This document shows, piece after piece, positions 1 through 64,000 of a stretch of DNA of 64,000 nt. Source of the DNA: Dicyema japonicum (lineage: Eukaryota; Dicyemida; Rhombozoa; Dicyemidae). Each line of letters opens with the position of its first letter. Position 1 is the first letter of the stretch. Location: the NCBI GenBank assembly GCA_011109175.1, contig RDEW01000096.1, positions 6,125 through 70,124 of the forward strand. The letters are read 5' to 3'. Made by a program: the position numbers and the translations under genes. Under the pieces are notes generated by a model, which made no database searches, had not been told where the DNA came from, and was given only the letters and a program-made list of their open reading frames with translations.

Positions 1-900
1 CGTATATAGTGAGCTTAACGTTGAGTAGAAACTGCCTTTTTAGTATCCAAGAAATGTTTTTACAAAGTTTATTTTTCGTTAGGAGGATAATATTCATTGA
101 ATGTCATGAGGTACTTGATACCGAGTAGATTGATTTGGTTTGTCGAGGAGATTATGTTTGTGTAACCGAATTGTGAACATACATGGTGTAATTAGCAATT
201 TTTTCCATATACTTGGGACGGTGTGCGTGTTCACAGAGTAATTGTATAAGCTTGTCAAAACCAATAACGTTTGGAGCCCCAAGTGTTTCGTTTTACATTG
301 TGTGTTTTGATCCTTCTCAAAATCTTCCAAAAGGAGTTGCATGAACTCTTGTGGTAGAGGAATCTTATCATATTAGTCCATTCTGGTTTATATTGTAGTA
401 TTCGCCGTGAAATGAAGATGTTCCTTATACAGTCAATAGTTCCATCATCTGTTTGAACATATTCCTCCTAATGAGAGTAAGCGTATGTAAGCAAAGTTTG
501 GGATTGAAATCTTTATATGATGAATTGGGATAATGCTTACGTCATTCTGCATAAATCTGAGGAAAACTGTCCGTTCTTTAACTCTATCATATTCGATTCC
601 TTCCCTTATCGTTTTTGGAAATAAAATTCTGTCGAGACAAATAGCTGTGTGATTCAGTTGTCAACCAGTATATTTAAAATATAATAAATTCGAATTAATT
701 AAAACCAATTTATATCCCTGAAAAAAAACCGATCAGGTTAGTTTAAATGTTAGTTTTAAACTCCGCAAAGACCAAGTACATTGTTACTGACCTTAATGAC
801 ACTGCAGACTGAAATAAAATTATTCTAAAAGTCGGAATGCTGTTTTGTTTAAATATATTACTTTCGAACTTATAAAAGTTATTATTTTGAGAGATAAATA
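1..900. other. AT-rich stretch, no gene recognised
   Basis: I see no conserved protein, RNA gene or repeat in this stretch. The short open frames carry no recognisable motif. Confidence 0.5.
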
Positions 901-1440
901 ATTACCAACTTGTACTAAATGTCTATACTAAGTACGCCTCTGCATTATCGAATGGATGCTTGCAGTAATAATACTATATTGCTTGCAGCAAGAAACCTAA
1001 AAAACAAAAAGATGAGTGGACTGGATGTCAAATACAAACAGTTCATCGATTCTACAATAGGATACGCATGTAATGTCTGGGGATATAAACCTTGTTGCAA
1101 CAAATTTGGACAAGATCTGAAACATTCATGTGAAGGCAGCAAACCTACTAAGGAAATTATCCCGTGTAGAAATCTTGGCCAGAAACCTTGATATTAAAGG
1201 CGACTGGAACAGTGCCCCTGCGAAGGACTCGAGTATGCGGACCCCGTCCATATCGGAAATGCGCAGGAATGCAGTCGGAACACCGAGAAAAAATGCGGAG
1301 ACTGTTGAGGGGGCAGGGATGACATGAATTTTGTTTATTTTGGATATGACGGTGGTTTTCTGGTTCAATAATAATAATAAAGTTTAATAAATTTGTCAAA
1401 ATTTCTAATAACTTTGTCAAAATGTTTAACGATTGTGTCA
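900..1440. other. Unassigned stretch before a LINE relic
   Basis: Short overlapping open frames run on both strands (for example 919-1191 on plus). None shows a domain I can name. The GC content rises near 1200-1320, which resembles the LINE-rich parts of the window, so this may be the upstream part of the degraded LINE that follows. Confidence 0.3.
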
Positions 1441-2400
1441 AAGTTTAATAACTTTTGAATAATGCTTACAAAATGCCCAAAAATTAATTTTCAAGTAAAT
1501 TCTGAAGAGGAACTAAAAACGTTGCTAGACACCGACAGTTTAAGGATGATACGAGTTCTACTTTCAAACATGGAATTGGAAGTCTGGGTTGACTCAGAGC
1601 GCTCTCGAGAATTTTAAACGCAAATTGTCACTCCAGAGGGTCTCTCATTATAAACAATTCTCTTTGCTGTTTATCTGGAAGCTGGTCTTAGTGACCTGAT
1701 AGCTAAAAATTGCCTTACTTCTATCTAGCAATTAATATATGCAGATGACCTGAATTTTGTTTTTGAGGAAATCAATGATATCAGAATTGCTCTTATTTAT
1801 GCTCCTGGAGTGTTTAGAGACTGGTTCCTGCAAATGAACGAACAAAAAACCGAGGATGTTGCAATGAATCAACCAAAGAAAATTTACTGATGAGATTTGG
1901 AGGAGAGCAAAAAAAGTTTGATTTTGCTTGGCGACCTAAGATATTCAACGAAGAAAGATATTGTCAAAAATAGCACTGAATAGACTAACATCGACATTGA
2001 TGAGACACGTGCATGTTTACAAGTAAAAGTAAGACTATTCAATGGTTTCTTCCTTCCCACACTCTCTACAACTCGAGAACGTTGGGACTAACTCGGACAT
2101 AATGCTTTCCACAGAAAACGACTAAGGATCTACTAGGATCTCTACCTAATGGTGATAAAAATCAAAACTTATACGCAGCTTGGAATCGGAGTGTCTGAAT
2201 ACAATAATTGCCAATCCTCGATAGGGATTATTTGGCCATATATTACGGATGAATCATGCGGTTCCTAATTGCGATATTTTGGAATCATACTTCACCATCT
2301 CGTCTTTCACTTTTCGTTTTTGAAAATGAAATCATTCTTTCTCACACAAGAGTACAGGAGGGCGATTCATTTAGTCTCTTTTATATTCTGCAAGATATTT
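1440..2400 (+). mobile_element. Degraded APE-type LINE (reverse transcriptase to C-terminus)
   Basis: Broken frames still carry the order of the LINE family seen intact at 33975-35087. A piece reading LLDTDSLRMIRVLL occurs near 1530. A YADDLNFV catalytic motif of reverse transcriptase follows near 1740. The C-terminal segment FGHILRMNHAVP lies near 2235-2270. Stops and frameshifts are frequent, so this is an old dead copy. The strand is given by the motif order. Confidence 0.7.
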
Positions 2401-2654
2401 CTACTTTCCTCAATTTATGGTACCTGCATGATTGAATCCTTAGAAGAAGCCCTGAGACTGCCTGTTAAAAGTAATCACGAATTTTTGAGAATTGGATTTG
2501 AGGTTACCTCAAAGAGGTATGAAGTAGTTGTAGAATGATTGGAGAATATTTTGCCTTCTGGAAAACAAACAGATGATATTGTTTAAGTACACGAATTACC
2601 GAATCTACTCTCTTGATTTCATTTAATGCATAATATAGAAAAATCGAATAGGGC

Positions 2655-2812
2655 AGGGGTCAACACCGTGGCTCTTTGAGTTTTTTATGTGGCTCTTTCA
2701 TTTATCGCAAATGATTACTTACATCTCCAATAGAAACCTTTTCAAAATAGTGTTATTTTTCCGAAATTTTTTGAGTATATTTTAACTATATTTTTTTTAT
2801 TTATTTTTTTTT
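2655..2812. mobile_element. hAT-like transposon end (relic)
   Basis: The stretch begins caggggtcaacaccgtggct, which matches the CAGGGGT...GTGGCTC style of terminal inverted repeat found on animal hAT elements of the ZBED5 group. A related but diverged end lies near 60370-60430. No matching second end is visible next to this one, so this is a fragment. Confidence 0.4.
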
Positions 2813-5800
2813 TTAAAACTCAAGAAATTTATTTATAACAATAAAATCGTTCTAAACTAAACTAACTTTATAACAATAAAATCGTGGTGTGTGGTGGTGT
2901 GGTGTAATTGAGAAAAGAAGAAGTAACCAGAAGCGATATGCACAAGATCGACAAAAGAGAAGAGCTTTGTGAATTTTGCAATAAAATTAACAAAAGAAAG
3001 CGGCTGATATGTTGTGTCGTTTGTTCGTCGTTTTTTCACATGTCATGTGTTGGAATGACCAAAAAAGCCCTTACCACCATTACCAACTGGTGTTGCCAGG
3101 CATGCCTCCTTCCTGGGACGAAAGCACCATCGACTCCACCTAATTCACCTGAACGAATACCAATAGATTACCAGAAAACCCTTGAATCAATTGCAAACCT
3201 GGCATCTACACGAAGGATCATGATCAAAATTCCAAAAGCAGCCCGTGTTCCTGCCGCCGACTGTTTACACGATTGTATTGAAAGGGCAATTTCTTCGACT
3301 GACCCAGTTGATTGGACACGATTATTCTACTTTGCACCATACACGCTATGTATGCCCTGTCAGAAGAGGAAAGATCAGGAATCGCTCACGTCTATTGTAA
3401 AGGAAAATATTTGCTTGTTTTCTTCTGGAAATTTGTTCAGTGACTCCCGAGAATATACCTTCAAGCCCTCAAACCACGAGAACCATGCCTCAGAAACACA
3501 AAGATTGAGAAGAGCGATACATCGCAAACTATCTGAAGGTGGAGTCCGGGCCGCCGTGAGGACTCTAGAAGAGCATAACCGTCTAATTGAGCCAACTGAA
3601 CACTCCTACGATGCACTGGTTGAACGACATCCTGGTCCGCCAGTGGACGAGCAGATCCCTACTTGCTCTGGAGAATTACCTAGTCTGATTATTTCTGAGG
3701 GGGACGTGAAAGATGCGATCCTCTCATTCGCCCCGAGCAGCAGTGGCGGACTCGACGGACTCCGTCCAGGACACCTAAAAGACTTAATTGATCAGAATAC
3801 GGGGAACTCTGGTGTTCGGCTATTATCGGCTATAACGAGGTTAATCAACAGAATGCTTTCCGGAAGATTACCAGAAGCAATCCGTCATATTATGTTTTCC
3901 GCCAAGTTAATTGCCTTTGATAAATGTGGAGGAGGAATTCGTCCTATTGCTGTTGGGTTTGTTTTTCGTCGACTGGCTTCTAAACTTGCTAGCAGAGCAA
4001 TCCTTCCGATGCTTGTCAAACAACTGCGACCAACCCAAGTAGGGGTCGGTACTCCTGGTGGATGTGAGGCGGCGGTTCATGCCGTTCGGATGTTTACTGG
4101 AAACAGAACGAACATGCCTTGTGTGGTCCTCAAGATTGACATAAAAAACGCCTTCAATACCATACGGCGCGATGTAATTTTGGAAGATTGTCTTACCCAT
4201 TACCCGTCTATATATAATTATGTTCATTGTTCGTATGGAAAACCGTCCAGTCTTGTACATGGGAAATACTTCATTCCCTCGTCGTGTGGGGTTCAACAAG
4301 GAGACCCACTAGGACCGGCATTGTTCTGCCTCGGTGTCGACCGTGTCATGAGATGCCTTACTACTCCGCTGAACGTGTGGTATTTGGATGATTGCACCCT
4401 GGGAGGTCATCCTAACAATGTATATGACTGTCTACAGAGATTACAAACACAATTGGATACGCTTGGTTTAAAGCTAAACGCAGCCAAATGCGAAATTGTT
4501 AATTATGGATTCTCCCGATATGAATGGAATCGGATCCTATTAATGTTTCGGGGGATTATTCCTAAAATATCGGAAATCGAGCCGGATCATTTGGAAATAC
4601 TTGGATGCCCTCTGGCTGAAACTGGAATTAACGACACTCTGTTGGCTAAAGAACAGCAACTAAGAAAAACTTTTTTACGCCTTGGGATGCTGGATGCACA
4701 TACCTCTCTTTTTCTCATGAAAAACGCTTTATCCACGCAGAAATTAAATTACGTCCTTCGAGGGGCTCCATGTTACCTGAAAATGCAACAACTCGGGGCG
4801 ATTGACTCCCTATTCCGGTCTACGACCGAACGTATTACTAATGTCGAATTCGACGAACAAGGATGGGAACAAGCAACCTTGCCCGTTCGCTTTGGTGGAC
4901 TCGGAATTCTCTCACCATCTGATTTGGCACACCCGGCATATCAATCCTCATTGGACTCCAATCAGAATTTGATCATGATGATTCTCCAGCTCCCATCAGA
5001 GTCGTCAAAGATCGAAGATTTGGTACACCCTAAAGTCAAACAACTCGGGCAGAGAGACCTTTATGAGTCTGTTTGCGAGGATAAATACGAGAGGCTTTTG
5101 AAAATATCTAACCAACACCGACGAGCCTGTCTTTTAACTGCAAGATGCGAGTGGAGCGGGGCTTGGATCAATGCCCTACCATTGGAAACGTGGGAACTCA
5201 CCTAGACGATGAAACGGTCCGCACCGGAGTCTCCATCAGACTTGGATTGAAAGTTTGTCAACCCCATGAGTGCCGATGCGGCCGGAAGGTCGACTGCTAT
5301 GGACATCATGCCCTTTCTTGTCGAAAAAGCGCAGGTCGATTCGCTAGACACAAGGCTATAAATGAAGTGGTGAAGCGCGCCCTCGAGTTGGCGGGATACC
5401 CATCCATTCTAGAGCCAACGGGCTTGAGTAGGGATGATGGGAAGCGACCCGATGGAATTACTGTCTTCCCCTTCTCTCGGGGCAAATGCTTAATTTGGGA
5501 TGCTGCCTGTACTGACAGCTTTTCCCAGTCGAAACTTTTGAGGTCGGCAATGAAAGCGGGAGAGGCCGCCCGTTTATATGAAAACTCAAAAATAAAGAAA
5601 TACAGCAGCCTCCTAAACCGTTTCATATACAGCCAGTGGTCGTCGAGACGAGCGGAGTCTTTGGCCCCAAGACGGTCTCTTTCCTTAGAGCACTTGGGTG
5701 TCTATTGACCAAAGCCTCGAGGGAGCGTCGGGAAACCGAGTGGCTTTTCCAAAGGATATCCCTGGCAGTAGTCAGAGGTAACAGCCACTCGATCATATCC

Positions 5801-5850
5801 GCTGGACTTTAGAACGATTTTATTGTTATAAATAAATTTCTGAGTTTAAC
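2813..5850 (+). mobile_element. RLE-type non-LTR retrotransposon, nearly intact, flanked by inverted repeats
   Basis: This unit holds one coding region with zinc finger, reverse transcriptase and restriction-like endonuclease. It is bounded by a 33-nt perfect inverted repeat (2824-2856 and 5808-5840), which extends to about 38 nt with one gap. A 19-mer, tttataacaataaaatcgt, occurs twice directly at the 5' side (2832-2850 and 2867-2885) and once inverted at the 3' side (5814-5832). The stop codon of the ORF falls inside the 3' repeat arm, so there is almost no conventional 3' UTR. Inverted ends are not normal for LINEs. Confidence 0.8.
2938..5812 (+). CDS. RLE-type LINE polyprotein: zinc finger, reverse transcriptase, endonuclease (two frameshifts)
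   Basis: The protein would copy element RNA into a nicked target. The first ATG after an in-frame stop is 2938. Residues about 11-54 form a Cys/His-rich PHD-like finger (CEFC, CVVC, FHMSC, CCQAC). The reverse transcriptase follows, with SSSGGLDGLRPGHL (about 3740-3775), GIRPIAVGFVFRRL, GVQQGDPLGPALFCL (about 4289-4330) and the catalytic WYLDD at about 4378. After it come CRCG...GHHALSC and KRPDGITVFPF...IWDAACTD, which is the PD-(D/E)XK-like nuclease. The frame breaks by one base near 5195 (GGG run), so the first frame ends at 5205 and the next runs to 5708. A second one-base break near 5695 leads into a tail ending at 5812. The full product would be about 958 residues. Clade is uncertain within the RLE group (R2/NeSL/Utopia-like). 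Confidence 0.85.
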
Positions 5851-5859
5851 TATATTATT

Positions 5860-6145
5860 AACAAATTATTTTATATTAAATTGTTATTTTTATTTAAATT
5901 ATTGAATATTTTTGCATATTTTAATTTTAAAAAAAAATTACTCGCTTAACCATAAATTCTGTTTGTGGTTCTTCAATTATGTTTGTAAATAAGAAAATAA
6001 ATAGAAAACGGATAGAAAACGTCTCTTTCATCCTCAATGGACTGAGACTTTTGCCATCATATAACCTTTCCAAAATGTCTCCATTTCCACGAAACATTTA
6101 ATCAGAACAAAAATTCAAATCCGGAGAGACACTTTAATTCAAAGC
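5860..6145. other. AT-rich spacer
   Basis: Poly-A/T rich flank of the upstream retrotransposon. I see nothing else in it. Confidence 0.5.
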
Positions 6146-6540
6146 ATGGTGATTTTTCAAGAAAATATCCAATTATGGATTGGGACGCTACACGTGTTAT
6201 ATTACAAGTCTGCGACTAACATGCAAGACCGCAATATCTTTTGGGGTCTATCAACAAATACATGTCCCCATTGTAAGTCAAGGAGCATGTCAATTGATCC
6301 TTTAGCCACTCGATGCGGATTCATGCTCTGCCACGACTATGTTGGGGAATAACTAGGTAGTAAGGAGTCTTCATCTTCTATGAAATAAGTGGAGTATCCC
6401 CACGTTAGAAAGTTGCGGACTCATAATGTACAATCTGTAGTAGAGGACACCAGGGTCCAAATCAAGGTTGACAGTGTTATCCGAACCTCGGTATTCGCCA
6501 AACACAATAAACCTGACATTGTGGCAAACGATAGGAATTA
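6146..6540 (+). mobile_element. R2-like RLE LINE, C-terminal fragment
   Basis: The segment starts with YYKSATN, the same sequence that ends the reverse transcriptase part of the copy at 33720. It continues with CPHCKSRSMSIDPLATRC...HDY, the Cys/His motif of the R2-like tail. Past a stop, another frame reads VRKLRTHNVQSV and then NKPDIVANDR, the (K/R)PD part of the restriction-like nuclease. The RT end is joined directly to the tail, so the copy has an internal deletion and is dead. Confidence 0.65.
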
Positions 6541-6590
6541 ATTAATTTTAAATCAATTCCAATGACAAACTGTTAAACCGAAAAAACTAA

Positions 6591-6983
6591 GTGATCCCGA
6601 CAAGGCTCTCGTCTTTTCTCGGTGTTGATCCCTCGAGCCTACACAAGTACGTTGCGGACGAGCACTTTCTTTTTGGCTCTTTCTCGAGCTCGATTATGCT
6701 CAGCTCGGCGCAGTCTGCTGGATCGACAGCCGATCTTGCTGAGAAAATCAAGATTAAAAAATTTGGTGAAATTGGAGATCGCTTTTGTTTTGTACTAGTG
6801 ACAATCGAATCGTCTGGTGCGGCCGGAAGTATTACAGCCTCTTTCCTGAAGGAAATCGGTGGGAAATTAGCCCATCGTAAGAAAGACGTGCGAGGTCTGG
6901 ATGAGGCAACGAATTGGGATTCCAGTTGTTTGCGGAAACGCTTACTCCGTAATGTTTTATTGTTAAACGTGTTTATAATTTAA
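6591..6983 (+). mobile_element. RLE LINE C-terminal fragment (second subfamily)
   Basis: An open frame of 130 residues matches the end of the RLE LINE at 40332-41065. Shared stretches include SAQSAGSTADL, EKIKIKK, GEIGDR and FLKEIGGKLAHR. This is a 5'-truncated copy. The first codon is an arbitrary in-frame triplet, not a real start. Confidence 0.75.
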
Positions 6984-7019
6984 AAAAAGTTAATGATTTA
7001 ACAATCAATTTAAATTATT

Positions 7020-7300
7020 CTCAACTCATTTCATTATGATTTTTAACAATAAATAATAGATTGTTATTCGTGTCATTTTTTATTTTTACAAAATTATAAT
7101 TTAAACATAAAATCATAAATAATACATTCCTTTGTCTTCTAGGGAATTGGATATCTCACTGAGTTCTCCTGGTTATTTGAGTGCACTCTTCACCCTCAGA
7201 GGAAATAGCCTTTAGGTTGGCTTCTGTATGACCCTCCCAGTGATTGTTTATGAATTAATAAAATTTGCGTTTGGTTCATTCATTTAAATAAAAAAAGCGC
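7020..7300. other. AT-rich spacer
   Basis: No coding or RNA feature recognised. Confidence 0.4.
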
Positions 7301-7302
7301 GT

Positions 7303-7500
7303 CTAGTGGACACAAACTTCGTGCGGTAGGGAATCTCCGCTTTCATCACTGTTCGATGACATATGTTCCTGAAACTTGTTGATACCAAGGTTTTTGAAGG
7401 CAATAGTAAAAATCAAAATTGTTTTATGGAGTATCAGTGCCCTGGATGGTTTGAAGAACAATAACCTTGTCACCGAGGGGTACCATCTGATTGAGAACAT
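7303..7500 (-). CDS. Short unrecognised ORF, possibly a last exon
   Basis: Sixty-five codons are open immediately downstream of the ARL13 gene on the same strand. The end reads HMSSNSDESGDSLPHEVCVH, a low-complexity acidic tail of the kind seen at real C-termini. GT-AG pairs 22-24 nt apart are present (for example one ending ...catccag near 7432), so small exons could lie here. I recognise no family, and it could equally be chance. Confidence 0.2.
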   Translation of the reverse strand: MFSIRWYPSVTRLLFFKPSRALILHKTILIFTIAFKNLGINKFQEHMSSNSDESGDSLPHEVCVH

Positions 7501-7596
7501 AAATACTTGATATCTAATCTAAATGCCTTTCATGTAACCGAAATAAATTCAAGAATTCAAAAAGTTAACTTAAATTTAAAATTAAGTCTATACAAA

Positions 7597-8700
7597 CTAA
7601 AAATCAGAGTCTTCGCTCTCAACAATGTTATTTGTGCTAATTTTCTCATCGCTGGGGAATACTTGATCAATATACACGTCGTCATCAACAGGTTTTTCCT
7701 CTACAAATGCATCCACAGACTTATTCATACTTTCCATAATAACTACACTCTTCCGCGGTTTGTCTACAACAGCACCTTTCGTATTAAATTCACCCACTTC
7801 CAACAATTCTGGCAGAGTGTAGGCATTTCGATCCAAATTCTGCTGCTTTAAGGATATCTCCGACAGATTTCGATCCATTTCCGAGTTCTCCGTGTTTTTT
7901 AGAAGATCCAAGAGAGTGCTTTTCCTCAGGTATGTAGAAGGAGTTAATTCATCCCCTTTTTCATGTTCCTTACTATTTCTGATTATTTGTTTATCAGCCG
8001 CAATCCTTGGAGAAAGTTTGGAATAATTGCTTATTATTTCTCCAATGAAAATGTCGAAATTTTTTATGAGTGCTTTATAGAATGAACTTTTTTCAACCAG
8101 ACATGATCCTTCAGTCTAAATTTTTTTATAATATTAAAATATTATAAATAATCACTTTTAATTTTTAATTTTAATAATATATTTATTTTACCAAAAGTAT
8201 GTTCTTGTGATCCTCGCCTATTAACGTCGTTACATCACTACTACGCAATGAAGCGTTTAAATCACATTTATTAAGAACTCTAAAATTAACATAAAGTTAC
8301 ACTAAGATAGGTTTATCTACAACTTGCACGTGGTTAGCTATTTCTAGAAGTTTAAATATAGATTCTTTTAGCTTTTCCTTATCATCAGAGTCTATTACAT
8401 AAATTATTCCATGTGATTCTGCATAGTAATTTTTCCCAAATGCTAATAATCGACTTATTTCCTCCCAAATCGTTAATATTTATGAGAGTTTTATTCCTTA
8501 CAAAGTCCACGTGCTGTATTCCCATAGTAGGTACAGTAGACTCGAATTTAGCTTAGATCAGTGACAAAACTCACCTCCCTCAAGTCTCTTAGCTAAAGCT
8601 GTCTTGCCTGCATTTGAGTTGCCTATGATTGTGAGAGTGATTTCTCTAAAAGTAATAACTAGACTGACTTGTCATATTTTTTGCTTGAGCTTAAACCCAT
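7597..8700 (-). CDS. ARL13: ARL13-type small GTPase (ciliary Arf-like protein), five exons
   Basis: ARL13B-family GTPases act in the ciliary membrane, as exchange factor for ARL3 and in lipid-protein sorting. Exons are 8669-8700, 8575-8645, 8301-8551, 8192-8279 and 7597-8115. Introns are 23, 23, 21 and 76 nt, all GT-AG. The product is about 319 residues. Visible motifs are the P-loop GNSNAGKT (residues 19-26), the DLGG switch II followed by ...IW-KNYYAESHGIIYV typical of ARL13, and NKCD for guanine binding. A Ser/Glu/Lys-rich C-terminal region of about 170 residues follows, shorter than in vertebrate ARL13B. The start MGLSSSKK fits an N-myristoylation signal. No clear RVxP cilium-targeting motif is visible. 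One extra base in the GGGAAAAA run (8430-8437) breaks the frame inside the exon between IW and KNYY; an assembly error is the simplest explanation. Family assignment is firm; ARL13 over another ARL is likely. Confidence 0.8.
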
Positions 8701-9060
8701 TACGCCTTAAGGAATGAAATTATTGTTACCACGACAACTAATTATTATTTTGATTTTCCTTTTTTATTTGAGTTTGTGAATTTAAACACAAGTTAGGAAT
8801 TATTATTTGATATGGTGGATGCTCTAATAATTGAAAGAGAATTTCCTCTAATAATTTGTTTGGAGACTATCAGCTATCACTTTTCTTCAAGAGATCCAGT
8901 AAAGAGCAATAAAAATTCAAGAGATACAGTCAAGAGCAATAAAGTTACTGGAAAAATATACAAATAAATTGCCCCCAGAACACTCGAGTCTATCATAGAG
9001 GCAACTGGAGGTAATTTCTGAAGAGGAAAGAAAAAAAGACCCCCGTCAGTATAGAAAATG
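8701..9060. other. Upstream region of ARL13, no gene seen
   Basis: The promoter of ARL13 should lie here (reading toward lower coordinates), but I see no clear TATA box or initiator. A near-duplicate of about 20 nt (aagagatacagtcaagagca and aagagatccagtaaagagca) occurs at 8888-8938. Confidence 0.35.
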
Positions 9061-9064
9061 TATG

Positions 9065-9140
9065 GGGTCACGGTCGGAGCATCGAGAAAAGATGGCCCGA
9101 TTATTGAGAGATGTCGGGATCACCTAAATATTAATTAGTG
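9065..9140 (+). repeat. LINE 3'-end repeat piece
   Basis: The pattern GAGCATCG..AA.GATG...GAG.G....GGGATCAC is shared with 22930-22980 and 52313-52365. At 22930 it is the end of the coding region of the 2A-bearing LINE, so this is a short 3' fragment of that family. Confidence 0.5.
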
Positions 9141-9185
9141 GTAAAGACGGTTTTTCTTTGGCTTAAATGATAATAATCACTTTTC

Positions 9186-9353
9186 TCGACTGCTTCTTCC
9201 ACTGGCTATTCAATGTCACGTAAATAAAGCGAGGAAGTTTGCATTAACCCAGAGGTTCGACCAAGATAGGCTTGAAAAGAAACGTCTGGAAAGTTGCATG
9301 GAAAAACTGGTAGAACGGATTGTAGAGAGCTTGGCCCAAGCGGAACCTTAAGT
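9186..9353 (+). other. Coding-like fragment, C-terminus of unknown protein
   Basis: One frame reads SRLLLPLAIQCHVNKARKF, continues with a charged helix (FDQDRLEKKRLESCMEKL) and ends AQAEP before a stop. It looks like a genuine protein C-terminus with a coiled-coil-like helix. It may be a LINE tail or the last exon of a broken gene. I do not recognise it. Confidence 0.3.
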
Positions 9354-11030
9354 ATTCAAATGCTTATGGGTAGCACGGAAGTGCTCTTAACTAACTAATA
9401 TACATTGATATTTCTTGTCTCGCCTCAACCAGGGTGATGCCCTTAATTATGGTATTGAGAATCACGTGCATGTCATCTTCAACTCTAAGACGGTTTATAT
9501 TACTGATTTTCATATATGTGAATGTGAAACTGCACCTTCGAATAAGTTAGTGGAGTGGTATCTTTACTAGTGCAATGCAGTTTACAGACAGAAAGATGCT
9601 CCATAAATTCACTAAAATTCCATCAATGGTTTCTTTTAAATAATTTGAGGGTCTGCAGTGAAATTCAGAGTCAAATCAAAGATTCATCAGTTTTGAGGAT
9701 TTCTGCCATGGAGGCGACAGAAGTGTTCATTAAAAGTTAGCATAAGTAAGCCATTTTATTTTTGGAGTTACATAGGCAAGCTTTTTTCAATTATACAAAA
9801 AATAACTTCATAGAATGCCGAAAAGTACCTTTATTCTTTGAAAACATTGGAACTGCATTTAGAAGATTACTGTTGAATGACATTTACGGACTTTTGTAAT
9901 TTGGATGGTTTGAGGGAATTGTTACCTACTACAGCATTGCATGCATTGAGTTTTATATAACATTACTGTTACAAGATGGATATATTGGAATCCTAATTTA
10001 AATTAAAAAACAGTTTTATGAGGACCCCGTTGAGAAACGCCGCTCATGCTTTTATTCAACAGGGTGAGCGACTCTAATCTGCAATCATATATATTTTACA
10101 ATAATAGACCATTTTACAAACTAGTCTTAGCTTTAGTTAGAATAACTATGATCATCAATGCTCTCAAATGAACTGCGTTATGTGCTATCGCTTGAGTCCA
10201 CGATTAGTTTTACTCAGTTGCTTACTTGATCGCAGGATTCCTTTGGGTTTTTGTCGTTTTCAAAAAGGCGTCATTGGATCCACCCAACTTAGAAGGTTCA
10301 AAACACGTGTTGGAATTTACATTTCAACATTAGGCAGATATAGATTTATGAACAAAGACAAATACATGACGAGAAATCTTTATATCTTTAAATACTACCG
10401 ATTTTCTTTTATCAAGAAAACGAGGGACAAGTGTAATTATTCGCGGAGAACACAGTCACCGTAATATCTCCATTTAGGGATTCATATATGACTATGCTCC
10501 GCAGTTCAATTTACTCCTCATTTTTGGAGAATATAGGTTTTACAGCAAGTCACTTCATTATTAAACGTGTCTGAGGCGTATTTCTCTATTATTGCAGGAT
10601 AGATGACTCTTGAATTGCCTGAGCACTAAACAGGCAATATCACATTATATCGACCTCCTTTCCTTTGAGTTCCCAAATTTCCAGGTCATCATCATTGGGG
10701 AATTTTATAGCTTGGATGAGGATGAGGTATCCGGAATCCATCACTGTTATTTTTTAGCCATTATCAAGCAAACCGTAAAATGGTTGTTGTGTGAGGTAGG
10801 CTCTGTTGACTAAAAATGTAGCCAGTTTTACTATGAGATCACTTATCTTGTTGATATGTTTGTTGTCAGTACTGATTATAAGTAATTTAAAATATCAGAA
10901 AATAATAATTTTGATATAAATGGCATTATAGTATTAATTATTTGATTCAAAAACAAAAGATCAACTCAAACATTAATCAACTTCATTCGGGGTGGATTTT
11001 CAAATAGGTAGAGGCATTTCTATGAAAATT
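9354..11030. other. Long stretch without recognised gene; one dispersed repeat piece
   Basis: Several ORFs of 60-98 codons (9555-9740, 10168-10464, 10610-10813) show no domain. A piece at about 10268-10296 (gtcattggatccaccc...cttagaag) recurs at 62250-62276. I see no RNA gene. Confidence 0.4.
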
Positions 11031-11340
11031 TTTGCTGGCTTTTGGTTGGGTTGGATTCTTTTTCCAAATTTTGCTGGACAAGACCACTAAAGAGTAAATC
11101 GGCTACGGAGGTGTCAAGTGCAATAAAGAGCATAATTTTAATGTTTGAAAAACCAATCATTTTGCACACGGACAATGGCAAGGAATTCGTAAATGAAAAA
11201 ATTTTATAATATCATTAGAGTTAAGAGTTCATAAGCTTTCAGCTTTGCATGTGAGTTAGGAAAACTAAGGGATATATATTAGAGTTATACAACGAACAGA
11301 ACGTAAGAAAACTAACAATTTGACGAGACACAGTTGAAAC
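11030..11340 (+). pseudogene. Retroviral-type integrase core relic
   Basis: Broken frames read KSATEVSSAIKSIILMF and then KPIILHTDNGKEFVNE. This is the DDE integrase block around the second catalytic Asp (usual form SDNGxEFxN). The downstream part continues only weakly (LYNEQN). Such cores occur in Ty3/gypsy elements and in the GIN/KRBA2-type domesticated integrases of animals. It is dead here, with several stops. Confidence 0.6.
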
Positions 11341-11990
11341 ATACAATTTGAATTGAAATAGCAAAAATCACCAATGTAACTAAGAGAAAAAGTATCCATT
11401 AAGTCAGGAGTGAAATATATATTATCAAAAATTAAAATGATGTAAATTATATTTTGTTAATGTTGTGGATAATTTGACTAGTTTAAAGCAAACTTTGATA
11501 TAAAACTTCATTTTTTCAAAAATTTAAGATCAATCATTAATAAGGTTGCCATTTTGTTTATTGGCTTTTTAAGTCGGTACATTGAATATCGATTTTTAAC
11601 GACTCGTATTCTACCGTATCTCATTCTGAACCGGTCACAATTAATATCCACAAATTGTTCGTTATCGAGAAAGATACTATCCAGGAAAATCTTTTTCAGG
11701 GTATCGTAGGTTTTGGAGTAGCATCTGTTCACTTTTATGTGTAACAAATGTCATATGGCATAAGAACCCAGGGCGTTGATATTGTCCGAATTGATAAGAC
11801 AAATTTATCACCTGAAAACATCAACAACACTAAGTTTTATCTCAAGAGAAACAAAATAGAGAGAAGATAAATCTCCAAGGAAAATAGAAAAATAAATACC
11901 GTAGTAAAGTAGAGATTTTAAATCCCCGAAGAAAAGAACCGAGATATAAGTTTACTTTATAGCAAATTCGGTAGGTAGGTAAGTTATTAT
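11340..11990. other. Stretch with one unrecognised minus-strand ORF
   Basis: A 79-codon open frame on minus (11508-11747) is rich in Lys, Arg and Ile and has no motif I know. It could be chance in AT-rich DNA. Confidence 0.3.
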
Positions 11991-14100
11991 AAAGAAAAAA
12001 ACACTGTAAATTATGTTATGGAGGAAGTAATATGAAACAGTAGGGCATGCCAACCGATTTCTACCCCGACAGTCTCCCAAAAAAATCCGTAAACACAGGG
12101 TCATCTCTGAAGATATGTGCCAGATACTTTAGTGCGATTTTTGAAACCTCGAATAAGATTTTCGATAGTTTTGCCAACCTTGCACATTTTCTTTCCAATC
12201 ATAGGGGAATTAACATTCGAGGACTTATCCTGTAAGCAAGCTTTAGAGCAAAATTTCGCGTTTTTTCAAATTTCTTGAGGATAGAGTCAATCTTTTTCGA
12301 ATCGTATTATCCTTCTAAACCGTATAGCATTACAGATAGCATCGCAGTGTCGAAGACATAAACAAGGTCTCCGGCTCAAGCTTTAATTTTTAACGCAGTA
12401 AAGAGCGTTCGTATTTTTTTTCTTTCGTATTTTAGCATGTTTTCATATTTTAGATTAAAAAAACAACTAGAGAGTCATTCGAACTCTCAAGATCCAACTT
12501 GGAAGTCTCCAGATTACAAAACTTCCCAAAATGTTCCAAATATATAGCAATGCTTGTTCGGTAATGGTCCCAGTTTATACTTGTCAGATCATAGCGTACT
12601 AGAGCAGGCTTGATCTCTAAAGGAGCAAGGTTGAGTTTATAAAGAATTGGTAGATGATCACTACCAATATCACCAAACGTAATCCAAAAATTGAAGAACA
12701 GATTCCGATATTAACGCCATTCCCAAATAATTCCAGCCACTTGGAGAATAGTGATTCGGGGTCGAGGACATCACAACAGATAACCCGGAAGACACAGATA
12801 TATCATTTAAAACAAGGCCGTCTCTATTTGTCTTCAGACAACGAAGATAATTTTTTTAGGATACGAAGATAATTTTTAGATTACATTCCTCCAATTTTCA
12901 TCCACATATTTTTCACTCGTTTTTCCAGGGAAACAAACTCACACAATTCTTGGGATGTGATATTCAAGTTACGAACCCTTAGATTTAGTCTGTAGAACAA
13001 AGACGTACCTTTTTCTGCAACCAGACTTCCATTTAATATCAAGAGAACAATATCTCTCAAGTTGATAATTATCCTCACTCTTTAACTTTGTTTCATTAAC
13101 AATTAATATATCAACGGGATCGGTGGATAGCATATGCACAATCTCAGAACGCCTTCTCTTTAAGGATCAGGCGTTCACCACAATGATAATAAGAACAGTC
13201 TTCATACTTGTAGATCCTCTGCTTTTCCAAAAAGAACGTCAACAGGTTCCTGACGTCAAATCTTTTTTTGGCACAAATATAAACCAGTTCGTCAACAGCA
13301 TTTATCAATTCCAAGTCTGCAATTGGGCCTTCCACCAGATTTGGAGTACCGACAGTATTCCCTTTGCTCATGGTAACAATGTTTGTATTCTCAGAGGTTT
13401 GGTTAGTATCTACGTTTGATATTTCCGGGTTTATTTGGGTCGAAAAATCACATTTAACCCACTTAACGGGTCGAAACACCTTCTTAGCCATGTCTTTTGT
13501 TCTTTCTTCGAAGGCAGTCTTTGCTGAAGAACAATTACTATAACAAGCAAAATGACCAACTTTCCCGCAGTTAATGCATTTCCTTTCACTGTCTTATCCA
13601 AACAAGAGTTCAAATTGTGTTCTCTACCACAAATTAAGCATCTTTCTTTTTCCTTGCAGAAATTCGCAATGTGCCCAAATTTTTGGCACCAGTAGCACCT
13701 AGTTACCGGTTTTCTGTACCATTCAAAACGAACTCTCTGGAACCCAAACACCATCCCCAGTCTCACAAGTGACGTGGTTTCCACTCTAGACTTCAAAGTA
13801 AATTTTCCAACAGGAAGACTGCGCTGTCATTCATGAAACGTTAAATAGAGAAACCAAAAATAAAGATTCAAGTCATCATCTGAGACCCAAGAAGGGATTC
13901 CCTTCACAACAACAGTGGAAGGATATAGGAAAAAGTAGTAAAAACGTGTCCATCAATACCAAATGGGACTCTCAAGCCAAAATCATCGACACAAGCCTCC
14001 ATATCCTCTTTTGAGAAAAAATCAAGCTTAAATATGCCTGATTTCCTTAATGTAATTCGAGCCTTACTAATAGTTTCTTTGTAAAGAGTTGGAGTTGATA
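11990..14100 (-). mobile_element. Two-ORF LINE with zinc-knuckle ORF1 (degraded)
   Basis: Reading from 14100 down, the frame at 13796-13431 carries a Gag-like zinc-knuckle array, RCYWCQKFGHIANFC followed by RCLICGREHNLNSC. Below it an endonuclease segment reads DILIVNETKLK near 13100. The region near 12650 gives DHLPI. Near 12340-12050 come a late RT/connection part (VMLYGLEG) and then SILKKFEKTRNFALKLAYR. Order and strand agree, but most of the RT is missing and frames are broken. Jockey/I-like elements carry such ORF1 proteins. Confidence 0.65.
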
Positions 14101-14342
14101 CACCACGCAGAGTTCAAGATTATCCCGATTGTACTCTATTGGGATGGTCTAGTGACTTCACATTCGTGAAGTATGCCAGATCTTTGAATATAAGTGAAAG
14201 AACGTATGCGAATCTTCAATCGCTGATAATCAAGAAGACTTTGGAGAGTATGATTGTGTCATATATGGGTCTTATCCACCACTAGACTTTCCGGAGGAAT
14301 TAATTTTGATGCAAAAGGAGTTCTATTCCGTAGTCGGAAATT

Positions 14343-14979
14343 TCAGCTTGAATAATCTGTAAGAGACTTCATTGAATTGATGAGTGAGTTCCCTATATCA
14401 GCAGTTGTGACAGAAGTAAGGTCTTCAATATGACTCGAACTGTTGCTTCCTGGGAATGATGAAATAGCAGATTGTATATCACCTGTGGCAGTTGACAAAT
14501 GTGGAATGCCTTTCCAAATTTTCGTATCGTGTTGACCCATGTGGGAGGGTGGATGTTTTTAGATGATCTGCTCGAGGGTTTCTTAAGTTTGTTGAACCTT
14601 GTCGTCTCTTGCGAGCACACGCATGATTCCCGAATCTTATTTACTTCTTGTATATAGATATCGTTTGTCTTTAATGATCCTGGATGATAAGGGTGAATAA
14701 TAAGAAATCGAAAAACTTTCCAGTGCACTTACCAAGTTAACACTTTTGTATTACAGGCATTTTTTCTTGATTTGAGGTTCCCTTCTATTAGTTCGGTTGG
14801 ATGTGATCCGAGGAATGAGGTGCCAAACATAGAAGGCGGTGCCAGTCATCTTGAGTATTGTCATCGACTGTCCAGATGATTAGCTTTGAAAGACAGGAGG
14901 CAGATGTCAGACGCGCCGACCTTGGAATCCGAGTGGGATAACCCTCACCCATACAAACTGATTCAAGCAGCGTAGGCAT
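14343..14979 (-). mobile_element. RLE LINE, N-terminal fragment (same subfamily as 40332-42830)
   Basis: The frame at 14979-14788 reads RIPRSARLTSASCLSKLI...DDWHRLLCLAP. It aligns with the N-terminal block KIPKAARVPAADCL...DWTRLFYFAP of the element at 2938. The frame at 14540-14343 matches the block before the RT (AISSFPGSNSSS, then DLTSVTTADIGNSLIN). The copy is frameshifted and truncated. Confidence 0.65.
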
Positions 14980-14984
14980 TCATC

Positions 14985-17700
14985 CGTGTTAGATAGGCCC
15001 AGGACAGATCCAGAGGAGGCTCTTTTCGCCTGCTGTGTTTCCCAAGATATTAATGAGCATGAACAATTTGGCAGAAATTGTGCTGCCTTTCTTGTTAGCT
15101 TTTAGCATTCAAGGTGTCCAAATTTGGGCAACGGGAGTATTGAATACCTACTTTCCTCTTGTTTGCTTTGCCAAAGATTAGGGAGAAGTATGGTTTATTA
15201 TGTCGCGAGCGCTACTTGCAACTATGTGCTACCTGCAATATGATAATTTTGAGCCTTTTTGTGGAATCAGGTGTTCCTCATTCTGGAGAGGGCAGTTTGT
15301 GCTAAGGTTTTCCTTCTTGTAATGTCTTCATGGTCTCCTAGAAGGGAGCCAAGCTTTTTGCACTTGCGCCAGTACTCCTCCGTCCTTGTTTCTTCCTCTT
15401 GAGTTCAGTTATCAGTCTTGTCCGGATTTAGTGTTAGGAATTATCCGGCTAGTCTTCCAGGCATTTCTTCCATCAAGCGGGTGAGCGGTATTTTGTCGTT
15501 TGAAATAAATTCTACGTCGTCAGCATACGCAATAATGTTTGTCTTTTCACCCATTATCGGTTTTGATTCCCGTAAAGCATCGTCAATGTATATGACTAAA
15601 AGTATAGGTGATAATGGGTCTCCCTGTAGACTGCCAACAGTTGTCTCAAATCGGCGAGACAAGGCTCCCCCGACTCTTACAGTGAGCCAAGTATCAGCTA
15701 GGAGGGTGGTGGCCATTCTGACAATGGAAGCGTCTAGGAAACTTTCCAAAACCAGTATTAGCCTCTTTCTGTCAACAGAGTCGAAGGCCCTCGAAATGTC
15801 GATTCCGAGATGGTTGTAGACATTTTTAACTTTTGAACGGCCGCAGATCTCCACTTGTGGGACCATAAAACATCGGAAGTAGATCTTCCTTTTCGGAATC
15901 CGCTGTGGTATAGCGACAGAAAAGTATCTAGGCGTCCTTCCATCCTTTGTAATGTTATGTTAGCCAGAATTCTCCCAAGTGAATTCATTAATATGACCGG
16001 ACAGAGGTTCTCCATTTTAGCTCTTGGTTTATTCGCCTTCTGTACAGGTATCAAGATACCCTCTCCCAGGGTCAGCGTGTGACCATAATAGTACATATTA
16101 TTCAGGATCCTAGCGATGCATTCATACAGCTTTTGGGTTCCATATTTGAAGAATTCACCACCAAGTCCGTCGGGCCAGGAGTCCTGTTGTTTTTCAACTT
16201 GGAACTCGCAAGTTCAACTTCATATGGTGTGATTTCTTCGTTCAAGGATGATAGTGTCGTTCTGGGATTGAAAAGTTTTCCAAAGTGGGCAGCGATAATT
16301 TCCGCCACTTCCCTTTGGTCCACAATCTGCGTTCCTTTGTCATCTCTTATTATTATCGGTTGATGGGGTCTCTTTCCTTTTATCTGTTTAACAGCCTCGT
16401 AAACTAGCGTTGTCCTTGAGAGATTCTATCTTCATCTGGTCCAGTGCTCTATTTCTGTCATGCTGGCGTATAGTTTTTCTTATTTTTGCTTTGATAGTTT
16501 TTTTCTAGCCGCAATTTTGATTTTACGTTCGAATCGTCAGTATTTTGATATAGCATCCAAATGGTCTTCTGTTTATTGGCAAGGTCCTTCACCGTGTAAC
16601 TGTCATTGTGCGATGGGATTTTCTCATTTTCTTTCAATGCAGATTGGCTCCTTTATGTATTGACTGCTTTACAAAATCCCAGGATTTTCCGGGCGGCAAA
16701 TCTGTAGGCATGTTTTCTAGTTCTGCATCCAGATATTCTTTGAATGCTAGGGCCCCTTCTGATTGACTGATTAAGGATTCCAAATTATAACGTCTATAGT
16801 TGGGTTCTGTGGTTTCAATGTGCTTCCATTTCGTTCTTTGTAGTACCATAAATCTCTTTAGAGAAAGTCTAGCAATAACCATTTTGTGGTCGCTGTCATA
16901 ATCGATCCACCATAAGCTCGTGCATCAAGTATAATTCTCTCGATCTTTTTGCCTGCATATTATATAGTCGATCTGGTTGTACATATTTATCACTCGCCCT
17001 TCGGGATTTGTTCTATATCCCGACCACGTAGATTTATGTCTGGCTGGATGCATGAAGGCTGTATTGCATAAAAATAGGTTATTTGTTTGACAGAAGTTAG
17101 CTAGTAAAGTTCCCGGGAGATTTCTTTTCCCCTACCATGCCTTTCCATAAATATCTAATCGGTTGTAACCTGGGTGCCAGCTTTCCCATTTAGGTCTTCT
17201 GCGATCTTTACTAATGTTGAGAGAGCATACTTGGAGAAGACGGCAGAAACTGGTGTAAAAGTCATCAATCTCCTCAGGGTTTTTATTAAGCCATCCACTG
17301 TGAGGGGCGTACACGTCTATTATAGTTAGATATTTCTTTGACGGGTTGAGGTCATCCAATTTCAATTGCAACACCCCGATTCTATCATTCACACTGTAAT
17401 ATCGGCAGACTCTCTTGGATAGATTCCTGACGGCAAATCCTAGCCCATAGTGCTTGTTTCCACCTGGAAGGAAGATTAGGCGAAAGTTCCCATGTTGTTC
17501 TTCGATCCCGTTGATTAGTTTGGTCTTCTGAAGGCAGGCGATTGAAATCTTGTATTTTGAAAGATCCTCGACCAGTTCTTTCCGTTTCCAAACGCTAGAG
17601 AGTCCCCTGACGTTAAACGTGAGAAGGGAGAAGTCAAATGGCTTGATACTGTGTTTTCCAGACATTGAGTTCAAGAGCCACGTCACCAGCTCAACCAAAA
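14985..17700 (-). mobile_element. APE-type LINE ORF2: endonuclease and reverse transcriptase (broken)
   Basis: From 17698 down, the first frame is an apurinic-type endonuclease: LLTFNVRGLSSVWKRKEL, ISIACLQKTKL, GLGFAVRN and TIIDVYAPHSG. The RT follows from about 16323: GRILANITLQR, SGFRKGRSTSDVLWSH, GIDISRAFDSVDRKRL, GDPLSPILLVIYIDDAL and IAYADDVEFIS (about 15530). The tail continues near 15400-15290 (TRRKTLAQTALSRM). At least four frame breaks separate these blocks. This family is the most abundant LINE in the window. The region between about 14985 and 15290 holds only its degraded tail. Confidence 0.85.
15206..15241 (+). repeat. 36-bp dispersed repeat, copy 1
   Basis: Begins cgagcgctacttgcaactat and ends gctacctgcaatat. 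One mismatch to 45951-45986. Confidence 0.75.
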
Positions 17701-17719
17701 AAAGCCACGAGTGAAAGGC

Positions 17720-18430
17720 AAACTGGTCGCTGTAAAAAGAGCATAACTCGCCACAATTAAAATGATATTAAGCAAGCCATTAATATGAAGAATACGTGAC
17801 ATTTCCATATTTAATCAAATATTTTGCGACGAGTTGATGCCTAGCCGTCTCGTCCATCTAATCGCATTTTCTGCCTTTATGTTCATGTCGATTTCTCTGT
17901 TCAGTTCTCATATTTTTCTGATAATCTCTTCTGTTAGCGATTTTACCATCTTTAAATTATTTTGTTCTCTGATCAAATGTTCCGTCGTTGTGTTGAAAAA
18001 GAGGATAAAATTTATCGTCTAATTAAATGATCCCGGTGTCCATAGCAGTACTTTTCCTGCGGTTAGTTTTGGAATCCTGGATTAATCTCCATAACGGGGA
18101 AGGTTTCTTCTCATATCTCGGGCAGTCTGATGTGCGGTCCAAGGAGATAATCAGAAAACTTTGCCATCTGAGGAAGTCCCGGTGACGTTCCGTAAGGTAT
18201 TCAATGATTTAGTGGACGTTTAGTGTTCTCCGTAGTAACGAGGTGGACGTCTTTTTCGACGATCTCAATAGAATCCTGAGACATAGATTTTGTAAACTTC
18301 CAGTTTGCTCTGTGCCGATATTTTGTTCGAAAGCCTCTCAATTTATCTTTAAGTCTCTCTGCTCAGGTAGCTTAACTTTCAGATGCTCCATATCTCTGAC
18401 GATTCTGTTAGTTGTGGAATCATCTTAATC
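17720..18430 (-). mobile_element. ORF1-like part of the same LINE
   Basis: Directly upstream of the endonuclease on the same strand, broken frames read RIVRDMEHLKVKLPEQRDLK (near 18420-18360) and EEIIRKI...ELNREIDMNIKAENAIRWT (near 17930-17840). The Lys/Glu-rich helical character fits an ORF1/RNA-binding protein, but no known domain is identifiable. Confidence 0.45.
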
Positions 18431-18439
18431 AATACAAGA

Positions 18440-19500
18440 AGGATATGCAGAGCATGTTAAAACCGTTTGTGAGGGTATTCCCAGTACACCTATGCGAACT
18501 GGTTGCTTGGTCCCACCCTTGGTCGTAAAATTAAAATTCGTAAGCCGTTCGATTGTGATCCGGAAGAGAGAATCGGTCGTATTGAGCAGTTATATTTTAT
18601 TAATCCCATGCTTACAATCTTTGGTGATTCCAGCTCAGACAGTCACAACTAATTAATCCAAGGGAGAAACACAAGGGAGAACGTCTGTTTCTGCTTACCA
18701 AATCCATTCTCCAATAGTCCATTACAGACTTTTGTCTCAGAAGAGAGGTGAAACATTTAGTCAGCCCTTTTCCATTTTCATCACATGTAGTACCACATTA
18801 TTAGGTTTAAGAAATTTGTGTTTCTTAGTATTCTTAGGTGTAAGAAATTCCATAATAGCAATCTAAAAATTAGTTTTAACTTATAAGTAATTAAAATAAT
18901 TAGTGATGAGATAATATGGTTAGAAGACTATTTGGTTGTTAGTCTCTAATATTTTACTATGAGAAGTTTGAATCCAGTCAGACACACAACTTAGAGAAAC
19001 CTGACGATAGGTTTATGATGGTTAATTTATTTTAAAATAGAATAATCAGTTAATTTATCCCCAGTAAAGCATATTTAAAACTGCCATCCATCCAAAGTGG
19101 ATGGTTAATTATTATGTTTTTTCAGTGTATAAGTTAAATAGCACCTAGCTTCCACATTGCCATCAAGGATATCTTTTTTAAAATTAGAAATCTATTCGAT
19201 ATATTTGGTTTATTAATATATATTGGGAAATTGAATTTTTATTGTGATTCGTAATAACTTGCTAAAATTCGTTCATGAATTGTGCATTCTATAGCAATTA
19301 AGCAAATTTGTCAAGTTCACTGCATTTTTCTAGGAGCAACGTTGTAAAATACAGATTTAAATATTAGAGTGCTCCTTTTTTGACACATTTTACTTTTCCA
19401 CCTATTTCAAACAATAAATATGGATACTCAAATAAGCACTCAGTAAGCTAAATTTATTATTTTCCTAGGACAAAGTCAAGTACTTATCAACACACATAAA
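18440..19500. other. Intergenic, no gene recognised
   Basis: AT-rich. A short perfect hairpin (ccatccatcc...ggatgg) lies near 19083-19104. I see nothing else of note. Confidence 0.4.
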
Positions 19501-19524
19501 GACGATAAAAATTAAATTTCCCTC

Positions 19525-20161
19525 CTAAATATCAAATCTTGTGGACAAAATATAATCAATAATACAATCTGTCGGTTCAGTGGGAATATCCTCAAAAATT
19601 TGTTCATTAAAGGCTAAAGAAAAAGTCCTCGGCCTAATTACGCCTTTCCATGAATTCAAATACCTATCATAATATCCTCGACCTCTCCCCATTCGCTTAC
19701 CGCACATAGTAAAGGCAACTCCGGGTACTACAAGGACATCCAAACCTTCTAGTATAAAGCTCACTCAAACCGGAGTCTTCAGCCTCGACTTTGTTCTCGA
19801 CTTGTTCATGCTGAAAAAATTTCATTGAACTTTTTCTTAGTGAAGCAAAGTCACTCACTCCATCCAATCTGAGCATCCTCATGGGCCCAATTTCTGGGCA
19901 ATAAGGAATGAAGCAGCTCTTGTTATCTCTGAAGGCTGAAGTGATGATTTTATTGGTTGAGACTTCGCTTGGGATGCTCACGTAGAAACCAATATTCTTG
20001 GAGTCCTTGTATAGTTGGGTTTGTAAGAACTAAATTGGATACAGATTTCGGCTTACTTTCTCTTGGACTATATCTGACTGACGTTGTCGTTCGCCCTTGC
20101 TTAGTTTTGCTATGATGTTTAGAGCTTCACGTCTAAAATCAGTTTTAGATAGAGACTGCAT
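19525..20161 (-). CDS. MTHFS: 5-formyltetrahydrofolate cyclo-ligase (methenyl-THF synthetase), three exons
   Basis: The enzyme converts 5-formyl-THF to 5,10-methenyl-THF with ATP, returning the stored folate to one-carbon metabolism. Exons are 20057-20161, 19771-20029 and 19525-19748. The introns are 27 nt (20030-20056) and 22 nt (19749-19770), both GT-AG. Splicing gives exactly 195 codons plus stop, close to the usual length near 200. The start MQSLSKTDFRREAL fits the family (basic helix at the N-terminus). The signature near residues 129-152 is complete: VPGVAFT...GKRMGRGRGYYDRYL. No Shine-like or promoter element can be assigned. A LINE begins 155 bp upstream on the other strand. Confidence is high. 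Confidence 0.93.
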
Positions 20162-20315
20162 AACATAACCGCAAATAAACTTAAAATTTTATTTATTTTT
20201 TAATATGGTTGGCTTAATTATATTAAAAAGAATTATTACTAATATTATAAAATAAGGCTAAGGAACGATTGACTTATTTAAATCAAAATGAAGTGTAGAA
20301 TGCGCTCAGTGTAGA

Positions 20316-22985
20316 ATGACATCAAAAAGAACCATTTGCTCTTCCCCACCCAGACTCCTTATGCCTGGATGGTATACCTCAACTGACAACTCGAGATGTT
20401 GTTTGTTCCCCTGGATTCTATTGCTTTCTGGAGATATTGAACAAAACCCTGGACCAAAACCCTTTGTTTTTATGCAACTCAATGCTAACGGTATAAAAAC
20501 AAAGATTCTGGAGTCACGATGTTTATTATCGAAGCACAAGATTGACATTTCCCTTATCCAGGAGTCAAAACTTTCTACAAAGAGTACAACCCCACTTTTT
20601 CCTGGATATATCTCTATCAGAAAAGACCGTATCGAACGTGGTGGCGGCTTACTTACCACTATTAAAGACGGTTTATCTTTCTACGATGTGAGCTCGCAAG
20701 TGGATGATTTAATTCTACACGACAGGACCGCGGAACAAATTTCTATTGATCCTATTAATGGATCAGAACATCTATTTCTAATCAACATTTACATACCACC
20801 GCCGGATCTCTAATAACTATGTTCCGAAGCTTGACAAACTACAAGAAATTCTAACTGTGTTACTATGTGGGGATTTCAACACCAAACATTCGCAATGGCT
20901 CAATATCCAGTCGGCAGACAAGAAGGGGAGTCTAATTATCGACTCTCGAAAAAATGGTGATTCTGAATCACCCGAACATCTTTACAAGGACACCAGTCCA
21001 AAGAAATGACAACCCAACCTTTCCGACATATCCATTGCTTCCTTTAGGATTTCCCGAAGATTTAATGGAACGTCTCCTACGATTTTCATAGTGATCATAA
21101 TCCGATTATATTAAAACTGAGCCGATTCAATAACTCACATAGAATTAAAACAACCTTCAAGGTCTACAAGAAAGCTGACTAGTCGAATTTCAAGCTCTTC
21201 GTTGACCATAACCTAATACATTTGATCCCACCTCATTTTGCTCCATCGACAAAGCAGTGGACCATCTAAACCATGTAATCCTTCAAGCTGAAAAATTGTT
21301 TGTACCACGTGCAGTTTAAAATCTTACAAGCCTACTCTGGACTCGGAGACTTGTCAAACAAAGAAACTCCCTGAAGATGAATATCTGCAAACCTGATTTG
21401 CAAAATATAAAATGCTTATATCAGATAATTACAAAACTAATCAGAGAAAAGAAAGATGTGGCATGGAACGCCTATTATCATCTGTTGGACATATAAAATC
21501 CACGAGTCTTTTATGGAAAACTATTCTTCAAATCAATTCAAACTTATTAGATGTATAGAATCTTTTTCTGCTCCAAATACTGTGCAAGCTAACAACCCAA
21601 TGAAATATTACGCATCCATGAGTCACATGGACCTCTCGAAATCCCATTCTTGTCACCTTCAGAATTTAATCAATTTTTAATTTGTATTCTAACAAGAACG
21701 TCATCCCATGCAAATGGAAGAACTCATTTATAATACCCCTCCTAAAACTAGGAAAACCGAAAACCTTACCTTCTTCTACCGTCCAATTTCATTAACGTGT
21801 TCATTATCGCGCCTAATGGAGAAATTCGTACTCTGGAAAATTAAACCCCATTTGCCCGACTGCCACTTTCAACATGGTTTCAGATATGAGCGTTCAACTA
21901 CGACACATTTGACTTTACTGTCTCAATTTATATCAGAAGGGTTCAACGAACTGAAACGCCATTTACGGACAATAGTGATCTCCCTGGACATTTAAAAGGC
22001 GTTCGATTCTGTCCCGAGAACATTACTCACGAAAAAGGTTTTTGACACTACCATTCAGCCGGCTTTGAAAAGATTTTCTCTCCGGAAGAAAAGACGTGTC
22101 TGTATAGGCCACGCAAGATCGAGGTCCCGTCTCCTACCAAATGGCGTCCCTCGAGGATCCCCCTCTCTCCGGCGTTATTAAATTTATTCCTAAACGATTT
22201 ACCCTGCCCTGGAGGACCAGATTCAAATGCTTCTCACTTATGCTGACGACCTAGTCATCGCTAGCAGAACAAATACGTGGATATGGCAAAATTAGAGCTT
22301 CAGTCACATATTGACGACCTGGGAGCCTGGTTGAATTTGAATCGTCTCTCCATATCCAGGGATAAATCAACGTATACAATTTTCACCACAGACGAAAAAG
22401 AAATTCATACACTGGATTTGAACATTTATAGACTCTTTAACATTACAAATTCATCCAACTATTCTGGGAGTGACTTTCGACCCTTTGATGACAATTTCTC
22501 AACATGTAAAGAACGTCATGACAAAGGGTCTCAAGAAACTAAGTATAATCAAACCGCTCTCAAGTCCAGGCCGTCACGGGAATGCGCTGTCTTCTTGTTC
22601 AATCAACTTCTAAAACCGACGGTAGAGTATGCTTGTGCCTCATGGGCTATGGAGCTTCAATATCTAATTCATACAAGATCAACCCTAGCAGGCAAACTTT
22701 CACGTCTAACAAATTTACCCCCGATCTTTTTCCCCCAATGGTTGACTACGCCGCAATCAAAAATAACGGCTCCAGCTTCATCTGTCTGTATGGTCAAAAA
22801 ACAAATCGTTTTCTTCCATTCAAGGCTAGAGGCCTCAAATACACGAAACCTGGGGAAAAAAAAACCCACCCCTCTTCAAACTCTAATGAAATCTGATCGT
22901 CATCTATTCAGGAAAGCCGTACTTTGAAGGAACATAGGAAAAACCTCTCGATTTTGTTGAGGCGTACCGGGATCACTTTATTAGT
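20316..22985 (+). mobile_element. CR1/Jockey-like LINE with an N-terminal 2A peptide (broken)
   Basis: The first frame (20316-20813) begins with a hydrophobic stretch CCLFPWILLLS, then the 2A motif GDIEQNPGP, then an apurinic-type endonuclease (MQLNANGIKTK, IDISLIQESKL, FPGYISIRKDR, RGGGLLTTIK). Later broken frames give CGDFNTKH (about 20870), FYRPISLTCSLSRLMEKF (about 21775), QHGFRYERSTTTHLTLL, VISLDI.KAFDSVPR and LTYADDLVI (about 22230-22260). The C-terminal part reads LKPTVEYACASWA near 22610. The coding region ends near 22970. Many frameshifts make it inactive. Confidence 0.85.
20430..20456 (+). other. 2A ribosome-skipping motif in LINE ORF
   Basis: Residues 39-47 of the frame starting at 20316 read GDIEQNPGP, an exact D(V/I)ExNPGP consensus. 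The known effect of such motifs is that the ribosome fails to form the Gly-Pro bond and releases the upstream peptide, here the first 46 residues, while the endonuclease/RT part begins with Pro. The upstream residues ILLLS provide the hydrophobic/Leu-rich lead-in usual for active 2A. Confidence 0.85.
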
Positions 22986-23099
22986 TGGTTTACTCCTTTT
23001 TTCTTAGTGTTCCCTTTTCGGGGTTATTAAATAAATAAAAATCAAAACGAAGTACTATGTGAATATTATTCATAAAGCATTTTCAAAACACCTGGATGT

Positions 23100-24180
23100 T
23101 CATTCTGGCAATGGTTGAAGGAATAAATGTCCCGACATTACTATCTTCAATTCTTCAATGGTGCAATCAGTAATTAGGAAAATGAATAACTCGTCCCCCC
23201 GCGGTTCAGATGACATCTCTATTCTCGAACTGAATCACCTGGGTCTTTCCGCGACAGCCGCAATGACATAAATTTTCAACTTCTCAATTAACGAGAACAA
23301 GATTCCGTCAATATAAGAGAAATCACTGATACACCCTATCCTGAAGAAAAAAACAACCAAACTTCCCGTCCCCCTACCGACCGGTATCCATCACCTATGC
23401 CTTATCACGAGTGTTAGAAAAACTGGTCCTTCTCAAGATCTGTCTTTTCATAGCTCTACAACCTTTTCTACACGGATTCTGCAAAAGACACTCAACAACA
23501 ACTCATTCAACAAAACTGGTTCAATTAATTTTGGACGGCCTGAATACCCCAAATCCACACGAGAATCGTGCTGGTCTCAGTGGATGTGGAGAAGGCTTTT
23601 GACTCAATATCCCGGAAGATCCTTACAGCAAAAATTTTTACGACGTCGATCTACCCTAAGTTCAAATCATGTTTGGCTAACTTCATCAACGGTCAAATGG
23701 GCCAAGTAGTGGCAAACAACCAAAAATCAAAACAGCGATACTTTCCAAATGGAGTTCCACAAGGATTCTTCTATCGTATACGGATGATCTAGTGGTCGCA
23801 GTGAAACATTGAAGAATCTAGGAGGCGACACGATCCATGCAAGACCTACTAAACCAGAAGTGTTTTTGGTTCCTGAAGAACCGTCCGAATATATCAACAG
23901 AAAATTCACATGTAATGACGTTCACCTCAGCACGAAAATAATTACGGGCAGCACCACGAGTAACATTATATGACTCCCCGCTTCCCATTAAAAAAACCTT
24001 TTAAATCCTTGGAGTCATCCTGGATCCTCTACTCACATTTACCTATCAAGTGGACCTAGTAACCGCGAGAATCCAAAAGAAAATTGGAATCCTCAAATCG
24101 TTCACTCACTCTCCAGTATCTTTAGAGCTTATATACAAACAATTTGTTCTACCTAGAATCGAGTAAGCCTGTGCTGCAGT
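23100..24180 (+). mobile_element. Second fragment of the 2A-type LINE (RT region)
   Basis: Frames read RILQKTLNNN/HGFCKRHSTTTHS (about 23470) and then VSVDVEKAFDSISRKIL (about 23580), FPNGVPQG (about 23745) and a degraded YTDDLVVA (about 23775). A tail piece with FKSFTHSP lies near 24100. The order is that of the copy just upstream, and it is likewise dead. Confidence 0.7.
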
Positions 24181-24189
24181 TCAAAAAAT

Positions 24190-25380
24190 ATTTTTTCACT
24201 GAAAAAGTATTAAAAATATTGTCTTTAATTCTAGACCCTCTGTTATTAACAATATTTTGTGAGTTAAATTTTGGTCAAAGATTTCTGTTCCTTATCATCC
24301 CTTGTATCAGTAGAATAGCATAATGTGATAAATGTCTCAGATGCTATGCAAGGGCTGCTAGAAAAAGGAGCATTTGGTATTCTTTATTCAACAAGGGTTC
24401 CCATGAGTACAAAGTAAAGATAGAATCTTTCCTTTCGCTTGTGCAAATTGGGATTGTGAGATATTAGAAGATCATCGCGTCTGTGACAGTAAACTGAATA
24501 CAATTAATTATTAACTTCTTTCTCGGTGATCCGAGGGTTTTAATTCGACCCATCAACTTTGATTTCTAATTTTATATTTTTGCAGTTTAATTTTGTTCAA
24601 ACTCATAAAGATGGAAAATGAGATAACAGTGAATTAGAATTACGTCACATGATCGCATCAAACAAATTGAGGTTAGATGTGTCACTATTATTACCTTCTC
24701 TTAAAAAATTATCTCTATTACAATTCACAAATGATGATTATTGTCCTGGAACATTCCGAAGTTGTCCCAAACATACATGATTAAGTAAAAATAACTTACA
24801 TCAAATCAGACATATTGAATAAATCTATAAGGAGTTTGTCTCTAAACACAAACATGGAATCAAAATTACTGATGAAAGTCACCAATGTGTACTTGTGCAA
24901 CTGACGTGTGGTAGCATGAAACACATCCTAGATTGGAAAAGGATTCGGAAAGAAACGAGACGACTCACTTGAATATAGAGAAATGGGAATAGGATGAGTG
25001 GGCTTATAGTTTTTGAAAGTCTCTGTCCTTGTAACAAAAGTAAAGAAAGTGACCAAAGCGTTTATTATCGAATCCAATCAGATAACTATTAGAGAATATT
25101 ATTAAGGAAATCAAAAGATAATGTAAACAGAATTTCACGAAAATGTAAATAATAAAACCACCATAACTAATTCTATAAAAAACTATAACTTACGATCTCT
25201 GAATGATTCTGTTGCATGTATTATTGAAATGTACTCAAAAATAGAAAAATTATAATTTTTAAGAAAATAATAAAAACATAAAACAAATTGGTGACTTACA
25301 TATCAAAGTTTTGATTATGGGCAAATCATAAGTTATATTAAGAGTAAGTCTAATAGTAACGAAAAATTTCATTAAGCAAA
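24190..25380. other. Stretch without recognised gene
   Basis: AT-rich. One frame near 24820-24960 (YKEFVSKHKHGIKITDESHQ) looks protein-like but is short and matches nothing I know. Confidence 0.35.
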
Positions 25381-25415
25381 GCATATTAAATCATTGCTAT
25401 GAATAAAATGAGCGT

Positions 25416-25681
25416 TCAGGCGTCATTAGTGGGTGGAGGCATCCAGAAGGAGTCATGAGGGATATTGTAGTAAGTGGCATGTTCAGATCCTGTCGCGTTA
25501 TTCAAAAAGGATTCCCTGTCCATTTCTGGGTGTAATTGGGACAAGGCCATGAACTGGTCTTCTGAATCGAAGAACTTTTTCTGTGCACTTTGTCTCTTCT
25601 TGAAGTATTGATTATCCAGAAGATTTCCAGTAGTAATTCTAAAATTATTTTTATTAATTTATACGTCGGGTTACTGGACAT
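25416..25681 (-). CDS. ENSA: Endosulfine/ARPP-19-like protein, two exons
   Basis: Endosulfines are small disordered proteins that inhibit PP2A-B55 after Greatwall phosphorylates the Ser of the FDSGDY core, allowing mitotic entry. Exons are 25665-25681 and 25416-25638 with a 26-nt GT-AG intron (25639-25664). The product is 79 residues and starts MSSNPT. Residues about 17-37 read YFKKRQSAQKKFFDSEDQFM, which lines up with the family core (L.KRL.KG.KYFDSGDY.M). The Ser (residue 31) is kept, but the invariant Gly-Asp-Tyr reads Glu-Asp-Gln. The C-terminus is short and ends PPPTNDA, without the usual PKA-site region. Assignment rests on this one motif, so it is probable rather than certain. Confidence 0.62.
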
Positions 25682-25849
25682 TTTTTATAAAAAACGAATT
25701 TTGTAGTAAAATATTTTATTAATTTTAAAATTTATAAAAACAAAATTAATTTAATTTCTAATATAACTAAACTCATTTTTTTATATCCTATCTAATAATA
25801 TTTTTATATTTTTACACACAGGTAAATTATAATTTAGCGTAGCGTTGTG

Positions 25850-26480
25850 TAATTCACCAGTTCTGTAAGTATTGGTAACGCCTAGAGGGCACCTAATCTT
25901 CCTCCAAAGAGAACCATTAAACAATTACCTCAGAGAAAACTGTCTCTTCGGCGGCACGCGCTTTCAACCTCATCTATCTGGAAGGAACCTCCAGCTCACC
26001 ATATATTGGAACTGCTCTCTCCTGGAACTATGAACTAAAAAACATGGAGGTCAAAGCACAAAAACGAGATGGAAGCATGTGCTCTCTTCGTTGAATAGAA
26101 ATATATTTACTACTGAAATTTGGAAGTCCAATCGAGACGCTTCATAGAGGATGAAAGATCATTTGAGGTGGATCACAGCCTAAAGGACTTAAATAACCTA
26201 ATAAAATATTATGTGTAAATATTCCATAAAGACCATAAGAAGTCAGGTGTACTAAACCAAAAAGGATATGATTTACTTTACTGAAACGACGTGAGAAATG
26301 AATTGAAAGCCATTAAAACAACCTATTCTAACGGACCGGATAAGATCCCAATGATCCTCTTAAATAATCTTGGGGATAATTGAATTGTGCATTGACGAGA
26401 ATATTGAAACACTTTACCCGCATGTGCAGCAAAAGAAACAAGGTTAGCTGTCATCCTTTTACATGCTCCCCTGTTCCTAG
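25850..26480 (+). mobile_element. LINE fragment (RT N-terminal part)
   Basis: One frame near 26285-26380 reads NDVRNELKAIKTTYSNGPDK and then IPMILLNNLG, the segment that precedes the RT fingers in CR1/RTE-like elements. The rest is degraded. Confidence 0.5.
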
Positions 26481-26514
26481 TCAAGGCTCTCATGTTGTCC
26501 AGGTTGTCGGCATT

Positions 26515-28830
26515 TTATAGATTTCTTTTGATATTGATCAGGTCTTTTTGCAAAACTATTGGCAGTGTTGTTCTAGGTCTTCCACGATAGCGGCCTTCTT
26601 GACTAACATAGTATGTTTCCATAGATATGTTCGGTGGGGATGTTAATTCCATCCTCAGCACGTGTCCGAAGGGCTTCCATCGGGATTCCAGTATTTCTAA
26701 GCTGATAGGTCTAGTGCTGCATCTCTTATAAAAAGCATTTTTCGATATTCTCGTAGGCCAAGTAGTTCCTGTTATTTTTCTCAGCTGACCTCTATGGAAC
26801 GAGTCTAGTTTTTCCATATCCACTGATGAGGTCGCCCAAGTTCCAGCGTTATATAAAAGTACGGGTTTTATGAATGAGTCCCATTAACTTTCCGGGTTTT
26901 TGGTAGAGGTATTCTTCCTTGAGAGACCAATCGAGAACATTAGTGATCATTTTGGCTAGCTCCTTTGGGGCATGTTTTAAAAGTTTTTCTGGAATACTAT
27001 CTGGTCTTGCAAATCTTCCGGTGTTCAGTTTTTTGATTGTTTGAAGAGTTTCCGAAACGGTTATTGGGTGCAATAAAGTGGATTTGTTATGTTTCGATAG
27101 TTTCATTGGGTAACCGGTAAATTCATCGCTGGTAAATTCATCGCTGGTAAATTCATCGCGAGGTAAATTCATCCCAGTTAAATCAAAGAACCACGTGGGC
27201 GGGTTTCTAGATAGAAGAGGTAGAAATTTTGATTTTTTATATTATAGTTAAATTGCGATTTTGGAGATTATTCGGCGATAGGAGTCACGTATCCGTGACG
27301 GTAGGACCTATGAAAACTGAAGAGAGAGGACCTATTTTTTCACCTCTCTTCAGAAGTTGACGTATGCCTGCCATGTATTATTGGCGGGATCAATTTAGTT
27401 GTTACAAGCAGACGTTCTCTTTTGCGTTCCCTCCTTGGATTAATTACCAATGACTGTTTTTGCTAGGCTTACCAAAGATTGTACGCCTGTGGCTTACAAA
27501 TAATAAAATAAGACTATTTAAAAGGCATTGCCTATAATTTAGCATTTTAGAAATTAACACAATGTTTTTGTTAATAATTGTCATAAACTTGTTTTCTAAA
27601 AATTATATTATCATAAATATTCACTTAAAGTTTGACCTTTGTTATTAATCAGTAAGATAATCAATAATTTTTCTATCACTTTAACCAATACACACACGTG
27701 TGGTGCACATCGTTGATTAAAATTTAACACTATTTGGAGAATTGAGGTTTTCAAATTTCTTCTATCTTGGGGATCTGGCCACGTGACTCATATCGTCAAA
27801 TTAATCTCCAAAATTACATTTTAATGATAATATAAAAAATCAAAATTTCGATCTCTTCTTTCAAGAACCCACGTGGTCGCTTGAATTAACCGGCGATGAA
27901 TTTACCAGCGATGAATTTACTTCGCGATGAAATTACCAGCGATGAATTTACCGGCGATGAATTTACCTCGCGATGAATTTACCAGCGATGAATTTACCAA
28001 CGATGAAATTACCGGCGATGAATTTACCTAGAACCGTTTCATTGTGTAGTTAATTTCGCTGTGCCAGTTGAATAGATGATCAAAATGAGAAGCTATCATA
28101 TTAGCTTTGTTAACGTTTCCAATGACAGTACAGCTGAGGTTGTTATGGACAGTGATCTGGGCCAAACTCCTCCCTCCATTAAAGAAGCGAATTGCATTGA
28201 ACATTTTTGGTCCATCTTTATATTTCTTTATTTCGGAAATTTGATTTTCTGCTTCACTTCTGGCTAGGAATTTTTGTATTTGTTTGATCTTTGTTAGGAC
28301 TCTGCCTCTCTGGGTGCGGTGCACTTATATTTTCGGATCGGAGCCTGAGCTCTTTTTGTATTACAGAAAGTCGTCTTATATCCGGACTGATTTGTTTGTG
28401 ACTGGGTTTGGGGGTTGAACCCAAAACACTAGAGGCTGCTTTTTGTACTGGTAGATTATTCATAACGTAGTCTCTCCGTGTCGTATCGTACTGAGGCGAT
28501 ACCTTTGCGTTTTCCATGTATTCCACGAATTCTGTTTTGTATTAGCCGAGCGACAACAGGTTTGTGATTGCTGCTAGTTTAGAGTCTGCAATATGACCTC
28601 GAATTTTGCATGAGTGTCTTCTGATATTGCTTGGAGATAATTTAGTCAATTTGGTTGTATATTCGGATTGTGTTGCCTGATTTGTCTTTTCTGGTGCCAA
28701 CCCAAGTGATCTTGTGTATTGGTGAGTGCTTGAAACAAGTATCACATAAGAGTAGGTTGAAGGCCGTGCAAAATTGTAGTGACTTTCCAGTGAGGTTGCG
28801 ACGATTCCTTCCGTGTGCTCCAATGCACGT
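26515..28830 (-). mobile_element. APE-type LINE, broken, with a nested DNA element
   Basis: From 28823 down: an endonuclease end (ITWVGTRKDKSGNTIR...NQID), a linker with FNGGRSLAQITVHNN (about 28170), then INYTMK. The sequence is interrupted by a foreign element (27109-28035) and resumes as LSKHNKSTLLHPITVSETL, ARPDSIPEKLLKHAP (RT N-terminal part). The RT core is deleted. The tail KLDSFHRGQLRKITG...ESRWKPFGHVLRM...RYRGRPRTTLP occupies 26823-26515. It is the same family as 33975-35087. Confidence 0.8.
27109..28035. mobile_element. MULE-like non-autonomous DNA element with long repetitive terminal inverted repeats
   Basis: The left arm (27109 to about 27290) and right arm (about 27781 to 28035) are inverted copies. 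Each arm starts GGT....GGTAAATTCATC and contains a tandem array of a 15-16 bp unit ggtaaattcatcgcY (4 units left, about 9 right). Inside the arrays the arms remain similar (for example gaaattttgattttttatat and gagtcacgt). The 9 bp gtttcattg occurs directly on both sides (27100-27108 and 28036-28044). Removing the element and one copy of that 9-mer restores the frame of the surrounding LINE. No transposase ORF lies inside. Confidence 0.8.
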
Positions 28831-29098
28831 TTCCCTTGGTTTGGTTTTCCAGCCCAATCCAGTCCCCGGCGACAAGAAGAATGTAAGAAGACGAAAGTAA
28901 GTTGTATACATTCGTGAGTAAAGATAAATGCGTCCAGTTCTTCAATATTTGTTGAGACTCGCGCTCCGTTGTGGCATATACATTTATAATGGAAATGACT
29001 GAGTTGATTTTATATCCGCATTTGATGTTAAATCTAACAGAATTCGAATTTTATTCAAAAAAAGTTGGTTCCTTGAGACTTTTCCTGCCATTTTAGCT

Positions 29099-30197
29099 TT
29101 AACTAATTCTTCGAAACGTGGTTTTTTGTTTGCCAGTACAATTCTGAGATCGTTTTATGGGTTTAGTGTTCTTATTTTTTATATATAGTAGAGATGAAAA
29201 TCCCCATTCACATAGACAAGTTGTTGCAAATGGAACCAGAACCTGCTTTTTTGCAAAGGTCGGAAACCCAACTTGCAAACCGCACCAAAAAACTTCCACA
29301 GAATTTGAGTTGTAAACATTTTCATTGATGCTTGCATTTCAATCAATAAGCTTTCAAAATGAATGTTGATTTCTGTTTTAATAATTTTATCAAAAGTGAG
29401 TTGGATTCAATAGTCATCCAAGGTTGGAAAATTATTGTCTTGAATACGTCGAGTCCACAACAACAGTTTATTCCTGAAGGCACGTAGATTGTCAGAAGCA
29501 TTTATAATACTCATCCCTTTAAAGACTCAACTGGTTAAGATTATTGAAAATGTCACTTAAATATGCCAACAAATAACAAAATTTGGAGATTTAAAACTAT
29601 CAAGTAGTTAGAGTTTTTAATTAAAAATTGCTCGATTTCAAAACTGAGAATAAAAATCTTGTAAAAACACGACCTCTTGACAGCCATCTAACATAGGTAT
29701 GATACAAGTGAACAGTGGTGTCAATACATAATGCTTTGAACAATCTATGATTCAAAGCCCTTCCACGAATAAAATTTACGATTTTGACACACGATTTTAA
29801 GACATCTTTTAACTTAATCGGCAGACTTCAATACGAGGTCGATGAAGGATACAGTGAGTAACTGTTGCACCTGGAACATGTTTTCTCTAAAGGGCTGCAA
29901 ACCCCGACCTGTTTCCCAGCATAACTGGAGCACCGTCCGTGCAAATTGACCATATAATTTCCAAGTTTTTCGAAAAAGTAATTTTTGCAGAGGCTTCCGT
30001 TTCGAGAAGTTTGCAAAAAAGAAACTCTTTTGCAAATGAATTTTCTTGTACAAAACGAACAAAGCCAGTTTGACTGCAATTATCAGCATCAGTATATTCA
30101 TCCAACTAGATTGAAATCTTGATGCAAGAATTCTTATGTTCGAAACAACTTGCATATGTGTACAAGTAATCATGATTTTTAAAATTATTTCTCGCAC
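29099..30197 (-). mobile_element. hAT transposase relic (ZBED5/SCAND3-like)
   Basis: From 30197 down, broken frames read RFVQENSFAKEFLFCKLLET, IWSICTDGAPVMLGNRSGFAAL (about 29960-29890), the central block of ZBED5-like hAT transposases. Near 29230-29180 a frame reads LVPFATTCLCEWGFSSLLYIKNK, the C-terminal dimerisation motif. Three frames overlap in the 5' part, so it is dead. It lies just downstream of the kinesin gene on the same strand. Confidence 0.8.
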
Positions 30198-30314
30198 CCC
30201 TAGAGGAAGCCCTGTCTTAAACCAAAAATATTAATAAATTTCAACTAATAAAGCAAAAATATTAAGGAATTTCATTCGTCGTTCGTTTCACGTAAAGCTA
30301 TAATAATAAATACA

Positions 30315-32124
30315 TCAACCAGCAGCCTCCAAAAAAATATCATTTATTTTGTTTATAAAAACAATGAGAAATGATTTTGCAGCGATTAAAAAGTTTTTGC
30401 TAAATTGGGATAATAGACAGAGTGAGTAAGTTGTTTGAATATATTCGTCATAGTTGATAAGTACATCCATCAAGAGGTCATCGCCAATAGGGGTATATAA
30501 ATTTTCTATTAAAGCAGCCACACGCTGACTCACATATGACTTAATTTTATTAATCATGTTCTCCGTCAATTCTTCAATGTTTTTACTACACACTTTATTC
30601 TCAATATCCGTAGATATAGTTGTAACACTGTGATGCATAAACAGAATATCCACGCAAATCTACAATAATTATAAACTAACCATTTCTATAGACTTTCTGA
30701 GAACGTCCTCATCACATGTGTTAGACAACTCTAATTTACCTTCAAACAAATCACACATCTTTGTGAGTTGTTCTCTAACAAATTTATGTTGGGACTTTCC
30801 AACTTTATATTTATATTCAGTGGTAGTTGTATTTAAATCTAAAAGTCGACAAATCAGTTCGTTTATATCTTTATTTGCTGATGAAATATCATAGTTCAGT
30901 TCACTTAACAACAAGGGGGTAAGTTCTCCAAATATTTTCTTTGTTAATATATTAGCCTTTAGTCTTTGAATGGTATCTTTGTACTCCTACTGTGAGTTTT
31001 AGATTTACTTTTATTATGTTGGTCTGATTTGGTATTGAGTTGGTAGCTACCATAACAGCTTCACATGCATAGGACAGAGTTGATAGAGTCTGTGAAATAC
31101 ACGAATCTGATGGGGATATTGTAGCTATGAATATGGTTTGTGAGGAACCACCCAAGGATTCCTTTAATACCCTCGTCAGTTTGCTCTCCCTTATATAAGT
31201 AAAAGTCCCAACCTGTAAGGTATATGCACATCCCCCTTTGCTAGTGAATTAATGACTTTTCCCAATACCAGTAAACTTTGATTAATCCTCCCTGCAGTTA
31301 AAACATAAATTACCAATATTCTGTCTTTTCATACTACCAGTCCCAAACAAACCCACACAAAATAGTTTACCAATCGTTTTCTTATTAAAATTATTACCTC
31401 TTCTAATCACAGTCACGTTAAATATAGACTGAGACTAAAAAGTAGTGAATCCTCTACAACCTCATTGGCACGTCTGTTGGATATCCCTCGATGCATTAAA
31501 GAGAGGAAATCGCTCTTACTTTTGACATTAAATTCTCTGAGTCCCTTAGTGATGACTTTTCCCTGAGGTTATGAATAATACTGACTTTGTTATCCTCAAA
31601 AAGAGTGACTTTGTTATTATCGGAGAACAAGTCGAATATTTTTTCATTATAAATCTCCATAAATGACACATTAACAGAAAGTAAGTTCTAATAATACACA
31701 ATGCCAACATATCTGTTGTTACTACTCAGTAATAATGACATTGTTCGTGGAATAATGCCAGACAGTTTGGCATCATCGATTATACCTTCCATTGTAAATG
31801 TCTTTCCTGAACCTGTTTGCCCATATCTCAATTATATAGAATGATTATAACGTGAATATCGTACATGAATGACCAGACAGCATTTTATTTATGGCAGGTT
31901 TACCAATTGATGTAAAAATATCCCTCTGACTAGAATTCTCATCAAAGACTCTAGAAAATTTGTATGTCTTCACTGAGGATTTGTGGGAAATTTTAAGCAT
32001 ATTCGTATGTGTTGATACACATATACCCGTTTCGGTTGAATTAAGAGGTCTGAATAGTTAATTATAATTTACGATACCTTATTCTCACAAATGAATCAAT
32101 ATTCTTTTTATTAATATTAGACAT
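30315..32124 (-). CDS. KIF11: Kinesin-5 (Eg5/BimC-type) mitotic motor, ten exons, degenerate switch regions
   Basis: Kinesin-5 slides antiparallel microtubules to separate spindle poles. Exons are 32078-32124, 31852-32049, 31709-31826, 31586-31687, 31458-31562, 31314-31434, 31213-31291, 31009-31189, 30681-30986 and 30315-30659. The nine introns are 28, 25, 21, 23, 23, 22, 23, 22 and 21 nt, all GT-AG. Splicing gives exactly 533 codons plus stop. Motifs are VRIRPLN, TYGQTGSGKT (P-loop, residues 84-91), VSFMEIYNEKIFDL, INQSLLVLGKVINSLA, IPYRESKLTRVLKESLGGSS, ATISPS and TLSTLSYA. A kinesin-5-like neck, KEYKDTIQRLKA, follows. Switch I is NEVSQSIF instead of NxxSSRSHSIF, and switch II is VGLFGTG instead of VDLAGSE. 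The tail is about 200 residues, half the usual size. A 22-nt GT-AG pair at 30298-30319 could extend the end to 30272. The fifth intron could be 26 nt. Confidence 0.85.
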
Positions 32125-32229
32125 AACACAAAAAAGACAATAAGCGCCAATACGTAATTTTGTGTAATAGTTTTTATTTATTTAAATTTAATAGTTTAAA
32201 TTAAATGAATAAATGTAATAGTTTAATTA
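32125..32229. promoter_or_regulatory. Presumed kinesin promoter region
   Basis: The only sequence between the kinesin start and the next LINE is about 100 bp, very AT-rich, with several TTTAAATT-like stretches. No element can be singled out, so the promoter is compact or lies within the LINE. Confidence 0.25.
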
Positions 32230-33800
32230 AAAATTCAACGTGCTTTCGATTCGGTGGCGTTAAAACTCTCTCGAGTTGGTAAAAATGTTGAAAGGATAAA
32301 GGAGAAGAGTCACTTGCGTTACCTGATGGTATGAATATAATTCTTGCCATATCCGAGAGCGTTGTGGCAGCTGACCCAAAAGAATGGGCGAGGCAGGTAG
32401 TCCTGCAGGTACGTAGCAAGCTATCCCGAATGCCCTGGAATGGTTGGCCATACTTGGCTGAGCTCTACAGTAGCAGATTTAGTACTGCTATATCTGTGAG
32501 TGAACTCAAGAAAATGACTGTAGGCAAAGAGGGTACTAGTCTAAAGGGGCGGGGACCAGATGACCACAACCGTCAAAGACAGCACGAGCACTAGAGCTGT
32601 GATACGTTGCAGCTCAAGCATGTTTATGAGATCTTAGCGCGGAATCTCGCTGCAGCGGCAGATGTCCCACTTGAGGACCGTAGATTTACCCGCAAGATTC
32701 CTCATTGTAAGGTTAACGGAGTAGTGTTAACCTGTATCAATAAGGCTGTGGCTTATGCGGTGGAGACTAAACCAGTATGGTCACTGGGTGATATCTCCCT
32801 AGTGCTGTATACAGCACAGATCACCTATGAGTTATTGACGGACATGCCCAGACCACCCAGTAAATGGAGTTAGTTATGGTGGTTTTATTAGCTACAAGAA
32901 ATTTGAGGCTGTAGTGAGACATCTCCCTGATTGGAAAACGACAGGTTTGATAAAGTTTATAATTTCTTTTTAAAAGATGCACTTCATTACACGAGTCTAT
33001 GTGTCGTGTATTACAGAAAAGCATCACTAACCCGGAAACCATTCCTGATCGGGCCTGCACCGGGATAACTTATTTGATCCCAAAGCGGGACAACCCTCAG
33101 TCTGCTGCAGATTATCCACCGATGACCTGCATGCCAACCCTGTATAAACTCATGACCAAATTGGTGGTTAATGAGATCAGGAGCTTTGTAGAAGCAAATG
33201 GGATTCACTCCGAGAATCAGTTGGGTACTGTGCGAAATTGTCAGGGGGCAAAAGGGCAGGCTTTGATCAACAAGTGCCTTTCTGTGTATCACGGAAACTC
33301 ACTTTTGTCTATGTGGGTGGATGTGAAGAATTTAGTTGTTCATTCTTACCTTGTCGAGTGCCTACACAGTCTGTGTATGCCTGTGTGGTTCATCAGCTTT
33401 GTAGTGGCTGTGATGAATTGGTGGAGTATTCATTGAACTATAATAGGCACCGAATAGGCGAGGTAAAACTAAAGAGGGGGATCCTTCAGGGGGATAGTAT
33501 GTCTCCGCTGCTCTTTGTTCTCTGTTTGGAGTCATTGAGTCGCCGCCTCAATGACCGGTTTGAGCGAATACCAGTTCATTGTGAGGGGGTTTGTTTCAGT
33601 ACAAATCACCTTCTTTTTATCGATGACCTAAAGATGTATGCTCGAACAGCCGAGGAGCTCTACTTCATATGGGTCTGTGCCAGGGAATTCTTTGAGAGTA
33701 TAGGACTAGATTTGAATTATTCAAAGTCTGCGACTAACACGCAAGTATGTAGCGAGTTAGTAATAGTCATCTGGCTCATCCGAAGGATGTGACAAATAGA
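32230..33800 (+). mobile_element. R2-like RLE LINE (RT portion, broken)
   Basis: Frames in order carry GMNIILAISESV/PKEWARQV (about 32340), KGRGPDDHNR (about 32545), CINKAVAYAVETKPVWSLG, then RT motifs: LIPKRDNPQSAADYPPMTCM (about 33075), NGIHSENQLG, NSLLSMWVDVK, HSYLVECLHSL, GILQGDSMSPLLFVLCLESL (about 33480) and the active-site region FIDDLKMYA (about 33620). It ends YSKSATN at about 33735. The C-terminal nuclease is missing here but appears at 6146-6540 and 44250-44420. At least three frame breaks. Confidence 0.8.
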
Positions 33801-33974
33801 CGCCATCTTGATTCAAGGATATCCAGACTCAATGGTCTTGTATTACATATTTTGTATTATTATTAAGGCACTTTCACGAAAGCCATAATGTTTATAGCCC
33901 CGCATGTGCAACACTCAAAGAAACAATATTTATAGTTAGTCTTTTCCATCTTCCTCTGTCGAATGCGAGTGATC

Positions 33975-36400
33975 TCAATTCGTCCAGGTCGTCCCCGTCT
34001 TCAGATTTTTTCTCACATGATTTAAGTCTTTGTTTAAGGCTGTCGGAAGTGTCGATCTAGGTCGTCCGCGGAAGAGTTTTTCGCAACTGCCAAAGTAATC
34101 TTCCATCGCTTTGTTAGCGGGTGCGTCCGGTTTCATTCTTAGTACATGCCCAAATAGCCTCCACCGGGCATCTATCACATCCTTGCTGATGTACGAACAC
34201 ATACACTTATTGTAAATACCAGTGGTTGATATTCTACGTGGCCAGTCCATTCCAAGTAAGCTTCTTAGTTGCCTTCTATGGAACGAATCCAGTTTCAATA
34301 GTTCGTTAAAAAAACTTCCCCATGTCCCAGCGTTGTACAGTAGGATCGGTTTCACAAACGCGTTGTAAAGCCTGCACCTGATGTCAATTCCAAGTCCTTT
34401 GGCCCTTAGCCATCCTTTCTTCAGTTTAGCCATTGCCGCATTTGTCAGTGTTTTCCTCCTTAGTACATCTTCAGCGTTTCCTAGTAGAGAGCCGAGCTTA
34501 TTATTACGTCTCCATCTTTTATGAGTAATATCGTCTTCTCTTTTGATTTCCGTAATTTCAGTTTTGTTTACATTTACGCTGAGAAACCATTTCTCAAGCT
34601 CCGCAGGTGCATTTTCTAGCAGGTGTTGGAGTGCGGTCACATCCCGTGATACAAAATCCACATCATCCGCATAAGATGTCTCTTCTATGTCTCCTATATA
34701 GCATTTACGGAGGTCGCGGAGTGCAGATTCAAGGTATATGGTGAATAGTAAAGGGGAGAGGGAATCACCCTGGGGTGTCCCAATCGTTGTTTTGAAACTG
34801 CGGGAAGTTGCTCCTTGTGTCCTCACAGATAGTCTTGTATTTGCAAGTAGTAGTCTGATTATCCTAACCGACGATTCATCCAATATTTGCTCAAGCACAT
34901 TCATCAGTTTCTGTCTGTTTATTGAGTCGAAAGCTCTGGAGAGATCTACTCCCAACACGGTCGCGAGAGATCTACTCCAATCTTTGGTGCGTTGCGCAGC
35001 GCCATCTGTGGCTCCATACAATGTCTGCCGTAGACCTCCCTTCTCGGAACCCACTTTGACTTTCTGGTAGGTATAGATCCGCCACACCCTTTATCCGGCT
35101 TAGTGCAATGTTTGCCAGCACCTTGCGTATCGATAGTCTGAAGTCTCTGAGTGCCGCCTCCAGATATGTCACAAAAAGTACCGGTGACAAGGAATCTCCC
35201 TGCGGTACCCCGAACGTTGTCTCGAATAGGACAGACTCCAAATTTCCAAAACGTACACATAGCTGCGTTGTTTCAAGTAATAGACGGATCATTCTGACAC
35301 TGTCCTCGTCAACCAAATTCTCCAAGATATCGAAAAGTCTCCCTCTGTGTATAAAGTCAAAGGCTTTGGACATGTCCATGCCAAGGATGCCAGTAGCCCC
35401 CTTTGTACTTTTGATGTGTTGCACATAGCCATCGATGTTCCCAGACCACATCAGCTGTAGATCTCCCTGACCTGAATTCGCTTTGATTGTGAGAGAGAAA
35501 GTTCTCAATGTCAGTCCAATCCTATTCAGCACTATAAGTGATAGTGTCTTGCGTATAGTCGTCAATAGTACGATGGGTCTTAAATTCGTTAAGGGCCCTT
35601 AGCTTTGCCCGGTTTTTGTAGTGCAATAGTGTGCCATTACCCACATCAGGGGTGAGTTGTATTGAATGTTTTGTTGTATGTCTCAGTTAATAGCTCAGAG
35701 ATCTCGGTCGGTGCATATTTGAGAAGTTCTGCATTTATGTTGTCAAGGCCAGCAGCTTTATTGTTGTTTAATTTGTCCAGGGATTTTTTTGTTTCCAGAA
35801 TCATTATCGAAATACTTAGTTTTCGTGCTTCACCATCGAATTGTTTGATGTTTTCCCCGTGGTTTTAATTGAAGGCCAGCTGATAATGGCCGATAAAATT
35901 TCATTTTTGTTTAACATAGTCTTTCCAAACTGATCATGTGATTTTTGATGACTGCATGTCTCTATGTAGTAGGTGAACAGTCTTGAACATCTGCGCTCCG
36001 TTTTTAAGCTTTTCTATTTTTCTTTAGCCATTCCAACAAGTTTATTTTTTAATTTTTTCTTTTTTATTTTCCTTCGTTCTTTTTGTTTTATTTTCCTTTA
36101 TTTCCTTCGTTCTTTTTGTTTATTTTATAGAGGGTTTGGTTCCGCATGACTCTTAGAGTGTGCTCTTTTGCCTGGTCCTGACAGGTTTCGACCTGCAAAC
36201 GTAAGTTCCTCTGCAATTTGGATATTTCTTCAATCTCGTGGTCATAGTGTCCGTTGAAATGCTTCGGTTTTACTCTAACTGTTGAATGGGCCGCGTACGC
36301 ATCGATGGTGTCTTGCCACAGCTCCCCAGGTATTTTTTCTTTATTCCACTGTGATCTTTTCTCTCAATGTATAGCTTAGATAATAATAATAACTTTGTCA
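33975..36400 (-). mobile_element. APE-type LINE with duplicated reverse transcriptase
   Basis: From about 35880 down: an RT N-terminal part (NNNKAAGLDNINAELLKYAP), a first palm (MDMSKAFDFIHRGRL...FGVPQGDSLSPVLFVTYLEAAL), then at about 35130 the sequence returns to the RT fingers (KVLANIALSRIKGVADLYLP, GFREGRSTADIVWSH) and a second palm (GVDLSRAFDSINRQKL, GTPQGDSLSPLLFTIYLESAL, SYADDVDFVS at about 34660). Thumb and tail follow, with LLYNAGTWG, LDSFHRRQLRSLLG, RWRLFGHVLRM and RGRPRSTLPTALNKDLNH, ending at 33975. The frame is 370 codons open in its second half. The stretch 35900-36400 is degraded upstream sequence of the same element. Confidence 0.85.
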
Positions 36401-36479
36401 AAATGTTTAATAACCTTTTCAAATGTTTAATAAAAGCCAAATTAAAAAATTAACTTAAAATTATAATTAATGTATATTA

Positions 36480-38460
36480 CCAAATTAATTGAATATTACG
36501 GTCATGCAAGTGTATGCCCCAACATCCATTGCCAAGGATGACGAAATTGACCAATTTATTATGAATTTCAAGAGGCACTAATACCCCAAAAGGACATAAC
36601 CTACATAATGGGGGATTTCAATTCAAAAGTTGGGTGTATGCCACATACGGATATTGTGGGAAGTTTTGGTTTGGGGAAAAGAAATGATGCTGGGGATCGA
36701 CTGGTCCAATTCTGTCAGGAAAATGGATTTCAGATAACTAACACATGGTTCAAACAGCACAAACGACGATTGTACACTTGGACGTCGCCAAATGGAATGT
36801 CTAGGAACCAGATTGATTATATTTTGTGCGCCAAACGTTGGAAAAGCTCTATAACAGCCGTCAAAACATATCCAGGGCAGATGTGGAACAGACCATCAGC
36901 TACTTGTTGCAAAAATTAGGACGAAATTCAGTAACACTTGGAATACCCCCCGAGTAAAGAAATTCGATGTCTCAAACATACCACCAGAATACGCAATGGA
37001 AGTTAAGCACAATATTGGATTACTGGATTTGAACGGAAGGATGCCTGATGAATTATGGAATGATATGCAGTTGGTTATCAGGAAGCTGCAATAAAACATG
37101 TCAAATACAAAACGCCGGCCAAGTGCTCTGAGTAGCTCTCTGCCAACACCCTAAACATTGCTGAGGCTCGTAAAGCTGCTAAAGTCTCTGGGAATATAGA
37201 CGAGATAAGAAAACTTAACTCTGAATTCAAAAAGGCTGCCAGGAAGGATAAAGAAGACTACTGGAGTTACACTGCAAAAAAATGGAAGATTACTATAAGA
37301 GAGGTCACACTAGGAATGCATATTTACAAAAAAGATTACGAACCCCCTTTACGAAAATGATGGGCAAAATCAAGGACAAGGATGGTGTTGAATTGCTAGG
37401 CCAACAGAACATCCGAAATCGTTGGAGAGAATATACGGAACGGGTATATTCAGAAACTGTGTGCCCACTTATATGTGTTGATAAGCAACGTCGGGTGAGG
37501 GGCATAAAATCCTTGAGGAGGAATGCGTGTGGGCTACACGGCAATTAACGGGGAACAAGGCACCGGGGATTGACAACATCTCAAGCGAATTGTTGAAGGC
37601 TATACCGGTGACAGCTATCACCAGTCTATATTAAAAAATTTGGGAAACTGGTATTTGGCCACGTGAGTGGAAAAGATCTATATTTATACCAATACCGAAA
37701 AAAGGGGATAGCAAGGACTGTTCAAACTATCGTACAATAGCCTTAATTCCCCACGTGAGCAAAATACTTCTAATGATAATACAACATCGTCTAATGCCAA
37801 ATGCCGAAATGATTCTACCGGATGTCCAAGCAGGATTCAGGAAGGGACGAGGCACACGTGACCATATAGCAAATGTCCGTTGGATTATGTTAAAAGCCCA
37901 TGAATCCCAAAAGAGTGTATACATGTGCTTCATTGACTATCGGAAAGCTTTTGATTTCGTTATTCATGACAAGCTGTGGTCTGCTTTAAAAGAATTTGGA
38001 TTCGATGCCCATCTGATATTATCAAATCTCTTTATAAGGATCAAGAAGCTACTGTTAGAACAGTGTATGGAGATACCGATTGGTTCAAAATTTGTAAAGG
38101 AGTAAGACAAGGATGCTTATTATCTCCTATTCAATATTTATGCCGAAATGATCATGACTAAATTGGATACTGTATCAAATAACGGGATTAAAATTGGAGG
38201 CAGGAACATCAATAATTTGCGTTATGCTGACGATACAACCTTACTGACTGAAACAGAGGATGGTACAACCATTATGCTGAGCAATATTACTGGGAAGAGA
38301 AGACCTGGCCGACCAAGAACTCGGTGGCTATCCACGGTGGAAGACGTCACGAGATTGCCTATGTCAAAGCTACTCCAAATTGCAACGGATCGGGGAGAGT
38401 GGAGGAAACTCGTTCATGAGATCTCCAAGGGTCGGACACGACTAAATTGGACAACATAAC
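36480..38460 (+). mobile_element. RTE-like LINE with internal deletion
   Basis: Endonuclease: VMQVYAPTS near 36505, then MGDFNSKVG (36608), GLGKRNDAGDRLVQFC, ITNTWFKQHKRRLYTWTSP and RNQIDYILCAKRW. RT: GNKAPGIDNIS (about 37550), IFIPIPKKGD, NYRTIALIPHVSKILL, QAGFRKGRGTRDHIANVRW (about 37830), IDYRKAFDFVIHDKLW, GVRQGCLLSP and LRYADDTTLL (about 38220). Directly after this the frame jumps to the C-terminal KRRPGRPRTRWL...VTRLP...DRGEWRKLVH, ending at 38457. About one thumb domain is missing between them. This family is known from cattle BovB-type and many invertebrate RTE elements. Confidence 0.85.
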
Positions 38461-38466
38461 AAAAAA

Positions 38467-38710
38467 TCAATAAAGGTTTCCAAACGATAAGGAGAGGAAC
38501 TGATACTGGATCTCAAACAAATAGCAGCACAAATAGAAATTTTTTTCTCTTATGTTTCTGAAAGATTTTTTCGAAGTAACTCCTTTTATTGCTCTTCCAA
38601 ATTTGGATCCCATATAACAATTCACTCCCATAGCTGAGACAAAGGATTGGAGTGGCCATAGTCTGAAGGAACTCGTTCGTGATCCACGCAGCATGTTCCT
38701 CAATTAACAT
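38467..38710 (-). CDS. Unrecognised short coding-like ORF
   Basis: Two overlapping frames look protein-like. One starts at an ATG at 38710 (MLIEEHAAWITNEFLQTMAT). The other carries NCYMGSKFGRAIKGVTSKKS. An intron or a one-base error could join them. The pattern W-I-x-N...G then AIKG faintly recalls Tim17-family proteins, but it is too weak to name. Confidence 0.25.
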
Positions 38711-38714
38711 TTGT

Positions 38715-39000
38715 TTCTTTGTTAAATCTATAAATTTTTTATAAAAATATAATTTAAAGATGCTTGGAAGTATCTATTAGAATGAAATACGGAGCAATTT
38801 ATCTATTAGGGGCTTTGTAGTCAAGTCGTTTTTTGATTTTTTAATAAAAGTGGGTTTATTTTGGGAAACAAAGGTTATCTTTTGCAATTTAATTGACACA
38901 TAACAAGACTAAAATTGAATATTTAAATTTTACAATTTCTAAATTTAAATTATTTATAAAAAAAAATTAACTTTTTTTAGAAAAACAATTTATTAACATA
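38715..39000. other. AT-rich spacer
   Basis: Nothing recognised. Confidence 0.4.
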
Positions 39001-39310
39001 AAGTAAAGTTGTTATGACAGGTTTCAATTGTGGCCTGCAGACATTGAGCACAAGGAAGGCCTATGCCGTCGCGGAAACGTAGAGGCAAACCCTGGACCAG
39101 CCAGAGTAGTTCAACTCAATATGAATGGAATCAAGAACAAGATACTTTCTTGAACGTATTAGAGAGGGCACCGCATCGACATGTTGCTAATTCAAAAATC
39201 CAAACTTTCCCCCAAATGCAACACCAATATTCCCGGGATTCATAGTCATTCGTCGTGACAGACCTGAGAACCTTGTGAAGGCCTCACAGTAATTCGCAAC
39301 GGAATTCCGT
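39001..39310 (+). mobile_element. N-terminal fragment of the 2A-type LINE (second copy)
   Basis: One frame reads LCRRGNVEANPGPARVVQLN and then MNGIKNKIL, parallel to GDIEQNPGP...MQLNANGIKTKIL of the copy at 20316. The 2A motif (39073-39099) has Asn where active 2A has Asp. Downstream frames break near 39150, with RTLLIQKSKLS- and FPGFIVIRR-like pieces still visible. Confidence 0.75.
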
Positions 39311-40300
39311 TTGAGGAAATACACTCTGCCAAAAAACCGAACAGATATTTTCTTTAATTTTTCCTAAATAAGAATTAAAAATTCGTAATCTGGTTTGACA
39401 TTCCACAATAGCTAATTTAGTCTCACACTTTTAAATCTCTCAGAGTATTCTATGAGATGCAAGGCTGCGTGATCTAAAAACACGTGGGTACAAGCCTTAT
39501 CAGACTGGGAAAATCAAATTCCATCCCCAGCTATGAGAGGAAGCTTACAACTCTTCCTGATTTCAGAATCAACTATGAGCTACTGACCTAACCATCAAAG
39601 GCTTTGACCGCCTAGGAAATCAAAACCATCAACATACACGTGACTTTACGTATTTACGCCAGTAATCCACCTAATTGGCCAGTCTCTGCTAGTCCGGGTT
39701 TAATTTATCCTGAGAGTTCCCCCACCGGTGACTCAATTCCATGAAATCAACATGTGGACATTAATAATAAACGAGACCCACTATTTCCCGGTAATGTATG
39801 ACAGAGTCCCCATGTTCGTGGAGAGGGAATCGGAGATCAAATGCGTGCAGTCCTCCACATACTATTCCTCATCCAAAACCATCCCTCCGAGACTTCTGAG
39901 GACATTTCCACAAAATTCCTTATCTTGAGAAAACATCGAGAAGAAAATGAAACACATTTATTATTCTCTTTCCCATTCACTCAGATTCCGGACTACAGGT
40001 AACTCATAACTAGGGCAGCCAATTGCAATTTTATACAAAAAATTAACGAGTAAATTAATTAAGCCGATTTTAATCCAGATTTCTTGTAATCCCTTTTATT
40101 CTCTTAGAAGAAGAGTGTGGCATCAACTCCCTGTGTCGATGTGAATAAAAGGCAGTCTCGTTTACACGTTTATTCTTTGATTTACACTAAAGCATTAGTA
40201 TCGGTTATTACCTCGAATATTCAATCAGGAGACACCACGGAAACATCAGGACTTACATTCTCCGCACACGAGTAACTCTACCGTTAAAAACAAGCCAACC
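39310..40300. other. Stretch without recognised gene
   Basis: Degraded sequence following a LINE fragment. Parts may be further remains of that element (a TTLPDFRINYEL-like reading near 39550). No intact feature. Confidence 0.35.
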
Positions 40301-40331
40301 TTAGAAAGCATGAGGGGGGTTACTGTAGAAT

Positions 40332-42830
40332 TCATGTATTCAGAGACCATCCCACCCTATGAGAGAACGGCTTTTGTGAGATCCTTTCGATTTGGGTTGA
40401 AAAGTAGCAGACAACCCCACTGAGAATTCCGTCGTGGGCTCCTCCACGGTGAACCACAGGAGTGCTGCTCGATGGAAGTATTGATGCAGTAACCCCATTA
40501 TTCTTCGTTTTAAGCTTTTGAAATGAGTTAACGATTTTTAGCCGATCCCTCATCCTAGTTTCTCCAGCATCCTTACTAAAAAAGTTGTTAAAGATGCGGT
40601 GGGCCAATTTTCCCCCGATTTCCTTTAGGAAAAAGGCTGTAATACTTCCGGACGCACCAGACGTCTCGATTGCTACCGGTATTAAACGGTAGCGGTCTCC
40701 AATTTCGCCATATTTTTTAATCTTGATTTTCTCGGCAGATCGGCTGTCGATCCAGCAGACTGCGCCGAGCTGAGTATCATCGAGTTCGAGAAAGAATCCA
40801 CAACAGTGCAGTCCCATACGAGCGATTTTCCCTCAGTGAACGGAAAGATAGTTAACCCATCCGGTCTTTTCCCATCTCTGCGGTCCAATCCCACATGCTC
40901 CAGTACTGCTGGGAAGCTTGCCGCTTCAAGAGCTCGCATGACAATGTTGTTCATAGCAGCATGGCGGAGTGCTCTGCCCGCACTCCTTTTTGCACGAGAG
41001 CGGGTGCAGCCCTCTGGCATCGACGATCCCTCCACAACGACATTGGTGTTCGACGCAAACATCAACTCCCAGGCGTGATCCCAATCCGAATACAGTCATC
41101 GTCCAAAAGGGTCCCCAGGGAGGAACACGGGAGTGCATTAAGCCACGCTCCGCTACATGGTTGCGGCGGACACGAGGCATGCAAGACGATGCTGGTTGGC
41201 CTCAGACTTTAGCACGTCGAAGATGTTCTTGGAGTAGATATTATCCCAGTTACGTTGCCTCGAAGAATCGTTCGACATTCCAAACCAGTTTCACACCACT
41301 CGCGACGAGCTTCGTCGAAGACTCTTTCCCAAGAAAGTCCGGTTGTAAAACGTAGGATATCTTAGACCAAAAGGCTTCCAATTGAGAGCGATGACACATA
41401 TGCTGGAAAGGCGATCTCCAGCGCCGACCTGAGAACCCTTCCTCCGCGGCGTGTAGGAAGCTTGCATTGGTTCCAACTCGGCACATCTTTCTCCACGGCC
41501 CTCAAATTGTGGCGTCATCAAGATACCAGAGGTTTAGTTGTGTGTTTATAGAACTGACAATTTCATCGATGGCAGAGTGAAGAGTAGTGGACCGACCAAG
41601 TGGGTCCCCTTTTTGAACTCCGGTCTCCGAACAGATAATTTTGTCCCCGAAAACCAGTGAAGAATTGGTTCCGTAATCGAGGTAGATAAGTGGAATAAGT
41701 TCCGGGGCTCGTTTGGTTGTAGTTTCGAAAATTTGATCTCTTCTCAGTGAATTGAAGGCATTGCTGATGTCCAGCTTGACCCCAATGTGTGGGTTTTGTT
41801 CGTCTCTCTGTCCAAAAAAACACCTCGCAGCATGCACTGCCGCCTCGCATCCGTTCCTTACACCAACCCCCAGTTGGAGGGGGAAAATTCTTCAGATATT
41901 CTCGGACAGACAATGCTGCATCCAATTTTTGCTGTCAGTCTTCTGAAATAGTTGCCGACTGCGATGGTTTTTTTTGAAAGCCAGTAGATGTGCACTGAAA
42001 AGAAGCTACCTTGCCTGGAGGAATATCTCCGTTCAAAATACGCATAACCAGTTTTGTAATTGATTTGACAAGGTTGCAGCCAGCTTCTGCAGTAGCCTCT
42101 GACGTAAGATCTTGATGTGACCCAGCCGCAAGCCATCGATACCTCCACTGCTACTCGCCGCAAACGACGAAATGCCGCGTCGCACTTCGCCTTCGGTGAC
42201 GGTCATCCTTGACAAATTTCCCGGAAGCACGAATGGGCGGTAATCTGCCGGAGCACATGGATGTTTATGTCTGAGTAGTTCAGCACCTCAGGTGTCGCAG
42301 CCATAACAGTTTCGTCGCTGGCGACGACGCGCAACTCCGTTTGGACGTCGCCTTTGTATAGTTTGCGGTTCACTCTCTCCAAGTTTCTCCGGGCCATTCA
42401 AATAAACCGGAGGATTGGAATCAGAATGTCTTGATTTCTTGACTTCCGTCTTGGTGAGAGAATGCACATAGAAAACCTAGATGTTCTTTTTCATTTTTGA
42501 GGAAAGGGAGTTCCCAAGTGTCGTGCTTTCTTTTGTATTAATCTCCTTTTGAGTCGATAAATGGAATTCCAAGGGCCATCGGAGCAAAACTGAGGAATTT
42601 TAGCCAGGCCTCCAGGTCGTCGGACGTGAGAGCATCGTCAATTGCAGAGGCCAGACATGTAGCCGCGGGGATCCGGACGGGTCTTGGGATCCTGATTGGG
42701 ATCTTCCTGGCTTTCCCTAGATCCGACATAAATACTAGTGCTGAGAAACTGAGGAAATGTAGTTACTTTGGGCTTTGGTCCGCCTTTCACCCCATCTCGG
42801 ATGAGACGTCAGAATGATTGGCCCCAGCAC
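40332..42830 (-). mobile_element. RLE LINE, second subfamily, broken but covering most of the ORF
   Basis: From 42730 down: N-terminal block KIPIRIPRPVRIPAATCLAS...LEAWLKFLSFAP, then VTEGEVRRGISSFAASSSGG (about 42190) and IDGLRLGHIKIL. The RT comes next: VKLDISNAFNSLRRDQIFE (about 41775), VFGDKIICSETGVQKGDPLG, and LNLWYLDDATI (about 41520). After it come HQCRCGGIVDARGLHPLSCK (about 41060) and GLDRRDGKRPDGLTIFPF...LVWDCTVVDSFS, the nuclease. The tail EIGDRYRLIPVAIETSGASG, FLKEIGGKLAHR reaches about 40500. Frame breaks are many. Confidence 0.85.
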
Positions 42831-42845
42831 AGCAAACAAAGTTTA

Positions 42846-43090
42846 TCAGGTTGAAAGAGTACACAGTTTCCGTACACAAACCACTTTCGTCTCCTTACAA
42901 CGCCTAGCAACGAATCCCAACCTGAGGCTACCGCTATAAAGCCTTCCTAGTCCCACCAGTAGACTTACAGGAGCGTGTTTAAACAGGGCCATGGGGATCT
43001 TGCCTCGGCCTGGCGCGTTTTCCTTAGATTTGAGAATAGCAGCTAGGAAATCTTCCATGGTTATTGCCTGGAAAGCAGGGCGTGAGCCCC
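42846..43090 (-). mobile_element. LINE fragment (RT N-terminal part)
   Basis: The frame reads GRGKIPMALFKHAPVSLL, then GRLYSGSLRLGFVARRCKETKVV, the segment before the RT fingers in CR1/Jockey-like LINEs. Short truncated piece. Confidence 0.55.
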
Positions 43091-43099
43091 CTTAAAGTC

Positions 43100-44240
43100 T
43101 GCGTCTCTCCGAAGAAATAACACCCTGCACGCAATGACGTTCAGACTCCTCGACAAATTAATTTGGACTAACAGTCGAGATGGATCGAAAATTGCTGCGA
43201 ATATCTCCAAAATTTCTGCCGGGTTTTAGAGCAATCCGAACGATACAAGGTACGCGCAGACGTATCCTCCCCTCTACCCGACACCTCTTAACGAGTATTA
43301 AAGAAAACTCCGAGACAAAAATTAAAAAAGTTAAAAATAATTGTACCAATTTTTGTTCGTACTTAAGTCTAATAAACAAAAACCTCATGACAGAGTACGA
43401 TACCGTCATGACAGAGTACGATCTCTAGATAAGAGACCTCCAAACACTGATAGTCAAATTATGGTTGTAGGGTTAACTATGCCATGTGGCGCCAACGTTA
43501 TTGCGATGCTATGTGGCTACTTGAATTGAAGATTTTGTTTGTTTCTTCACAACGAGACCAATGCTCAATGGTATCAAAATTAGTGGCCAATATTTGGGAG
43601 ACTCCAAGGATACCAAGAAATGGATAAACTCGTTTAAGCAATGTGTAAAATGATAAATTTACCCCTGATGTCACCTGTTTCTTGAATGTTTAACAATAAA
43701 GGAAACGTCAAAGTCAGAAAACACGTGGAGGAAGACCATTTTGTGAAGTACCGGAATCATAGTAACTCCTTTTCTCTTGACTCAGGGATTAAACTCCTTG
43801 CAGACGAGTAAATGTTTTGTTATCTTTTTAGTGGAGTTGAATACTTGACAACTTGGGTTTTTATATACCCAATTTTATACGAGTATGAGCGGAGATTCTG
43901 GTGATTAAGAGTTCTTATTCTGTATAATCATGTGTTTTGACTATTTAGCGATAAAAAAGGAAGGAAAACAAGTTGAAACGATGCCGGGAATTTCCAGAAT
44001 TAAGTTTCATGAAAGTGAAAATTAAACTAATGTTGTAATCTTCAGTATTTTTTATCTAAACTGTGTTAGGCATCAAAAAAACGTGATTAGTGATTACTTT
44101 TTTGATTTTATTGTCAAAATTGGTATGCAAACAAAAATTGGTGTAAATCTTATAAAATACTTTTACACATAATAATTATTACCAAATAATGATTTTATGT
44201 AAAAATACACAAAATTATTCATAAACTTTTGGTAATGGAA
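43100..44240. other. Stretch without recognised gene
   Basis: A 16-bp direct duplication (atgacagagtacgat) lies near 43386-43425. Otherwise AT-rich with nothing recognised. Confidence 0.35.
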
Positions 44241-44249
44241 CCCTTGAGA

Positions 44250-44420
44250 AGGACCCTTAAAGCAAGTTGAAGTTGAGAAACTTCACAAATATGACTTGCA
44301 AATGAACTTTGGCTGCTCTATGAATGCCAAGTGAAGATTATTCCAGTGGTTTTGACATGGGAAGTTGTCTCAAGATGCTTCAAGAATCATTTGGATATAT
44401 TATCTATTGAAGAATCAACG
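44250..44420 (+). mobile_element. R2-like LINE extreme C-terminal fragment
   Basis: Two frames in series read VEKLHKYDLQMNFGCSMNAK and VKIIPVVLTWEVVSRCFKNH. The second matches the VTPVVVGALG...-type end of R2/R4-like LINE proteins. Dead fragment. Confidence 0.5.
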
Positions 44421-44429
44421 AGGACTTAC

Positions 44430-44940
44430 ATCCAATCGGTTGTGCTGAATAGAACGCTCGAAAGTATGATCATAAGCATGGAATGAGGGTATACGATGAA
44501 GAGTACGCCTCTGCTACCTCCCAACTTGTGGAACTGGCATGCCGTGAGGACAGCCCACTGGACTCTAACGGAGATATTTTGACTGAATATGATGTGGAGT
44601 AACAGGGAGGTTATGGCACACTCTTCTAAGAGAAGAGGGATTACCAACAATTTGGATCAAAATACGCTTAATTAGTTAATTTACTCGTTAATATTTAATA
44701 ATCAAATAATATTCATAAACTTTAGTATTAATTTGTAATAAACATGACAGCACCTGTCAAATAACACAATGATTATTATTAATAAATGTGAGGTTAGCTC
44801 GTCAGTTCTATGGATTATTTGGTTAAGTTTTCAACAGGCGATTTCACTTTGGAGCCAATTAACTAAGGTCTTGGCAATTTTTAAAATTCAGTGAATAAAC
44901 CTTCTTCTATTTATTGAATTGTCTTCCAATATGTTGTTTC
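44430..44940. other. Stretch without recognised gene
   Basis: Nothing recognised apart from short chance ORFs. Confidence 0.35.
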
Positions 44941-44949
44941 CCGGCTTGA

Positions 44950-45250
44950 AAAACTTTTGAGCACATCTTTTCCAGTTTACTGTTTCTTGTATATTTCCTC
45001 AAATACTTTGAAAATTCTGCGACCTCCTCCGAATCTAGTAATTCTTTTCTCGTTCATCAGACACTTCTTAGCTGATTTTGTATGCTTCCATAAATCCTCC
45101 AGAGCAGATACGTCTAGTAAGTGAACTGAGTCTTGGTTATTCTTTTTTATGACTGGCTGACTCCACAAATTTTCTGTCGTAAATTCCTTTCTTGTATTGG
45201 AGGTTTGTTTCTCTTCATATTTTTGTGAATTGTTTCTTTAAACAAAATGT
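44950..45250 (-). pseudogene. MADF/Myb-SANT-like DNA-binding domain fragment
   Basis: The frame reads ...ALEDLWKHTKSAKKCLMNEK and then RITRFGGG. This is the third helix and the Gly-rich loop typical of Myb/SANT-like domains (pattern LKxLWxxxKxxAKxxxxxxK...TGGG) carried by Harbinger-type transposons and NAIF1/zeste-like proteins. No transposase partner is visible nearby, so it is probably a transposon relic. Confidence 0.5.
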
Positions 45251-45259
45251 GGCAATATT

Positions 45260-46100
45260 TTTTTTCTTATAAAAACCCGGTTTTAATAATTATGTGACAG
45301 CTGGGTTCTAGATTTCTGAAATTTCTTCGAATAGCAACTGGCTCGTCTTTCGACTTACATTTTTGGATAAAAATCAATACAGACATAATTAGAGAGAATT
45401 AGATATTAATGGGATACCAGATGCTAAAGCAATATTATTCGTTCGACTACTTTGAGCATATCAATAACGCGGGAACTCCAGTATAATAAACAAAGGGAAA
45501 CCTAACAATCGTTTGTAGGGAAATCAATAAAGTTGAAAATGATGGAAAACCAATATCGATTTGGTTGGCAAATAAATATGAAGGATTTTGAAATACTGGA
45601 ATACATGTGAAGTTGAAATAATGGTCATGTGTTAGGATTTATACGTCATCAGCTCATTAATTTGAATGCAATCTGATTCCGCATATTGACATTATTTCAA
45701 TTTCACTAAAATAACATTATATGAACTATCACCACCTTATATTGTCAAATCTTAGAAGTAAAATATAGGGCAGTAAGTATGTCAAAGTGTGTCAAATATG
45801 CACATTTTATTTGATTTTGGGTTTACCATACTAAAAATTGATTTAATATAAATAATATATAAATTATCAATTAATACTATAATGATTTTTATAAAATAAT
45901 CTTTCAGATTTGTGAAGTAACAATAAAAACCAGAAAGTAGCCCGAAGATACGAGCGCTACTTGCAACTATGCGCTACCTGCAATATCGATTTTTTGAATC
46001 TATAAAAATTGTTCTTTTGGACTAAAATTCTAATTTTTAGTAAGATAAAATATTAATTTTATTGTATAAAATTATCATAAACTATTAATACTAATTTGAA
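45260..46100. other. AT-rich stretch with a dispersed repeat
   Basis: Contains the 36-bp repeat at 45951-45986 (see separate entry). No gene recognised. Confidence 0.4.
45951..45986 (+). repeat. 36-bp dispersed repeat, copy 2
   Basis: Identical to 15206-15241 at 35 of 36 positions. A weaker related pattern (gcgactaacatgcaa...gcaatatc) occurs at 6208-6238, next to the R2-like LINE tail. Confidence 0.75.
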
Positions 46101-46105
46101 TTATT

Positions 46106-46393
46106 ATGTCACGCTTGTTTGTTAAGACTTGTTATTCTGGAAGGTGGCTTGAATATGATAATCTCAAAATTATTCTGGAAGGAGGCTTACCTTCTGATGT
46201 GCCTGTATATGCTATGTGCAGGATCCGAAAAAAGTCCAAGAGCTTCGTACTTAAAGGAGGAAGAATGAATCTAAAAGACCCAGAAGGCGATAAATTGGTT
46301 ATTGTTTCGGACAACGTTGAGGAAATGAAGTTTGTCGCTACTCAAATTCATGATTTAACACATTGTGGCCAAAACATCCTAGAAACATTGTAA
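46106..46393 (+). CDS. Unrecognised 95-residue protein
   Basis: A clean ATG-to-stop frame with protein-like composition starts MSRLFVKTCYSGRWLEYDNL. It contains GGLPSDVPVYAMCRIRKKSK, then LKGGRMNLKDPEGDKLVI and ends NILETL. No signal peptide, membrane segment or known domain is visible. Balanced charge and a central basic cluster suggest a small globular protein. It stands alone about 690 bp upstream of the tRNA gene. It may also be one exon of a longer gene, but I could not find a matching neighbour. Confidence 0.45.
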   Translation: MSRLFVKTCYSGRWLEYDNLKIILEGGLPSDVPVYAMCRIRKKSKSFVLKGGRMNLKDPEGDKLVIVSDNVEEMKFVATQIHDLTHCGQNILETL

Positions 46394-46399
46394 AGAACG

Positions 46400-47080
46400 A
46401 TATATTCTTCCTTCGATTTCTTTGTCCTCAACAAACGTGGTATCAAAAGAACTACAGAACAAATCTTTATTGCATGCTCGGTCTTCGATAATCTTAAAAA
46501 TCAGTCCTAACAGAAATTGAACCAAATTACAGTTAATCCTCCCGAATCCGCCACCAAAAAGTCAAAAATTACAGTTTTTCTAACAAAATTCTCGAATTAA
46601 CAGAATTTCCAAATTAACATATCTTTTAGATGAACCTGAGAAACAGTTAGAATAACACGGGATTTCTTTAGGGATTCAGTCATTACTCTGCTTTAGTCAC
46701 CCAGGGGTCCTTCATCATCCACCACTATTGTAGACAGATATCAGCAATCACATAAAATGTCGCTATTTTCTCTTCAACAGTTACCCCCACTAATAAAATA
46801 TAAGTGCATGTATATCTCTTAAGATTTGTTTTTTAGGAATGTGACTATTTGATGGAATAAACGCTGCTTTGAACGGATTTATAATTAGAGTCGTTCTAAT
46901 CTTTTTAGGCTAATTTTAACTCGGAATGAAAAAAATGAAACTTGATTTTGTGATCATTTTGAGCAACACCCAATGATGTGAGCAACTATTAATCATTTAT
47001 TAATGGTATTGTAAATGAGAAAACAAACTTTTATACGGTAGGAGAATGTGTGAGATACATTTTATATCTTTTTAAAAATT
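46400..47080. other. Spacer between ORF and tRNA
   Basis: AT-rich, no feature recognised. Confidence 0.4.
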
Positions 47081-47082
47081 AT

Positions 47083-47163
47083 GACGATGTGGCCGAGTGG
47101 TTAAGGCGGCGGACTGCTAATCCGTTGGGGTTTCCCGCGTGGGTTCGAATCCCACCGTCGTCG
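47083..47163 (+). tRNA. tRNA-Ser (anticodon GCT)
   Basis: A complete eukaryotic serine tRNA of 81 nt without CCA or intron. The acceptor gacgatg pairs with cgtcgtc (one G-T wobble). The D arm contains the A box (tggccgagtggttaa), the anticodon loop is ctGCTaa, the long variable arm typical of Ser follows, and the T arm is gtgggttcgaatcccac with a perfect B box (ggttcgaatcc). The discriminator base is G. A short T run about 6 nt after the end (ttttt near 47169) can serve as Pol III terminator. Confidence 0.96.
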
Positions 47164-47299
47164 TTTAAATTTTTAAACTTGCATTTTAATAAATCGTTTA
47201 ATGTTGGGTCTGTATGGATAGCCAGATTAATTTAACTTCTCGAAATTGTCAACATCCAACTGTTTCTATAATTAAATAAATGAGATTAAACAAAATAAA

Positions 47300-47490
47300 G
47301 AAACAATCATACCTCGATCTCAATGGCTGCGTGGCTATTCACTCTTAAAATGGCGAAGGGGGATTCACCCAAATACCGCGGAAATCTATTGTTCGTTTAG
47401 AAATCTATTCCCTAGGCAACTCAGGAATTCGACCGTCGCAGGAGCAAGTGTACCAGACGTTTCAACCACGAGCGGTACAAAAAAATATCC
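47300..47490 (-). mobile_element. RLE LINE tail fragment
   Basis: On minus one frame reads YFFVPLVVETSGTLAPATVE and FLSCLGNRF. It aligns with YRLIPVAIETSGASGSITAF and FLKEIGGKL in the RLE LINE at 40332. It is a 5'-truncated, diverged third subfamily. Confidence 0.6.
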
Positions 47491-47499
47491 CCGTTAGGA

Positions 47500-48420
47500 C
47501 TGGGCAATTATTTTTATACATTTGTTTGTATACAAGGAAACATTTCGACACAAATAATAATAAAATGTCAAAAAGTGGATTCTTCTTAGCTGATTCTTTA
47601 CAAAATAAAAATTAATTTTTAATCTTTTTTATTAAATTAATCAATCATATCCGATTTTAAATAGACGGGAAATATGTATCTCTTCCAAACGTTCACCCAA
47701 CTCACTTTCCAAGTTCCAATCACTTTCCAAGAGACTCACTAAACTCATTCTACAAGTTATATTTTTTTAAATTATAGCTTATTATTATATATAATTTTAT
47801 AAATATTTGTCGTTTTCTAATGAGATTATTATTAAAAAAAATTATTTTTTGCAAGCGTTACACCAACGGTGCCGTTACATCTTTGGATTGTCATATCACA
47901 TGTAACCAATCATTATACCTGTCGACTTAATGTTTTAATTTGTTGCCGTAGACGGTCTAGAACCACTCTCAAGTCCCCTAATGGGTCACAAAGCGCTGAC
48001 CTTGCTGAGCTACTTCCACTTGCGACAGGAGAAAAAAAAGATTTACACACTCATAGTTTCTCACGTTGAACATAAAGATCGAGGAATTTCCAGTGCAACT
48101 ATGAGCATCTGGTGGAACCAAGATGAAGTCACTGCTATTTTTATTTTATGTTCTTTGGAATTTTCATTTTATTTCATTAAAACACCTTATGGCAGCGTTG
48201 CCCCTTCCAAAACCTAAAATAAACAAATATTCAACTAAATTCTATTCTTCAAGTTCTTTTTTTAGCAATCTTTTCCATGACCTCATCTGACCCCCTCGAC
48301 AAAAAAAGAGGTTCATTTACTTAAAACACAAGTTTAAGGATCTTTTCATCTAATGGTTCTATCTTTTTCTTAATATTGGAGAACAAATCCTAAAATATGC
48401 CAATTTCTCTTCAAACTTGT
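47500..48420. other. Stretch without recognised gene
   Basis: AT-rich. Short ORFs near 47869-48217 show no domain. Confidence 0.35.
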
Positions 48421-48427
48421 CAATGAA

Positions 48428-48900
48428 TTGATTTTTTCACAAAAATTGTCATTTTTAAATAAAAATCAATTCTATCCTGAGGGACATGCGGTTAATCCTG
48501 GCTCGTCTACTATGTGGACACTACCCCTATCCACCGATGTACGTAAACTGGAGGATATAAAAGATTTCATCTGTTCCCTCTACAATGTTTTTGAATTGAT
48601 AGAAAATTACATTTTCGAATGTTATGAACCACCATGTGTTCGTTTTCTCTGCCAAAGTTGATCGATCTATGATTACGACCGACATTTGCTGCATCTCACT
48701 TAATGTTGTGTCTCCTACATGTTAGTGAAGCTGAAGTTATGGACTTCTGGAACTGTTACCTCTCCAATGCTCCCTGAGTCCTTAATACTTTTACCCAAAG
48801 AACATGCCATGTGACTACGATCATCCAGTTATACGCCGATATAGGCTTTTATGGATTCGGTTGAATTCTCTGTTGAAGCATGCCAGGACCACGTGAGTAG
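48428..48900 (+). mobile_element. Very degraded N-terminus of the 2A-type LINE
   Basis: At about 48476-48505 the DNA (ctgagggacatgcggttaat, then cctggctcg) is recognisable as a mutated LSGDxExNPGP block. A frame with HAVNPGSS and LEDIKDFICSLYNVFELIEN follows. No functional 2A remains. Frames downstream suggest more endonuclease remains. Confidence 0.4.
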
Positions 48901-49470
48901 TTAGTTAGGTGTTACCGTCGTCTTTATAATTTTTCATGTGTGTAAAAATAGTTTAACTTTTAATTTCATAAATGTCTCCTTTCAATATTAAAACACCAAC
49001 AATCATTTAACCTAAAATACAAACAAAGTTAGTTATACATCTGCTCAGCTTTGTGAGAGAATTTTGTATACAATTGTGGAAGTAATGGATTTGTGATCTA
49101 TTAATATCCGTAACTATAATATATAAACATTTGGGACTCCAGTTGAAACACCTCAGAGGGACCTCTAACTGATTTATGATTACTTAAAGAGTGATTATTG
49201 GCATTGCTGCTAGTAACACTTTTTTTTCATCTTTTGCCAAGTGGTTGATTGATCTGACATTGCGGAGCTGACGTGCTTCTTCCTATAAATCCATGTCTTC
49301 CTTCTCGAAAGTGTGGAAACGGTGATGAACTCAAAATACCTCAGAAACCGAAAGTTCTTTTAGACGGAAGAGTTTTCATAATGGTAATGTTCACTATTTG
49401 AATTGATCAAGGAGAGAGCCAGTATTTAATATTTTTATAAACAAATGTGTTTATTATTAAACAAGATTAA
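48900..49470. other. Stretch without recognised gene
   Basis: Nothing recognised. Confidence 0.35.
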
Positions 49471-49479
49471 CAAATCTCC

Positions 49480-49650
49480 ATCTGCCTAGGGATTCTAAGC
49501 ATTGATAGTGATTCCAAGACCCTGAGAGAACCATCTTCGTTCACGAAGGTCTCTGAGATCGTTCATGATTGCATTTTCAATTTTATTGGTGACTACTTTA
49601 ACAATTTTCTAACCGCTCCAGAGGTTTCGAAGGCGATTGGGAATAAATGA
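49480..49650 (-). mobile_element. RLE LINE tail fragment
   Basis: On minus, FIPIAFETSG is followed by IMNDLRDLRERRWFSQGLGI, matching the end RERRETEWLFQRISLAVV of the element at 2938-5812. Truncated copy. Confidence 0.55.
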
Positions 49651-49659
49651 AAACGATAT

Positions 49660-50600
49660 TCAAAGGCCGAGTACTTTTTCAATTTCCTCTGTTCGCAGAA
49701 TCAGCATCTGGGCATTTGGAATGGCAAGGAAATACAAAACGAGAAGCGGTAAGCGAGTTTTTTGATTGAAAATAAAAGATTTTTTGATTGAACAGTCTTC
49801 TACGCTAGATAGCCATTGAAGTCTCATTACTCTGAAATAATAATAAATAAGCACAACCACGTTGCCATAAGCACGTAAGATGCCTAGGGTTTCGCTCGTG
49901 CAGAATATACACTTTATTTAAGTAAAAACAGTTATAACTAATCGTAGAGGGAGAACCAAGGAATGCTCTTCACTTCTTTGTTTTTTCTTTTTCTTGTGTG
50001 TATGTCCTTTTGACTAGGGTGGTGCTAAAGTGGCTTTGGTCACGGGTTCGATTCTCGGTGCTGTTTACCTGGTGGAAGGTTCCACGCATCTACGATGCGG
50101 AAAAAGCTTGATGAATGACGCCGTCATCAGTGGAGATTCACTGCGGAACTGGATAGTCTCATTACTCTGTGTTGCTGAAAGAAATGTTGGATGCACCCAA
50201 ACAGGTAACGATGATCCTCAAAGAAAACAAAAACTACTGACTAAGCTGACCAACATCACCTCGTTACTTGTCTAACTTTGAAGGGTTCTTAAGAACTAGA
50301 GGTTTCCTTCTTCTGTGCTTCCTGGGGTCCCTTTATCTATTGAACAAATTTAATGAAGATCACCAATCAATAGGGGGATTTACGGATATATGGAAAGGTT
50401 ACCTCTTCAAAACCTCTGGGTTTCTTAATCCGCATGAAAGGTGGAGTGGGCCTGTGCAACTAAGAGTATCTAGTGGTACGGACTATTTTTTTATCCTATG
50501 GAAAGGAATACAATCTCCGGTTCGAGGTCCTTTCGATCATGGTCACCGATGACCATCCGTAATTGTCAAGCTAGATTCCTATGTCTAATGCACACAACTA
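49660..50600. other. Stretch without recognised gene
   Basis: Open frames at 50030-50275 and 50268-50552 carry no known domain. A B-box-like ggttcgattct near 50045 is discussed under rejected items. Confidence 0.35.
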
Positions 50601-50631
50601 TAAAGCACGTGCTAAAATACCAAAACAACTC

Positions 50632-52153
50632 TCAATATTTTGTAATAATTAAAGCGCTAAAATAATTAACGAGGCCACCCAATGCAATGAGAAGCCAAGG
50701 GACCTTCAATAATAAATACTCCCACCAGTAAATTTCAAATATGCGAGTAAATGTGAGGACAATATAAGGAAGGGAGATATACCCAATAGAAGCCAAAGTC
50801 CAGAGGGTGTGTACAGATTTTGATAATATTGTGGGGATGTTTGAACTTTTAGCAAACTTATACATCTACACGTGCACAAATCATGTACTTTTATGCTGCT
50901 GTGGGTGAATGCGTAGAAATTTATGGCCATGATTAGGTATCCAGGGTACACTCCGTGCCAGACAGCGCAAAACAGGAACAGTTTGATCCGTTTATGCGGA
51001 ATATTTCTACTGTAGATGATATATTTGAGCCATTTCACCGTGCACGTGTTCCAACAGGACACGGCTTTTGTGATTGACGTGGCGAACTGAGTTTGAACCT
51101 TAAAATACCTCGAAACCTCGAATATCGACGTTTGTCGTCAATGACCACGTGTCTGTGTCTCCATCGTAGCCAAACCCAGTCAGATTGAACAGTCCGTCAC
51201 CTAAAATAAGACACGTGGCATACACAACAACCAGAAGAAGTAATGGCGGAGTCGGACAGAAAAAACGCACAAACACGCGCATAAATGAAACCGAAAAAAT
51301 GAAAAAACAGAATTTATCTCCGTTGATTCGGCTATGGAATATAAAATCCGTGAAACCGTAAATCCACCGAGGATCTCAAAGTTCTTAAACAACATGAGCG
51401 AATTGAACAAAACAAATGAAGAAACCACCTTCACAGTCACAGTTTTTAAGCAAAATTTTGGTTTCTTGGAAAAAACGGGAAAGATTACTTGGTTGGATTC
51501 GAAGAAGTCGATGTAATCGTTGAAATGGAAGAAGGGACCCATGAACGTTCCGTGGAAGCTAAAAATATAAGCTAGAAACTGTAGCAAAGACGGAGTCTGC
51601 CTGAAAATAACTCATTTGGAGACCTGAGGACATATTTTTTGTTAGTCTCCTCAACCTCCTCATTGTAGAAGGCATCGTTGTAGGAAATTATCAGAGCCGT
51701 CAGTTTTTGCGTGGAGACCATAATCAGGCTATAATTAGCAACTAATCCCTACTTAGCGACACCGGTTGTGTCCAAGTTGTAGTATTCCCTTAACGTTTTC
51801 CTCAAATGGAGTCCCACCAAGTAGAAGAGACAGACAACAAACGTGCATGAGACTTTCCTGCTGTGGGGGATGTACAGGATGACCAGGTATACCAGGAGCG
51901 AGTGAGCTAGCAAGTGGAATCCTTCTCTATGAGTTCTAACGTAAGAAACAACAGGCCAAATTGGTTGATAGCGAGAATTAATCCGGCAGATATACTGAAA
52001 ATATAACGTAGGGTTAAGTTCTTGACCAAATCAAAGCAGATTATTCTATATATTACTGTTACTAGCACAAATCTGGAATAGAACTCGATTCCGTTAATCT
52101 GTGTATTAAATTTGTAAAACTTGTGTTATTAATGTTAAAAGTTTACAATTCAT
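50632..52153 (-). CDS. MBOAT2: MBOAT-family lysophospholipid acyltransferase (MBOAT1/2-like), eight exons
   Basis: The enzyme would transfer fatty acyl-CoA to lysophospholipids in the ER membrane (Lands cycle). Exons are 52121-52153, 51953-52098, 51753-51926, 51624-51728, 51224-51600, 51109-51200, 50889-51086 and 50632-50865. The seven introns are 22, 26, 24, 23, 23, 22 and 23 nt, all GT-AG. Splicing gives exactly 452 codons plus stop, near the family size of about 490-520. Family landmarks in order are NLIMVSTQKLTALI, TPSLLQFLAYIFSFHGTFMG (HGTFMGP), FHFNDYIDFFE, RLRHYFFWLLCDGLFNLTGF, WSLTTNVDIRGFEFATSI, the catalytic Asn in CWNTCTVKWL (residue about 322) and His in AVWHGVYPGY (residue about 353). 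Many hydrophobic segments agree with a multi-pass protein. The 33-nt first exon encodes MNCKLLTLITQ. Confidence 0.9.
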
Positions 52154-52290
52154 AATTCGATTTGTGAACTTATTATTATTTTAAATTAAATAAACTTTAT
52201 TGTGAACTTGTATTTACTATTTTAGATTAAATAAAAATAAAACTTTTTTTAAATTATTTAAATTTCAAAAATTGAGTGGTTCACTCATAA
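52154..52290. other. AT-rich flank upstream of MBOAT
   Basis: Presumed promoter side of the acyltransferase gene. Only poly-A/T rich sequence is visible. Confidence 0.3.
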
Positions 52291-52299
52291 TAATTTCTT

Positions 52300-53550
52300 T
52301 GTGCTCCTCGAGGGAGGAGCATCGGGCCAAGATGAGGTCCCTGCTAGAGCGTACTGGGATCACGTGATTAAGAAACACCAACTGGCATGCGATCTAACAA
52401 AATATGACATCTCTGTCTGCTGTCTCCAAGATCCATAAACGACCTTACAATGCACAGAACTGTTTGACAAATTCTACCTTTTAACCCTCCCGACATAATG
52501 GTCTCGAATTTGCAGTCCATCAGGACCTGATTGACTGTGCTACAAGAGTGCGGGCAGCATCTGACATTATAATGGAAATGGCGGACGAACTGGACTACCT
52601 AAGAACTAGCGCGCAACAGAAGATCATGGTCGAGGCTAACAGAGAGGATGATTTGGAATACGGTACAAGGAAACTTACTACTTTTATGTTTTTTTCCGGA
52701 GTGCTTTTCAATAATACTACTTTGTCAAATGAACCCATCAAGGCTATTGTATCATTTGCACTGCATGTGTCTGTCTAAACGTAAAACTGAAAATTAAAGG
52801 AACACATTATTCTTAGGCAAAAATACAATCAACATACAGGAGAAAACAATAGTTAGATTTTTAGTCACTTTTTATTTTAGATGGACTTGAAGCATGTTAT
52901 CCTCTTACATTTTACAATCATTGATTGTCCCCCAATGAATGGGATATTATCAACTTTATTGGTGTAGAATCTTCAGAGATTATGATAAAATGCTGAATTC
53001 TATCCATCGATTATAATGACTACTAACTCATAACTCAATTTGTCGGACACCCAGAGATCTTCGACTACGTCAATTACGGTGGCTGAGATACATCGGTTCT
53101 GCAAAAGCTGAACAACAACAGGAGTCCGGACATTGTCGGTATCAACGGGGAACTTCTGAAACATTCGTTGCCCTCACTGGCCTATCAACTATTTCTGATT
53201 ATTCTGGAAAGGATTTCTCCTGTTGACGAATATCTGTCTCTGGGCCAAACTGGATTCAGAAGAGGAAGGTCCACGGCGGATATCGTATGGACACACAGAT
53301 AAATATGTGCCATGACGCAGAGATTCCAGAAGGCTGTTCACATACAGAGGATTGGACGTTCAATACTGAACGCAGAGGAAAACTAATGTTACTTGGTACG
53401 TTGCTGGACGAAGACACTCAGGATGATCTGGGTCCTACTTGCGGACAGTGAAAACAAGTCTGAGTCGGTTCAGAACGATTCCGTAAACTTGAGAAGCATA
53501 TTGGCACTCTTCAAGCATGCTTTATCGCCATTACTAGCGTAGGGCGTTTG
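52300..53550 (+). mobile_element. Composite of LINE fragments
   Basis: A 3' end of the 2A-type LINE (52313-52365) is followed by an endonuclease piece of the APE-type LINE: LACDLTKYDISVCCLQDP (near 52395). RT pieces near 53110-53300 read NNNRSPDIVGINGELLKHSL, then GQTGFRRGRSTADIVWTHR. An open frame 52548-52778 lies between them (MEMADELDYLRTSAQQ). All are broken. Confidence 0.65.
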
Positions 53551-53559
53551 ACTGCAAAT

Positions 53560-54580
53560 ATGTCACGAGCGATGAGAGTGATCCATCAATGTCACTCAAT
53601 GTCAAAAATAATACAAAACTGTTAATTAACTATTATTTTCAGTGGTTCTGAATTTTTTAGTCGTTGTGAATGAACCACTCCCATCTTCCTATTCACTCTT
53701 TTATAATACGAAGGCTGCAAATTTACCCTCTCAAAGTTAAACTGGAACTCATCATCCTATAAAAAACCTTTAGTTGTGTCTAGATTTTCTACAACTTCCT
53801 TCTTATATTAAAACTTTCTGGATTATCGTGAACATGATTCCACAAGAGTGTTAATCCAGGATACCACGATACTTTTTGGAATCGGTCAGAGACAACTCGC
53901 CTGGATAAAGCTTTTAAAAATTCTATCAATTGAGTTCTTCAGAAACTCAACCGATCAAAAAGAAAAAAAGTATTGATTAACAATGATTTGAGATTTGATC
54001 AAACTAGTACTACTTATTCAAAAATTCAAAATTGACTGATTAGAAGAATAACGGAATTAGTTAACGAATCATTAAATTGTTAATTACGTAAAGGATCAAG
54101 CAATGACAAAATGCAATGTGTCGGGACTCATTCTGGGGTAGGGACAGAAGATTCAGTCATCCAAAGACTCGCAAAAGATGACACGGATCAGTGAATTGCT
54201 TAATCAGCAGACGACTTGAATGGCACTAATCCGATCATTTATCTCCCAAAGTGATGCAATCCGGAAAGTAAATTCACAGCGAAATATGTCCATAGAATTC
54301 ACAGTCAGATGGGAGTAGGATTACTCTATAGTTTCCTGAACTTTCGTCAAGTCCTTCTCTGACCTTCGTTCTTGAAAACATCAGACTGAACATTGATACT
54401 TCTCAAGGTCCAGACATAGTTGATGCGTCCACCAGTCATTAACGACCCCTGGCGTTGAAGGTAGGGTGTAAAACAAGAATCATTAAAAAACGTATTCGAC
54501 ATGATTGTGGGAGATTTATAGTGAATGCAGTACGGCATCTTTTTATTTTATCATCATATTTGGTTGTATACGATGGTACT
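53560..54580. other. Stretch without recognised gene
   Basis: Probably further degraded LINE sequence, but I cannot identify blocks in it. Confidence 0.3.
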
Positions 54581-54589
54581 TGGGGAACA

Positions 54590-54910
54590 TAAAAGAAAGA
54601 TATGGAACAACTCGACTCATTTCAGAGGCCAACTAACAAAATTCCTTAAATATTCTGGCCAAAGAAAATCCCAAACAATAAATTATACTGCCTGATTATG
54701 GACCAATAAGTCTGAATTTACTTGAAGCCCATATTCTACGGATTGGCGAAGAAACACCCTGCAATGTTGCCATGGAAGAATTATTCACCCATACTGAATT
54801 TTCTACATTCAGAGGACGTCCAAGAGATTATTAACGCAAGAATAGTCAAAAACATGGCACAAGCGAAACATGAACACTGTTTACTGACAACGCGGACGTG
54901 GACTAACTAA
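54590..54910 (+). mobile_element. APE-type LINE C-terminal fragment
   Basis: Frames read LDSFQRPTNKI, then LEAHILRIGEETPCNVAMEE and EFSTFRGRPRDY. These match LDSFHRRQLR, FGHVLRMKPDAPANKAMEDY and FRGRPRSTLP in the copy at 33975. Confidence 0.65.
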
Positions 54911-54919
54911 CTATTTGGT

Positions 54920-56400
54920 TGTATTAGTTGACTCATTTGTCGAGTCTGTTTGTCTTCAAAATGATATGAAATAAACGATTGAATCTTAGATTGACTAAAA
55001 TAATATTTATCAGAGTTAACCCAATTGTGAAATGCTAAAAATAATTATAGCACATGAATCACTGTATGGTTGTGAAAAAAGATATTTCGAAGTTACAATC
55101 TATCCATATTTATATTTTTAAAGATTCATTATTGAGTAGGCTTTACTTAATTATATTTTGGCTGCTTATTATAATAATTAAGGTTTATATGTCATAAGAT
55201 GCACTTATGCTGTTAAGAGCACTTGAATGACCTGTGCCTTACAATATTCTTTGTTGAATAGACAGATTTATCAATATAGACAAAAGCATTACTAGAGAGG
55301 TGTAACCACTCAACCAACAATTTTAGTAACAAAACACCAAAGAGACACATTGAGAGACAATCGCTTATATGCTGTTTACATGGAAGGAGAATGACACCAG
55401 AGGGTCAAAATTCACTCCAATATTTTTGAGCGAAGTTTATATTTTAATCTTCTTTAAGTCTTCGAAGAGTGGAATAAACTCAGGAAGACTTTTCAGGGTA
55501 CACCTCAGAGTCTGTTTGAGACCAATTGGATCTCAACAAGAAATAACTGTATTTTTGTTGTGAATTTTAATCCCACTTGGAATTAGCAGTGGACATGAAA
55601 TGATTTTTTTGCAAGCTTATTTCACACTATGACTTTTCACCAGAGTGGTTTATCGGCCAGAGGTTGATATGGTGGCGTACCTTTACTGCACGAAATGTCT
55701 ACTAAGCTTCATGATGGGTGAATCTTTTTCTCGTGGCCATGGAAGAAGAAGTGAACTCTGGAGACATCTGAAACTTGATGATTGTAGCCAAGAAGTAAGT
55801 GACGGATGAGTAAAGTATCCGGGTTTAAATCCCGACTACACCAAGAGATAAAGATCATGCAGCAATAAATACAAGTAAATACAACTTAGTCCACTTAGAA
55901 TCCGATTTCATACACTATTGGGTTGGTTTTGCCGTGCATAAGAGGATAAACGTGTGCGAGCACACAAGATGAACGATCTACTTTCAGTAATGGAAATACG
56001 GGAGTATTATTTTTAATAACCCAGGATATACGTGAAATAGTAATATCCAGTTCCCCAGGTTGGAGTGAGACGTATCCTTTACAAGAATCACGGCCTTTCC
56101 AAGTATCCGCCTTTATGGGAAGCTTCCATTTAAGTATAGAAGAGAGGGATCCATTCTGCGTCTCCCGAGTTAGGTGAATACAATGACGCATCTAGGAATT
56201 GAAAAGGCAAAAATCAGAGATGAATCATTAAAGCAAAGGTAATGTTATGAGAATCCGGTCGGTCGGATCTGGGACAGGGCGGCACGTGGGAATTTTAATG
56301 ACTCTCTAATAGTGCTTTGAAAAAAGCTAGCGGTTAATAGAAAAGATATTAGTAAACTTAGGGGAGGGGGTAGTAGAGAAGATGGTTCGAACTTGAAGGA
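54920..56400. other. Stretch without recognised gene
   Basis: Includes short ORFs (55369-55563 plus, 55895-56191 minus) without known domains. No repeat recognised. Confidence 0.35.
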
Positions 56401-56408
56401 GGTCGAAT

Positions 56409-56862
56409 CTATCGTGTATTTAAACTACAACCAGCATGTTTGAGATAAAGCTCGAAGTTAAGAATATTCCGAGGGGACTGAGTCGGTTCGGAATTTAAGA
56501 TTTGATTATCACTGGATTGTCCTCGGTTGCTAATATGTCCACTCTTATTGCCATCACTCGGTTCAACTTGAGTCTCAAAGTCCATGTAAATTGCATCTCG
56601 GTTGACTTTCTTGATATTTCTATTTTGGAGAATTACTGTGAGTCGAGTTGGCTTTGTTGGTTGGGAGTTCACAATCTTCTCGCAGTTTCACAACTTGGGG
56701 TGATTCAGAGTTCGAAAATTTGGAGCTATAAAGATTTTTTCGAATAGTGAAAATTTCAGAATCATGTTGATTCCCTTTATCATTGGAAACCATACCTTGG
56801 GGTTTCGATCCCCCCAGGGAATCGAAGATTTTAATTGCTTCGGCGACTCTCGGCTCGGGCAT
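56409..56862 (-). CDS. Two adjoining unrecognised frames, possible gene
   Basis: An ATG at 56862 opens MPEPRVAEAIKIFDSLGGSK and runs 80 codons. An overlapping second frame (to 56409) continues with NRDAIYMDFETQVEPSDGNK and a Ser/Asn-rich tail. Composition is hydrophilic and disordered-like. A short GT-AG pair could link them, but several choices fit and no family guides the decision. Confidence 0.3.
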
Positions 56863-56869
56863 ATTTTTT

Positions 56870-57690
56870 TCTTCTTATTCCGTGGTTCAACTGTGCCATT
56901 TGAGAATTAACAGCGTAAATCCAATGTAAGCTCTTTATATTATCGACAACAAATAGACTTATGTAAGCTATAATTATATCTGCCCGCTTGGATTATTATC
57001 GCTTACACTCTCTCTATTTGACCCAGGTTCGTTAGATACCAAGATCTTCGATTCCCCTCATTGGTTCATTTATTAGTTTAAATCACAAGCGTACGTGGAC
57101 GGCTACGGAATGTTTCTCCATATGTTTCGAAGTAGACACTGACATTGAAAATTATACTTCAATTTACTGCAGGAAAATATAAAAACGAGAAAACTGAGTG
57201 CTAGAACCGATTCAGTCATCCTTACTTCAAACGCATGGTAGAAGTCGGTTGGCAAGCTTTACCGTTTCGTACTACTTCCCCATAACTTAATTAGCAGTTT
57301 TTACTTTACTTACTTTAAACTCCTTTTAAGTCTTATGAGTCATGACCATTTAACCCAATTTCATTTTATGTTTGAAAATTCCTTGCGTTAACTAAATTGT
57401 AGCAAAAATGGGAATTTTCGAGGTGGTCAGCCTCTGCCAATTACCAACCCCTCGATCCCCAAGAGCCGAGTTCAACTTACTCCGTCAGCAATGATCGGCC
57501 AAAATGAACCGAAACGTGATGCATAGAGCAAAGGAGTCAGTGCACATTAAATCCAATCTTCTTATTCCCGTGATCAAGGGTGGGAGATCGACCAAAGACA
57601 GTTACCCAGTTGAACCTAACCACGTGTAATAGATAATATTAAACAAATCTTTCAACAAATATGCTAATTATAATATTATAATAATTCTAA
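56870..57690. other. Stretch without recognised gene
   Basis: Nothing recognised. Confidence 0.35.
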
Positions 57691-57703
57691 TTGATGACTA
57701 TAT

Positions 57704-58045
57704 GTGAATGATTCTGGCTTTCAGCAGTCTCCGGACACTCCTGACAACTCAGCCAGCTATCCCACCGTTCCCTGGAAGAGCCTCAAAAGAACTCTCCCGG
57801 AATGTCTTCCTTCGGGACTGATCGACATTCCTTCATATAAGAAATTTTGTTTCCAAATAAGTTTTTTGGATTTTTGCAAAAACACGGGGAACAGTATCCT
57901 TCGTCCTTTATTGACTCGTCCGAAAGATAAGCGTCGGTTGAATGACTCCCCAACGAAGGCTGTGGATGCAAGGGTCTTCGTCGTATTGAGAAATAATTTA
58001 TTAGGCAGATCCAAAAGTAAATCATTTACTGTTCTATTTATTTAA
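57704..58045 (+). CDS. Unrecognised ORF, strand uncertain
   Basis: The plus frame reads QQSPDTPDNSASYPTVPWKS, then RPLLTRPKDKRRLNDSPTKA and VFVVLRNN. An AG acceptor-like end (ggctttcag) precedes it at 57720-57725, so it could be an internal exon. The minus strand is also open over 85 codons. The Pro/Ser/Thr content and basic SPTK motif resemble a regulatory disordered protein, but I recognise none. Confidence 0.25.
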   Translation: MNDSGFQQSPDTPDNSASYPTVPWKSLKRTLPECLPSGLIDIPSYKKFCFQISFLDFCKNTGNSILRPLLTRPKDKRRLNDSPTKAVDARVFVVLRNNLLGRSKSKSFTVLFI

Positions 58046-58127
58046 AAATCGATATTTTACTTAATAATTATAATTTTAAAATATATTTTAAATAATTTAT
58101 TAAATCGAATAAAAAAAACAAAACATC

Positions 58128-58250
58128 AGTTAGCTGCCGCCCTCACTGCGTGGCTGTTCCCTCTCAGAATTGGGAACGAAATTTATAAAATAAATATTAT
58201 TTTCTTAGAAAAAATGAACAATTTTTTTGGAAGAAGTTAATTCTATGTAT
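58128..58250 (-). mobile_element. RLE LINE tail fragment (very short)
   Basis: The DNA ctcactgcgtggctgttccc and the following ctctcagaattggg match the 3' part of the fragment at 47320-47350 (ctgcgtggctattcactctt). It is a truncated 3' end of the same subfamily. Confidence 0.4.
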
Positions 58251-58259
58251 CCAGTTCCC

Positions 58260-59790
58260 ACGGTTCCATAAGCAGAGAGTCCTTTCAATGTCACAAAGAC
58301 CACCTAGAACCAATGGAAGAGGAGAAAACGTCCAGTTCTTGCAGTTATGGGAACTCCTCCAGTGGAGTGAGGGAGAGAAAATGGTTGCTAATCTGGCACT
58401 GTGTGGATTACTCCACTCTAGTAGAAAGGGAAGAGTGGGAACGGAATAAAAGAAGAGAAACTTTTAATCATGTAGTCACTTGGCACAAAATGAAAACTGA
58501 TTGATGAATCTGGAGAAAGGTGAACGGGTGAATCTGTTTTAAGGAAAACTCTAAGAATTTTATTAATCTGAGTTACACCAAGAAGGAAGTGCAACAGCTG
58601 ATTAAGTATATTCTGTTCCCACTGTCGCAGTTGCGATGAGATTAGTCCTTCTAAGCACGAGTTCATTCAGAACCACATTTGCTAGAACTTCTCAAAGATG
58701 TATTCCATGATCAAGGGAACTTTCGGATACAAGGATAAATTGTCTTAAATATTGGATTTTTAATAAATTTTTCGCCAATCTCGATTGATACTACGTAGCT
58801 CCATGGAGGCTCTTTTCAAAATATCCAGAATTGACTTGGTGGTCACAGTTAATGTAGACTTATCCTTCCATGCTTATCATTTCTGTGGACAGCCATGGAG
58901 TGTCCTCGATGGTCCTAGACCAAAAATTGGGAGCCGTTTCATAGAGAAATATGAATTTGATTGACTATTTTACTTATATAGTCACGTGAACCCAATACCT
59001 GGCCGGCATTCAAAAAGTTTCTCAATCACCATGTTACATGTCCATCAATACTAAATTGGACACCTCAATCTTTCTACCTAATGATAAAACGTGGGAAGAG
59101 GTTCTAACGTGAATCCAATAAAACTTAGTTGTTTGTGTAATCGAAAAGGGAGGCATCTATGAGGTGGTTAACGCCTAATTAAAGGTATCAAGTTCCCACA
59201 ATCGCATGGAGACTAGTCCTCCGAGCTCACACAAGTTTATTTAAAACCACAGTTGCGGGAACCTCTCCAAGAAATGATTAATCGTTGTAGGGAGAGCAAA
59301 TGCTCCTTTTGATCTCTTCTGCCACTGATCATTTCCTAGGATAAGCGGATCACATGATATCACGCTAATTGTACGAAAGAAGAAAAGACATTCAACCAAG
59401 TAGCCAAGGGGAAGATTCGAACCAAGAGAGTAACCACCAAATGCGAGAACAGTCCGATATATCTGGTGAAACCTAGAAATCGACCAGTACAAAAGAAGTG
59501 GTTTGCCTGAGGTCGTCTAGAAAAAAAGGAGATATAACGACGAAACTGATTATGTCGAAAAATCAAATAAGTCACTGCGGAACTGAATTATCTACTGCAA
59601 GCCTGTCAAACGCGCAGAAATGATTGTTATACAGTCGGCGACATTGAGGCCGTCTCATTAAAATAAGGCCATCAGAGAAAAGCAGTGGATTTTTATTAAT
59701 GGCGTCAAATTGACAGCCTGGTTATGAGAGTTCACGTGGTCAGAAGATGTTCATACGCTTGACGGGTATTTCAACGAATGGAGACTAGGT
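58260..59790. other. Stretch without recognised gene; one dispersed repeat piece
   Basis: A sequence at 58990-59015 (cccaatacctggccggcatt, then caaaaag) recurs at 62280-62306. Short ORFs here have no known domain. Confidence 0.4.
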
Positions 59791-59799
59791 TACTTCTGT

Positions 59800-60430
59800 A
59801 AAATGGTTAATGATACATTTTTAGTTTTCAATAATCACACCAAAAGAGTAAAACTTAAAAGACATTATGAAACTAACCATCGATCATAAATACGAGGGCC
59901 TAATGCGTGTCTCAAGACTCAAAGAATTGAAAGCTAAGTTGACGCACCAACAGGATGTTGTCAAAGCAGATAAATATTATAAATGTATTTGATTATGCAC
60001 TCAGAGCCCCAATGTGGGGAAACCTGGCTTCTATTCATACTTCCAGAAAAGTTTACAAATATTAGAAAGTTTTCAATAAGGAATGTTCGGTTACAACTAT
60101 GTGAGTTGTTTTTCTTCATGAAATCAAAATCTTTACAGAAAACAGTGCTGATTGATGACCACTTTTCATCCCTGATCAACGTCAAAACTGCTAATACATT
60201 TCAAATATAAGAAAAATTTTTCTAAAAAAGGCATCTCAGGACTAAAGAGTGAAAATGATAATTTTGAAAAAAAATTATTAAAATTGTTATATTTAGATTA
60301 TTGTAATATAGCCGTTGTAGAATGCTTGTGAATTATTAAATACACTTCAATAAGATTGCAGTGTTTTTCAGATTTGTTAGTGTGGCCACATTATTATCTT
60401 ATGCGGCTCTTGGAGCTTTTTGATTTTGAC
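59800..60430 (+). mobile_element. hAT element remnant: BED finger N-terminus and terminal sequence
   Basis: A broken frame reads VFNNHTKRVKLKRHYETNHR, then RLKELKAKLTHQQDVVKA. This is the His half of a BED-type finger plus the following helix of ZBED5/EPM2AIP1-like hAT transposases. The following frame (59983-60210) is unrelated or scrambled. Near 60390-60425 the sequence tgcggctcttggagcttttt resembles the terminal GGCTC motif seen at 2655. Internal deletion derivative. Confidence 0.6.
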
Positions 60431-60439
60431 ATGACTGGT

Positions 60440-60735
60440 TTGTTGCGACTAACATGCAACTAAAATATAAGTAAAGAGCATTCTCTCCTTTATTATTATT
60501 AACCCATTTACAAGCATAACTGTCCTTATCCCACTAATCAGCAATTTAGGAAACTCTAGAGTACCTCAGCCCCGTTTTATATTATCTACAAATTAAGCAA
60601 TTACAATTGTACAATGTTATCAAACATAACCCCAAAAATAAAAGTATAATAAAATATAAAGCCATAATCAAAAAAATAAAATTTAATAATAAATCTAATA
60701 TTTTCATGATAGAAATAAATATATTATCCAAAAAA
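60440..60735. other. AT-rich spacer
   Basis: Nothing recognised. Confidence 0.4.
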
Positions 60736-60739
60736 AACA

Positions 60740-62090
60740 CTACAATAAAACATGGAAATGAACCAAATTAGCCGCCATTTTAATCACTGACTGAGAACAC
60801 CTATCCACATATTCACGAAACACAGTCATGTCGTTTTCACAGACAAATAACAAATTCAGAGTTTCATTTTTCTTGAACTTGGATCGTGAGCGTGCAAACT
60901 CCACACTGAGGATCAACTCATGGACGTTAGGGTAAACTGTAATTTTGGTAACAAACCCAAAATTTATCTTAACAAAAAGACCAAGTGTAGTAAACGGCAC
61001 AAATTGAGTTCCCTCCAAGCGGAAAGGGAGAGACTCATTCATTATGCGACATATTTATTGGTAATAACCATTTGCATAAAGCAGACATTCACTAACCTCC
61101 CCCGTTTGCTCCCAGATGTCTCCAACATGTATACACCCATAAGCTCACTAGTATCAATCAAAATAGTGGGGACAAATTACCAGTTCAGTCAAATTTACAG
61201 TTTGGTACAAATACGCCTTAACCATCTGCCTTCTCATCACACTCATGGACACACTCTTGTTGAAAGAATCCTCAGAGACTACTCTAATACCAACACCCAC
61301 CATTCTTAAATAGATTGAAAAACTCTTCAGTGATAGTACGACTCCCAGTGAATACAACATAGTTGGACGCACATTAGGGGATAACATGGAAGGTAGAGTG
61401 CCCAAACCCGACCACTAATATCCTGACATTCTCCACACCGTGATCCTCCAGTAACCTCAGTCGGGGGTTACTGCATATTATAAACCACTACACGTTTTAA
61501 GTCTCTCAAATATTAAGGAGTCGTTTTCGTGAGGATAATAGTCCCGTTCACAAGGCAAGATCCCCCAAACTCAATCAAGGGACACTAAAATTATTATATC
61601 CTTACCATGACCCCACAAACGAAACACTCCTCAACATGAAACACATTCACACGCAAATAGGACATAATTCCACCACTTATTCGATGGGAGACTCCCAAGG
61701 CACTAAAAATATCGTCGCAGTCATTGTTGGAGATAAGTGACTCCACATTGCTAATGACTTGTTTGTCCCACAAGCTCATCCTACGATTGTCCCCTAACGA
61801 TTCCGAAAGAAAAGCTACATCCTCGATGGAATCCTTCCATTTTAGAATAAGTGTTACGTTTATGTCCATATAGTCGATACATTCTTCAAAATCAGGTTCA
61901 GGGAGGGTCCCGAAATGGTCAGTTTCCACAAGATCAAGTGATTCTGGGATTTTAGCAGAGCTTCCTCACTATTGTCCCTCAGACTGGAACAGATCTTATT
62001 AAGATAGCCAAATCTCTGACTACTAGTAAAACAACCTGGCACTGAGTGCCGGCTGAAAACAAATTGAAAAAAATTAACCAATTAGCAACG
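60740..62090 (-). CDS. Unrecognised multi-exon gene with micro-introns
   Basis: Several long open stretches follow one another on minus and are separated by GT-AG pairs of the size used in the named genes: 26 nt at about 62049-62074, 21 nt at about 61583-61603 and 23 nt at about 61469-61491. Blocks include SQRFGYLNKICSSLRDNSEE or an alternative frame in the same DNA, then PEPDFEECIDYMDINVTLIL, SLWDKQVISNVESLISNNDC, SGGIMSYLRVNVFHVEECFV, PLIEFGGSCLVNG, LEDHGVENVRILVVGFGHST and finally EGTQFVPFTTLGLFVKINFG...ENDMTVFREYVDRCSQSV to a stop at 60740. The exon chain between 61400 and 61040 is not resolved. I do not recognise the family. The start is unknown, because the upstream side runs into a repeat near 62250. 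Confidence 0.5.
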
Positions 62091-62247
62091 TATCACCACA
62101 TGTGAAAACATAAGATAATGTAAACCCAGGACTCTTGCGGCGGATTATGCTGTGATTGGGGGCCGAATATGGATACAGTCGATCTAATGAAATCAGGAGG
62201 CGAGTAAGATAACAAAATGGATNAAAATTTCTCTTCCTTCCCTCTGA

Positions 62248-62345
62248 AGGAGTCATTGGATCCACCTTACTTAGAAGAGCCCAATGCCTGGCCGACATTC
62301 AAAAAAGACAATTTCGTTCCCTAGCGACGAGCTCTGGAATCGACC
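62248..62345. repeat. Dispersed repeat pieces
   Basis: Two short blocks are shared with distant sites: gtcattggatccacc...cttagaag (also 10268-10296) and cccaatgcctggccgacatt (also 58990). At 62250-62306 the two blocks are adjacent, so both probably belong to one repeat family of which only fragments remain elsewhere. A single undetermined base (n) is at 62223. Confidence 0.55.
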
Positions 62346-62401
62346 TCAGCTCCCCGACAACGCTCTCTGGATCACTGTTCTTTGGTGAAAATTCTGCTGG
62401 T

Positions 62402-62620
62402 TCACTTAAAGTCGAATATGACCTCACAAACTTTTAATTTATTTCGCTCACTTTTCAATAAATAATTAAGTGAGCTAAATCCTCCTTCAACAAGATGTGA
62501 AGTTGAAAAGTACAAGATTATGTGATCGGGGTCACCTAATTCCCGGGTTTTCTCTTTCAGGAATTTTTTGTGAGTATTACATTTATTGAGTAGTTTGCTT
62601 AGCAGTGACAACAGGGACAT
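62402..62620 (-). mobile_element. hAT transposase C-terminal fragment
   Basis: The frame reads GDPDHIILYFSTSHLVEGGF, then SSLNYLLKSERNKLKVCE. This is the dimerisation segment (HLVExGFSxVxxLLTKxRNxL) of hAT transposases. Only this end is present. Confidence 0.75.
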
Positions 62621-62639
62621 TTAGTTCAGTTGATTTAAC

Positions 62640-63180
62640 TATAGAAATATTAATTATTTATATTTGTAGACTCGACCGCTACACTACTTCCAATGACTAA
62701 TCCTTCACGCACGAGTTCGTCTGCACTTTGTCTCTTTGCAACATCACTGGGACTGCTCGCCTTGACAGCACTTATGATACTAATTTAATTTAAATTAACA
62801 TGGAGTTTTAGTTGGTTAATAAATATTCGGATTTTATGTACAACCATTATTCATTAAACAGTCCGACCCCGAATTGGGGCAGACCCAGGGGTGGGGCACC
62901 CTCGGATTTTGGGGCATTTTTTTTTTGGCCAACATTTTGGCAGAGTAAAATGGAAAATCGATAAAAAAAATATGGAAATTTTGGGGCACTATAAAATTGT
63001 GGGGAATGAAATTATAAGTAAATAAAATTATATTTTATTAATAAATATATAATTTTAATTTACACGTTTATTTACATTTTTTGTTGTGAATGGTTATCAA
63101 CTACGAAACAAAATTAACGATTGCTAAATTGATATTGAAGAACAAATTATCTGAAAGACAGATAATAAAAAATACAAAAC
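62640..63180. mobile_element. hAT-like terminal sequence in AT-rich DNA
   Basis: Near 62887 the sequence caggggtggggcaccctcgg starts a G-rich block followed by poly-T. It has the look of a hAT terminal inverted repeat. The partner end is not found, so it is tentative. Confidence 0.35.
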
Positions 63181-63190
63181 TAGTAAAGGC

Positions 63191-63680
63191 ATGATTTCGC
63201 GAATAAAAAAAACAATTGTACCTTTTCTGAACAAGGATGAGAATCTTATGCCTTATTGTGAGAAATCTAAATTCGATGATCAAGTTTTTGAAATATTTCA
63301 GAATCTACGCGAAGATAAGGTTCCAATATCAGGTCCTTTCATAAAGAAAATTGCCTTATATATGGCTTCAAAAATTGGATTTGATACTTTCAAAGCTTTA
63401 AACGGCTGGCTTGACAGATTTAAAAAGCGACATGAACTGAAATTCAAATCAATTTGTGGAGAAAAAAATTCATGTGACTTGACTTACATCAATGAGTTTT
63501 TTTTAAATTCAAGATTCTCTTGATCAGTTAGAGAAGAAAATTTTTTAATATCTCCTGAAATGCTCAAAGAATTTTACGATTTTCGACTTAATTTTATGAA
63601 AAATGTAAGAAGTAAAATGATAACTGGGGATAAATTAACTGATTATTCTAAAATTGAATTTGAGTTTCAATAGCTCACTC
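63191..63680 (+). mobile_element. Tc5/Tigger-type transposase, N-terminal part
   Basis: The ATG at 63191 opens a 110-codon frame with FQNLREDKVPISGPFIKKIA, then NGWLDRFKKRHELKFKSICG and EKNSCD. This is the CENP-B/Tc5 helix-turn-helix (WLxRFKKRHxI...GE). Past a stop at 63523 the next frame continues (PEMLKEFYDFRLNFMKNVRS, TGDKLTDYSKIEF) to 63672. The DDE catalytic domain is not present in the window. Confidence 0.75.
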
Positions 63681-63689
63681 AATACTGCA

Positions 63690-64000
63690 CGAAATTAGTA
63701 AGATAATTTTTGATAAAGAAAATTATTTTATTTTTAACTACAAAAACACTTACAACTACTAAAATCATTTTTAGTCGAGGCTGGTCTCTGTCGGAATTGA
63801 AAACCCGACCCAATATCTTTCTTCCTTCTAGCGATAGGCGATCCTATACGGTTCAGCGTGGTCAGTGATCTCCTTCCACGATAAACAAACATATTCTTTA
63901 ATATGCTCGGCCCCAGCATGTCAAAGCTTATCGGGCAGTTTGCAGAACTGTGGAAGAAAGATCCTAGAATAAAACTTAATTAATTGTGACTTTTATGTGC
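63690..64000. other. Window end, no gene recognised
   Basis: A 61-codon minus frame (63734-63919) shows no known domain. Confidence 0.3.

Follow-up and report, generated by a model that had tools for sequence, protein, structure and literature searches.

The window, that is, the whole stretch of 64,000 nucleotides analysed here (G000:C186:6125-70124), comes from a source genome of 64.67 Mb in 191 contigs, shown below to belong to a dicyemid; dicyemids are tiny animals that parasitise octopuses and related hosts. It carries, all on the reverse strand, a kinesin motor gene at 30315..32124 with 10 exons and 9 introns (PF00225, 249.3 bits, residues 29-300), a gene for 5-formyltetrahydrofolate cyclo-ligase (MTHFS) at 19525..20161 (PF01812, 113.5 bits), an MBOAT acyltransferase gene at 50632..52153 (PF03062, 57.3 bits, residues 141-369) and, at 25416..25681, a gene for 79 residues of unknown family with no Pfam match up to an E-value of 0.01. 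The only RNA gene reported in the window by ARAGORN and Rfam is a tRNA-Ser (GCT) at 47082-47164. A retroelement-like frame at 2938-5812 shows, by eye, a PHD-finger-like cysteine cluster followed by reverse-transcriptase-like sequence, and further reverse-transcriptase-like fragments were seen by eye on both strands between 32230 and 41138.

The kinesin model was built with a gene finder that uses a length prior, except for the first intron (32050..32077, 28 nt), which was placed by hand; it restores the motif VRIRPLN and has a counterpart at the same place in the paralogue L007. The gene finder, the paralogue and a flat alignment (one without a length prior) agree on intron 2 (31827..31851, 25 nt, ahead of the P-loop), intron 3 (31688..31708, 21 nt; in L007 itself the flat alignment picked 18 nt), intron 4 (31563..31585, 23 nt), intron 5 (31435..31460, 26 nt) and intron 7 (31190..31212, 23 nt). 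Intron 6 (31292..31313, 22 nt) is a gene-finder call that is matched by 22 nt in the paralogue. Introns 8 (30987..31008, 22 nt) and 9 (30660..30680, 21 nt) rest on the gene finder and the paralogue; both lie outside the motor domain, and intron 9 sits behind a stop in the paralogue. Over the part that it covers, the flat alignment gave 25, 21, 23, 26, 13, 23 and 33 nt, so that five introns agree with the model and two disagree, namely the 13 nt placed near intron 6 (vs 22) and the 33 nt placed near intron 8.

The spliced kinesin frame has 532 codons plus a stop. Seven of the nine introns shift the frame and the two with a length divisible by three contain in-frame stops, as had been noted in the preliminary description of this DNA. 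Its statement that splicing restores family motifs was also confirmed, both by VRIRPLN at intron 1 and by the Pfam kinesin score, which is 249.3 bits for the spliced protein vs 71.6, 55.6, 31.5 and 24.6 bits for the unspliced pieces. The P-loop GQTGSGKT is kept, and NESQS and GLFGTG stand at the places of SSRSH and DLAGSE of KIF11; L007 has DLVGSD at the place of the latter. All nine introns have a counterpart in L007, where only intron 5 differs in length (25 vs 26 nt). For the 320 motor codons that align, dN/dS is about 0.36 (dN 0.116, dS 0.323), a sign of purifying selection on the spliced motor domain. Beyond the motor domain the two genes differ by frame-breaking indels and L007 has a stop ahead of the ninth intron, and this region therefore lends no support.

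For MTHFS, two introns (20030..20056, 27 nt; 19749..19770, 22 nt) were found by an aligner without a length prior; two more of 24 and 30 nt were proposed by the gene finder only and were excluded from the count. The MBOAT gene is a composite of two gene models, the N-terminal part coming from one of them. Four of its introns occur in both models (51601..51623, 23 nt; 51559..51579, 21 nt; 51087..51108, 22 nt; 50866..50888, 23 nt), and a fifth (51201..51223, 23 nt), which joins YFFWLLC to DGLFNLTGFGY, again a motif restored as previously described, occurs in one model only. Three N-terminal introns of 22, 23 and 24 nt, as well as a version with 12 introns (including 19 and 25 nt) obtained at another parameter setting, were supported by the gene finder only and were not counted. 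A search of an MBOAT piece against the PDB gave a single, irrelevant match. The 79-residue gene has one intron of 26 nt (25639-25664).

Together these four genes yield 9+2+1+5 = 17 GT-AG introns, all of 21-28 nt, with 23 nt the commonest length (5/17), in agreement with the ultra-short introns and the most frequent length originally described. Five genes with 23 introns had been claimed, of which four genes were rebuilt here. Of the exact codon totals given at that time, that of the 79-residue gene holds; the kinesin has 532 codons plus a stop (vs 533), and the totals for MBOAT (446 residues in the composite vs 452) and MTHFS (177 in the model vs 195) were not reproduced.

Intron length was then measured with an own spliced protein-DNA aligner that charges a constant cost per intron, requires GT-AG boundaries and has no preference for length or composition. 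Aligned to Prp8 of Lingula (1911/2267 residues identical), the Prp8 locus of the same genome has 36 introns, of which 35 are 20-26 nt long, and 26 of the 36 contain in-frame stops. The lone outlier of 38 nt is, by eye, a 24-nt intron beside a one-base homopolymer slip, perhaps an assembly error, that mimics the longer intron; at a lower intron cost it splits into 24 nt and an extra piece of 20 nt (37 introns in total). The Capitella reference gave the same lengths and the Intoshia reference the same without the first intron. With the outlier taken as 24 nt, the mean is 23.2 nt (SD 1.2), and AT content is 95% in the intron interior vs 67% in exons. With other boundaries permitted for a small penalty, 5/37, 3/36 and 7/39 Prp8 introns departed from GT-AG with the three references. 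Among all 256 possible boundary pairs, GT-AG ranked first for kinesin plus MTHFS (688 vs 654 for the next pair) and for the N-terminal half of Prp8 (5222 vs 4949), whose 19 introns all fall within 22-26 nt.

A gene finder with flat length (GT-AG had been used in training its codon model) placed 22 of 87 GT-AG introns at 22-24 nt in 38 loci, and 2-5 for each of nine other pairs; a codon-only version produced no gene under strict penalties and mostly noise under loose ones. Across nine genes, including the nine window-kinesin introns obtained with the length prior, 75 of 83 introns fall within 20-28 nt, again with a mode of 23; two of eight kinesin loci (L002 and L008) had been dropped for poor alignment, and with their 13 introns the figure is 81/96. 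The non-redundant set, limited to 20-28 nt, has a mean of 23.4 nt (SD 2.0).

The 75 introns were compared with 325 decoys, i.e., exonic GT-AG pairs of 20-28 nt. They are richer in T (0.48 vs 0.27) and poorer in G (0.07 vs 0.20), and position +3 is A or T in 93% of them (51% in decoys). A five-feature score separates the two classes with a leave-one-gene-out AUC of 0.93 (0.92 minus Prp8), and AT content by itself with 0.92 (0.88 minus Prp8; 0.997 in Prp8 and 0.84 in the window kinesin). The overall profile is a weak GT(A/T) donor, with almost no information past GT in Prp8, and an acceptor that is mostly TAG, AAG or CAG. A polypyrimidine tract is not universal among U2-type introns, and none was found here between branch site and AG, the mean longest pyrimidine run being 2.5 in the ten 3' positions vs 2.9 in the ten 5' positions. 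The retained coding sequence of Prp8 contains ten exonic GT-AG pairs that are AT-rich and 12-19 nt long, and a lower size limit therefore exists. Synonymous shuffling was also used to look for selection against exonic decoys in Prp8; the AT-rich decoy z-scores (13-19 nt, -0.3; 20-26 nt, -1.9; 27-33 nt, -2.4; 34-40 nt, -1.8; 41-47 nt, -0.5; 48-54 nt, -1.0) are weak, not length-specific and drawn from one gene, and were not relied on.

Within the homology-defined set of 75 introns, A occurs at position -7 in 44, a count that none of 1000 shuffles reached at any of ten positions (mean best 33.5). A second set of 115 introns was taken from RRM, homeobox and Pax loci with a gene finder that favoured AT content, +3, -3 and 19-28 nt and had no positional term from -14 to -4; six of these are Pax6 introns of the first set, leaving 109 unshared. 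Here A stands at -7 in 60/115 (shuffle 32.0, sd 4.6), with lesser excesses at -8 (51/115) and -11 (46/115), which a UACUAAC register would predict, yet which make -7 less unique. A scan in the UACUAAC register peaks with A at -7 (z 3.2 in the 75 introns, z 6.8 in the 109 unshared ones); decoys give z -0.3 at -7 and rise above z 2 only at -4 (z 3.1). The frequency of A at -7 is 0.57 in introns of 20-22 nt, 0.53 at 23 nt, 0.57 at 24-25 nt and 0.45 at 26-28 nt. After removal of similar introns it is 26/43 plus 35/74, or 61/117 (shuffle 36.4, sd 4.8), and in the window kinesin it is 6/9.

This signal, A in 47-60% of introns depending on the set, is to be regarded as weak and does not prove branching at that position. 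Strict motifs show no excess: CTRAY is found in 3/75 introns vs 21/325 decoys, and yTnAy 37 times vs 41.2 in shuffles; for Prp8 alone the best-match TACTAAC score is 4.22 vs 3.98 in shuffles (P 0.03). Complementarity of the branch site to U2 is confined to a degenerate register whose A stands at -7. The original remark that such introns leave almost no room for a branch point and a polypyrimidine tract is accordingly borne out for the tract but has to be amended for the branch point, of which a degenerate signature is found. For Dicyema, the branch-point section of PMC2483917 gives no signature in 41 introns, perhaps because strict motifs show no excess. Among the listed matches in the open-licence dicyemid literature, no dicyemid branch site is described, only this absence of a signature.

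The spliced Pax6 of the genome scores 404 bits against its Dicyema acuticephalum counterpart (52% identity, 93% of the query covered) vs 298 bits for the next protein; the genome is accordingly that of a dicyemid, not of D. acuticephalum, and the likeness to dicyemids pointed out in the preliminary description was right. A 5.8S rRNA was located as well, but Pax6 sufficed to place the organism in its phylum. Aligned to the D. acuticephalum protein, Pax6 has seven introns, the published number, six of them 20-25 nt long and one 31 nt. The two introns in the homeodomain are in phases 1 and 0, as given in the Pax6 account of PMC2222250; the paired domain has two vs one in that account, the first lying in a poorly aligned stretch. 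Published figures for the dicyemid set (D. acuticephalum, D. japonicum and Dicyema sp.; PMC2222250, PMC2483917, PMC6543705, PMC6736024), as quoted in the intron passages of these papers, are a mean of 26.2 +/- 1.9 (n=16, PMC2222250), table values of 25, 24.93 and 2.51 (n=41, PMC2483917), taken here as median, mean and SD, a median of 27 (PMC6543705) and a mean of 38.2 (PMC6736024). Ultra-short dicyemid introns are thus a phenomenon already published (2007-2019). The present introns are slightly shorter, at the short end of the published lengths, different genes being compared. They resemble the published ones in being short and uniform with weak 5' splice sites, and differ in the branch-site signature found in the present set.

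Of the major machinery, U2, U6 and Prp8 are present in the genome, and the U1 matches stay below the cut-off. U2 snRNA gave 25 matches (best 155 bits, 16 above 110 bits) and U6 snRNA 10 (best 107.8 bits); none of the 11 U1-like matches exceeds the Rfam gathering score, the best reaching 69.0 vs 69.5 bits and the other ten 45.7-61.1 bits. The relevant letters are GTAGTA (GUAGUA) in U2, ACTTACCTGG in U1 and ACAGAGA in U6; the U1 5' ends seen resemble ACTTACCTGG, though the matches remain under the cut-off. By eye, the genome also has proteins that resemble SR proteins, SF3B4 and PUF60. U2AF was not found by eye in 30 RRM loci and 12 stretches (the family search gave 101 matches), which is not evidence of its absence, and SF1 was not located either.

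The minor spliceosome also seems to be retained, judged by a single U12 snRNA match (G000:C68:163471-163599, 85.4 bits, cut-off 53) and by a protein that scores 165 bits to U11/U12-35K (8r7n_C) vs 80.8 bits to U1-70K. The U12-type consensus combines an RTATCCTT donor with a TTCCTTAAC branch site. The short introns were considered for this class and rejected: none of the 75 and 115 starts with GTATCCTT, and the one with CCTTAAC has a GTTTTT donor. A strict pattern for short U12-type introns, run over the whole genome, matched 8 times in 5 places, with 47 nt as the shortest match; the reversed control gave 11, so that there is no excess, and four of the five places, translated by eye, have no convincing gene context. 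The fifth (L087:361-418, G000:C126), in a gene that we take by eye to be a phospholipase C, is a candidate AT-AC intron of 58 nt with donor ATATCCTT and TTCCTTAAC near its end; it keeps the frame, its 3' end is uncertain, and the sole GT in the 60 nt ahead lies 40 nt upstream. A 50-nt AT-AC reading breaks the frame and was replaced by the 58-nt one. The minor-intron survey PMC10639083 excluded introns <30 nt and does not treat dicyemids in its main text; among the matches listed, the open-licence dicyemid literature has no description of a dicyemid minor spliceosome. The retained genes suggest that the minor spliceosome survived genome reduction.

The segments are very probably real dicyemid introns of the U2 spliceosomal type, shrunk to about 23 nt and provided with a degenerate UACUAAC-like site with A at -7. 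The A excess at -7, the UACUAAC register and the GTAGTA of U2 lead us to infer that A(-7) is the branch point. A major spliceosome that is canonical in other respects (U1 5' end ACUUACCUGG, U2 GUAGUA, U6 ACAGAGA) would recognise the whole intron as one unit (intron definition), and U2 would pair with the branch site at -12 to -6. Attack of A(-7) on G(+1) would turn a 23-nt intron into a lariat with a loop of about 17 nt and a 6-nt tail, and the AG directly behind the branch site would be the acceptor; spacing and the difference in base composition between introns and exons would replace the missing separate signals.

An unlikely alternative to branching at a degenerate site is that the introns have no internal signal and are defined by length and base composition alone, as might be read from the negative strict motif tests, the AUC of AT content by itself and the lack of a branch-point signature in short-intron lineages, including Dicyema (41 introns), in the relevant part of PMC2483917; yet A at -7 and the UACUAAC register recur in two intron sets and are absent from decoys, and AT-rich 12-19-nt GT-AG pairs stay in the Prp8 coding sequence, so that there is a lower size limit. 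Far less credible is an origin of the segments as assembly errors or pseudogene lesions. Against it speak the first rank of GT-AG among 256 boundary pairs, the spliced motor domain with its dN/dS of about 0.36, the introns aligned in the paralogue and the same structure in Prp8 and Pax6; in its favour are the one apparent homopolymer slip at the Prp8 locus and, in the kinesin paralogue, the stop and the indels that break the frame behind the motor domain. Just as improbable is removal from the DNA by programmed elimination, or skipping in translation; the contig section of PMC6543705 does report 24,065 'circular' contigs for Dicyema sp., but GT-AG boundaries and a U2-complementary register are spliceosomal hallmarks, and the genome has snRNAs and Prp8.

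On the reading preferred here, U2-type introns with a degenerate site at -7, what is new in the sequence appears to be that branch-site signature and the retained minor-spliceosome genes. A wider proposal is put forward tentatively, with doubt slightly ahead of belief: the spliceosome of this animal, in which U1, U2 and U6 are canonical, SR-like proteins occur and a U12 arm is retained, may excise 20-26-nt introns by way of a degenerate branch site that is held at -7, immediately next to the 3' splice site, with lariat loops of about 17 nt, the major introns having been compressed to the limit and the minor introns, which need longer signals, not. The problem of how 23 nt can hold all signals becomes a testable prediction, a branch adenosine at -7; if that is right, the reported absence of a dicyemid branch signal would be due to sample size or to the lack of anchoring at the 3' end. 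A contiguous dicyemid genome is a place to study the lower size limit of animal introns.

In Trichomonas the branch site is joined to the 3' splice site at a given spacing, the branch adenosine lying a few nucleotides ahead of AG, as the adenosine at -7 does in the present introns. The motif is conserved there and the introns are few; in the dicyemid the motif is degenerate and the introns are many. In the intron comparison of PMC2483917, Trichomonas introns measure about 25 nt and have a conserved branch site. Paramecium (about 25 nt) and the Bigelowiella nucleomorph (18-21 nt) share the size class and the weak signals, as summarised in the comparative passages of PMC2483917 and PMC2222250, and are lineages unrelated to dicyemids. 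A further parallel is to the 15-16-nt introns of Stentor coeruleus, which, in the account of PMC9505925, are AU-rich with GU-AG boundaries, lack a strong branch consensus and have a fixed adenosine towards the 3' end (nt 10 of 15). The dicyemid, in contrast, is an animal, has introns of 20-26 nt with dozens of them in one gene, and has proteins recognised by eye as SR-like, which that account gives as undetected in Stentor.
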